A stretch of 39,398 nt of DNA from a virus: positions 1 to 39,398 of IMG/VR virus record IMGVR_UViG_3300046543_000588. The stretch is one strand, 5' to 3'. Under the pieces are notes generated by a model. That model worked only from the letters and a program-made list of their open reading frames with translations. It did not search any database and was not told where the DNA came from. Made by a program: the position numbers and the translations under genes. Positions 1 to 39,398 of the stretch are shown here, piece after piece (the first letter of the stretch is position 1; every line of letters starts with the position of its first letter).

Positions 1-1
1 C

Positions 2-313
2 AACGGCCAGCAGGGCTCGGTCACCACCACGGTCACCTCGGCGTCGTCCCCGTACGCGGTCACGGTCCTCGACGAGACCATCTTCGTCGACGCCACCGCA
101 GGCAACGTCACCCTCAATTTGATCAGCGCGGCGTGGACCCCGAACAAGTTCACGATCATCCGCCTCGACGCCTCCGGCAACACCGTCACCGTCGCCGCCG
201 CCTCCGGCGAGCACATCAACGGCGCCACCACCCAGACCATCGTCGGCCAGTACTCCAAGCTCAACCTCACCCCAGCCCGCATCAGCGGCAGCTGGAACTG
301 GTACGAGAAGTAG
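2..313 (+). CDS. C-terminal part of a virion beta-domain protein (5' end outside window)
   Basis: The reading frame is open from the first bases and ends at TAG 311-313, giving 103 residues without a start. The sequence is rich in Thr, Val, Ala and Asn. It has the pattern I know from C-terminal modules of phage fibre and appendage proteins: a 'VDATAGNVTLNL' strand, then 'IIRLDASGNTVTVAA', then 'INGATTQTI', ending 'SGSWNWYEK'. I infer a structural protein, perhaps a head or tail fibre. It lies 13 bases before the small terminase gene, away from the main receptor-binding cluster at 18-26 kb. The exact role is unknown because the N-terminal part is missing. Confidence 0.6.
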   Translation, partial: NGQQGSVTTTVTSASSPYAVTVLDETIFVDATAGNVTLNLISAAWTPNKFTIIRLDASGNTVTVAAASGEHINGATTQTIVGQYSKLNLTPARISGSWNWYEK

Positions 314-326
314 ACGGGGGGATCAC

Positions 327-863
327 ATGGCCCGCCTGAACCGCGGCGAGATGGCGAAGGTCGCCGACCGCCGCGCCAAGCTCGTCGAGTACCGGCGCCG
401 CAAAGTCCCCTACGTGGACTTCTACGAGGAGCTCGGCTACAAGACGGTCCACGACGCCACCAAAGACTTCTCCCGAGTCCTCCAGCAGTCCGTAGCCCGG
501 CAGGACACCGCCGTCGAGGTCTACCGCGAGGAACAGCTCATGGAGCTGGAGTACCTCGCCGAAGAGATCCACAAGATCTTCCGGGGCGAGCACTTCCATG
601 TGTCTGCCAGCGGGCGCATCGCGGAGCACCCAATCACCGGCGAACCGCTCCTGGACCGCGGCCCGAACCTCGCCGCCGCCGACCGCCTCCTGAAGATCGC
701 AGCCCAGGTAGCGAAGCTCCGAGGCATGGACTCGCCGACGCGCCTGGAGGGGGTGTTCACGATCGATGCCCTCAACCAAGCCATCATCGACGCTGAACAG
801 CAGCTCGCCGCTCTTGAGCACGAAGCTGCAGAAGCTGAGAGAACTGCGGGACCTGCAGACTAG
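327..863 (+). CDS. putative terminase small subunit
   Basis: A 178-residue, charged, mostly helical protein directly before the large terminase, the usual place for the DNA-recognition subunit that selects the packaging site and passes it to the motor. The N-terminal stretch (about residues 1-60; lysine- and arginine-rich, with 'YRRRKVPYVDFYEELGY') would fit a helix-turn-helix. The C-terminal third is a probable coiled coil (AIIDAEQQLAALEHEAAEAE). ATG 327 follows GGGGGG at 315-320. The 3' end overlaps the proposed large terminase start by 98 bases. The call rests mainly on position and size; I see no diagnostic motif. Confidence 0.6.
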   Translation: MARLNRGEMAKVADRRAKLVEYRRRKVPYVDFYEELGYKTVHDATKDFSRVLQQSVARQDTAVEVYREEQLMELEYLAEEIHKIFRGEHFHVSASGRIAEHPITGEPLLDRGPNLAAADRLLKIAAQVAKLRGMDSPTRLEGVFTIDALNQAIIDAEQQLAALEHEAAEAERTAGPAD

Positions 864-2466
864 GGCCGAGGAGCTCCGCGCAGCACGGCGGGCCCGCGGC
901 CCCAAGTGGGAGACCCCGGGCGATCTGGCCACGCTGGTCGACAGCGACACCGTCCAGACCCCCGCACTGGACCTGATCGACCGCGAGATCATGCGCGCCT
1001 ACACCACCCCAGGCGCACGCCTGATCGTCTCCATGCCGCCACAGGAGGGCAAGAGCCGCCGCGTCACTCAGACCGGTACCCTCTACGCGCTCACCAAGAA
1101 CACCGAGCGCCGCATGGGCATCGCCTCTTACTCGCAGTCCCTCGCCGAGACCTTCGGCCGCGAGATTCGGAACTGGATCAGCAACAACGACGGCGACGAG
1201 GGCACCTTCGACATCGGCCTGCAGATCGCCCGCGACTACGGCTCCGCGAAGCGCTGGCAGCTCGCCGGCCACCGCGGCGGTGTCGTGTGCGTCGGTATCG
1301 GCTCCGGACTGACCGGTCGCCCGCTGGACGCCCTGGTCGTCGATGACCCGTTCTCCGACAAGGAGCAGGCCGACTCGGCGTACTACCGCGACCGGGTGTG
1401 GGGCTGGTGGCAGTCCGTCGGCTCCACTCGGCTGGCTCCTGGAGCCCCCGTCATTGTGATCATGACACGCTGGCACGAGGACGATTTCGCCGGACGTCTC
1501 CTAGCTGCGGAGGACGGCCACCGATGGCGGGTCGTCAACATCCCTGCCCTTGCGGACCACGACCCGGCGAAGGGGGAGACGGACCCGCTCGGGCGGGAAC
1601 CCGGCGAATGGCTGACCTCCGCCCGCGGCCGAACTCCCGCCGAGTGGGAAGCGATCCGCATCACTGCTGGCACCCGGGTCTTCAACGCCCTCTACCAGGG
1701 CCGCCCATCGCCCGATACAGGCAACGTGTGGCAGCGGCCCTGGTGGCGCCGCTACTCGACGCCGCTGTGGTCGCAGCACCCCGAGCATCCCGACGCCTAC
1801 ACCGTCCCCGAAGTCGACCAGCTCATCATGTCGTGGGACATGGCGTTCAAGGACACCAAGAGCAGCGACTACGTCGTCGGCCAGGTCTGGGCCCGGCGCG
1901 GCGCGAGCGTGTACCTGCTGGACCAGGTCCGCAAGCGTCTCACCTTCACCGAGACGCTCACGGTCTTCAAGACCCTCACGGCCCGCTGGCCCGAAGCGAC
2001 CGCGAAACTCGTCGAGGACAAGGCCAACGGCACCGCCGTGATCGACACCCTGAAGTCGAAGATCCCCGGCATCGTGCCCGTCACGCCAACCGAGTCGAAG
2101 TACGCGCGAGCGAACGCGGTCTCCCCCTTCCTGGAAGCGGGCAACGTGTTCCTGCCCTCCTCGGAGGTCGCCTTGTTCGACCCCGACGAACTGGTCGACG
2201 AGGCCGCCGGCTTCCCGAACAGTGCGCACGACGACCAGGTCGACGCCACCAGCCAAGCCCTGGCTCAGTTGCTCCTCGACGGATCCGGCGCGCAGGCCTG
2301 GATCGACTTCGCCCGCCGCAAGGCCGAGGCCGTCGTCCACAGCGCTGCAACCGAAGAGCCAGGCGCCGACACGTCGGTCACTCCCGGGCCGAAACCCGCC
2401 CCGCTGGATCCGGTGGCGGCACGCCAAGCCGCACGCAACGCAGCGCACCGAGCCCACAACCGATAA
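766..2466 (+). CDS. terL: terminase large subunit (packaging ATPase/nuclease)
   Basis: The motor that pumps DNA into the prohead and cuts it. The ATPase half has a Walker A-like loop SMPPQEGKSRR (K96) and a Walker B LVVDDPF around D193-D194. The nuclease half has RNase H-fold acidic positions in SWDMAFK (D358), VEDKANG (D418) and HDDQVDA (D489-D493). The length of 566 residues is normal. The start is uncertain: ATG 766 lies inside the small terminase gene but has GGAGGGGG at 746-753, while an in-frame TTG at 814 has no clear ribosome binding site. The C-terminal 50 residues are a low-complexity Ala/Pro/Arg tail. The family assignment is secure; whether packaging is headful or cos cannot be told from this window. 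Confidence 0.95.
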   Translation: MPSTKPSSTLNSSSPLLSTKLQKLRELRDLQTRAEELRAARRARGPKWETPGDLATLVDSDTVQTPALDLIDREIMRAYTTPGARLIVSMPPQEGKSRRVTQTGTLYALTKNTERRMGIASYSQSLAETFGREIRNWISNNDGDEGTFDIGLQIARDYGSAKRWQLAGHRGGVVCVGIGSGLTGRPLDALVVDDPFSDKEQADSAYYRDRVWGWWQSVGSTRLAPGAPVIVIMTRWHEDDFAGRLLAAEDGHRWRVVNIPALADHDPAKGETDPLGREPGEWLTSARGRTPAEWEAIRITAGTRVFNALYQGRPSPDTGNVWQRPWWRRYSTPLWSQHPEHPDAYTVPEVDQLIMSWDMAFKDTKSSDYVVGQVWARRGASVYLLDQVRKRLTFTETLTVFKTLTARWPEATAKLVEDKANGTAVIDTLKSKIPGIVPVTPTESKYARANAVSPFLEAGNVFLPSSEVALFDPDELVDEAAGFPNSAHDDQVDATSQALAQLLLDGSGAQAWIDFARRKAEAVVHSAATEEPGADTSVTPGPKPAPLDPVAARQAARNAAHRAHNR

Positions 2467-2484
2467 CCGCGTGAGGGGGTCCCG

Positions 2485-4905
2485 GTGCCCGACCCCCGCC
2501 GCCTGGCCAAGACCTACGGCACGAACGTCCCCGCCTCCATCACGGCAGGCGAGATCGCGTCGCAGATGACGCCCGCGTCGCCGTTCTCGCCCGGCGAGCC
2601 CCTGGGCCCCTACGACGGCTACTCGCGCACCCCCCGGTCGCAGAACTATGTGACCGGCTACAACATCGCGACCAGGCCGCGCACGCACGAGCGCGTCGCG
2701 TTCGACACCCTTCGCGGCCTCGTCGAGTCCTACGACGTCGCCCAGATGTGCATCTGGCACCGCATCGACTCGATCCGGTCCCTCGACTGGAACCTCGTCG
2801 CGAAGTCCGGCTACGGCGGCGACATCACCGACGCGATCCCCGTCGCCATGGCCGCGCTCGCCAAGCCCGACCGGCAGCAGCCGTTCAGCGCCTGGCTCGC
2901 GGCGTGGCTGTACGACATCCTCGCCTACGACGCCGGCGCCCTCTACCGGCTCCGCAACCGCGGCGGCCGGGCGATCGGCCTGCGCGTCGTCGACGGCACC
3001 ACCATCGCCCCGCTCCTGGACTACTGGGGCAACATCCCCGAGGTCCCCGCGCCGGCCTACGTCCAGTACGTCAACGGCCTGCCGTGGGATCAGCTGACCC
3101 GCGACGACCTGATCTACCAGCCGTTCCGGAAGCGCGCCAACTCGCCTTATGGGACGGCGCCGCTGGAGACGATCCTCCTCAACGCCAACACCGACCTGCG
3201 GTTCCAGGCGTACTTCCTGCAGCGCTTCACCGAGGGCAACATTCCGCAGGCGTTCGCCACCGCCCCGGAGGAGTGGACCCCGCAGCAGATCGAGCAGTTC
3301 CAGGAGACGTGGGACGCGTGGCTGCTCGGCGACCAGGCCGCGAAGGCGCAGATCAAGTGGATGCCGGGCGGCAGCAAGGTCGCCTGGTCCAACGAGAAGG
3401 ACTTCCAGGACCACTTCTCGCTGTTCCTGATGCGGAAGACGTGCGCCGCGTTCCATGTCGTACCCAGCGACATGGGCTTCACCGAGTCCGTCAACCGCAG
3501 TTCGGGCGAGTCTCAGGCCGACGTACAGCACCGCATCGGTGACCTGCCGCTGCTGCGCTATGTCCAGCACATCCTGTCCGGGTTCCTACAGGAAGACCTC
3601 GGGCTGCCGCTGGACTTCGCGTTCGACCTCGGCGAGGAACAGGCCGACCGACTCGAGCAGGCCCAGGCCGACAAGATCTACCTGGAGCTCGGCGTCATCG
3701 GCGCCTCCGACATCCGCGAGATGCGCTACGGCCTGCCCGAGCCTGACGGCCAGCCCATCCCCCGCTTCATCTTCACGACCCACGCGGGGCCGATCCCCCT
3801 TGCGTCGCTGCTTTCTGTCGCCGGGGAGATCGACCCGTCTACGGCGGCCCCCGAGCCGGGTGCGCCGCTGCCCCACAGTGTGTTCGCCGGCGTCGAGGGC
3901 GTCACGCCGACGCCGCCGATCAAGGGCGAGCCGCTGGCGGAGCAGATCTACGGCCTGCAGGCGATGCCCGACGCGCCGCCGCCTCAGCCCGTCGCCCAGG
4001 CCCCCGGGGCCGAGGTGGCCAAGGACGGCGCGCCGACGGCGGGGATCACTGCGGAGACGGGGATCACGTCCTACGACCTCGTCGGCCACGACCAGGACGA
4101 CGAAGAAGAGGACCGGGAGCACCTCGCCAAGGCTGAACTGTCGGCGTTCCGCTCCTTCCGCAAAGCACGCCAGAAGGCCGGGAAGTGGCGGGACTTCCAG
4201 TTCCGCGCCATCGACCCGGTCCGCGGCCGTCGCCTGAACCAGCACGGTCGTCTCGCCGTCAGGAAGGCCGCGGGCGAGGTGTCCGTGGCCGGTCTCGCGG
4301 TGCAGGCGGCCGACACCGGCCGGGTCCTGATGCTGCAGCGCTGCCTCGACCCCGAGGATCCGGCGGGCGGCATGTGGGAGTTCCCCGGCGGCCATCTGGA
4401 GGGCGACGAGTCGCCACTCATGGGCGCGTGGCGGGAGTGGGCCGAGGAGACCGGCTGCATCCCGCCTCCCGGCCAGCAGACCGGAATCTGGGTCAGCCCG
4501 AACGGCGTCTACCAGGGCATCGTGTGGCAAGTCCCGTCCGAGTCTTGCGTGCCACTCACCGGCCGGGATCAGATCTCCAACCCGGACGACCCCGACGGCG
4601 ACCAGGTCGAGGCCATCGCCTGGTGGGACCCCGCACTGCTCGCCGGGAACCCGGCCGTCCGCGCGGAGCTCCTCGCCGACCTGGAACTCGTCCTCGCCGC
4701 CCTCGGTGTCGAGAACGTAGAGAAGGCGGCCAAGACCCGACGCCGCTGGATCACGGACGGCGTCAACGCCTGCGACGCCTGCGCTGGCAACGCAGCCGCA
4801 GGCCCGATCACCACAGGCAAGAAGTTCCCCAGCGGCGACACCGCGCCGCCCGCCCACCCGCACTGCGGATGCCACCTGGACACCGAGGGAGGCGCGCATG
4901 GCTGA
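2485..4905 (+). CDS. portal protein fused to a Nudix hydrolase domain and a MuF-like C-terminal tail
   Basis: An 806-residue protein starting at GTG 2485 (GAGGGGG upstream). Residues about 30-430 look like a phage portal (DNA channel at the capsid vertex), including the stretch 'RDDLIYQPF' and a helical stem. Residues about 540-580 (FRKARQKAGKWRDFQF) resemble the helical part before MuF domains. Residues about 590-745 form a Nudix domain with a complete Nudix box, G636-x5-E642-x7-R650-E651-W-A-E654-E655-T-G657-C658, preceded by MWEFPGG. The C-terminus has CDACA (C763, C766) and PPAHPHCGC (C794, C796), the cysteine signature common at the end of MuF head-morphogenesis proteins. The order portal, Nudix, MuF tail in a single frame is unusual. 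XkdF-like protease follows with a short overlap. The Nudix substrate is unknown. Confidence 0.88.
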   Translation: MPDPRRLAKTYGTNVPASITAGEIASQMTPASPFSPGEPLGPYDGYSRTPRSQNYVTGYNIATRPRTHERVAFDTLRGLVESYDVAQMCIWHRIDSIRSLDWNLVAKSGYGGDITDAIPVAMAALAKPDRQQPFSAWLAAWLYDILAYDAGALYRLRNRGGRAIGLRVVDGTTIAPLLDYWGNIPEVPAPAYVQYVNGLPWDQLTRDDLIYQPFRKRANSPYGTAPLETILLNANTDLRFQAYFLQRFTEGNIPQAFATAPEEWTPQQIEQFQETWDAWLLGDQAAKAQIKWMPGGSKVAWSNEKDFQDHFSLFLMRKTCAAFHVVPSDMGFTESVNRSSGESQADVQHRIGDLPLLRYVQHILSGFLQEDLGLPLDFAFDLGEEQADRLEQAQADKIYLELGVIGASDIREMRYGLPEPDGQPIPRFIFTTHAGPIPLASLLSVAGEIDPSTAAPEPGAPLPHSVFAGVEGVTPTPPIKGEPLAEQIYGLQAMPDAPPPQPVAQAPGAEVAKDGAPTAGITAETGITSYDLVGHDQDDEEEDREHLAKAELSAFRSFRKARQKAGKWRDFQFRAIDPVRGRRLNQHGRLAVRKAAGEVSVAGLAVQAADTGRVLMLQRCLDPEDPAGGMWEFPGGHLEGDESPLMGAWREWAEETGCIPPPGQQTGIWVSPNGVYQGIVWQVPSESCVPLTGRDQISNPDDPDGDQVEAIAWWDPALLAGNPAVRAELLADLELVLAALGVENVEKAAKTRRRWITDGVNACDACAGNAAAGPITTGKKFPSGDTAPPAHPHCGCHLDTEGGAHG

Positions 4906-5281
4906 CGAGCAGCGGTACGTGCTCGGCATCGCCTACCAGGCTGGCCCCGATCCGCGGATCGCCCGCGGCGCTGACGGCGGCCGGGACTTCTTCTCCGAGG
5001 CCGAACTGGAGAAAGCCGCCTGGGGGTTCCTCCAGAAGGGCGCCCAGGTCGGCTTGTTCCACGGCCCGGACTCAACGGTTGGTGCCGCAACGGTCGTCGA
5101 GTCGTACATCTGGCGTGGCGAACCGTGGGACCTCGGCGACGGAACCGTCGTCCGGAAGGGCGACTGGCTCATCGGGGCGATCCTCGACGAACGCGCCTGG
5201 GAGCTCTACAAGTCCGGCCGGGTCACCGGCTTCTCGCCGCAGGGCATGGCGCGGCGCCTCACACGACGGAGCACCGAATGA
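4898..5281 (+). CDS. XkdF-like putative prohead serine protease domain protein
   Basis: 127 residues from ATG 4898, overlapping the portal fusion by 8 bases (GGAGGCGCGC upstream). The pattern 'EAELEKAAWGFLQKGAQVGLFH', 'VVESYIWRGEPW', 'KGDWLIGAILDERAWELYKSGRVTGFS' and 'GMARR' is that of XkdF family proteins. These are annotated as putative phage serine proteases and sit between portal/MuF and scaffold genes in many actinobacterial phages. The probable role is prohead maturation, cutting scaffold and possibly other head proteins. The family knowledge is from memory; no catalytic triad is proven here. Its stop overlaps the scaffold start as ATGA, so translation is probably coupled. Confidence 0.8.
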   Translation: MADEQRYVLGIAYQAGPDPRIARGADGGRDFFSEAELEKAAWGFLQKGAQVGLFHGPDSTVGAATVVESYIWRGEPWDLGDGTVVRKGDWLIGAILDERAWELYKSGRVTGFSPQGMARRLTRRSTE

Positions 5282-7092
5282 CCTCACCCATTGAGGACGA
5301 GTTCACCGAGCTCGTCGACGCCGACATCCCGCGCGTGGACCTGGTGGACAAGGCGGCCAACGGCACCCGCTTCTTGATCGCCAAGGCGCAGGGGGCCCCC
5401 GGCCTGCTCTCCCCGGAGCTCGTTCGGAGCCTCATCGGCAAGCAGGCCGCCGAACCCGAGCCCCCGCGGGAGGAGACCGTGACGATGACCGGCAGCCCCG
5501 CTGCGATCTTCAAGCTCATCCACGAGGCGGCTGTCGCCAAGGCGAAGTACGACGCGGACGACCTGCGCCGAATGGCCGCCTCAGGCGCCGCCATGGACGA
5601 CGAGTCCTACCCGATCGCCGACAAGGAAGACCTCACCCGGGCCATCCGCGCTGTCGGCCGCGGCGGCGCCGACCACGATGCGATCCGACGCCACGTCATC
5701 GCCCGAGCCAAGGCCCTCGGCGCCAAGTCCGAGATCCCGGACAACTGGAACGCCGACGGGTCGCTCAAGGGCGACGTCGCGAAGGAGATGGACATGGACG
5801 ACGACGCTCTCGACCCGACGATGATGCTGGCCGAGACCGCGGGCGACGCGCCTGGCATGGACACCGACCCCGGCTCGCCTGCCTGGGAAGAGGTCGACGC
5901 CGCGACCGCCCGCAAGTGGACCAGCATCCTCGCCCGCGCCAAGGCCGCCGTCGACATGCTCGCCCAGCGGGAGATGCTCGAAGCCGCCGCCGGCGACGAA
6001 GGCGACATGGAGCACGCCTTCGACCTTCAGGACGCGTGCTGCGCCCTCGACTACGCCATCAGCGTCCTCGCCCCGTTCGCGGTTGCCGAGCAGGCCGAAG
6101 CGGACTGCGCCGAGGACATGCAGATGGTCGGCAAGGCCCTCCACGACTTCGACGCCGGACAGCTCGACACCATCGAGGCCCTCAGTTCCATCGCGAAGGC
6201 CGGACGCGTCCTGTCCGCAGGCAACGAAGCCGCGATCCGCGGCGCCGTCGAGTCCCTCCAGAAGGTCCTCGCGTCGCTGCCGCAGGCGCCCACCACCGAC
6301 GAGGTCGCGAAGACGGCCAACGAGGAGCCCGACATGCCGACCCCCACCGTCTCCGCCGACGTCACCGCCGACGCAGGCATGGAGCCCGCCATGGGCACCC
6401 AGCAGGCCGACCCGAAGCCCGTCGCCGGGCAGGTCGTGTCCGACGTCGAGAAGGCCGACGGCGACAAGCCGGAGATGGTCGCCGTGTTCAACGCCAACGG
6501 GAAGCTCGTCGGCATCGTCGACCCCTCCAAGATCACCATGGTGTCCGGTGCGTCCGCCGACGAAGACGACACCAGCGACGACACCCCCGCCGAGCCCACC
6601 GAGGCCCCGGCCCCCGAAACCACCGACCTCCAGCCGGAACCCCCCGCCGAGGCCGGAACCCCCGCCGACGCCGTCCCCGACGACGAGGCCATCACCAAGA
6701 CCACCAACAGCGACACGGAGATGTTCAAGAGCAGCCTCCTCGCCGCGGTCGAAAGCGCCTTCACCGAGCACAGCGCCAACCAGAACACCGTCCTCACCAA
6801 GCAAGCCGAGGCAGTCCTGGAACTGGCGGACCTCGTCAAGACGCTGCAGGGCCGCATCGGGACGCTGGAGGAGCAGCCCGCCCAGCCCAAGGTGTTCACC
6901 AACGGAGCCCAGCCCCCGCGCGACCTGCGCGGCATGGACCGAGGCACTGGCAACCAGATCGATGTCGCCAAGGCCCGCGTGCAGAAGGCCGCCCTCTACC
7001 AGGCAGCCGACGCAACCGAGCAGAACCGCATCGCCCAGGACATGCAGGCCAGCGCCATCGACGCGCTCCAGGCGATCCACCAGCGGCGCTAG
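5278..7092 (+). CDS. scaffold / capsid assembly protein with DUF6582-like segment
   Basis: 604 residues from ATG 5278, which shares ATGA with the end of the protease gene. I chose this start over an in-frame upstream ATG at 5125 because coupling and sequence character begin here. The N-terminus 'VDLVDKAANGTRFLIAK' is the extension typical of proteins paired with XkdF. Around residues 100-160, 'DDESYPIADKEDLTRAIRAVGR' followed by 'RRHVIARAKALGA' resembles the DUF6582 motif of phage head proteins. The rest is strongly acidic, Ala/Pro/Asp/Glu-rich and helical. The C-terminal part has a predicted coiled coil and may bind the capsid protein. It is probably cut and removed during maturation, which is inferred from family context. 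Confidence 0.75.
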   Translation: MTSPIEDEFTELVDADIPRVDLVDKAANGTRFLIAKAQGAPGLLSPELVRSLIGKQAAEPEPPREETVTMTGSPAAIFKLIHEAAVAKAKYDADDLRRMAASGAAMDDESYPIADKEDLTRAIRAVGRGGADHDAIRRHVIARAKALGAKSEIPDNWNADGSLKGDVAKEMDMDDDALDPTMMLAETAGDAPGMDTDPGSPAWEEVDAATARKWTSILARAKAAVDMLAQREMLEAAAGDEGDMEHAFDLQDACCALDYAISVLAPFAVAEQAEADCAEDMQMVGKALHDFDAGQLDTIEALSSIAKAGRVLSAGNEAAIRGAVESLQKVLASLPQAPTTDEVAKTANEEPDMPTPTVSADVTADAGMEPAMGTQQADPKPVAGQVVSDVEKADGDKPEMVAVFNANGKLVGIVDPSKITMVSGASADEDDTSDDTPAEPTEAPAPETTDLQPEPPAEAGTPADAVPDDEAITKTTNSDTEMFKSSLLAAVESAFTEHSANQNTVLTKQAEAVLELADLVKTLQGRIGTLEEQPAQPKVFTNGAQPPRDLRGMDRGTGNQIDVAKARVQKAALYQAADATEQNRIAQDMQASAIDALQAIHQRR

Positions 7093-7114
7093 CCGCCCCA
7101 ACAGCCCGAAACCC

Positions 7115-7150
7115 AGCCCCCGAGAAGCGCCAAGCGCCCGGGGGCTTTCC
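7115..7150 (+). terminator. hairpin terminator between scaffold and capsid genes
   Basis: AGCCCCCG (7115-7122) pairs with CGGGGGCT (7139-7146) around a 16-base loop and is followed by TTTCC. It lies 23 bases after the scaffold stop and 25 before the capsid start. It may be partial, setting the scaffold-to-capsid transcript ratio. Confidence 0.65.
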
Positions 7151-7170
7151 CATGCCCAGGAGGCAACCCC

Positions 7171-8670
7171 ATGAGCGCACCGCTCGCCAACGTCACCGAG
7201 GAAACCCTCGGCGCCATCATGAAGGCCCAGACCACCGGCATCCTCGAATCGACCGGGATCTACAGCTACGACCTCTCCGAGCTCGTCTCCCTGATCCCCG
7301 TCGTCACGCCGTTCCGCGACCATGTCTCCCGCAAGCAGAGCCCGGACGGCAACCCGTTCGCCGTGTGGCGCGCCATCATGAACCTCACCAACAGCCAGCC
7401 CGACCCCTCCATGGGCTTCGACTACGCCGCCAACGAAGTCCAGATGCTGGAGCAGGACTTCCAGGCCCGCTACAAGCCCACCGGGTTCGCCGGCCTCGTC
7501 ACCCAGGACGCGTTCGACCTCGCCAAGGGCTACGGCGACCCGTACGCCATCCAGACGTTCCAGACCCTCAACCAGGTCCTCATCGGCGACGACCGCAAGC
7601 TGATGGGCGCCCAGTCCTTCGCGCTCGCCGCCCCGGCCGCCCCCGTCGTCACCCAGCACGCCACCGGCGGCACCATCGGCGCCGTGTCGCTGTACGTGGG
7701 CGTCGCCGCGCGCACCGGCTCCGGCTACTACTACGGGTCCGGCAACAGCCAGGGCACCAGCAGCCTCGTCTCCACGTTCGGCTCGGGGTCGGCGAACTCC
7801 GTCACCGCGACCGTCACCGCCGTCCGCGGTGCCGTCTGCTACGACTGGTTCTACAGCGCCAACGGCTCGACGTGGTTCTACTACACGACCACCACCACCA
7901 ACACCGTGACGGTCACCAAGACCATCACCTCCAACCAGGCGCTTCCGTCCGGGAATGCCGTGCCCGACCTTTCCACCTCGTGGAAGGGCACCGCGAATGC
8001 GGTCCCGACCATCAACACCGCGGCGGACAACGGCTCCGCCAACGCCAACGACTACGACGGATTCCTCGCGTCGCTGTCCGGCGACTACAACGGCACCGGC
8101 CAGTGGGGCACCCCCGGCACCGGCACCGCCAACCCGTCGATCTTCAACAGCCTCGACGGCGCCGCGCTGACCCTCACTGGCGGCACCGTCAACGAGATCG
8201 AGAACGACATCTTCCTTCCCCTGTGGAACCAGGTGAAGTGCTCCCCGACCGCGCTCATGATGAACGCGGCTCAGGCGCAGGAGATCGCGAACCTCGTCCT
8301 GGGCACCTCCGCCGCGACCACGTTCCTCAACACCGACGCCTCCGGCCGTATCAGCACCACCGCCGGTGGCCGCGTCGGCGAGATCGTCAACGCCCCCGCC
8401 GGTGGCGTGACCGTCCCCATCGAGGTCCACGTCTCCCTGCCGCCCGGCACCATCATCGCCCGCACCGACCGCGTCCCCTTCCCGCAGGCCAACATCTCCA
8501 GCGTGCTGGAGTACCGGGCCCTGCGAGACACCGCGCAGTTCGACTACGGCATCAGCCGCGTCGCCAACACCCTCGGCGGCGGCCCGAGGCGCGAATTCGA
8601 GATCCGAAGCGTCGGGGCCTTTTTGAATCGCGCCCCGGTCGCCATGGCGGTTCTCGGCAACGTGGCCTAG
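7171..8670 (+). CDS. major capsid protein (HK97-like) with inserted Ig/Fn3-like domain
   Basis: 499 residues from ATG 7171, with AGGAGG at 7158-7163. Position after scaffold, the absence of membrane segments and the sequence style ('SLIPVVTPFRDHVSRK', 'YKPTGFAGLVTQDAFDLA', 'ALMMNAAQAQEI', 'IIARTDRVPFPQANISSVLEYR') fit the HK97-fold shell protein. Between about residues 150 and 255 there is a Ser/Thr/Gly/Tyr-rich stretch starting 'APAAPVVTQHATGG' and containing 'VCYDWFYSANGSTWFYY', which reads like an inserted immunoglobulin or fibronectin-type domain. Such insertions usually project from the capsid surface. A hairpin follows the stop. Confidence 0.88.
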   Translation: MSAPLANVTEETLGAIMKAQTTGILESTGIYSYDLSELVSLIPVVTPFRDHVSRKQSPDGNPFAVWRAIMNLTNSQPDPSMGFDYAANEVQMLEQDFQARYKPTGFAGLVTQDAFDLAKGYGDPYAIQTFQTLNQVLIGDDRKLMGAQSFALAAPAAPVVTQHATGGTIGAVSLYVGVAARTGSGYYYGSGNSQGTSSLVSTFGSGSANSVTATVTAVRGAVCYDWFYSANGSTWFYYTTTTTNTVTVTKTITSNQALPSGNAVPDLSTSWKGTANAVPTINTAADNGSANANDYDGFLASLSGDYNGTGQWGTPGTGTANPSIFNSLDGAALTLTGGTVNEIENDIFLPLWNQVKCSPTALMMNAAQAQEIANLVLGTSAATTFLNTDASGRISTTAGGRVGEIVNAPAGGVTVPIEVHVSLPPGTIIARTDRVPFPQANISSVLEYRALRDTAQFDYGISRVANTLGGGPRREFEIRSVGAFLNRAPVAMAVLGNVA

Positions 8671-8687
8671 CTCTGGCCTGCACCACC

Positions 8688-8720
8688 CGAAGGCCGAGGG
8701 CTTCCCGCTCTCGGCCTTCG
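8688..8720 (+). terminator. hairpin after the capsid gene
   Basis: A perfect 11-bp inverted repeat, CGAAGGCCGAG (8688-8698) and CTCGGCCTTCG (8710-8720), with an 11-base loop and no U tract. A second small hairpin, GAGGCC (8749-8754) with GGCCTC (8759-8764), followed by CTTTCT, lies just downstream. They probably lower transcription past the highly expressed capsid gene. Confidence 0.6.
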
Positions 8721-8783
8721 CCATGCCCAGCCCGTGCGTGATCCCTTTGAGGCCGTGGGGCCTCCTTTCTGTGGAGGCTTCTT

Positions 8784-9530
8784 GTGGGTAACAACAGGGA
8801 CGACGGGATCATCGCCGCCTACGACCGGTCGGTGCAGGACAGCGGCGGCAAGATGACGGGGCCGCTGGCTTTGGCGAATCAACCGGCGCCGGCGGCTGTG
8901 GCGGGCCAGGCGACGATGTACGCGATTGCCGGTGCCCCGTATGTGGTGGATCCGCTGGGTGTGACGCATTCGATGATTTCTCCGTCGGTGGAGCAGTCGT
9001 CGGCGTCTGCCGGTGCGGTGTGTGAGACGTCGCACCGGTACACGATTGCGGGTACGACGTCTCCGGCGTCGGGCACCCTGGTGATCATGTCGGCGTCGAT
9101 TGCTGCGGGGCAGTCGATCGGGCATATCGGCTGGTGTACGGGTAGTCAGGCTGCGGTGAACCCGGTCCACTGGTGGTCCGTGCTGCTCGATAACACGTTC
9201 ACGCAGCAGGCGCACACGGCGGACCTGCTGACGGCGCCGATTCCGGCGTCGACGTGGCAGCTGCTGCCGGTGGTAACGCCGTATGTAGCGCCGTACACCG
9301 GCGTCTACTACCTGGGTTTGATGGTGGCGACAAGCGCGGGTACGCAGCCAAGTATCCTCGCGCCCACTTTCTCCCCGATCATCCAGCTGGTGACGGGGGC
9401 GAACGCCCCTGGCCCGATCCTCGGCGGCCCGTCCACGGCGTCGCTGACTGCGCCAGGCACGGACGGCAGCACGGTGTACGCAACGCCGTCGACCGTGACT
9501 CCGGCCCTCTACATGTACGCCACGGCGTAA
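8784..9530 (+). CDS. putative capsid decoration / head fibre protein
   Basis: 248 residues from GTG 8784, with GGAGG at 8774-8778. I do not recognise a named family. The N-terminal 'GGKMTGPLALANQPAP' followed by 'AAVAGQATMYAIA' is the motif seen at the shaft start of phage fibres, and the rest ('HRYTIAGTTSPASGTLVIMSASIAAGQS') looks like a beta sandwich. Its place directly after the capsid gene, far from the tail genes, suggests a head fibre or capsid decoration protein. Codon use is visibly less biased toward C at third positions than in the capsid gene, which may mark separate ancestry. Confidence 0.55.
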   Translation: MGNNRDDGIIAAYDRSVQDSGGKMTGPLALANQPAPAAVAGQATMYAIAGAPYVVDPLGVTHSMISPSVEQSSASAGAVCETSHRYTIAGTTSPASGTLVIMSASIAAGQSIGHIGWCTGSQAAVNPVHWWSVLLDNTFTQQAHTADLLTAPIPASTWQLLPVVTPYVAPYTGVYYLGLMVATSAGTQPSILAPTFSPIIQLVTGANAPGPILGGPSTASLTAPGTDGSTVYATPSTVTPALYMYATA

Positions 9531-9560
9531 TCAACCCTCACATCCTGAAGGAGAGCAGGC

Positions 9561-9941
9561 ATGCGCCTGTACACGCGCACGGGCGCGACCGCGCTCACCG
9601 ACCCCGACACCGGCCGCATCTACGAGGCCGACGCGCAGGGCGGCTTCGACTTCCCCGACGACCTGTCCGACCGCCTCCACCGGTTCGCGGTGCGCGGGCA
9701 GCGGATGTGGGAGACGGACATCGAGCGTCAGCGCAGGCTGATGAGCGAGGAGTTGGAGCGGCGTAAGGATCCGGCGACGCTCCTGTCGGCGGTGGAGCAG
9801 ATCCTGAACGCGGCGAAGGCGGCCCAGTCTGTGGCCGCGCCTGCCGCTCCGGTGGTCGATGCTGCGGCTTCGGCGGCGGACTCGCCTGGCCTGGTGGCGA
9901 AGCAGACCCGCAAGCGCGCCGCCTCCAAGCCGGCCGAGTAG
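9561..9941 (+). CDS. hypothetical head protein with basic C-terminus
   Basis: 126 residues from ATG 9561, with AAGGAGAG upstream. The N-terminal 60 residues (LYTRTGATALTDPDTGRIYEAD) form a small beta-like unit, followed by a charged helix (WETDIERQRRLMSEELERRKD). The Ala/Pro-rich linker ends in a basic tail (KQTRKRAASKPAE). Small proteins of this type lie between capsid and head-tail connector genes in many siphoviruses. The function is not known to me; assembly or connector roles are possible. Confidence 0.55.
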   Translation: MRLYTRTGATALTDPDTGRIYEADAQGGFDFPDDLSDRLHRFAVRGQRMWETDIERQRRLMSEELERRKDPATLLSAVEQILNAAKAAQSVAAPAAPVVDAAASAADSPGLVAKQTRKRAASKPAE

Positions 9942-9985
9942 ATCCGATCGTGCCCTGCAGGTTCCGGCTCTGATGAGGGGGCATT

Positions 9986-10933
9986 GTGGCGCTCGGTACC
10001 CCGTACATCACGGTCGCGATGCTGGAGAACGCCCCGACGGGTGCGAGCTGGGAGATCATCCCGGAGCCGGACGCGGACAGTGAGTCTCAGTTCGCGGAGC
10101 TGACGAACATCTGCTGGCGTGCCACGTCGATCATCGACACGTACTGCAACCAGGTGCTGCGGGCGACCGTCGACACGGAGTACCTGACCGGGCCGGGCTC
10201 GCCTCGGGTCGGATCCGTCCCCGGGACGGCCATTGGGCGGCTGGTGATGCGGCGCTGGCCGGTGACGCAGATCCTGGCCGTGCAGACGGCCCCGCTGCGG
10301 GGGTTCCCGCGATCGTGGTCGACGGTCCCGGCCGGGCTGTACGACATCGAGCACCCGCTGATCAACAACCTGACCGACACCGCGTCGGCGACCGTCCCGG
10401 ACGGTGGCGCGTCCATCCAGGTCGCCCCCGGCTACATCCCGCCGCTGGCGTGCGGCCGGAACACCACCCGCGTCATGGTGTCCTACACCAACGGCTGGCC
10501 GCACACGTCCCTGACAGTCAATGCGGCGTCGGGCGACACGGTGCTGCACGTCGACGACGTCACCGGATACGCCGGCGCGAACGCGTTCGTCTACGACGGC
10601 GCCCTGACCGAGCCGGTCAGCGTCCTGTCGGTGGCCGCGGCGAGCCCTCTCGTACTGCCCAACGGGGCCGGCACCGCACAGACTGGGCCGGGCACCATCA
10701 CCTTGTCCTCTGGCTTGTCGAACCCTCACGCCGCCGGTGTGGTGGTGTCGTCGCTTCCCGCGAACGTGATCTGGGCAGCGGCCTGCGCCGCGGCAGCGCA
10801 GGTCCTGGAGGCGGGCATCACGTCGATCTCGATTGCCACGATGCCCGGCTCCGTCAGCGAGGGCGGCAAGGGCGTCGAGGACCTGATCACCGAGTACGAG
10901 GTCCTGTTGCAGCCGTTCCGGCGCATCTTCTAG
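9986..10933 (+). CDS. head-tail adaptor (connector) with beta insertion
   Basis: 315 residues from GTG 9986, with GAGGGG at 9975-9980. The N-terminal helices ('AELTNICWRATSIIDTYCNQVLRATVDTEYLTGPG') and 'RLVMRRWPVTQILAVQ' are typical of head-tail adaptors (HK97 gp6 / SPP1 gp15 type) that dock under the portal. The C-terminal helices resume at 'VIWAAACAAAAQVLEAG' and end 'YEVLLQPFRRIF'. Residues about 174-260 ('SGDTVLHVDDVTGYAGANAF' to 'HAAGVVVSSLP') are a beta-rich insertion similar in pattern to one in the tail tube protein of this phage. The connector role is inferred from family pattern and gene order. Confidence 0.75.
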   Translation: MALGTPYITVAMLENAPTGASWEIIPEPDADSESQFAELTNICWRATSIIDTYCNQVLRATVDTEYLTGPGSPRVGSVPGTAIGRLVMRRWPVTQILAVQTAPLRGFPRSWSTVPAGLYDIEHPLINNLTDTASATVPDGGASIQVAPGYIPPLACGRNTTRVMVSYTNGWPHTSLTVNAASGDTVLHVDDVTGYAGANAFVYDGALTEPVSVLSVAAASPLVLPNGAGTAQTGPGTITLSSGLSNPHAAGVVVSSLPANVIWAAACAAAAQVLEAGITSISIATMPGSVSEGGKGVEDLITEYEVLLQPFRRIF

Positions 10934-10943
10934 GAGGCAACCG

Positions 10944-11090
10944 ATGGCTCGAAGGTCCGGCCGGCGCGGTGAGCACCAGGCCAAGCGCGGCAAGAACACG
11001 CGGCACGCGAAGGCGAAGCAGCCGCACGACAAGACGGTGGGCGAGAAGAAGGTCCACACCCGCACGGTGAACGCCCCGAAGGCCTGGTGA
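10944..11090 (+). CDS. 48-residue highly basic protein
   Basis: ATG 10944 has TAGGAGG at 10931-10937, and the frame ends at TGA 11088-11090. The product begins MARRSGRRGEHQAKRGKN and contains about 20 Arg, Lys and His residues with hardly any hydrophobic ones. It could bind DNA or RNA, or act as a small head-tail joining factor. No family is recognised. The good ribosome binding site, 10-base spacing from the adaptor and coding-like third positions support a real gene. Confidence 0.65.
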   Translation: MARRSGRRGEHQAKRGKNTRHAKAKQPHDKTVGEKKVHTRTVNAPKAW

Positions 11091-11092
11091 AG

Positions 11093-11680
11093 CTACTTCG
11101 TGCCGTAGCGCAGTCGCCGGTCTTCCCAACCGGTTCGACGGTGGTCGCCAGGAGAAACCGGCACAAGGTGCGCCGGGTTGACGCACCGACGATGGGGGCA
11201 GGATTTACCGGCCCTACATTCCAAGTCGCGGTTGTGGCAAGCGTGGTCCAATTCCATTTCACCGAGGCCTAGCCCAACGCTGAGCGCATAGGCAAACCTG
11301 TGTGCGAGGACGCCATGACCTCGGGAGATCTGGAATATTGCGTACCCTTCACGGGTCACAGGCTCTGTCCAAATCCAGCACGTTTCAGTCTTGCGAATTT
11401 TCGACCAGAAGCGCTGCTCCAAGGTCAGCGATCCCGGGGTGGGACGCCTCATGGTGAGCGGGTCACCATTCCGCAGCCAGCGCCGGTAGTGCATGGCGCA
11501 CCAACCTTGGGCGAGCCTGACTTTCGGACATCCCTCGATGATGCAGTGCGTATCGGCCGGATGCCATCGCGAAGGCTCCAGGCGCAGAACATCGCCGTGC
11601 TTAAGCCATCGCCGGTAATGCATGCGGCACCAGGTCCGGCAGACAGCCTCACGGGCGCAACTCTCGACTGAACAGTTCAC
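11093..11680 (-). CDS. free-standing HNH homing endonuclease with two zinc-knuckle repeats
   Basis: 195 residues on the minus strand inside the plus-strand head-tail operon. Two similar cysteine units open the protein: CSVESC with 'CRTWCRMHYRRWLKHGD' (residues 3-30) and CIIEGC with 'CAMHYRRWLRNGDPL' (46-75), probably DNA-binding zinc modules. The nuclease part runs from about residue 100 and carries D145-H146, cysteine pairs near C155 and C161, then 'CVNPAHL' (N168, H171), the HNH/treble-clef pattern. Such proteins cut phage DNA and spread into intergenic sites of related phages. Surrounding DNA is less GC-rich than neighbours, another sign of insertion. It ends 2 bases after the small basic gene. 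Confidence 0.88.
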   Translation of the reverse strand: MNCSVESCAREAVCRTWCRMHYRRWLKHGDVLRLEPSRWHPADTHCIIEGCPKVRLAQGWCAMHYRRWLRNGDPLTMRRPTPGSLTLEQRFWSKIRKTETCWIWTEPVTREGYAIFQISRGHGVLAHRFAYALSVGLGLGEMELDHACHNRDLECRAGKSCPHRRCVNPAHLVPVSPGDHRRTGWEDRRLRYGTK

Positions 11681-11703
11681 CGTTCAATTCTAGGTGAAAT
11701 GCG

Positions 11704-12228
11704 GTGGTTCGAGTGCCGCTTTACTCGACACAGCAATACATAGCGGGGCTGCTCGACGGGCTGGAAGTCCCTCAGACGTCGCAGCTGCTGAAGGCTCAGG
11801 TCACGCCGCCGGTGCTGCAGAACCTGAACGGTCCGGTCGCGTTCGTGTGGGGCGGTCAGCTCCGCGTGGACCGCCAGACGGGCCCGCGCGGCAGGCCGGG
11901 GCAGTCTGGGTTCAAGAACCTGGACTGGGAGATCAGCGTCTACGTCGTCTATCTGACGAACCCGAACTCTGCGAACTCCGATGCCGTGTTCCCGCAGCTT
12001 CTGGACGCGGTGATGGCGCAGGTCTGGTCGTCGCCGGTGAATTTGTTCATCGACGCCAACGGCATCCCGACCGGGCAGACCGTCAACCCGCCCGGGCCGA
12101 CGCAGTTGTGGAACGTCGGCGAGAACTTCCGCATGGAGTACGACGCGGTCCACACCCCGCAGACGCAGCGGATGCTCTACTACACCGCCCGGCTGACCTT
12201 CGATGTCGGGGAGAAGGTGCAGGCGTGA
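11704..12228 (+). CDS. putative neck / tail terminator protein
   Basis: 174 residues from GTG 11704 (AGGTGA at 11692-11697); an in-frame GTG at 11713 is an alternative start. The protein has 'VAFVWGGQLRVDRQTGPRG' and 'WEISVYVVYLTNP', followed by 'AVHTPQTQRMLYYTARLTF'. Position between the adaptor and an HK97 gp10-like gene fits a head-closure or tail-terminator role, but I do not recognise a named family. The minus-strand HNH gene lies immediately upstream, so the native leader may have been changed by its insertion. The stop overlaps the next start as GTGA. Confidence 0.6.
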   Translation: MVRVPLYSTQQYIAGLLDGLEVPQTSQLLKAQVTPPVLQNLNGPVAFVWGGQLRVDRQTGPRGRPGQSGFKNLDWEISVYVVYLTNPNSANSDAVFPQLLDAVMAQVWSSPVNLFIDANGIPTGQTVNPPGPTQLWNVGENFRMEYDAVHTPQTQRMLYYTARLTFDVGEKVQA

Positions 12229-12665
12229 CGTTCACGGTCAAGGTGAGCGGCACCAGCAGCCTCCGTGTGAGCCGGGCTGGGTGGCAGGCCGCGGCCAGGG
12301 AGTGGGCGGGGCTCGTGGGCCCGCTCGCGAAGACCGCGCTCCAGGCGAAAGCCCCGGTGAGCCCCAACCACGGCGGCACGCTGAAGAAGTCGATCCGCTA
12401 CCGCACCAAGGTCCTCGCGACGCGCGCCGAGATCACGTTCACGGCCGTCGACTACGCCCGCTTCGTCATCGACGGCACCGCGGCGCACGACATCCGCCCG
12501 AAGAACGCGAAGGCCCTGTTCTGGGAGGGCGCCCAGCATCCCGTCGCCGTGGTGCACCACCCCGGCACGAAGCCCAACGACTTCGTGCAGCGCGCCCTCG
12601 AGCCGTTGCGCCCGGCGATCCAGGCAGCCCTTCGCGAAGCGATGGCCGCCGCCCTGAAGCCCTGA
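12225..12665 (+). CDS. HK97 gp10-like tail completion protein
   Basis: 146 residues from GTG 12225, which overlaps the preceding stop (GTGA) and has GGAGAAGG upstream. The order 'LVGPLAKTALQAKAPVSPNHGGTLKKSIRYR', then 'ADITF-like ARAEITFTAVDYARFV', 'IDGTAAHDIRPKNAK' and 'VHHPGTKPNDFVQRALE' is the pattern of the HK97 gp10-like family. That family acts in completing or stabilising the head-tail or tail-tube end. The length is normal for the family. Translation is probably coupled to the upstream neck gene. Confidence 0.8.
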   Translation: MTFTVKVSGTSSLRVSRAGWQAAAREWAGLVGPLAKTALQAKAPVSPNHGGTLKKSIRYRTKVLATRAEITFTAVDYARFVIDGTAAHDIRPKNAKALFWEGAQHPVAVVHHPGTKPNDFVQRALEPLRPAIQAALREAMAAALKP

Positions 12666-12680
12666 CCCCCTGGAGGTGCC

Positions 12681-12911
12681 GTGAGGCTCCGCTACGCCGG
12701 CCAGACACCGGTGACGTTCGTGGTGCTCGGCCTGGAGGTCGAACCGGGCGACGAGTTCGAGATCGACGACGAGGCGACTGCTGGCGTGCTGCTGGCGCGC
12801 CCGGACATCGAGGAAGTCCCTGCGGCGCCCGCGCGCCGCGGCAAGGCCGTCAAGTCGGCCACCCCTGAGCCTGCCGGAGAACCGGCCGCTGACGTGACCG
12901 AGGAGGTCTAA
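12681..12911 (+). CDS. small hypothetical protein before the tail tube gene
   Basis: 76 residues from GTG 12681, with GGAGG at 12672-12676. The N-terminal half ('MRLRYAGQTPVTFVVLGLEVEPGDEF') is a small beta unit of a kind often found as an isolated 50-60 residue protein in phage head-tail regions. The C-terminal half is an Ala/Pro/Glu linker. The role is unknown. It sits 2 bases before the tail tube gene and is in the same operon. Confidence 0.6.
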   Translation: MRLRYAGQTPVTFVVLGLEVEPGDEFEIDDEATAGVLLARPDIEEVPAAPARRGKAVKSATPEPAGEPAADVTEEV

Positions 12912-12913
12912 CC

Positions 12914-14155
12914 GTGGGTTCCTACCCGACGATCACTGAGGCGCCTGGTGGCCTCTCCTTCACCGGTCTGGCGAAGGAGGCGGCGTACGGGACGCCGGAG
13001 GCGGCGGCGGCGTACCTGCCGGACACCGCGAACACGCTGGGCACGGACCCGGGCTGGTTCTCGCCGCACGTGATGATGGCGCTGCGGGACAAGCAGGTCT
13101 ACAACCTGGTCGGCGAGCAGCACAACGTCGGCGCGATCGACGCCCCCTTGTTCCCGTCGAACGCGATGCTGCTGCTGGTGGCGTCGATCGGCGCTGACGC
13201 CTCGGCTGGTGCCGGCGTCACGGGCACGACCGGAACCGGCACCACGACCCTGTCTGCGGGCTCGTCGGCGAACGCCACCACGATCAGCGTCGCGTCCCAG
13301 ACGGGCTTCGCGACGAACCAGGTCATCCAGATCGACGTGAACGGCACCGGGCCGACGACGACAGCGGAGTGCCGGAAGATCCTCTCGATCACCGGCGCGG
13401 GCCCGTACACCTTCACGCTCGACCAGGCCCTGACGTACTCGCACCTGTCGGCCGCCGCGGTGAAGGGCGTCATCGCCCCGTACACGCACACGATCGTGCA
13501 GCAGAACCAGCTGCCGAGCATGACGATCGAGAAGAACGCCGGCGGTACGACCCGCCAGTCGCTGCAGTACGCGGGTTGCCGCGTCAACAAACTCGACATG
13601 AAGATGCCGGTCGGCAACGAGGCCTGCGCGATCACCGCGGACATCATGGCGCAGTCCGTGCTGGTGCTGGACACGCCGTCGACGCCCAGCATCGCGAACG
13701 AGAACCCGTTCGTGTTCGCCGAGGGGACGCTGTCCTTCTTCGGCACGAGCAGGTACGAGGCCGCCAACCTGGTCCTGAACGTCGACAACATGCTGAAGGA
13801 GACGTACACCTACTCGGGGTTCCACGGTCCGTCCTTCATCACCAGCAACGGGCTGCACGTCTCCGGGACCCTCGACATGGTGTGGTCGAGCTTCGACGAC
13901 GCCACCTACGGCGACTTCACCCGTCTGATCAACCAGAGCGTCGGCGTGCTGACGATGACGCTCACCCACCCTGCCTCGGCCGGAACGATCACGATCACGT
14001 GCCCGCAGATCGTGCTGTCGAAGACCGCCATCGACCCCAAGCCCGAGGACGTCGTCCTGGAAGCCATGACCTGGGAGGCCTCCCGCCCCCAGACAGGCGC
14101 CAGCCAGTACACGATCCAGGCCACGGTCGTGAACAACGCCTACCTCGGCTACTAG
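12914..14155 (+). CDS. major tail (tube) protein with inserted beta module
   Basis: 413 residues from GTG 12914 (GAGGAGG at 12899-12905). Position before the chaperone pair and tape measure, and the sequence ('GLAKEAAYGTPEAAAAYLP', 'PYTHTIVQQNQLPSMTIEK', 'YAGCRVNKLDMKMPVGNEA', 'LTHPASAGTITITCPQ'), fit a siphovirus tail tube protein. Residues about 110-189, starting 'SSANATTISVASQTGF' and ending 'HLSAAAVKGVIAP', are a beta-rich insertion that resembles the insertion in the adaptor. The protein is longer than the simplest tube proteins because of this extra module. A strong terminator follows. Confidence 0.85.
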   Translation: MGSYPTITEAPGGLSFTGLAKEAAYGTPEAAAAYLPDTANTLGTDPGWFSPHVMMALRDKQVYNLVGEQHNVGAIDAPLFPSNAMLLLVASIGADASAGAGVTGTTGTGTTTLSAGSSANATTISVASQTGFATNQVIQIDVNGTGPTTTAECRKILSITGAGPYTFTLDQALTYSHLSAAAVKGVIAPYTHTIVQQNQLPSMTIEKNAGGTTRQSLQYAGCRVNKLDMKMPVGNEACAITADIMAQSVLVLDTPSTPSIANENPFVFAEGTLSFFGTSRYEAANLVLNVDNMLKETYTYSGFHGPSFITSNGLHVSGTLDMVWSSFDDATYGDFTRLINQSVGVLTMTLTHPASAGTITITCPQIVLSKTAIDPKPEDVVLEAMTWEASRPQTGASQYTIQATVVNNAYLGY

Positions 14156-14174
14156 CCGACCTGCCTGACCGTCC

Positions 14175-14206
14175 GCCCCCGTGCGACACCGCACCTGGGG
14201 GCTTTT
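14175..14206 (+). terminator. rho-independent terminator after the tail tube gene
   Basis: GCCCCCGTGCG pairs with CGCACCTGGGGGC around a 4-base loop (ACAC) and is followed by TTTT. It lies 19 bases after the tube stop and 33 before the chaperone gene. It probably gives partial termination so that tube protein is made in excess. Confidence 0.75.
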
Positions 14207-14239
14207 CCATGCCCACAACCCTCACCCTCGGAGCAACCC

Positions 14240-14719
14240 ATGGGCTTTCTGTCCGCCTACGACGGCACGCACCGCGTCCCGATCCAGCACCCGGATCCCA
14301 CCAAGGAGTACTGGGTCGACCTGAAGAACTACCTCTCGCACGGGGCCACCGAGAAGGCGCACGTGGCCCTGCAGGAAATGGAGCTCGTCAACGGGAAGCC
14401 CCAGCCGGCTCCGAACGTCTTCAAGCAGAAGTCCGAGCTGGTCCTGGCGGCGGTCCTCGACTGGAACCTCGACGACGACAACGGCACGGTGTGGCCGATC
14501 AACATGCAGTCGATCCGGCGGCTCCCCGACGAGGTGTTCGGGCTGCTGCACAGCGAGGTGGAGCGGCTGAACGGGCCGCGTTCGAAGGAGGAGCAGGCCC
14601 AGTTTCCTGCAGCGGGTGGCGGGGGCGATCAGGTCGCCGGGGGTGACGCCGCCGCCGCCGGAGCTGTCGACGTTCCTGGTGCTGAGCAGGTTCTGGAAGC
14701 ACCTTGGCCTGCGGCGTGA
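14240..14719 (+). CDS. tail assembly chaperone, unshifted product
   Basis: 159 residues from ATG 14240 (GGAG upstream). It is the equivalent of lambda gpG: a cytoplasmic chaperone that coats the tape measure during tail assembly. The place between tube and tape measure, the size, and an overlapping frame at the 3' end are the usual signature. The N-terminal part includes 'PTKEYWVDLKNYLSHGATEKA' and 'LDDDNGTVWPINMQSIRRLPDEVF'. After residue 129 the unshifted protein runs through a Gly/Ala-rich tail and stops at TGA 14717-14719. A slippery sequence lies at 14621-14628. Confidence 0.85.
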   Translation: MGFLSAYDGTHRVPIQHPDPTKEYWVDLKNYLSHGATEKAHVALQEMELVNGKPQPAPNVFKQKSELVLAAVLDWNLDDDNGTVWPINMQSIRRLPDEVFGLLHSEVERLNGPRSKEEQAQFPAAGGGGDQVAGGDAAAAGAVDVPGAEQVLEAPWPAA

Positions 14720-14840
14720 GGATCTCGCTGCTCTTCCGGACCGTGAGGTCCGCGACCTCGTAAAGATCATCGAGCTCATCGAGCGCGAGGAAGCCCTCCG
14801 AGACAAGCAGAGGGGGGCTTCTCGTGGCGGGGTTCGGTGA
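14240..14840 (+). CDS. tail assembly chaperone, predicted -2 frameshift product
   Basis: The predicted long form joins 14240-14626 to 14625-14840, giving about 200 residues. The downstream frame is open from 14571 (TGA at 14568-14570) to TGA 14838-14840. It encodes 'FLVLSRFWKHLGLRREDLA' and 'REVRDLVKIIELIEREEAL', a plausible T-domain that binds the tape measure. The slip site GGGGGCGA is at 14621-14628, with the zero-frame codons GGG GGC GAT. A backward slip of two bases after GGC puts the ribosome on GCG ATC AGG. A +1 shift would reach the same frame. No separate good start for the downstream frame is evident. Confidence 0.75.
14621..14628 (+). promoter_or_regulatory. predicted -2 programmed ribosomal frameshift site
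   Basis: The octamer GGGGGCGA occurs in the chaperone overlap in the phase GGG GGC GA. This is the sequence and phase I recall for the -2 shift described in the phage Mu tail chaperone genes. It lies inside the only window where both frames are open (14571-14719). Many actinophages use -1 sites instead. Confidence 0.7.
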
Positions 14841-17733
14841 GGCATTCACGGTCATGGCCGTGTTCGAGGCCTACGACAAGATGTCGTCCGTCCTGGAGAA
14901 GATGGACGTCGGCCTGAACCGGTTTTCCGAGACCGCCATGAAGACCGCCACCGTTGCCGCGGAGGCCGGGGCGCGGATCGACGAGTCCCTGCTGCAGACC
15001 GCGTCGGGCGCCGACGCGGTGGAGGTCGCCGACGCCCGACTGCAGGCAGCCCAGTCGAAGCTGGCGGTGTCCACAAAGGAGCAGGCGGCGGCGGAGCGGG
15101 AGCTCCTCGACATCCAGGCCCGTGCGGCGGCGGGCATGGAGGATGCGGTCGCCACCGAGGCGAAGCTGGCGCAGGCATCTGATGCTCTGGCTGCCGCTGA
15201 CAAGCGTGTGGCTGCGGCATCCAAGGCCGTGGCCGACGCGCAGAAGCTGCAGGCGGACACCGCCAGGGCTGCAGCGGCATCGACCGGTGAGGCCGCCGCG
15301 GTTGCCGACACCTCGGCCGCGGCGCAGGCCAGGGTGGGGCGTGCTGCCGGGGAGACGGCGACCGCTTCCGGGCTGGCATCGAAGGCCATGACCGTCGGCG
15401 CGGTGGCGGTCGCGGCGATCGGCTACGAGTCCGTGAAAGCTGCGGCGAACTTCCAGACGCTCACGACGCGTCTGGTGACCACTGCAGGCGAGGCGCCGTC
15501 GGCCCTCGGGAAGATCCAGCAGGGCATCCTGCAGATCTCGGTGCAGACGGGCACGTCGGCGGCCGAACTGGCGAAGTCTATGTACACGGTCGAGGCAGCT
15601 GGCTACGACGCTGCTCACGGTGGCCTGGATGTTCTTCGGGCGTCGACTGAGGGCGCGGCGCTGGAGGGTTCTGACTTCGGGACGGTGTCGAACGCGGTCA
15701 CCGACATCTTGAAGGACTACCACCTCGGCGCCGGCCAGGCGGCGGACTACACCTCGAAGCTCGTCGCCGCTGTCTCGTCCGGTAAAGCGAACTTCCAGCA
15801 GATGTCGGCCGCGATGGCGAACATTCTGCCGCAGGCCTCTGCCGTGCATCTGTCGTTCGCGGACGTGTCTGGGGTGCTGGCGACGATGACGTCGCACGGC
15901 ATGTCGGCGCAACGGGCGTCGATGAACATGGCGAATGCCCTGCGGAACCTGGAGGGCCCGACGGGGACGATGTTGAAGGAGTTCAAGCTCCTTGGCATCA
16001 ACTCGCAGGAGTTGCAGCAGCACCTGGCTACGCAAGGCCTGGGCGGGACGCTGCAGTGGCTGTCGACAGTCGCCGCGTCGGGAGCACCGAAGGTCGGACA
16101 GACCTACGTCGATGCGCTCAAGAAGCTGACCGGCTCCGCGTCGGGTCTGAACGTCGCCCTGATGACGACCGGGGAGAACAGCAAGCAGACCTCCGACGCC
16201 ATCGCCCGCATCTCGAAGGCGACTGCTGACGCGCACGGCAACGTGTCCGGGTTCTCGACGCTGCAGGGCACGTTCGCGTTCCAGATGAACCAGGCGAAGG
16301 CCGCGGTCAACGCGGCTGGGATCACCATCGGGAACATCCTTCTTCCGGCGGTCACGTCGATCGCGAAGGAAGTCGCCCAGGTCGTCGGGCCGATGGCGAC
16401 GTGGATCTCCCAGCACCAGAAGATCGTCGGGCTGATCGCCTCGGTCGCGGGCGGCATCATGCTCGCTGTCGGCGCGTTGAAGGCTTGGGCGGCGATCCAG
16501 GGCACGATCAACGCACTGATGCTCGCCTTCGATGCCGAGGCGGACGCGAATCCGATCGGCCTGATCGTGATCGCGATCGCCGCGCTGGTCGCCGGGCTGA
16601 TCTACGCGTACACGCACTTCAAGACGTTCCACGACATCGTGAACACCGTCTTCAAGGCAGTCTCGGGCATTGTCACCGGCGCCTGGCACGTCCTGCAGGC
16701 GGTCTGGAACGCCTTGGTGACCGCGGTCACCTCAGTCGGGAACGTGTTCTCGACCGTCTTCCACGCGGTCTCCGCGGTCGTGCAGTCCGTGTGGGGCGTG
16801 ATCTCCGGCGTCTGGAACACGATCGCTTCCGTCACCACCACCATCTGGAACGGCATTTCGGGGTTCTTCCAGAAGTGGTGGCCACTCCTGATGGTCATCT
16901 TCATGACGCCCATCGCGATCCTCGTCGCGCTGTGGAACCACACCCACCAGGCGATCTTCGACACCGCGAAGACCGTGTGGAACGCGATCTCCGGGTTCTT
17001 CGTCGGCGTGTGGCATCTGATCACGGCCGCGACGCAGGCCGCCTGGAACCTCTTCAAGACCTACGTCATCGCGCCGATCCAGGCGGTGTGGGCGTTCATC
17101 CAGCCCGGACTGCACCAGATCGCGTCGTTCATGTCAGGTGTGTGGAACGGCATCGTGTCCGTCGTCCAGACGATGTGGGGCCTGGTCAAGACGTACATCA
17201 TCAAGCCGATTCAGGACGCCTGGAACTTCCTGACCGGCTGGATCGGGAAGTTCGTGCAGATCGGCACGAACATCGTCCAGGGCATCATCAACGGACTCAC
17301 CGGCGCCGCGAGCTGGCTCATGAACCAGGTCTCCAGCCTGGCCAGCGACGCCCTGAAGGCCGCGAAGTCGGCCCTGGGGATCGGCTCCCCGTCGCGTCGG
17401 TTCGCCGACGAGATCGGCAAGTGGATCCCGCACGGCATCGCCGCTGGCGTCGACGAGCACGCGCAGGTCGCGCACGACGCCGTGAAGCGCCTCTCGAACG
17501 GCCTGACCGCAGCCGGCCAGGTCGCCGTGTCTGGTGCGTTCACGGGGACCGTCTCCAGCAGCGGCTTCTCGGCGCTCGGCGGGGCAGGCCGTGGGACGAC
17601 CGTCGTGGTTCAGGTCGACCTGAAGAATGCCGTTGTCGCCAACCAGTCCGCGATGACGCAGCTCGCCAGCACGCTCGGCAAGGAAGTCGTCAAGCAGTTC
17701 ACCTCCGCTGGCCACAAAGCGACTGTGTACTAG
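14824..17733 (+). CDS. tape measure protein
   Basis: 969 residues from GTG 14824 (GGGGGG upstream), overlapping the end of the chaperone frame. The N-terminal 200 residues are Ala-rich coiled coil. A TP901-type tape measure core follows ('AANFQTLTTRLVTTAGEA', 'ALEGSDFGTVSNAVTDIL', 'MTSHGMSAQRASMNMANALR'). Hydrophobic segments lie near residues 533-557, 575-596 and 686-705. A Trp-rich repeated region (VWNAIS, AWNLF, VWNGI) and the common C-terminal 'GIGSPSRRFADEIG' complete it. It sets tail length, fills the tube, and its hydrophobic parts may form the DNA channel in the host membrane. By the usual 1.5 angstrom per residue rule the tail would be near 145 nm, which is an estimate. Confidence 0.95.
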   Translation: MAGFGEAFTVMAVFEAYDKMSSVLEKMDVGLNRFSETAMKTATVAAEAGARIDESLLQTASGADAVEVADARLQAAQSKLAVSTKEQAAAERELLDIQARAAAGMEDAVATEAKLAQASDALAAADKRVAAASKAVADAQKLQADTARAAAASTGEAAAVADTSAAAQARVGRAAGETATASGLASKAMTVGAVAVAAIGYESVKAAANFQTLTTRLVTTAGEAPSALGKIQQGILQISVQTGTSAAELAKSMYTVEAAGYDAAHGGLDVLRASTEGAALEGSDFGTVSNAVTDILKDYHLGAGQAADYTSKLVAAVSSGKANFQQMSAAMANILPQASAVHLSFADVSGVLATMTSHGMSAQRASMNMANALRNLEGPTGTMLKEFKLLGINSQELQQHLATQGLGGTLQWLSTVAASGAPKVGQTYVDALKKLTGSASGLNVALMTTGENSKQTSDAIARISKATADAHGNVSGFSTLQGTFAFQMNQAKAAVNAAGITIGNILLPAVTSIAKEVAQVVGPMATWISQHQKIVGLIASVAGGIMLAVGALKAWAAIQGTINALMLAFDAEADANPIGLIVIAIAALVAGLIYAYTHFKTFHDIVNTVFKAVSGIVTGAWHVLQAVWNALVTAVTSVGNVFSTVFHAVSAVVQSVWGVISGVWNTIASVTTTIWNGISGFFQKWWPLLMVIFMTPIAILVALWNHTHQAIFDTAKTVWNAISGFFVGVWHLITAATQAAWNLFKTYVIAPIQAVWAFIQPGLHQIASFMSGVWNGIVSVVQTMWGLVKTYIIKPIQDAWNFLTGWIGKFVQIGTNIVQGIINGLTGAASWLMNQVSSLASDALKAAKSALGIGSPSRRFADEIGKWIPHGIAAGVDEHAQVAHDAVKRLSNGLTAAGQVAVSGAFTGTVSSSGFSALGGAGRGTTVVVQVDLKNAVVANQSAMTQLASTLGKEVVKQFTSAGHKATVY

Positions 17734-18011
17734 CGCGGGTGGACGGCCTGCTGCCAGGCATTGAAAGCGGCTGCCCAGGCTACCGTCCGGTCGGCGAAGG
17801 CCGGGTCCACCCTCCGCTGCCGCGTGGCACCGTCCGGAGCGGAGAAGACAAGCGTGACGACTCGCTTCTTCGCCCCGGCATTGTCGAGGGCCTGCACGGT
17901 CACGGTGGCAAGGGGTGCGGCCCACTTCTGCCAGAGGGAGCCGACGACGATCTGATCGTCCTTGAGTTTCACCTGAATGCCGAGGGGTGGCCGCGGGGGC
18001 GTCGCTGTCAT
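17730..18011 (-). CDS. minus-strand 93-residue protein of unknown function (moron-like)
   Basis: A 93-residue minus-strand frame fills the otherwise empty 340 bases between the tape measure and tail tip genes. Its TAG overlaps the tape measure stop. It starts at ATG 18011. The product ('PPLGIQVKLKDDQIVVGSLW', 'VTVQALDNAGAKKRVVTLVF', 'RTVAWAAAFNAWQQAVHPR') has regular polar/hydrophobic alternation and G/C third positions, so I believe it is coding. It is not an HNH protein and I recognise no family. The opposite orientation within a late operon is typical of added genes expressed separately, for example from the prophage. A promoter was not identified with confidence. Confidence 0.6.
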   Translation of the reverse strand: MTATPPRPPLGIQVKLKDDQIVVGSLWQKWAAPLATVTVQALDNAGAKKRVVTLVFSAPDGATRQRRVDPAFADRTVAWAAAFNAWQQAVHPR

Positions 18012-18076
18012 GCCGCGCAGTCTCCCACCCGCCGTGCCTGTGTCGACCCTGTTCGTAATGGAGTCGCAACCAACGG

Positions 18077-19501
18077 GTGAGCGGGGGTGCCGTGTCCCCG
18101 CCTGCCCCGCCGAACCTCACATTCACCGTTACGCCGCCGAACGGGACCGCGGTCAACTACACGACACGGCTCGGGTTCTCGGGGACGTCGTCGCAGATCG
18201 CGATCAGCCAGAACTTCGGCAGACAGGGCGACACGGCGACGTTCGTACTGGTCGACGACTGGTCGCAACCCGGCCAGTCGGGGCCGTCGATGGTGATCGC
18301 CCCGATGTCGCTGGTGAAGCTGGTCGACAACACCGCCGGGCAGACGCTGTTCGCCGGGGTCTGCAACGTGCCGCAGGTAGTGCCCGTCGCCGTGACCCGC
18401 AACGAGTGGGTGCTGGCCTGCACCGACTACACGTTCTACGCGGACAATGCGATCGTCCACGGCGTCTTCAACGGCCTCACGATCGACCAGATTGTCGTGT
18501 CGCTCACCCAGCAGGCGAACTGCGGCATCAGCGCGGCGACAGTCCGCAACGGCGGGTTCGTCGCCCCCGGGCCAACCGTCGCCTCCTTCGTGCTGAACTA
18601 CACCACCCTGTCCGATGCGTGGCGGAAGCTGGCCACGCTTGCCGCGCAGGTCACCCCGTACGGCTGGTACGTCGACGAGTTCCGCCGCCTGCACTTCTAC
18701 GACTCCACGACCGCACTCCCCAGCGGGGTCACGTTCACGACCTCGCCGACCGCTTCGGGGGCGGGGTCGCTGACGGAGGCCCACTTCGACTGGGACCAGG
18801 CCTCGACGTACCAGTGGGACGGGGGCAGCATCCGAAACCGGATCCTGGTGCAGGGCGCGAACCAGACGATCGCGGCAGGCCCGGTGACAGGCACCCCGAC
18901 GGACACGTGGATCGGCAACGGCGGCCAGACGTCCTGGCCGCTCAAGTACACCGTGACCGGATCCCCGGTCCTGAAAGTCAACGGCATCCAGCAGGCCGTC
19001 ACGATCGTCAATGCGGGGGCCAGCGGCACCGGGACGTGGCAGATCCAGCAGAACGCCTACGGCGGCTTCTTCCTCACCAACACTGTGGCGGCACCGTCCG
19101 CCGGAGTGAAGATCAAGATCTGGTACTCGTACCTGGTGCCGATCGTGATGCGAGCCAACGACGCCCCCTCGCAGCATCTCTACAACGGCCCGAACGGCGG
19201 CGTGTTCACCGAGTACATCCTCGACACGTCGCTGACGACAGCCCCGATGGCTCTCGCCCGCGCGATGCGACAGCGGACGGAGTACGCCTTCGCGGTGGAA
19301 CGCATGTCGTTCTCCACCACCCCGGAGTGGTTCGGGTGGATCCGCGCCGGCCAGACCTGCACCATCGTCAACTCGTTCGTTCCGGACGCGCAGAACAACA
19401 ACGTCTTCGGCGTCTCCGACACGTTCATCATCACCGGGAACAGCGTCTCGTTCGGGTTCGGCGGCTACCGGTCGATGCAGCTCACCGCGGTACGGATCTA
19501 G
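18077..19501 (+). CDS. minor tail protein (tail tip hub-like)
   Basis: 474 residues from GTG 18077; an in-frame GTG at 18092 after GGGGG is also possible. It comes after the tape measure and before the fibre genes. Features such as 'TLFAGVCNVPQVVPVAVTRNEWVLACTDYT', in the style of a hub's ligand ring, 'DEFRRLHFYDS', 'IRNRILVQG' and 'AFAVERMSFSTTPEWFGWIRAGQTCTI' match the baseplate hub (gp44/Tal-like) proteins of siphoviruses. The role inferred is to form the tail tip to which receptor-binding proteins attach. A short beta insertion (about residues 275-340) lies in the middle. Confidence 0.75.
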   Translation: MSGGAVSPPAPPNLTFTVTPPNGTAVNYTTRLGFSGTSSQIAISQNFGRQGDTATFVLVDDWSQPGQSGPSMVIAPMSLVKLVDNTAGQTLFAGVCNVPQVVPVAVTRNEWVLACTDYTFYADNAIVHGVFNGLTIDQIVVSLTQQANCGISAATVRNGGFVAPGPTVASFVLNYTTLSDAWRKLATLAAQVTPYGWYVDEFRRLHFYDSTTALPSGVTFTTSPTASGAGSLTEAHFDWDQASTYQWDGGSIRNRILVQGANQTIAAGPVTGTPTDTWIGNGGQTSWPLKYTVTGSPVLKVNGIQQAVTIVNAGASGTGTWQIQQNAYGGFFLTNTVAAPSAGVKIKIWYSYLVPIVMRANDAPSQHLYNGPNGGVFTEYILDTSLTTAPMALARAMRQRTEYAFAVERMSFSTTPEWFGWIRAGQTCTIVNSFVPDAQNNNVFGVSDTFIITGNSVSFGFGGYRSMQLTAVRI

Positions 19502-19511
19502 GGGGACGCTA

Positions 19512-19739
19512 ATGGCTTCGACACTCGGCTCTGGCGTGCTGCGGCCTACGACGCTCCCGGACCTGCTCGGCGCGATGAATCAACAGTCCGCCCAGGACCA
19601 GAGTGCGACCACGATCAACGGCCTGGCCGGGTTCGCGGAGGTCGACGAGAACGCCACCGTCTCGGGGTCCATGACCGCGACTCACAGCGCTCCGGCGGGC
19701 TGGGACCAGACGCAGTGGGGGCAGGCCGTATGGGCGTGA
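19512..19739 (+). CDS. small minor tail protein
   Basis: 75 residues from ATG 19512 (GGGGG at 19501-19505). The product ('LPDLLGAMNQQSAQDQSATTINGL' then 'WDQTQWGQAVWA') is hydrophilic with a Trp-rich end. It sits between the tip hub and a tail appendage gene and overlaps the latter. A small linker or adaptor at the tail tip is likely from position only. No family is recognised. Confidence 0.55.
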   Translation: MASTLGSGVLRPTTLPDLLGAMNQQSAQDQSATTINGLAGFAEVDENATVSGSMTATHSAPAGWDQTQWGQAVWA

Positions 19740-20344
19740 CCATGGTTCCGGGCGACGGCCTGGTCGGCTTCCACGGCCGGCTGGCCCTGACGACGGTCGA
19801 TGCCGAGTGGCTCGCAGAGCACCGGCCGCAGATCACGTCAGAGTTCCAGCGCACGGGCCGGCTCGCCATCCCGGACGAGCAGGTCCACGGCCACCGCGCG
19901 GGCGACAACATCATGTGCACCGCAGGGGTGACGCTGCTGGCAGCGGCGCTCGTGTGGGCCGGAATCCAGGATCAGGCCGCGAACCTGGGCGTCACCTCCC
20001 CGACGTACCTGACGCCGCTGTGGGGCGCCATCGGGACCGGAACCGCACCGGTCACGGTGGCAGCGTCGGATACGGCGCTCGCAGTGGAGGCGTCGCGGAC
20101 CTCGGTCGGCGCGGGCGCCAGTGTCCCGGCCACGGCGTCGCTTCCCGCGCAGTTGACGTGGCTGTTCTACTTCCCGCAGCCGGCCACCGCGCTGACGGTG
20201 ACCGAGGCCGGCGTGTTCTGCAACGCCTCCGGGACATCCGGGGCCGGCACCTTGCTGGACCATTGGGCGTTCTCGCCGACGCTGAGTGTGCCGACGACGG
20301 ACACGGTGCTGCTGCAGTGCTCGCTGAGCATCACCGGGATGTGA
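19730..20344 (+). CDS. tail appendage protein
   Basis: 204 residues from ATG 19730, chosen because GGGGGCAGG precedes it and it overlaps the previous stop. A GTG at 19715, a GTG at 19736 and an ATG at 19742 are alternatives. The N-terminal 'FHGRLALTTVDAEWLAEHRPQ' is followed by a beta-rich C-terminal half ('PLWGAIGTGTAPVTVAASDTAL', 'PATALTVTEAGVFCNAS', 'LLQCSLSITGM'), the pattern of phage tail fibre-anchoring proteins. It probably joins receptor-binding proteins to the tip. Role inferred from order and composition. Confidence 0.55.
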   Translation: MGVTMVPGDGLVGFHGRLALTTVDAEWLAEHRPQITSEFQRTGRLAIPDEQVHGHRAGDNIMCTAGVTLLAAALVWAGIQDQAANLGVTSPTYLTPLWGAIGTGTAPVTVAASDTALAVEASRTSVGAGASVPATASLPAQLTWLFYFPQPATALTVTEAGVFCNASGTSGAGTLLDHWAFSPTLSVPTTDTVLLQCSLSITGM

Positions 20345-20359
20345 CCGAAGGGGGGCGGC

Positions 20360-21109
20360 GTGTCGCAGATCCCCGCCTATCAGGCCGCAGCGAGCGGGCA
20401 GCCCACGCAGGCGGGTGGCGTCGGGCAGTTCCTCGGCGCCCACAACGCGGTGTTCGTGTACTCCGGCGCGCTGGTGGTGTCGTCGCAGGCCACCGGGTCC
20501 GGCACCTATCAGAGCTCGCAGTCGCAGTGGCTGTCGCAGACGATCACGACGGGCTCGACGCAGACCGTGATCGGAAGCGTCAACCTGCAACTGTCCGTCG
20601 TGGGCGGCTCCCCGACGCTGCCACTGGTCGCCCCGCTCACCATCGGGCTGTACGCGGACGCGGGCGGCCTGCCGTCCGGGTCCGCGATCGCCTCGGCCAT
20701 CGTGTCCTGCCAGTACGTGTACAGCGGCCCGTTCTGGGTGCCAGTGCCGCTCGGCGCGACGGTCACGCCGTCGACGGTCTACCATCTGGTGGCGAGCCCG
20801 GTCGGCACGTCGAGCCACTACTACGCGTGGCAGCAATCGAATCAGGCCCAGGGCGCTGCAACTGCCCCGGACGGCGTGCAGTGGTCCCTGGCCACGTACG
20901 GGCTGATGTATCAGGTCCTGGACAGCACCGCGACGGGGAGCCTCCTCGCCATCTACGACGACGGCGGGGCACTGATCACCCAGTTCACGTACACGGCACT
21001 CGGGCAACTCGCCACGGTCACGCAGACCGCGGTTGCGCAGGGCGGCAGCTCGATCACCTCCTCGGGGACCTTGTCCTACACCAACGGCTTCTTCACGGGG
21101 GTGAGCTGA
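20360..21109 (+). CDS. receptor-binding module protein, copy 1
   Basis: 249 residues from GTG 20360 (AGGGGGGCGG upstream). It starts with 'QFLGAHNAVFVYSGALVV' and continues as a beta-sandwich with 'WLSQTITTG', 'PLTIGLYADAGGLPSGSAIA', 'STVYHLVASPVG', 'YYAWQQSNQ', 'YGLMYQVLDSTATGSLLAIY' and 'SGTLSYTNGFFTGVS'. The same ordered motifs occur in the protein at 22799-23554 and in split form in that at 24038-26350, so these are paralogues. I infer an exposed tail-tip protein that binds the cell surface. No enzymatic motif is seen. Confidence 0.6.
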   Translation: MSQIPAYQAAASGQPTQAGGVGQFLGAHNAVFVYSGALVVSSQATGSGTYQSSQSQWLSQTITTGSTQTVIGSVNLQLSVVGGSPTLPLVAPLTIGLYADAGGLPSGSAIASAIVSCQYVYSGPFWVPVPLGATVTPSTVYHLVASPVGTSSHYYAWQQSNQAQGAATAPDGVQWSLATYGLMYQVLDSTATGSLLAIYDDGGALITQFTYTALGQLATVTQTAVAQGGSSITSSGTLSYTNGFFTGVS

Positions 21110-21110
21110 G

Positions 21111-22799
21111 ATGCCGTACCTCGTCGGATTCATCACGCCGCAGGACTACGGGGCCACCGGCAACGGCGTCACGGACGACACCACAGCCATCAACAACGCG
21201 CTGCTGGCCGTCAACGCCGCCGGCGGCGGGACCGTGTTCCTGCCGTGGGGCACCTACCTCATTTCGGGACCGATCAACATCCCGCCGTTCACATTCCTCG
21301 TCGGCCAGACTGAAGTCAGCCTGCTCGTAACGACGCAGCCGTCCGTGATCTCGCGTCTGGTCGCGTCCGCGTCGTGGGCACCCGGGGCGACAACCGGCAT
21401 GGTCAACTTCGCCTCGAAGACTCCCGGCGGCTGGAGCGTCGTCGCACAGTCCAGCGGCCTGCAGAACATCTACTTGGACGGCTCGCTGAACGCCAGCACC
21501 AACCTGAGCGGGATCTACTTCAACGGCCCGGTGTACGACACGCACCTGGACAACGTGTACATCAATGCAGCTCCGCACAACGGCGTGCACATCGCCGGCG
21601 TCACGGAGCCGGGAATCGTTCCCACGTTCCCGTATCACCACCGCTGGAACCGGGTGACGACGACAGCGGCCGGGAACCTGGGCTTCAACCTCTCGAACTT
21701 CACCGACTCGACTTTCACCAACTGCATGGCTTTCAGCTCCACCGCCGCGAACTGGACCTTGTCGAACAACTCCAACACGATCTTCACTTCCTGCCGCGCG
21801 GAATGGTCCAGCGGTGGCCGTGGCTGGAGCATCAGCGGCTCCGCGGGCTCGGTCGTGCTGGATGGCTGCACGTCGGACCAGAACGCCGGGGAGGGCCTGC
21901 TGATCTCCGGGGCGACCGGGCAGGCGACCCAGGGCGGCGGGATCGTCGTTTCGGGCGGGAAGTTCCACGCGGACGGCAACGGCGGTGTGAACAACCGCGG
22001 CATCCGGGTCACCGCTTCAACGGTGCCGGTCACCATCACCGGCGTGAACGTGGAGTCCGGGCAGAACGTCAACAACTCCAACTGGTACCCGGCGACGGGC
22101 ATCCAGGTCGACACCTCCGCCAACGTGACCGTATCCGGGTGCACGTTCCAGGGCATCAGCAACCCCTGGGTCGACGGCGGCGGAAACTCGTACCTGATCC
22201 GCAAGGGCTGCATCGGACTGACGGGCAACCCGAACACGCAGACCTCGTCGGTCCTGTCCGACCTGCCGGCGCCCAACACGGCGCTGCCGGACGACCAGGG
22301 CCTGCTGGCGTGGACGTACGACACGATCGCCCAGAACGGCTCGTCGACGCCCGGAACCGGGGTCGTCCAGCTGTCCCGCATCAACGTGCGCACGACCATG
22401 ACGATCACGAACATCCTCGTGGCCGTCGCTGCGACGGGCACAGGCCTCACCTCCGGCCAGAACTTCGTCGGCCTCTACAACTCAGCCGGCACGCTGCTGT
22501 CCGCGAGCGCCGACCAGACCACCCCGTGGGGCACCACCGGCCTGAAGACCGCCGCGCTGAGCGCCGCCCAGACCGTCAACCCCGGCATCTACTACGTGGC
22601 GATCCTGGCCAACGCGGCGACGACCACGCCGGGCTTCGCCCGCGCCACCGTGCAGGGAGCCGCGACCGTCAACGCCGGCGCGACAGCAAGCGCCCCGCGC
22701 TACGCCACCTCGGGCACCGGACAGACCACCCTGCCGGGCAGCATCACCCTGTCGTCGTCGACGCAGATCGCGACAGCGTGGTGGGCGGCGGTGTCCTGA
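21111..22799 (+). CDS. tailspike-like pectate lyase superfamily beta-helix protein
   Basis: 562 residues from ATG 21111. The N-terminal 'DYGATGNGVTDDT' with 'GGGTVFLPWGTYLIS' is the hallmark of the Pectate_lyase_3 beta-helix family of phage tailspikes. About ten helix turns follow ('IYFNGPVYDTHLDNVYINAAPHNGVH', 'STFTNCMAFSS', 'VVLDGCTSDQNAGEGLLIS', 'VTVSGCTFQGISN'). From about residue 383 to the end a separate beta-sandwich appears ('RINVRTTMTITNILVAVA', 'FVGLYNSAGTLL', 'GIYYVAILAN'), related in pattern to the receptor-binding modules next door. It probably binds or degrades a cell-surface glycan; substrate not predictable. Its stop overlaps the next start. Confidence 0.82.
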   Translation: MPYLVGFITPQDYGATGNGVTDDTTAINNALLAVNAAGGGTVFLPWGTYLISGPINIPPFTFLVGQTEVSLLVTTQPSVISRLVASASWAPGATTGMVNFASKTPGGWSVVAQSSGLQNIYLDGSLNASTNLSGIYFNGPVYDTHLDNVYINAAPHNGVHIAGVTEPGIVPTFPYHHRWNRVTTTAAGNLGFNLSNFTDSTFTNCMAFSSTAANWTLSNNSNTIFTSCRAEWSSGGRGWSISGSAGSVVLDGCTSDQNAGEGLLISGATGQATQGGGIVVSGGKFHADGNGGVNNRGIRVTASTVPVTITGVNVESGQNVNNSNWYPATGIQVDTSANVTVSGCTFQGISNPWVDGGGNSYLIRKGCIGLTGNPNTQTSSVLSDLPAPNTALPDDQGLLAWTYDTIAQNGSSTPGTGVVQLSRINVRTTMTITNILVAVAATGTGLTSGQNFVGLYNSAGTLLSASADQTTPWGTTGLKTAALSAAQTVNPGIYYVAILANAATTTPGFARATVQGAATVNAGATASAPRYATSGTGQTTLPGSITLSSSTQIATAWWAAVS

Positions 22800-23554
22800 T
22801 GGTCACCTCGGCAACCTGGCTGGGCGCCACGACCGGGTCGCTTCCGACCGCGGCGCAGCAAGCGGCGTTCCTGGGCGTCCACAAGGTCCAGATGCTGTAC
22901 GCGGCCACACAGACGGCCGGGCAGACGACGAACGGCGCCGCGTCGACGTCGAGCAACAACCTGTGGCTCGGGCAGAGCTTCAGCACTGCGGGCGGGCAGA
23001 CAGCGATCGGCTACGTGATCGTGCCGGTCACGACGACCACCACGTCAGGGTCCGCGTTGTCGTCGACAACGCTCTCGCTGTACGCCAACACCGCCGGGGC
23101 CCCGTCGGGGGCAGCGCTCGCATCGGTCACCGTCACGGCGGAGTACGCCAACCTCGCTTCGGGCGGCACGGCGACGAACCGGTTGATCTACCCGCTGCCG
23201 GTCACGGGCCTGACCGCGTCGACGACGTACTGGCTGGTGCTCCACTCGACAGCCTCGACGGGCTCCTACACGTGGTTCCGGTCGAACCAGGCCAGCGGTG
23301 CGAGCACGTCGGCGACCGGCTCGTCGTGGGCGGCGCAGACGTACGGCTTCGTACACCAGGTCTTCGACCAGACCGCCAGTGGCACGCTGACGGCGATCTG
23401 GGAGGACTCCGGCGCCCGCTGGCAGGCACTGACCTACAACGCGGCCCTGAACGCCTCCACCCTCGCCCAGTACACCGCCGGGCAGGGCTCGGGCTACGTG
23501 CAGGGCTACCGCGCGCTGTCCTACTCCAACAGCCTGCTGACGAAGGTGGCGTAG
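22799..23554 (+). CDS. receptor-binding module protein, copy 2
   Basis: 251 residues from ATG 22799, which overlaps the previous TGA (TGATG). The ordered motifs 'AAFLGVHKVQMLYAATQ', 'WLGQSFSTAGGQTAIGYV', 'TLSLYANTAGAPSGAALA', 'STTYWLVLHSTAS', 'WFRSNQASGA', 'YGFVHQVFDQTASGTLTAIW' and 'YRALSYSNSLL' match those of the protein at 20360-21109. The two genes flank the tailspike. Likely role is host-surface binding at the tail tip. Weak Shine-Dalgarno signal suggests coupling to the tailspike gene. Confidence 0.6.
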   Translation: MVTSATWLGATTGSLPTAAQQAAFLGVHKVQMLYAATQTAGQTTNGAASTSSNNLWLGQSFSTAGGQTAIGYVIVPVTTTTTSGSALSSTTLSLYANTAGAPSGAALASVTVTAEYANLASGGTATNRLIYPLPVTGLTASTTYWLVLHSTASTGSYTWFRSNQASGASTSATGSSWAAQTYGFVHQVFDQTASGTLTAIWEDSGARWQALTYNAALNASTLAQYTAGQGSGYVQGYRALSYSNSLLTKVA

Positions 23555-24028
23555 ATGGCAAGCAGCCTCGAAGTCCTCGCGCTGGCGAAGCTGTCGTTCT
23601 GGGACAACAAGCCCACCGCGTCGCTGAACAACACCTCGTTCACCGTCCCGAACAACTCCTTCGCGGCAATCACCTGGAACACCGCGCAGGACGACAACTG
23701 GGGCGGCCACTCCACCGGCACGAACCCCTCCCGGTACACCGCGCAGGTCGCCGGCGTGTACCGGTTCAGCGGGGCGTACTCGACAGTCGCGAACTCCACC
23801 GGGTACCGGCTCGTCGCCTGGGCCTACAACGGCACCGAGTACAACACCAACACCCGCAGCTACAACCCCAACCCGTCGGCCACGGTCGTGAACAGCGTCG
23901 TCGCAGGCACTGTGAAGATCCGCATGGCGGTCGGTGACTACGTCGAGATGTTCGTATTCCAGAACAGTGGGGCAGGCCTGGCCGCCACCGACGGCACCTG
24001 GATGGACGTCGAGTTTGTGCACTTCTAG
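23555..24028 (+). CDS. C1q/TNF-like jelly-roll tail protein
   Basis: 157 residues from ATG 23555, directly after the previous stop. 'SFTVPNNSFAAITWNTAQDDN', then 'RYTAQVAGVYRFSGAYSTVA', then 'LVAWAYNGTEYNTN', then 'KIRMAVGDYVEMFVFQNSG' and a final beta strand 'WMDVEFVHF' follow the strand order of C1q-like domains, which trimerise and bind ligands. Phages use such domains as receptor-binding heads. The assignment rests on pattern; the ligand is unknown. Confidence 0.65.
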   Translation: MASSLEVLALAKLSFWDNKPTASLNNTSFTVPNNSFAAITWNTAQDDNWGGHSTGTNPSRYTAQVAGVYRFSGAYSTVANSTGYRLVAWAYNGTEYNTNTRSYNPNPSATVVNSVVAGTVKIRMAVGDYVEMFVFQNSGAGLAATDGTWMDVEFVHF

Positions 24029-24037
24029 GGAGGCCTC

Positions 24038-26350
24038 GTGACAACTCCCGTCTGGCAGGCACCCCAGAACGGATTCCCCGGGGACCAGGACGCCGCGCTC
24101 GGCTCCGCGCACCTGAACCAGCTCCTCGGCGCGCACGGCGTCAACGCGATCTACTACGGCAACCAGATTGTCGCCAGCACCGGCCAGAACAACTTCGCCT
24201 GGCACACAACCGGCAGCAGCGAGGACATCGCACAGAAGTTCACCATGAGTGGCACCACCATCGGCCGCGTCACCGTGCCGGTCCAGTCGACCGGCAACGG
24301 ATGCGACCTGCTGGTAACCCTCTGCGCCGACAGCGCCGGCGCGCCGAACACCACAGCCCCGATCGCGCAGACGCGCCTGACCGCCGCAGCGATCGCGCAG
24401 CTGGCCGCCCCCACTGGCCTGGCGACTGGGCCGGTCCTGGCCAGTCCGCTGTTCAACACGACGCAGGGCTACGGGGGCGTGTACGCGAACCCGTGGACAA
24501 GCCCTGCAGCATCGGTAAACGGCGTCCCTTCGCTCTTCGCTGTGACGACTGGCGGGAACTACGGTGTACTGCTCGGCGGCTACGACGCGACCGCAGCCAC
24601 CGCCGTGTCGATCGTGACCACTGTCCAGTACCTGGGCGGCGGCAGCGCCGGGCTCCCGGTGCAGCAGCCGCCACTCCCGGTTGCCACTTTCTACGGCTCC
24701 GCTGCGATCGCCGGCGGTGCGATCATGTACGCGGGCGGTCAGACCGGTTCGGGCGGCCCGACCTCCAAGGTGTGGGTTGCCGGCTGGGATCAGTCCACCG
24801 GGACGGTGGCCGCCTGGTCCGCGCAGACTGCGCTTCCGACCACGATCAATCAGGCGACGGCCGCGGCTTGGAACAATACCGTCTACGTCATCGGCGGCAC
24901 GCCCACGAACAGTTCAACGAACGCCGTGTCGACCGTGTACATGAACACCGCCAACAACGGCCAGCTCGGCTCGTGGCAGACCACCACTCCGCTTCCGCAG
25001 CCCCTGACCTTCGCCAACGCCGGAGTCGTCGGAAACTGGCTGATCGTCGCAGGCGGCTTGAACGCGAGCAGCGTGATCCAGGGCACCACCTACTACGCGC
25101 CGATCCTCGCGAACGGGTCGCTGGGCGTCTGGCAGACCGGGCCCACGATCCCGGTCCCGACGTACGCGCTCACCCCACAGTGGGCATGCACCGTGACAGA
25201 CAGCGCATTCATCCTCTGGGCAGGCAACATCGCCGGCCCGACCGACATCGGCAACATCCAGATCCTGCCTGTCGACACGGCCGGCGTGGCTCCCGCGTGG
25301 AGCAACAGCGTCACCGCGGGCTCCTTCACGTTCAATCTCCCGTGCTCCGCATTCAGTGACGGCAACGGCAACTGGAGCCTGATCGGCTACAACACGAACA
25401 ACCTGTACTACGGGCAGCAACTCCTCTCGGTGCCAACCCTGTCCGTGCCGCTCGCGGCCACAGGCCTGACGAACGGCAGCCCGTACTGGATCGTCATGCA
25501 GGCGTTCCAGGCAGAGAATGCGACTGACACCCTGCAGATCGGCCTGAACAGCGCCTCGTTCCCCGCGGACGCGGTCAAGTCCGCCCGGCACGTGAACTCC
25601 TGGAGCACCCTGACCGCCGGCAGTTCGGTACCCATCAACGTCTACGACACGACCCCCTCCGGAACCCTGATCCACCTGCTGGAGGACCAGGTCACGTCCG
25701 TCGGCGCAATCGCCCCGTGGCAGCGCTGGACGACGCTGATTCCTGGTGTCAACAAGCTGCTCCAGGGCGCCGTCGAGATCGGCCTGCAGCCGAACAACCC
25801 GCTGAACTCCAACTCGACGTTCGCATCCGGCGTCTCACCCTGGACGGCGACCAACGGCACGATCACACAGTCCGCAGCGCAGACCCACGGCGGGTTCGCA
25901 TTCTCCGGCCTGCTCACCCCCAGCGGAGGGTTCTCGACCGCGTCTGCGAAGTCGGAGCTGATCCCGATCACGCAAACCCCGTACGGCAGCGCCCAGTGGG
26001 CTCTGCCCGTGGCATGGCTGTACTCGCCGACCGGCTGGGCCAACACGAGCCTGTCGGTCAACTGGTACGACTCCAGCCAAACACTGATCTCGACCAGCTC
26101 GAATGTGATCAATCTCGCGGCCACCACCTGGACGCAGTTCACCAACTGGTTCCAGGCCCCCGCCACAGCCGCCTACGCCCAACTAGCGCCCACGGAGTCC
26201 GGCACACCGGGGGCAACGAACCTGCTGTACATCAGCAATCCGCAGCTGCTGCTCAGCGAGGAGACCGTCCCGGCGCTCACCTCAGCCGCGACGGTGAACT
26301 ACCCAGCCGGCGCCTACTGGCCGCCGACCGGAGTCACGCAGCTCAACTGA
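24038..26350 (+). CDS. tail protein with kelch-like propeller inserted in the receptor-binding module
   Basis: 770 residues from GTG 24038 (GGGAGG upstream). Residues about 28-205 repeat the first half of the local beta-sandwich module ('QLLGAHGVNAIYYGNQIVA'). Residues about 212-464 are kelch-like blades ('GGAIMYAGGQTGSGG', 'WNNTVYVIGGTPTNS', 'VVGNWLIVAGGLN', each followed by a Trp-containing strand). The module then resumes ('TGLTNGSPYWIVMQA', 'VYDTTPSGTLIHLLED'). The C-terminal 190 residues ('NSTFASGVSPWTATNGT', 'WYDSSQTLISTSSN') look like a carbohydrate-binding beta sandwich. I infer a large receptor- or glycan-binding tail protein. No catalytic residues are recognised. Confidence 0.7.
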   Translation: MTTPVWQAPQNGFPGDQDAALGSAHLNQLLGAHGVNAIYYGNQIVASTGQNNFAWHTTGSSEDIAQKFTMSGTTIGRVTVPVQSTGNGCDLLVTLCADSAGAPNTTAPIAQTRLTAAAIAQLAAPTGLATGPVLASPLFNTTQGYGGVYANPWTSPAASVNGVPSLFAVTTGGNYGVLLGGYDATAATAVSIVTTVQYLGGGSAGLPVQQPPLPVATFYGSAAIAGGAIMYAGGQTGSGGPTSKVWVAGWDQSTGTVAAWSAQTALPTTINQATAAAWNNTVYVIGGTPTNSSTNAVSTVYMNTANNGQLGSWQTTTPLPQPLTFANAGVVGNWLIVAGGLNASSVIQGTTYYAPILANGSLGVWQTGPTIPVPTYALTPQWACTVTDSAFILWAGNIAGPTDIGNIQILPVDTAGVAPAWSNSVTAGSFTFNLPCSAFSDGNGNWSLIGYNTNNLYYGQQLLSVPTLSVPLAATGLTNGSPYWIVMQAFQAENATDTLQIGLNSASFPADAVKSARHVNSWSTLTAGSSVPINVYDTTPSGTLIHLLEDQVTSVGAIAPWQRWTTLIPGVNKLLQGAVEIGLQPNNPLNSNSTFASGVSPWTATNGTITQSAAQTHGGFAFSGLLTPSGGFSTASAKSELIPITQTPYGSAQWALPVAWLYSPTGWANTSLSVNWYDSSQTLISTSSNVINLAATTWTQFTNWFQAPATAAYAQLAPTESGTPGATNLLYISNPQLLLSEETVPALTSAATVNYPAGAYWPPTGVTQLN

Positions 26351-26379
26351 TCTACCGCTCGAGCGTGTGAGGGGGCGAC

Positions 26380-26691
26380 GTGGCCGATGAGCCCACCCCA
26401 GGTGAGCTGTACCGCCGGTTTCAGGACCACGAGCAGCGAACGGACCGGATCCATTCCGAGCTGGACAACCGGATCACACGCATGGCGGCGGAGTCCGTTC
26501 CGCTGGACGTGTATCAGGCAGATCAGCGTGCACGCGACCGCGAAGACACGGCCCGGGATCGGCGCGTCGAGGCGCTGGAGAAGCGGCCTGCTCTCACTGC
26601 CGGGCGCTGGGCGGTGATCGCGACGGCGATCGTGGCGGTGCTCGCTTTGGCGGTGCAGGCGTACGGGACGCTGAAGGGGGCTCATTCGTGA
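26380..26691 (+). CDS. membrane-anchored coiled-coil protein of the lysis region
   Basis: 103 residues from GTG 26380, with GAGGGGG at 26369-26375. A charged coiled coil occupies about residues 8-68 ('ELYRRFQDHEQRTDRIHSELDNR'), followed by one membrane segment at about 74-95 ('WAVIATAIVAVLALAVQAYG') near the C-terminus. The layout resembles XhlA/holin-associated phage proteins and small membrane proteins upstream of endolysins in Streptomyces phages. It may help export or activation of lysins. Its stop overlaps the next start as GTGA. Confidence 0.55.
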   Translation: MADEPTPGELYRRFQDHEQRTDRIHSELDNRITRMAAESVPLDVYQADQRARDREDTARDRRVEALEKRPALTAGRWAVIATAIVAVLALAVQAYGTLKGAHS

Positions 26692-27443
26692 CGGTTCCTG
26701 ACGCGATCCGCCCGAGGAAGCCGCGGCATTCGACGGTCCTGATCGCGGTCGGCCTGCTGTTGCTGTTGACGGTGGTGACGTTCGCAATCTACGCGCTGCG
26801 GGCCGCCGAGCAGGCGCAGCATCAGGCGTTGCAGACGCAGTCGGCGGACGCGGCGGCGATTGGGCAGCTTTCGACGGCACTGGAGCAGACCCGGACGCAG
26901 CTGCAGCAGCACGGAGTCGCGCCGAAGGCTCCGCCGCCGTCCACCATCATCCAAGGCATCCCTGGTGCCCAGGGCCAGCCGGGGCAGAGCATCGTCGGAC
27001 CGCAAGGCCCGCCCGGGAAGGATGCGGCGGCGCCGGACTTGGCGGCGATCGCAGCCGACGCGGCGAAGCTCATCACGCCGATCCCAGGGCCGCAGGGACC
27101 TCAGGGGGTTCCTGGGCCCGCGTCGACTGTTCCCGGGCCGGCTGGGGCGAGCGGAGCTCCCGGGCAACCTGGCCAGAACGGATCGAACGGAAGCGACGGC
27201 CAGCCTGGTCAGCCGCCTATGGGTTGGACGTTCACGGATGGGACGGGTACCGCGCAGGACTGTGAGCGGGCGCCGAACTTCGATCCGAGTGCGCCGCGGT
27301 ACGTGTGCACGGCCACCAGCGGCGGTGGCACGCCGCCCCCGTCGCCCGCCCCGAGTCCGACGCCATCGCAGACCGCGACGACGAACACGCAGTCGAAGAC
27401 GAAGCCGAAGTCCAGCGCAGTCGTGTCGACCGGACCCAGGTAA
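26688..27443 (+). CDS. collagen-like membrane protein
   Basis: 251 residues from GTG 26688, overlapping the previous stop. A membrane segment lies at about residues 18-40 ('VLIAVGLLLLLTVVTFAIY'), then a coiled coil, then three collagen-like Gly-X-Y runs ('GIPGAQGQPGQS' and 'GPQGPPGKD'; 'IPGPQGPQGVPGP'; 'GPAGASGAPGQPGQNG'). Near the C-terminus a short segment with two cysteines ('AQDCERAPNFDPSAPRYVCTA') is followed by a Pro/Ser/Thr tail. Collagen-like repeats are common in phage fibres, but an N-terminal membrane anchor beside lysis genes is less usual. A surface or lysis accessory role is possible. Confidence 0.6.
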   Translation: MTVPDAIRPRKPRHSTVLIAVGLLLLLTVVTFAIYALRAAEQAQHQALQTQSADAAAIGQLSTALEQTRTQLQQHGVAPKAPPPSTIIQGIPGAQGQPGQSIVGPQGPPGKDAAAPDLAAIAADAAKLITPIPGPQGPQGVPGPASTVPGPAGASGAPGQPGQNGSNGSDGQPGQPPMGWTFTDGTGTAQDCERAPNFDPSAPRYVCTATSGGGTPPPSPAPSPTPSQTATTNTQSKTKPKSSAVVSTGPR

Positions 27444-27453
27444 GGGGGCTTCG

Positions 27454-27750
27454 GTGAAGCGTTTCCGGCTGATCCTGCTCGGGACGATCGCGATCGCGTT
27501 CCTGGTCCGCTACGACTACTTTCTGCTGACCCGTCACGCCCAGGACGTCACGGGGAACCTTGAGGCGTCTGTCATCTGGGGCACGCCGACCGCGGTGCTG
27601 TTCTTCGTCCGTTCGGAGTGGCGGCACCGGAAGGTCGAGCAGGCGGCGCAGGCCCGGCATCAGGAGCGGATGGAGCACCTGGACTCGCTCCACGCGAAGG
27701 TCGATGCCCTCCACGCCCACCTCGGCATCGAACCGCCTCCCGCCAACTGA
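27454..27750 (+). CDS. small membrane protein, holin candidate
   Basis: 98 residues from GTG 27454 (GGGGG at 27444-27448). Two hydrophobic segments, about residues 5-21 ('RLILLGTIAIAFLVRYD') and 42-57 ('ASVIWGTPTAVLFFVRS'), are followed by a charged helical tail ('AQARHQERMEHLDSLHAKVDALHAHL'). Size, two membrane spans, charged end and position before the cell-wall hydrolases fit a class II-like holin, though no family match is certain. Proteins of this type are widespread in Streptomyces phages. Confidence 0.55.
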   Translation: MKRFRLILLGTIAIAFLVRYDYFLLTRHAQDVTGNLEASVIWGTPTAVLFFVRSEWRHRKVEQAAQARHQERMEHLDSLHAKVDALHAHLGIEPPPAN

Positions 27751-27760
27751 CCCTCTCCCC

Positions 27761-27787
27761 GCCCCGCGCCTGCCGGCCGGGGCTTTC
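27761..27787 (+). terminator. terminator after the holin candidate
   Basis: GCCCCG (27761-27766) pairs with CGGGGC (27778-27783) and is followed by TTT. It sits 10 bases after the stop of the small membrane protein and just before the HNH gene start. Confidence 0.6.
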
Positions 27788-27816
27788 GCATGTCCACCTC
27801 ACCCTCGGAGGCCTCG

Positions 27817-28263
27817 TTGACCGACGCCGACCACGTGGTCGCCGCGCACGACCAGAGCGAATCCCACCGCTACACGGTGCACTACCCCGAGCACGGCTCC
27901 CGGCCGGGCGACCCTCACTACAGGGACTTCGACCACTACCACCGCACCACGAAGGACGACCCCGAGATCTACCAGTGCGCGGTCGGGAAGCGCCGCGCCG
28001 ACTTCTCGGACTGCGTCCTGGACAAGCCGCTGGAGCTGCACCACACGCACATCGAGTGGGCGCTGCAGAACGAGGTCGACCTGGCGGCCCTCGCGCACCA
28101 GTACCCGGGCGTGGACACCCCGGACGAGGTCGGCGCGTGGGTGGAGACCGCCGAGAACCTCGAGTGGCTGTGCGTCTTTCATCATCGAGGCCACGGCGGC
28201 GCGCACGTCGCGTCAGCGTCCGACTTCGAAGGGCAGCACTTCGTCCGCGGGCTCATCAGTTGA
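27817..28263 (+). CDS. HNH-family nuclease-like protein
   Basis: 148 residues from TTG 27817, which has a perfect GGAGG at 27807-27811. An upstream in-frame ATG at 27790 lies in the terminator leader and is less likely. Motifs: C54, C66, 'LELHHTHIEWALQNEV' (H75-H76), then 'ENLEWLCVFHHRGHGG' (N114, C119, H122-H123), an HNH-like arrangement. The C-terminus is overlapped for 82 bases by the convergent minus-strand HNH gene, so its natural end may have been altered by that insertion. Phage HNH proteins can act in packaging or as homing nucleases; which applies here is not clear. The same strand as the late genes favours a phage function. Confidence 0.65.
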   Translation: MTDADHVVAAHDQSESHRYTVHYPEHGSRPGDPHYRDFDHYHRTTKDDPEIYQCAVGKRRADFSDCVLDKPLELHHTHIEWALQNEVDLAALAHQYPGVDTPDEVGAWVETAENLEWLCVFHHRGHGGAHVASASDFEGQHFVRGLIS

Positions 28264-28676
28264 TGGGCCGCCAGCTTCCGCAGCAACTCCGGATGGTAGA
28301 GCCGCAGGTGCTCGCCCTGACTCGCGCAGAGCACAAGGTTGCCCGGCGCGTTGTTGCTCCGGTTGCCGTCGACGTGGTGGACGCGCTCAGCACGCGTGAG
28401 CGGGCGACCGACAATCGCCTGCATCACCCAGCGATGCTCCATGATCCATTTCTTGCGTCCGCCGACGTAGACGACGATCCGAACGTAGCCCTTGGGGCCC
28501 AAGTGCCGACCCGTGCCGGAGTTCTGCGGGCGCGGGCGAGCGTTGAGTCCCGCTATTCGGCACTGATTCGAGCAGAAGTGGCTGGGCCGCGAGCGCCAGT
28601 GTCGGCCCCGGTGAAAGGGCGCCCCGCATCGGGCGCATTCGAGCAGGTGCGCAGCTTCACATCTAGTGCAACTCAC
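28182..28676 (-). CDS. free-standing HNH homing endonuclease, second copy
   Basis: 164 residues on the minus strand within the lysis region. The N-terminus has zinc-binding pairs C3/C6, C14/C17 and C35/C39. The catalytic part is 'KKWIMEHRWVMQAIVGRPL', then 'ERVHHVDGNRSNNAPGNLVLC' in two pieces: H100-H101 with D103 and N105, and N113 as the HNH residues. This is the HNH_3 pattern of phage and intron homing endonucleases. Its 3' end overlaps the preceding plus-strand gene, and its start abuts the lysin leader. Third-position composition is less GC-rich than its neighbours. It differs from the HNH gene at 11093-11680 in zinc-module arrangement, so the two are separate acquisitions. Confidence 0.85.
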   Translation of the reverse strand: MSCTRCEAAHLLECARCGAPFHRGRHWRSRPSHFCSNQCRIAGLNARPRPQNSGTGRHLGPKGYVRIVVYVGGRKKWIMEHRWVMQAIVGRPLTRAERVHHVDGNRSNNAPGNLVLCASQGEHLRLYHPELLRKLAAHQLMSPRTKCCPSKSDADATCAPPWPR

Positions 28677-28720
28677 ATAGCCACTCTACTGCCGCAGCAC
28701 TCCCTGAAGGGGCTGATCTC

Positions 28721-29461
28721 ATGACGCGCACCATGTATGACGCGGTGACCGCGTCCAATGTCCCAGCGTCGGCAACCCTGGTGGCCGGGTACGGCGACGG
28801 CTACTACAACAACGTGGCGGAGTTCCGGACTCGCTTCCCGCACGCCACCGTGGTCGAGATCGCCGTGTCGTCGCGGCACAACCTGGGCGTTGTCCTGGAT
28901 GTCGAGACCGGCGACGCGACGCCGGCGGAGGCCCCGCCGTGGGTGCTGATGCGCCGCGCCGCGGGCGTCGACCCCACCATCTACTGCAACTCCTCGACGT
29001 GGCCCTCTGTCCGGGCGGCGTTCAAGGCGGCCGGCGTCCCCGAGCCGCACTGGTGGATCGCGCAGTACGACGGCGACCCCAGCATCTTCCCGGGTGCGGT
29101 GGCGAAGCAGTACTCCGACCCGGGCCCGTATGACCTTTCGTCCGTGGCCGACTACTGGCCCGGTGTAGACCCTCAGGAGGGCTTCGTGGCTACTCAGCAG
29201 GAGATCGACGCGATCGCGAAGGCGTCCGCCGCGGCGGTTCTCGCCGCGACCGTTCCGAACCAGTTCCGCAAGGACGCGCACGGCAACCCGGCGCAGACCC
29301 CTGTGAACGCGTTCCTGACGTTCGGCGACCATCACTTCGACGTGCTGTCGGGGCAGGTGACGGAGCTGACGGCGAAGGTGTCGGCACTGTCGGGGCAGCT
29401 GTCGGCGCTGGCCTCGGTGGTGGAGAAGCTCTTGCCGCCTGCCGCGCCGAAGAAGCCGTGA
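28721..29461 (+). CDS. endolysin-like glycoside hydrolase (GH25/DUF1906-like)
   Basis: 246 residues from ATG 28721 (GAAGGGG upstream). 'YDAVTASNVPASATLVAGYGDG', 'VVEIAVSSRHNLGVVLDVETGDATP', 'GVDPTIYCNSSTWPSVRAAF', 'PHWWIAQYDGDPSIFPGAVAKQY' and 'VADYWPGVD' follow the TIM-barrel pattern of the GH25-like proteins common in Streptomyces phages. D and E in 'LDVETGD' are the probable catalytic acids. From about residue 155 the protein turns into an Ala-rich linker and coiled coil ('VTELTAKVSALSGQLSALASVVEKL'). The expected role is peptidoglycan cleavage for lysis, by family resemblance. The stop overlaps the next start as GTGA. Confidence 0.75.
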   Translation: MTRTMYDAVTASNVPASATLVAGYGDGYYNNVAEFRTRFPHATVVEIAVSSRHNLGVVLDVETGDATPAEAPPWVLMRRAAGVDPTIYCNSSTWPSVRAAFKAAGVPEPHWWIAQYDGDPSIFPGAVAKQYSDPGPYDLSSVADYWPGVDPQEGFVATQQEIDAIAKASAAAVLAATVPNQFRKDAHGNPAQTPVNAFLTFGDHHFDVLSGQVTELTAKVSALSGQLSALASVVEKLLPPAAPKKP

Positions 29462-29967
29462 CGACGCCAGCCGTGCCGCTGCCGGGTGATTTCGCGGTCA
29501 CCTCCATCACTGGGCAGGTCGGGTTCTGGATCTCCGTCGGCGAGTGGCTGAACGGAAGTCGCTTTGGCCATTGGGACCATGCCTTCGTCTACGTGGGCGA
29601 CGGCCAGCTGGTGGAGGCGGAGCCGGGTGGCGCGCGCCTGGCGGGCCTGGATGAGTACGCGGGCCGGCCGATCGCCTGGTCAACGGGCAAGGTGGAGCTG
29701 ACGGACGAGCAGCGGGCCGCGGTGGCGGGTGCGGCGCGCGGGTACGTCGGGGTGGGCTACAGCTTCCTCGACTACGCCGCCATAGCGGCTCACCGGTTCC
29801 GGCTGCCGATCCCGTGGCTGCGCAAGTACGTGGCCAGCTCGAAGCACCTCATCTGCTCCGCCCTGGTGGACAAGTGCCTCCAGGACGCGGGCGTGCAGCT
29901 CTGGGATGACGGACGCTGGAACGGTTACGTGACTCCTGCGGACCTGGCTGCGCTGATCGACGCTTGA
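29458..29967 (+). CDS. permuted NlpC/P60 (YiiX-like) papain-fold cell-wall enzyme
   Basis: 169 residues from GTG 29458, overlapping the lysin stop. 'WDHAFVYVGDGQLVEAEPGG' supplies the histidine and strand, and 'SKHLICSALVDKCLQDAG' supplies the cysteine helix: H before C, the circularly permuted papain-like order of YiiX-type proteins. 'RGYVGVGYSFLDYAAIA' sits between them. No signal peptide or membrane segment is seen, so export would depend on a holin. Likely an amidase or peptidase cutting the peptide part of peptidoglycan, complementing the preceding glycosidase. A different substrate such as a lipid is possible for this fold. Confidence 0.72.
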   Translation: MTTPAVPLPGDFAVTSITGQVGFWISVGEWLNGSRFGHWDHAFVYVGDGQLVEAEPGGARLAGLDEYAGRPIAWSTGKVELTDEQRAAVAGAARGYVGVGYSFLDYAAIAAHRFRLPIPWLRKYVASSKHLICSALVDKCLQDAGVQLWDDGRWNGYVTPADLAALIDA

Positions 29968-29989
29968 CCTTCCTTTTCGGCGTTCACCG

Positions 29990-30031
29990 AAGAAGCCCCG
30001 CTCACTGCTTCGGCAGTGGGCGGGGCTTCTT
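29990..30031. terminator. strong bidirectional terminator closing the late operon
   Basis: A 19-bp stem (29990-30008 with 30013-30031, one G-T wobble) capped by a C(TTCG)G tetraloop. The stem starts AAGAAGCCCCGC, so both strands end in a short T run. It is the strongest terminator in the window, 23 bases after the last late gene. Confidence 0.9.
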
Positions 30032-30140
30032 TGTGTTCCTGGTGCCACGCTGCGTCGTGCAGGTCTGGACACGGTCAACTTGGCTGCTGGGAAGCGTTGT
30101 GATGATTCATCAGTCACGCCCGTCCGTGGCACCACAGGCG

Positions 30141-30189
30141 TAGAATCGGGGCATGGTTTAGCCCCGCGCGACTTGCGATCGCCGGGGCT
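30141..30189 (+). promoter_or_regulatory. possible promoter and leader hairpin before the winged-helix gene
   Basis: TAGAAT at 30141-30146 is a fair -10 box, but I see no good -35. Downstream, AGCCCCG (30160-30166) can pair with CGGGGCT (30183-30189). An alternative pairing is CGGGGC (30147-30152) with GCCCCG (30161-30166). The 240 bases between the terminator and the gene at 30275 hold nothing else I can name. Confidence 0.35.
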
Positions 30190-30274
30190 GTGGCTCAACG
30201 GAAGTCAGGTCCGTGAACGCTTTCTACGATATCCCGCGTTGCCCCGTCCTGTGCAGTGGACGGGAGAGCATCCG

Positions 30275-31078
30275 GTGAAAGTCACTCGAACGATGCCCGC
30301 CGAGGGCTGGGTCCCTGTCGCCAATGTGACGGCGCAGAGCCGCACCCTGAGCTGGCGCGCCAAGGGACTCCTGCTCGACCTGCTGAGCTTCCCCGACGGC
30401 TACCACATCACCTTCGACAAGCTCGTCGACCTGGCCAAGCGTGCGGGCGATCCAGACGTCGAGGGTCGGGATGCGCTGCGGCGGGCGATGCAGGAGCTTG
30501 AGCGGAAGGGCTACATCGCGCACGTGCGCTCGCGCGTCCCGAACCCTCTCCCGGGCGGACAGCGCTGGAGGACCGAGACCGTGGTGTGCGACGTGCCCGG
30601 TGTGGTCTGCAACCCTGGACCTACGGGTTTTCAGGACCCCCAGGTTTCCGGAGTCCGGGAAACCGGGACCTCCAGCTTCCCGGAGGTCATTAACAACACG
30701 GAGTTCTACAAGACGGGCGAGCAAGATGAGGCGGTTCAACATGCCACCGCCCTCACTTCCGTTCGGGCGGGCCAGCAAGCTGGCAGCGATCTTGCTCCTC
30801 GGCTGCAAGGCTTCTACGACGCGGCGGACCGGCTCGACGACGACCAGCTTCGGCGGCTGCTGCTTGCGTTCGAGATGAAGCGCAAGAAGGTCTATCGGGA
30901 CTGCCGGAACGCGGCGATCCGGCAGCTCGACGCCAAGGACCCATGGCTGACCAAGGGCCCGGACGGCACCCGGAACGTGGACCTGCTGAGCTTCAAGTAC
31001 GGGCTCCAGCACTACGAGCAGAAGCCCCAGATGCCGACCTGGCTGATCCGATTCCCGAGGCAAAGGCGAGCAGCATGA
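30275..31078 (+). CDS. winged-helix DNA-binding protein, possible replication/regulatory gene
   Basis: 267 residues from GTG 30275 (GGGAGAG at 30262-30268); a frame extending to ATG 30080 is open but looks non-coding and crosses the leader. The N-terminal 100 residues, 'EGWVPVANVTAQSRTLSWRAKGLLLDLLS', 'LVDLAKRAGDPDVEGRDALR' and 'AMQELERKGYIAHVRSR', are the winged helix-turn-helix seen in helix-turn-helix proteins of actinobacterial phages and plasmids, some resembling replication initiators. The middle is a polar linker. The C-terminal 90 residues are charged and helical ('LRRLLLAFEMKRKKVYRDCRNAAIRQL'). The next gene overlaps by ATGA. Role as regulator or initiator is open. Confidence 0.65.
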   Translation: MKVTRTMPAEGWVPVANVTAQSRTLSWRAKGLLLDLLSFPDGYHITFDKLVDLAKRAGDPDVEGRDALRRAMQELERKGYIAHVRSRVPNPLPGGQRWRTETVVCDVPGVVCNPGPTGFQDPQVSGVRETGTSSFPEVINNTEFYKTGEQDEAVQHATALTSVRAGQQAGSDLAPRLQGFYDAADRLDDDQLRRLLLAFEMKRKKVYRDCRNAAIRQLDAKDPWLTKGPDGTRNVDLLSFKYGLQHYEQKPQMPTWLIRFPRQRRAA

Positions 31079-31545
31079 GCGTGACCACCATCCCCGTCGG
31101 CTACTACGCAGTCCCGGACCCGGACCAGCCCGACGAGCAGATGACGTACTGGCACGTGCGAGCGGACTGCGGCCCGGACATGTTCCACTTCGTGGCGTGG
31201 CCGCCGCGGGCCCGCTACGGGCCGAAGCTGCTCCGGAAGGACGTCCCGAAGGACTACGAGGGTCGGGCGGCGGCGATCCGCGCCCACCATGAGGTGCTGC
31301 TCGACTGGAACCTGCGGCTGCGGGACGCCCTGGCCGCCGAGCCGGCCGAAGCGGCGGAGCGCTTTGCCCGCCTGACGACGCGCTGCTTCTGGTGCGCCCG
31401 CGCGCTGACGGACCCAAGGTCGAAGCTGCTCGGGATGGGTCCGGACTGCCGTCGGCAGATGGGCCTGGATGACGCGGTGCTGATCGGGCAGCTGACGCCT
31501 GCGATTGCCGCCGCGCACGCCGCCCACCTGGCGAAGGCGGCGTAG
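31075..31545 (+). CDS. DUF6011-like cysteine-containing protein
   Basis: 156 residues from ATG 31075, which shares ATGA with the preceding gene. Near the C-terminus 'TRCFWCARALTDPRSKLLGMGPDC' (cut here at the essentials: CFWC and GMGPDC) is a zinc-binding pattern of the DUF6011 type, known in phage and actinobacterial proteins with no established function. The N-terminal part ('YWHVRADCGPDMFHFVAWPP') is a small beta domain. Co-transcription with the winged-helix gene is likely. It is the last plus-strand gene before a convergent minus-strand pair. Confidence 0.65.
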   Translation: MSVTTIPVGYYAVPDPDQPDEQMTYWHVRADCGPDMFHFVAWPPRARYGPKLLRKDVPKDYEGRAAAIRAHHEVLLDWNLRLRDALAAEPAEAAERFARLTTRCFWCARALTDPRSKLLGMGPDCRRQMGLDDAVLIGQLTPAIAAAHAAHLAKAA

Positions 31546-31565
31546 CTCTCCGGGTCAACAGGGGT

Positions 31566-31608
31566 GGTGTAGCGATCGGGGTAATAAAATTACGCGGATC
31601 GCTACACC
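31566..31608. repeat. long inverted repeat with AT-rich centre between convergent genes
   Basis: GGTGTAGCGATC (31566-31577) and GATCGCTACACC (31597-31608) form a perfect 12-bp inverted repeat. The 19-base centre contains a second one, GTAAT-AAA-ATTAC (31581-31593). It may act as a bidirectional terminator between the plus gene ending at 31545 and the minus gene ending at 31675, or as a protein-binding site. Confidence 0.7.
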
Positions 31609-31674
31609 TCGTCCCGCCTTAACTTTCGGGCTTCGATTATTCAGCGAGCTATGCGAGTGCTGGTCAGCGGCCTG

Positions 31675-31842
31675 TCACGCCGCGAGCACTCCTCGACCGT
31701 CTTCGTCGCGCTGCTTCACGGCGTCGCCCCATTCGCCGAGGAGTTGCTGGTACTCGCGCGGGTCGGCGTCGGGGTTGGCGCGGAGGAGGTCTCGGATGGC
31801 GGTGTTGGCCTGGGCTATCCGCAGGTCAGGAGTATCGGCCAC
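31675..31842 (-). CDS. 55-residue hypothetical protein after the pterin dehydratase
   Basis: GTG at 31842 to TGA at 31677-31675 on the minus strand. The product begins MADTPDLRIAQANTAIRDLL and continues 'RANPDADPREYQQLLGEWGD', a charged helical protein with strong third-position GC bias, so I think it is coding. It lies 33 bases downstream of the dehydratase stop in the same direction and would be on the same transcript. No ribosome binding site is obvious. No function is recognised. Confidence 0.55.
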   Translation of the reverse strand: MADTPDLRIAQANTAIRDLLRANPDADPREYQQLLGEWGDAVKQRDEDGRGVLAA

Positions 31843-31875
31843 ACCAGCAAGTCTACGGGGCGGCAGGCGCTCGTC

Positions 31876-32202
31876 TTACGCGGGCGGGGCGACGTCGAGT
31901 GCGCCTTCGTGGCCGGTCACGATCCGGTCGATGCGGGCGGCGAGCTGGAAGTCCGCTTCGGTGAGGACGCTGCCGGCGTCGTGGGTGGTGATGGTGAACC
32001 GGACCCCGTCGAAGGACAGGTTGATGTCCGCGTGGTGGTGGGTGAGGCGGGAGATGTCGGCAACGTGCACGATCAGGGCGACGCCAGCGTGATACCGGAT
32101 CGGCGCGACCAGGCGCGTGATGGTGTTGCCGTTGCGCTGCCACAGCGGCACGCGGGCCAGCCGGTCGCTGATCTGCTCGTCCGTCAGCGCGACGATGACC
32201 AT
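31876..32202 (-). CDS. 4a-hydroxytetrahydrobiopterin dehydratase (pterin carbinolamine dehydratase)
   Basis: 108 residues from ATG 32202 on the minus strand (GGGGG upstream); in-frame extension to 32322 is possible but looks non-coding. The family dehydrates 4a-hydroxy-tetrahydropterin and recycles the cofactor of aromatic amino acid hydroxylases; some members are also protein cofactors (DCoH). The sequence has 'LTDEQISDRLARVPLW', 'VADISRLTHHHADINLSFDG' (H56-H57, D59) and 'TITTHDAGSVLTEADFQLAARID' split as THDAG with H74 and LTEADFQLAARID. These match the HHPD and THxxGGLTxxD family motifs with Pro to Ala and Gly to Ser changes. Length is standard. It is a host-type metabolic gene in a phage accessory region. 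Confidence 0.82.
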   Translation of the reverse strand: MVIVALTDEQISDRLARVPLWQRNGNTITRLVAPIRYHAGVALIVHVADISRLTHHHADINLSFDGVRFTITTHDAGSVLTEADFQLAARIDRIVTGHEGALDVAPPA

Positions 32203-32419
32203 CTCAAGCCCCCACAAGGACAGGGGCGAGTACATCCTCAAGGTCCCGCCCGACAGGCGCATCCTGCCATGGACGCATCGCCTCCGACAGGAAGCCCCGT
32301 CTGCCAGGCTCCGGACACGCAACCGCCCCCAGGACCCGAGTCCAGGAGGCGGATTGCCGTATCACCGCTCGACCAGCGGCGGTACCGTTCGAGATGACGA
32401 GTCAAGAACGGAGTCCAGT

Positions 32420-33604
32420 ATGCCCGCGTCAGACCTCGAAAGCATCGGCCAGCGCATCGCCCGCTACCGCAAACTGCGACACCTCACCCAGACCGGCCTC
32501 GCCCACGCGGCCAGCGTCTCCCCCAGCATGGTCACCCAGGTCGAGCGCGGAGTGAAGCAGCCAAGCCCGGCACTCATCGCCTCCATCGCCCGCGCCCTGT
32601 CCGTGCCCGTCACCGAACTCACCGGACAGCCCTACCTGCGGGAACTCCAGCAGGACCAGCTCGACGTCCTCGTGCAGCCGATCCGCTGGGCCCTGGACGT
32701 CTACGACCTCGGCGTCGACCCCGAACTCGCCCCCCGCCCCCTGCCGGCGCTCGTCGAGGAAGCCGACCGACTGTGCCTGCTGGTGCGGGCCGGCGAGCTG
32801 CGGACTGCCGCGAGTGAACTGCCCGCCCTGATCACGGAGATCACGAGCGTGGCCCACGAGGCCCCGTCGGACAAGGCGTGGGCGACCCTGGCGTCGGCGT
32901 ACCGCACCGCCTACGACGTCGCCACCAAGCTTGGCTTCCAGGACCTGTCCGCGATCGCCCTGGACCGCATGGCGTGGGCGGCGGAGCGCGGCTCCGACCC
33001 GATCGTCGCGGGGATCCGCCAGTACCTGCGCGCCCTGGCGTACCTGCGGGCGGGCGAGTACCGGACCGGGCGGCGCCTCGTCGCTGTCGGGCAGGCCACC
33101 ACGGCGCTGGCAGACCCCGGCCGGGTGCGGGATGTGGTGGCCGGTCAGATCCACCTCGGCGGGGCGGTGCTGGCTGCACGGGACCGCGACAAGGACGCCG
33201 CGGCCGGGCATCTGGTCGAGGCCGAGCGGTTCGCCGTCGCGACCGGGGAGGCCACGCGCGTCCACTGGCTGTCGTTCGGCCCGTTTAACGTGGCCGCGCA
33301 CCGGGTGAGCACCCTAGTCGACCAGGACCTGTACGCGCAGGCCCTTACGGCGGCGAAGACGGTCCGCATGCCGGAGGACTGGCCCGCGTCCAGGCAGGCG
33401 CATTTCCGCGCCGAGGTGGCCCGCGCCCAGCTGTGGACGGGCCGCACCGAGGAGGCCCTGCGGAGTCTCCAGGAGGCACGCAAGGCGGCCCCGCAGCAGG
33501 TCAAGTACAGCGCCTCGGTGCGCGACACGGTGGCGGGGCTGCTGTCGGCCAGGCGGTCGGCGCCGGATTCGCTGGCGAGCTACGCCCAATGGGTCGGAAT
33601 GTGA
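32420..33604 (+). CDS. XRE-family regulator with TPR-like C-terminal domain
   Basis: 394 residues from ATG 32420 (GGAG at 32410-32413); the frame is open upstream but that part reads as the complement of the dehydratase. Residues about 8-66 are a helix-turn-helix ('IGQRIARYRKLRHLTQTGLA', 'VSPSMVTQVERGVKQPSPAL'). The rest is Ala/Leu-rich helical pairs like tetratricopeptide repeats ('AYRTAYDVATKLGFQDLSAI', 'AYLRAGEYRTGRRLVAVGQA', 'RTEEALRSLQEARKAAPQQV'). Such regulators, often called transcriptional regulators with TPR domains, are abundant in Streptomyces and control adjacent small genes. The three-gene operon beginning at 33697 is the likely target. Confidence 0.8.
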   Translation: MPASDLESIGQRIARYRKLRHLTQTGLAHAASVSPSMVTQVERGVKQPSPALIASIARALSVPVTELTGQPYLRELQQDQLDVLVQPIRWALDVYDLGVDPELAPRPLPALVEEADRLCLLVRAGELRTAASELPALITEITSVAHEAPSDKAWATLASAYRTAYDVATKLGFQDLSAIALDRMAWAAERGSDPIVAGIRQYLRALAYLRAGEYRTGRRLVAVGQATTALADPGRVRDVVAGQIHLGGAVLAARDRDKDAAAGHLVEAERFAVATGEATRVHWLSFGPFNVAAHRVSTLVDQDLYAQALTAAKTVRMPEDWPASRQAHFRAEVARAQLWTGRTEEALRSLQEARKAAPQQVKYSASVRDTVAGLLSARRSAPDSLASYAQWVGM

Positions 33605-33617
33605 CCGTACGTCAAGG

Positions 33618-33639
33618 ACTGACACCGAAGAGTGTCAGT
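33618..33639 (+). terminator. small inverted repeat after the regulator gene
   Basis: ACTGACAC (33618-33625) and GTGTCAGT (33632-33639) form a perfect 8-bp stem with loop CGAAGA, 14 bases after the regulator stop. It could terminate transcription or act as an operator half for the next operon. Confidence 0.45.
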
Positions 33640-33660
33640 TGAGGGGTTGCGAACGCGCCA

Positions 33661-33689
33661 CCCTGTGACTGGACACGACAGTCACAGGG
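33661..33689. promoter_or_regulatory. perfect inverted repeat overlapping the Shine-Dalgarno of the next gene
   Basis: CCCTGTGACTG (33661-33671) and CAGTCACAGGG (33679-33689) are exact reverse complements around GACACGA. The right arm includes the first three bases of the GGGAGG ribosome binding site (33687-33692) of the gene at 33697. This fits an operator for the upstream regulator or a hairpin that limits translation. Confidence 0.65.
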
Positions 33690-33696
33690 AGGTGCG

Positions 33697-34110
33697 ATGC
33701 GCACGAGCCAAGCCTTACAGCCGCCTTGGATGCCCCGGCCGAACACTCTCGACATCCTGCCGGCGGGCCGCTGGTGGGATGCCATTGCTGTGCCGCAGCA
33801 GCCCGGCCTGAACGCGCTGCAGATCCTCGACGCCGCCTCGCACCGCGAGCCGGGTCCGGTCATCTGGGAGCCTGTCGCTGCGGCACCGCGCCTGTACTTC
33901 CTGGTCGCCGCCGGTTCGGCGGAGGCGTGGAGTATGGCCGGGACCTCTGCGCTCGGCGCGGGCTGCTACGTCGGGATTCCCGGGCCGACGACGATAGAGC
34001 CGCCTGGCATCCACTGGCTGGTGCCTCCGGATCCGGATAAGCCGGATGTCCTGGTCGACGCTCAGGCGCTGCATGAGGCCCTTCTGCGAGGCATGGGGGC
34101 GGCGGCATGA
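33697..34110 (+). CDS. hypothetical actinobacterial protein, first gene of accessory operon
   Basis: 137 residues from ATG 33697, 4 bases after GGGAGG. I recognise the pattern of short actinomycete proteins found beside XRE/TPR regulators ('AGRWWDAIAVPQQPGLNAL', 'APRLYFLVAAGSAEAW', 'GAGCYVGIPGPT', 'PPGIHWLVPPDP'), some reminiscent of fragments of primase-polymerase N-terminal domains, but no function is established. The gene follows an inverted repeat and shares ATGA with the next gene. Confidence 0.6.
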   Translation: MRTSQALQPPWMPRPNTLDILPAGRWWDAIAVPQQPGLNALQILDAASHREPGPVIWEPVAAAPRLYFLVAAGSAEAWSMAGTSALGAGCYVGIPGPTTIEPPGIHWLVPPDPDKPDVLVDAQALHEALLRGMGAAA

Positions 34111-34268
34111 GCGCGAAGCAGGAGCCGAAGGACCGCTCGTCCCAGGAGTTCGACGACCTGATGCAGCGTGCTCAGCGTGGCGAGCTCACACCGGAGGGCT
34201 TCAAGCGAGTCGAGAAGCTGATCGCGGAGAAGCCCGGGCGTGGCCTGCCACCCAGGAGGAAGAGGTGA
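34107..34268 (+). CDS. 53-residue basic protein in accessory operon
   Basis: ATG 34107 shares ATGA with the preceding stop; the frame ends at TGA 34266-34268, which overlaps the next GTG. The product begins MSAKQEPKDRSSQEFDDLM, continues 'QRAQRGELTPEGFKRVEKLI' and ends with a basic PPRRKR tail. It is hydrophilic and helical. Overlaps on both sides strongly suggest a real, translationally coupled gene. The function is unknown. Confidence 0.65.
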   Translation: MSAKQEPKDRSSQEFDDLMQRAQRGELTPEGFKRVEKLIAEKPGRGLPPRRKR

Positions 34269-34672
34269 GTGACGAGCCGGCCGACCTGACCCTGGTCACA
34301 ACGGGCGCCGACGTGGTGCCGGTCGAGGGCCCAGCGCTGCCTGCCGCGCCGGGCCTGGTCCGTGACGCGGTGGGCGACTTGCAGCAGGCGTGGACCGCGG
34401 TCCAGTACGTCGTCGCGGGTGACCGTGCGGACGTGTCGGCGACCCTGCAGACCGTCGTCAAGTGCGTCGGCTCGACGCAGGTGGATGCGTTGCAGGCCGC
34501 GACGGACTTCCTGCGGGAGTCGCCGCGGGCGGAGCTCCATTCGATCGCGTGGGCGAGACTGCCGGGGCATGCGGTGGACGTGTGGGAGTACCAGGCGACG
34601 CTGATCGTGTCGTACCCGGACGCGCACGGTGAGACGACTGGCGACACCCATCACGGGCGCCGTTCGTCGTGA
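34265..34672 (+). CDS. hypothetical protein, last gene of accessory operon
   Basis: 135 residues from GTG 34265 (AGGAGGAAGAGG upstream), sharing GTGA with the preceding gene. The sequence 'GLVRDAVGDLQQAWTAVQYVVAGDRADVSATLQTV' is helical, and the end 'VWEYQATLIVSYPDAHGETT' is a beta strand pair followed by a disordered tail. No known motif. It is probably co-expressed with the two preceding genes under the regulator at 32420. The 220 bases after it, up to 34896, hold only short direct repeats near 34854-34886. Confidence 0.6.
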   Translation: MSDEPADLTLVTTGADVVPVEGPALPAAPGLVRDAVGDLQQAWTAVQYVVAGDRADVSATLQTVVKCVGSTQVDALQAATDFLRESPRAELHSIAWARLPGHAVDVWEYQATLIVSYPDAHGETTGDTHHGRRSS

Positions 34673-34853
34673 GCTGGTGCACGGTAAGGGGCATGGGCTT
34701 GACGATTCGGGACATGCCGGCGCGGCAGGTTTGCCAGGCCCAAGATCCCGGTAGGCAGCACGCATCGAGTTGCGGTCGCCAACGAGAAGGGCGCACACGA
34801 TGCAGTTACGCGCCCCCGGCGTGCTCCATGCAACCGCTCGCGCCGCGCTCACG

Positions 34854-34886
34854 CCTGGCGCTTGACTGGCGTTCACCTGGCGTTCC
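34854..34886. repeat. short tandem repeats of CTGGCGTTCA type
   Basis: Three imperfect tandem units, CCTGGCGCTTGA, CTGGCGTTCA and CCTGGCGTTCC, lie at 34854-34886, about one helical turn apart. They sit just beyond the stop of the minus-strand XRE gene. They could be a binding site or chance repetition. Confidence 0.35.
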
Positions 34887-34896
34887 CATGGCGCAG

Positions 34897-35328
34897 CTAG
34901 GGCGCTTCGCCACCCCCGGAGCCACCCCCGTCCGGGGTGGACCAGTCGTCAGTGAAGAGCCAGGTGATCGGCACCTTGAGGGCGTCGGCGAGGTCGAGGA
35001 CCGCGTCGAGGGTCACCGACTTGGTGCCGTTCTCAAGTGCGCCGATGGATCGGACGTCGATTCCGACTTGATCGGCGAGCGCCCGTTGCGAGATCCCCTG
35101 TGCGCGCCTCAGACTGCGGAGACGGTCTCCGACCTGTTCGCGGCGCCGGATGGTCGCCGGACGGTCAGAACGATAGGGCACCCCTGCAACGCTGTCGGGA
35201 GCATGATCCAATGTCGATGCACTTAAGTTCCGATTCTGATCCATCTCGCCAGGGTGCCCTCTGGTGCGGAGGCCCGAGAAGCTGCTTGAATCGTTCGCAT
35301 GTTCGATAACGCGGGAGTTAAGCACCAT
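34897..35328 (-). CDS. XRE-family helix-turn-helix regulator
   Basis: 143 residues on the minus strand from ATG 35328; an in-frame ATG at 35244 would give a 115-residue form and cannot be excluded. The helix-turn-helix spans 'VGDRLRSLRRAQGISQRALADQ', then 'VGIDVRSIGALENGTKSVTL' and 'DAVLDLADALKVPITWLF' (about residues 65-125). The C-terminus is a short Gly/Ser-rich tail. It may be a regulator of lysogeny or of the accessory genes. Its upstream region on the minus strand is the long gene-free segment with the putative attP. Confidence 0.75.
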   Translation of the reverse strand: MVLNSRVIEHANDSSSFSGLRTRGHPGEMDQNRNLSASTLDHAPDSVAGVPYRSDRPATIRRREQVGDRLRSLRRAQGISQRALADQVGIDVRSIGALENGTKSVTLDAVLDLADALKVPITWLFTDDWSTPDGGGSGGGEAP

Positions 35329-35606
35329 TCCCAGGGTCGACCCCGCCGCACCTTAGGTGCATAGGACACAGACCCCACCTGCGGGTATCGGCACGAGCCG
35401 TACCACTTAGGGTTCGGTGAACGATCAAATGCCTGCAACCAGCAGTGATTGAACCTTGCACCTACTGGACCAGTTACGGCAGAGTGCAGCCGGGAACACG
35501 CCAAGTGAGGCGTTGGCTCTCCGCTTCGCCGGGCCCAAGGAGGCCCGCTCCCCACAGTCGTGCCGGTTTCGCGTCTCGAGCGGCCCTCACTCGCGCCGCC
35601 GGCACA

Positions 35607-35642
35607 AGCAGGGCCCTCGCTCACCCGAGCGGGGGCCCTGCT
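35607..35642. terminator. very stable hairpin in the gene-free segment
   Basis: AGCAGGGCCC (35607-35616) pairs with GGGCCCTGCT (35633-35642), and inside it CGCTC pairs with GAGCG around ACCC, giving about 16 paired positions. It resembles chromosomal rho-independent terminators. No gene ends directly before it on either strand within this window, so it may be a remnant carried with the attachment region. Confidence 0.7.
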
Positions 35643-35650
35643 CAAGATCA

Positions 35651-35990
35651 GCTCCCAGTCGGCTCCCAATTGCTGCGACCCTCAACGGGAACACGCGCGG
35701 CAGCCTTGAATGCAATCTGCGCTACAGGGGGCTGACCACACTGTTTGCATCGTCCCGTCAGCCCGTCGGACCCCAGGGGATCATGATGGACTCAAGAACA
35801 TGCGGCATCCACTGCATCACCCAGCAGCAACCCCGACCCTGACGGACTCAGGTAGGCCCCAGCAGAGCATCTGCCACCACACTGGCACCCGCAATAACTG
35901 AGCCCCACTGAACGCTATCGTTGCGTTCGGTGGGGCTCGGTGAGTTTCGATTGTGTTCAGCAAGGCATCTCTGCTCCCAGGCTGCTCCCA
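35651..35990. other. putative attP region with paired arm-type repeats
   Basis: GCTCCCA occurs as two tandem pairs, at 35651 and 35662, and at 35973 and 35984. Each pair is spaced 11 bp, in the same orientation, on either side of about 300 bases downstream of the integrase. Tandem arm sites flanking a core are what tyrosine integrases use. I could not name the core: no tRNA 3' end is evident between them. From 35329 to 36013 there is no convincing gene. Confidence 0.5.
35900..35938. terminator. strong hairpin downstream of the integrase
   Basis: A 16-bp stem, 35900-35915 (GAGCCCCACTGAACGC) with 35923-35938, one wobble pair and a 7-base loop. It lies 76 bases past the integrase stop in the direction of its transcription and probably ends that operon. 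Confidence 0.75.
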
Positions 35991-36013
35991 GCAGGACTCA
36001 TTCGCCCCGCAGG

Positions 36014-37246
36014 TCACGCCTGCTTCGGCGGCTTGAGCGAGTCCTTCCACCGCTTCTGCAAGGACTTCGCGATCCGCTTCTCCATATCAATCGTGACATG
36101 GCTGTACGTCCCGATGATCCCCTGGAGCACGTGGCCCATCCGCTCCTCGACAGCTGCGGTGGAATGCCCATCCTCGTCCAACCAGGCCTTATGCCCATGA
36201 CGCAGCCCGTGCGGCACCAAATCATCAAGGCCATCGACAGGAAGGATCGCCGGCCGGGCATACCGGCCCACTCGCTCCTCGGCGCCATCGACGATGGGCC
36301 GCCAATAGTAGGTGTTGAAGTCCGTCAACAGCAGCGGCCCGCCGCCCATGGCGCGAAAGACCCAGGGCTCCTCATGGGACTCCAGCAGCTCCTGCAGCAG
36401 CTCGGCCAGGAACTGCGGCAGGATCAGCGTCCGCTTCGACGCGTACTTCGGGGCTCGAAGCACCGGGACGCCCTTCTCCCCCTCCTCGAGCCGCTCGAAC
36501 AGGTGCTGCTGCTCCACCCGGAGCAAGGGCAGGTCGCCGTACCGCTTCGCCATCTTCGCGCGCTGCTTGCGGTCCGGGTCCGACAGCGGCCAGTTCGGGT
36601 AGCAGTACTCCCGACGCAGCCCGTACATCTCCCCCAGGCGCATGCCGGTGTACGCCTTCGTCAGGATGAACACGTAGCCAGCGAATCCCCAGACGATGCG
36701 TGCGTTCTCCGCCAGCTCCAGCACCTGTCTCGGCGTCCCGAATGTCTTCTCGGCCTTCTCCTTGCGCACGTACCGGCCGCGGCGCCGGTTGGTCTTAGGG
36801 AGCGGGTTCACCGCGATGCGCCGGTCCGCGACCGCGTCGTCCATGAGCATCCGAAACAGGCTCAGAATGTCGCGGGAGTAGTTCGGCGCCTGGTCGGCGC
36901 GGACCTGCTTCGCCCACTTCTGCACGACGAGGGTCTGGTCTTCGATCTCGGCGAGGGTCTTGTTCGCCCACTTCGGGTAGATCTGCGCGCGCAGCCGCCT
37001 GCGGTAGACGTCGATGGAGTTGGGCTCGACGTCGACCGACTGCAGCCACTCCTCGGCCCAGCGGAAGAAGGTGATGTCGCCGCGACGGCGGTCGACGAAG
37101 ACGTTGCGGTCGATGTCGACCTCTTGGGCTTTGCCCCAGTCGACAGCGGCGCGCTTGGTGTCGAAGCCCGGCTCCGAGCCGAGGGTGCCGTCGGGTAGGC
37201 GGTAGCGGGCCCGCCAACCGTTCGCACGCTTTTCGGCGTATGCCAC
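36014..37246 (-). CDS. int: tyrosine recombinase integrase
   Basis: 410 residues from GTG 37246 (GGGGG upstream). The N-terminal part has an AP2-like/arm-binding start ('MAYAEKRANGWRARYRLPDG') and a SAM-like core-binding domain (about 60-150). The catalytic domain carries R203 in TGMRLGE, a probable K271, H346 and R349 in HGLRH, H372 in MGH and the nucleophile Y381 in GTYSHV. All expected catalytic residues are present, so it should be active in site-specific integration and, with a directionality factor, excision. It shares the minus strand with a small gene and the repressor, and the putative attP lies just beyond its 3' end. The likely excisionase is the HTH gene at 38553. Confidence 0.95.
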   Translation of the reverse strand: MAYAEKRANGWRARYRLPDGTLGSEPGFDTKRAAVDWGKAQEVDIDRNVFVDRRRGDITFFRWAEEWLQSVDVEPNSIDVYRRRLRAQIYPKWANKTLAEIEDQTLVVQKWAKQVRADQAPNYSRDILSLFRMLMDDAVADRRIAVNPLPKTNRRRGRYVRKEKAEKTFGTPRQVLELAENARIVWGFAGYVFILTKAYTGMRLGEMYGLRREYCYPNWPLSDPDRKQRAKMAKRYGDLPLLRVEQQHLFERLEEGEKGVPVLRAPKYASKRTLILPQFLAELLQELLESHEEPWVFRAMGGGPLLLTDFNTYYWRPIVDGAEERVGRYARPAILPVDGLDDLVPHGLRHGHKAWLDEDGHSTAAVEERMGHVLQGIIGTYSHVTIDMEKRIAKSLQKRWKDSLKPPKQA

Positions 37247-37285
37247 AGCAGATGCCCCCTTCGTCCTGCGAGCGCTAACAGGTGG

Positions 37286-37492
37286 TCAGGCGGCAAGGAT
37301 GCTGCGGAGCAGCCCGGGAAGCTCTACGTCGGGGCATTCTGCGATCTCGGCGGCGAGCCGAGTGGTCTCGTCGCGGGTGAGCGCGTCTTCGCGCACGACG
37401 AGGATGCGCTCGTCAGCGCCTGGGATGAGTACCAAGAAGCGCACGTCACCGGGGATTTCGGGAACGCGTTCCACCTGGACGTGCGACGGCAT
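37286..37492 (-). CDS. small hypothetical protein upstream of integrase
   Basis: 68 residues from ATG 37492 (GGGGG upstream). 'VQVERVPEIPGDVRFLVLIPGADERILVVREDALTR' gives beta strands, followed by a helix 'ETTRLAAEIAECPDVELP'. It is acidic and compact, with no helix-turn-helix. It lies 39 bases before the integrase start on the same strand, so they are probably co-transcribed. A role in controlling recombination is possible but unproven. Confidence 0.6.
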   Translation of the reverse strand: MPSHVQVERVPEIPGDVRFLVLIPGADERILVVREDALTRDETTRLAAEIAECPDVELPGLLRSILAA

Positions 37493-37540
37493 CGCAGCCC
37501 CCTTGCCTGGTCATGCGGCCCTCACTCGCAGGTGGAGATA

Positions 37541-37605
37541 CACAACCACACTTCGGGGGCTGTTGTGCAGGTTTTGTGCACGCGGGATTACGGTTTGTGG
37601 TTGTG
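37541..37605. promoter_or_regulatory. repeat-rich control region before the integrase operon
   Basis: CACAACCACA (37541-37550) and its exact complement TGTGGTTGTG (37596-37605) flank two direct TTGTGCA repeats (37563 and 37574) spaced 11 bp. The segment lies between the repressor stop and the small pre-integrase gene. It probably holds the operon promoter and operators, though I could not place a clear -35/-10 pair. Confidence 0.45.
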
Positions 37606-37607
37606 AC

Positions 37608-38111
37608 TCAGTCCGAGTCGGACGCGATGCGCCTCAACTGGCCCTTCTTCTTTGTCCATTGGGACAGATTGGCGCGCATCTTCTCAACATCCTCTGATGA
37701 CCGCTCTTCGCGGGTAACGACGACGATCATCCGCATGCCGGAGTCGTCAGGGCCGAGGTCGAGGACCTCGGTATCGACGAGCTCGCCGGCCGACAGTGCG
37801 TCACGGACCGCCAGCGGGAGCCGGGCCGTCGCGTCACTGCCACTCGGGGGAGCAACGCTTGCCTCTCGCCGCTCGCGGTCGATTGGGTCCCCGCCGTCGA
37901 GGACGGCGTCGATGGATTCGGTGGTCCATCCGAGGGCGTGCGCAACGCTGAAGGCTGCTCGGGGCATGCGCGTGTAGCCGGCGCCGCGCTCCAGCGTCTG
38001 GATCGAGCCGAGGGAGACCTTGGCGAGGTCCGCCAGGTCTTCCTGTCGCAGGTCGCGACGCTTCCGCGCGTCGCGCACGGCGTCCGCCAGCCGCTGCCAG
38101 TTCCTGTCCAT
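37608..38111 (-). CDS. phage repressor-like XRE protein
   Basis: 167 residues from ATG 38111, preferred because GTGGGG lies upstream; a GTG at 38129 adds six residues. The helix-turn-helix covers about residues 8-68 ('LADAVRDARKRRDLRQEDLA', 'DLAKVSLGSIQTLERGAGYT', 'PRAAFSVAHALGWTTESID'). The C-terminal part is acidic, then 'LGPDDSGMRMIVVVTREER', and ends in a basic 'WTKKKGQLRRIAS'. Its place divergent from a Cro-like gene across a repeat-rich region fits the lysogeny repressor. No LexA-type self-cleavage motif is seen, so induction may use another route. Confidence 0.75.
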   Translation of the reverse strand: MDRNWQRLADAVRDARKRRDLRQEDLADLAKVSLGSIQTLERGAGYTRMPRAAFSVAHALGWTTESIDAVLDGGDPIDRERREASVAPPSGSDATARLPLAVRDALSAGELVDTEVLDLGPDDSGMRMIVVVTREERSSEDVEKMRANLSQWTKKKGQLRRIASDSD

Positions 38112-38223
38112 GAGCACATGATGCCCCACAGCGAGGCAACAGTGGGACTCAGGTACACCGCGTTGACCTGTATTGACCGTTCCTTAATGTGCACTGGCGT
38201 TGCCTGAGTGACAGCCCTGTTGT

Positions 38224-38235
38224 TGGCATATGCCA
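38224..38235. promoter_or_regulatory. 12-bp palindrome in the repressor/Cro intergenic region
   Basis: TGGCATATGCCA is a perfect palindrome, flanked by the looser complement pair TTGCCTGAG (38200-38208) and CCTCAGGCA. Position between divergent regulators makes it an operator candidate. Confidence 0.45.
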
Positions 38236-38270
38236 CCAACCCTCAGGCATTGAGTGTCATTCCCATGCCA

Positions 38271-38344
38271 AAACTCAGCGAGTGCGTACCAAACTCATCG
38301 AAACTCAGCGAAGCGCTTGCCTAGACTCAGTTACTGGGTCTAGG
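38271..38344. promoter_or_regulatory. operator array before the Cro-like gene
   Basis: AAACTCAGCGA occurs at 38271 and 38301 and with one change at 38291, phased by 10 and 20 bp. It is followed by a near-perfect inverted repeat, CCTAGACTCAG-TTA-CTGGGTCTAGG (38320-38344, one mismatch), which ends two bases before the GTG of the next gene. A bound dimer would block that start. Confidence 0.6.
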
Positions 38345-38346
38345 TT

Positions 38347-38556
38347 GTGCATGTGACACCGAACGGCGCAGCCATCAAGGCGTTCCGGCAACTACGCGGA
38401 ATCAGCCTGCGCCAGCTCGCAGAACTGACGCAGTCAAGCCCAAGCCACATGAGCCGCATCGAGCACGAGCAACGCGGGGCAAGCGACGTCCTGCTCCCCG
38501 ACATCGCCGCAGTACTCGACGTGCCCCTCGCCGCCATCACAAGGGAGAAGCTGTGA
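38347..38556 (+). CDS. Cro-like small helix-turn-helix protein
   Basis: 69 residues from GTG 38347, or 67 from GTG 38353; no Shine-Dalgarno is evident, and the transcript may be leaderless or very short-leadered. Almost the whole protein is one XRE domain ('KAFRQLRGISLRQLAELTQS', 'SPSHMSRIEHEQRGASDVLL', 'DIAAVLDVPLAAITREKL'). It diverges from the repressor with an operator array between, the usual layout for a cro or early regulator. It shares GTGA with the next gene. Confidence 0.75.
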   Translation: MHVTPNGAAIKAFRQLRGISLRQLAELTQSSPSHMSRIEHEQRGASDVLLPDIAAVLDVPLAAITREKL

Positions 38557-38885
38557 GCTCGCACCCGGCCCCCGACCCGCCGGCCCTTTCCTCCGACCAG
38601 ATCAGCCAGATCGCCGCCATCGTCTACACCCTGATGCGCGACCAGGCTCCGGTGGACCCGGAACTGCGCCTCTACGACGCCGAGCAGTCCGGAGATCTCC
38701 TCGGCAAGACCGCCTGGTGGGTCAAGGACCAGGCCCGTCGAGGCCTCATCCCCTGCACCCGCGTCGGCCGCAGCGTCCACATGAGCGCCGCCCAGATCCG
38801 CGAGGTCCGCGCACGTGGCGAGGTCGACCCCGCCACCCGCCGCCGCACCGGCCGCGTGCCCAAGCCGCGCACGCAGGCTGCCTGA
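38553..38885 (+). CDS. excisionase-like helix-turn-helix protein
   Basis: 110 residues from GTG 38553, overlapping the preceding stop (GTGA). After a Pro-rich N-terminus, about residues 38-90 read 'RLYDAEQSGDLLGKTAWWVK', 'DQARRGLIPCTRVGRSVHM' and 'SAAQIREVRARGEV', the MerR-like winged-helix pattern of the HTH_17/excisionase family. The C-terminal tail is basic. It is a good candidate for the directionality factor of the integrase, or an early regulator. Confidence 0.72.
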   Translation: MSSHPAPDPPALSSDQISQIAAIVYTLMRDQAPVDPELRLYDAEQSGDLLGKTAWWVKDQARRGLIPCTRVGRSVHMSAAQIREVRARGEVDPATRRRTGRVPKPRTQAA

Positions 38886-38978
38886 CCCACAGACAGAAGT
38901 GGGCCGCTTTCCGGGCTTGCCCCCGTACTCGCGGCCCTACTGCACCACCCATCCAGTTCGAGACGAAGGAGACGGGCC

Positions 38979-39299
38979 ATGCAGCCCTCTCAGCCTAGCG
39001 GTCCCGTCGGATCGCACTCCCCCGCTCTGCAAGCGCTTCTGTCGCTGCTGGAGGCGGACTCGCACCTGCCCGAGATCTGGCAGGCCACGGAGCTGGTCGA
39101 GCGCCGCGGCACGGTCGTGGTCCTGGTGGACACGATCGAGGCCTGGTCGGCGTGGGTCGTCGCCCTGTACGACCGCGCGGACCAGCTGCCGGACGCCCTG
39201 GTGCTGGATCACGTGGCGACAGCTTCGGCGACGGTGCACCACTTTCCCGTGACCGTGGTCCGCGGCGACCGTCTGCCCGAGTGCGGGGTGGCGGCGTGA
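38979..39299 (+). CDS. hypothetical early protein
   Basis: 106 residues from ATG 38979 (GAAGGAGA upstream). 'QALLSLLEADSHLPEIWQATELVERRGTVVVLVDTIEAWSAWVVAL' indicates an alpha/beta fold with a Trp-containing strand, and the end 'VHHFPVTVVRGDRLPECG' a further beta pair. Short proteins of this type occur in early regions of Streptomyces phages and integrative elements. No function is recognised. Its stop shares GTGA with the next gene. Confidence 0.55.
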   Translation: MQPSQPSGPVGSHSPALQALLSLLEADSHLPEIWQATELVERRGTVVVLVDTIEAWSAWVVALYDRADQLPDALVLDHVATASATVHHFPVTVVRGDRLPECGVAA

Positions 39300-39398
39300 G
39301 CAGCATCAGCGTGAAGTCCCTGGCTGAGGAGCTGGGTTCGACGGTCCCGGCGGTGTCGTTGCAGGTGTCGGCCTTGTGCATGTCGTGGGGTCCGCTGC
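39296..39398 (+). CDS. start of a helix-turn-helix protein (3' end outside window)
   Basis: GTG 39296 overlaps the preceding stop (GTGA), and the frame is open to the end of the window, 34 residues. 'SISVKSLAEELGSTVPAVSL' looks like the first helices of a small DNA-binding domain, of the sort at the N-terminus of IF2-like or phage regulatory proteins. Too little is present to say more. Confidence 0.5.
   Translation, partial: MSSISVKSLAEELGSTVPAVSLQVSALCMSWGPL

Follow-up and report, generated by a model that had tools for sequence, protein, structure and literature searches.

Between its tail tube and tape measure genes, the viral DNA analysed here (39,398 nucleotides, hereafter the window) carries two overlapping reading frames, G and T, which raise the question of where and in which direction ribosomes shift from one to the other. 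In phage chaperone genes, frameshifts are almost always recorded as −1, while −2 (Mu) and +1 shifts are exceptions. The first-pass annotation had read the locus as a tail chaperone gene with a Mu-like −2 shift at the G-rich octamer GGGGGCGA. Our analysis leads to a different answer: the locus is in all likelihood a lambda G/GT-type chaperone pair expressed by programmed +1 frameshifting at CAG_UUU_CCU (14600–14608). By the comparative sequence evidence, the −2 direction and the octamer are wrong for the G/T family as a whole and very probably for the window phage.

The G/T locus and its relatives

G and T occupy the frames with remainders 2 and 0 modulo 3, respectively, which places T in the +1/−2 relation to G rather than in the usual −1 relation, as the first-pass annotation had correctly noted. 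The pair shows the gene order of G/GT chaperones (Table 1). The T frame is open from 14571 to 14840, and T comprises 78 residues including the Phe of the proposed shift site. No phage-encoded tRNAs were found in the window. Adjoining the tail genes, an HNH-type homing endonuclease-like ORF was recognized by eye from its translation on the minus strand (11093–11680); a further ORF of this type, also identified by eye, lies between the tail tube and chaperone genes of one relative (L003, 3469–4002).

Table 1. Coordinates of the chaperone locus and flanking tail genes in the window.
Feature	Position	Strand	Evidence
Tail tube protein gene, upstream	12914..14155	+	PF18906, E=2.4e-16
G, zero-frame tail assembly chaperone, 159 aa	14240..14719	+	ORF; weak profile matches of relatives; Foldseek
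Proposed +1 shift site UUU_CCU	14603..14608	+	TTT_C in 34/34 loci; sole invariant four-column run; onset of dual coding
T, +1-frame extension after the slip	14604..14840	+	Alignment of 30 loci; T-frame selection from the TTT codon
GGGGGCGA, earlier −2 site, judged incidental	14621..14628	+	In phase in 4/34 loci; expected in 31% of synonymous redraws
Tape measure protein gene, downstream	14824..17733	+	phrog_58, E=2e-80

For comparison, 11 IMG/VR contigs were recruited through the tape measure protein, and two G alignments supplied further loci, taken from IMG/VR and from one Catenulispora genome bin. After removal of duplicates, the final set comprised 34 G/T loci including that of the window, all of which keep both frames. 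Among the first 25 loci aligned, G identity to the G of the window ranges from 29 to 53%, with a median pairwise identity of 42%. In every one of the 34 loci, T lies in the +1/−2 frame, overlaps the end of G, and extends past the G stop; in the alignment, both frames are under selection. When three G proteins and one T protein served as tblastn queries, no G/T relatives were found among 50,697 isolated phage records; the family is thus known here only from uncultured sequence and the one genome bin. Matches of a chaperone query to a Bacillus phage were rejected as too weak (E=0.1), and the T frame of that phage is in the −1 relation. Two contigs that share the tape measure (L005, L006) were left out, as their G/T-like pair is a different one and stands in the −1 relation (2193–2731 and 4312–4850, respectively). 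Since this different pair accompanies a related tape measure protein, chaperone modules seem to have been swapped between tails with related tape measures.

The chaperone identity assigned in the first pass is borne out by gene order, profiles, and fold. G relatives give weak profile matches to the phrog_344 tail assembly chaperone and to PF08890 (TAC). The AlphaFold model of G forms one domain, with block pLDDT values mostly of 94–98, which ends at about residue 121 and is followed by a low-confidence tail. Against predicted viral structures, the top named Foldseek matches are tail assembly chaperones of the Bacillus phages 019DV002 and Gemini, and the best named chaperone matches reach E-values of 7e-6 and 1.5e-5 at a TM-score of about 0.5. 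Lower matches with moderate TM-scores include chaperones of Arthrobacter phage Salgado, whose record leaves the chaperone gene unlabelled in the region examined, and of Gordonia phage Teatealatte, as well as Mu FS-gp41 (E=0.006). A search of the PDB gave no fold match to the G model below E=1. Thus, G resembles chaperones by fold, while its sequence profiles are weak.

Candidate shift sites in the frame overlap

The overlap of the open frames does contain the octamer, in the position and phase first described (GGG GGC GAT in G), but it also holds two sequences that had been overlooked, namely CAG TTT CCT and, at 14639 and in the phase of the octamer, the near-identical GGGGGTGA. The second G run is not conserved and was rejected as a shift site. 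The TTT_C within CAG TTT CCT (14603–14606) lies 18 nt, or six codons, upstream of the octamer position. At the transition, a zero-frame TTT followed by C is found without exception in the 34 loci (TTTCCT in 23, TTTCGT in 5, TTTCGC in 4, and TTTCCA in 2), and apart from TTTC no four consecutive columns of the DNA alignment are invariant. Phe is otherwise mostly encoded by TTC: a conserved Phe 19–27 codons upstream of the site is TTC in 29 loci and TTT in one, and TTT makes up only 2 of the 86 Phe codons in the window structural genes, where CCT accounts for 7 of 105 Pro codons. Across loci, the A site is mostly occupied by CCU or CGU, both of which are rare by codon usage in the window (2.95 and 3.80 per 1000 codons, respectively), whereas CUG and GUG, which predominate as the new-frame codon, are common there (CTG, 45 per 1000). 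The one other TTT-rich place is codon 3 of G, close to the start codon (17 TTT, 16 TTC), where the window has a second in-frame TTT_C (14246–14249) before a common CTG. As codon 3 is also TTT C, UUU_C would be insufficient by itself, which suggests either that its action depends on a slowly read A-site codon or that the TTT at codon 3 reflects the composition of the start region.

The onset of dual coding was mapped by comparing, codon by codon, the T-frame peptides of 32 loci with synonymous redraws of the G codons. Upstream of TTT, no T-frame signal is seen (z=0.4 at codons −14 to −8; z=−0.8 at −7 to −2). At the TTT codon itself z rises to 9.6, followed by 6.6 at the next codon. Between TTT and the octamer it amounts to 8.9 (codons +1 to +5) or 6.5 (+2 to +5), and from the octamer position on (+6 to +12) it reaches 13.5. 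These z-scores ignore phylogeny, for which the flat upstream block, sharing the same phylogeny, serves as a control. Synonymous-site identity of G also rises from the TTT codon on. As T-frame selection is flat upstream and strong at TTT, we conclude from this coding signal that T is translated from the TTT codon and not from the octamer.

Taken together, the +1/−2 relation of T, the invariance of TTT_C in all 34 loci against TTC elsewhere, and the start of T selection at TTT argue for the +1 model over a shift at the octamer, where a Gly tRNA would slip back two bases to yield GGGG followed by AIRSPG. That shift has an established precedent in Mu (PMC5009743), the octamer stands in exact phase in the window and recurs in phase in three relatives (L014, L023, and L027), and the G model also resembles Mu FS-gp41. 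The conservation check set beforehand nevertheless went against it: among relatives keeping both frames the octamer varies freely and is in phase in just 4 of the 34 loci, window included. The same codons read GGC GGC GAT, AGC GGC GAT, GAC GGC GAT, or CGG GGC GAT in other loci, with CTC GGC GAT, GGC AGC AGT, and GAC GAG CGT as further variants, and the family consensus GTC GGC GGC GAT is one C-to-G change away from a match to the Mu octamer. Neither does the exact match constitute the strong evidence it was taken for. With the G peptide fixed and the overlap codons redrawn from the codon usage of the window phage, GGGGGCGA appears in phase in 31% of the synonymous draws, and it arises so easily because the overlap encodes GGGGD and GGD; in the window as a whole it occurs 3 times per strand versus 2 for the reversed control. 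Moreover, T-frame selection is already evident upstream of the octamer, as is the beginning of the first predicted T helix. We therefore regard a −2 shift at the octamer as very improbable; of the original prediction, the move into the +1/−2 frame stands, and the direction and the site do not.

It is also unlikely that both sites act in the four octamer-bearing phages, with the +1 shift at UUU_C as the main and a −2 shift at GGGGGCGA as the minor event. The window, L014, L023, and L027 do carry the two sequences in phase, yet nothing requires a second site, and the octamer arises easily from coding sequence. Translation of T from its own start codon, with no frameshift at all, could begin no earlier than the GTG at 14616, as no other start codon precedes it in the T frame; this is downstream of the UUU_C codon to which T-frame selection reaches back, no start codon is conserved, and the window and several relatives lack the Met of AIRMG, so that we give this reading hardly any credence.

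For the +1 shift at UUU_C, we infer the following course of events. The majority of ribosomes would reach the G stop at 14719 and release G. In the remainder, the P-site tRNA-Phe would slip from UUU to UUC (14604–14606) while a rare CCU or CGN codon waits in the A site, and the next new-frame codon, CUG (14607–14609), would then be read into the G-T fusion. RNAalifold predicts no pairs for a conserved RNA stimulator, and the efficiency of the shift may therefore be low. A further point against the model is the T peptide of the window between UUU_C and the octamer (QRVA), which matches the family pattern xxxS more poorly than do most of the others. By analogy with lambda, G would coat the tape measure protein and G-T would recruit the tail tube subunit (PMC5009743). 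The structural models are compatible with this site. The shift codon corresponds to G residue 122, at the end of the modelled domain, and the AlphaFold model of T contains four helices, the first of which (residues 2–10) directly follows the slip and spans the octamer codons. Drawn from these two separate models, the +1 product could join the last G helix (116–121) to the first T helix, most of which would be missing from a −2 product made at the octamer. The predicted junction peptides likewise differ, being EEQAQFLQR for the +1 shift at UUU_C and EEQAQFPAAGGGGAIR for the −2 shift at the octamer.

A second chaperone family in cultured actinophages

Through cultured phages whose tape measure resembles that of the window, a second family was found in phages of Microbacterium, Gordonia, Arthrobacter, Micrococcus, Curtobacterium, and Mycobacterium (Ajin, Aesir, Lambo, Wollypog, Kurnik, Shrew, Indlulamithi). 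Its proteins are unrelated in sequence to those of the window family, while the +1/−2 frame of T and UUU_CG(U/C) are the same. In 13 of the 15 loci sampled, the final Phe codon of G stands in TTT CGT or TTT CGC; the sample is small, relatedness was ignored, and Aesir and Rachella are nearly identical at this locus. Other Phe codons are TTC in 72 cases and TTT in 6. The site is usually located 22 codons before the G stop, and T begins with F(V/A). The two exceptions, Microbacterium phage Triscuit (L067), with TTT CTG, and Mycobacterium phage Onyinye (L073), which lacks UUU_C at the last Phe codon, nonetheless have T open in the +1/−2 frame.

The records of Aesir and Wollypog already contain a joined chaperone CDS, and the shift into the +1/−2 frame is thus known to annotators; other records list two hypothetical proteins. 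Upstream of the tape measure gene, separately annotated hypothetical pairs occur in Microbacterium phage Ajin (gp28/29; L059, 1457–2282) and Curtobacterium phage Shrew (gp60/61; L062, 1483–2296), both in the +1/−2 relation with TTT CGT at the transition. On these sequence features, the two pairs are probably unannotated chaperone frameshifts. Gordonia phage Lambo has UUU_CGC with T in the +1 frame, and Gordonia phage Alyssamiracle was matched next to it. A 2026 report that includes Alyssamiracle describes a chaperone frameshift (−1) only in another phage, Fribs8 (PMC13355239).

We consider it fairly likely that tail chaperones of Actinobacteria phages share a general +1 signal, UUU_C with CCU or CGN behind it, and that at least two sequence-unrelated families use it. 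Such a signal would be a bacterial counterpart of the PA-X class and would explain some of the cases in which annotators of chaperone genes did not find a slippery sequence. According to the tool paper for PRFect (2024), forward shifts lack an identified general motif, and triplet runs are listed there as candidates (PMC10885494); our search of open-access papers turned up no account of a forward site of the UUU_C type in the chaperone genes of phages. Strict conservation and the exact onset of dual coding support a specific forward motif composed of UUU_C and a rare Pro or Arg codon. Its presence in phages growing on laboratory hosts makes the motif directly testable, and gene models currently split into two hypothetical proteins, of which Alyssamiracle may offer an example, would be corrected. 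Further, the locus illustrates how misleading even a perfect copy of a well-known octamer can be when the reading frame is rich in Gly and high in GC.

Comparison with known frameshift systems

With the lambda G/GT tail chaperones (Xu, Hendrix, Duda 2004, as cited in PMC5009743), the window family shares the position between tail tube and tape measure genes, a short G with a frameshifted G-T, and the chaperone-like fold of G. In contrast, the common −1 heptamer found there is replaced by a +1 site at UUU_C, and the family is without sequence relatives among the isolated phage records searched. The Mu tail assembly genes resemble the locus in having T in the +1/−2 frame and in the octamer present in the window phage; they differ in that the octamer is not conserved in the window family, where T-frame selection begins upstream of it. 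Streptomyces phage Sycamore, for which a variant of the Mu octamer has been reported (PMC8407750), was rejected as a comparison since, by our reading of its record, its T frame is in the −1 relation. Phages Goodman, Pajaza, and IndiRoo, also examined, have T in the −1 frame.

A parallel in the site itself is offered by PA-X of influenza A, where the +1 shift at UCC_UUU_CGU was demonstrated by peptide sequencing and from which a class of UUU_C sites with restricted neighbouring codons was predicted in eukaryotes (PMC3498833); no RNA stimulator is evident there (PMC5009743). UUU_C in the P site, a rare A-site codon, and the lack of a conserved RNA stimulator are common to both, and five relatives of the window carry the exact UUU_CGU. 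The difference is that a bacterial ribosome and a phage gene are concerned here, with mostly CCU in the A site and mostly CAG in the E site. Among phages, the Listeria phages PSA, A118, and A500 use +1 sites of the type CCC_UGA, with ACA_CCC as an additional site in PSA (PMC5009743). While these place the Pro codon CCC in the P site and act in major capsid and tail shaft genes rather than in chaperones, they share with the window family a +1 shift in a phage structural gene that involves a rare codon.
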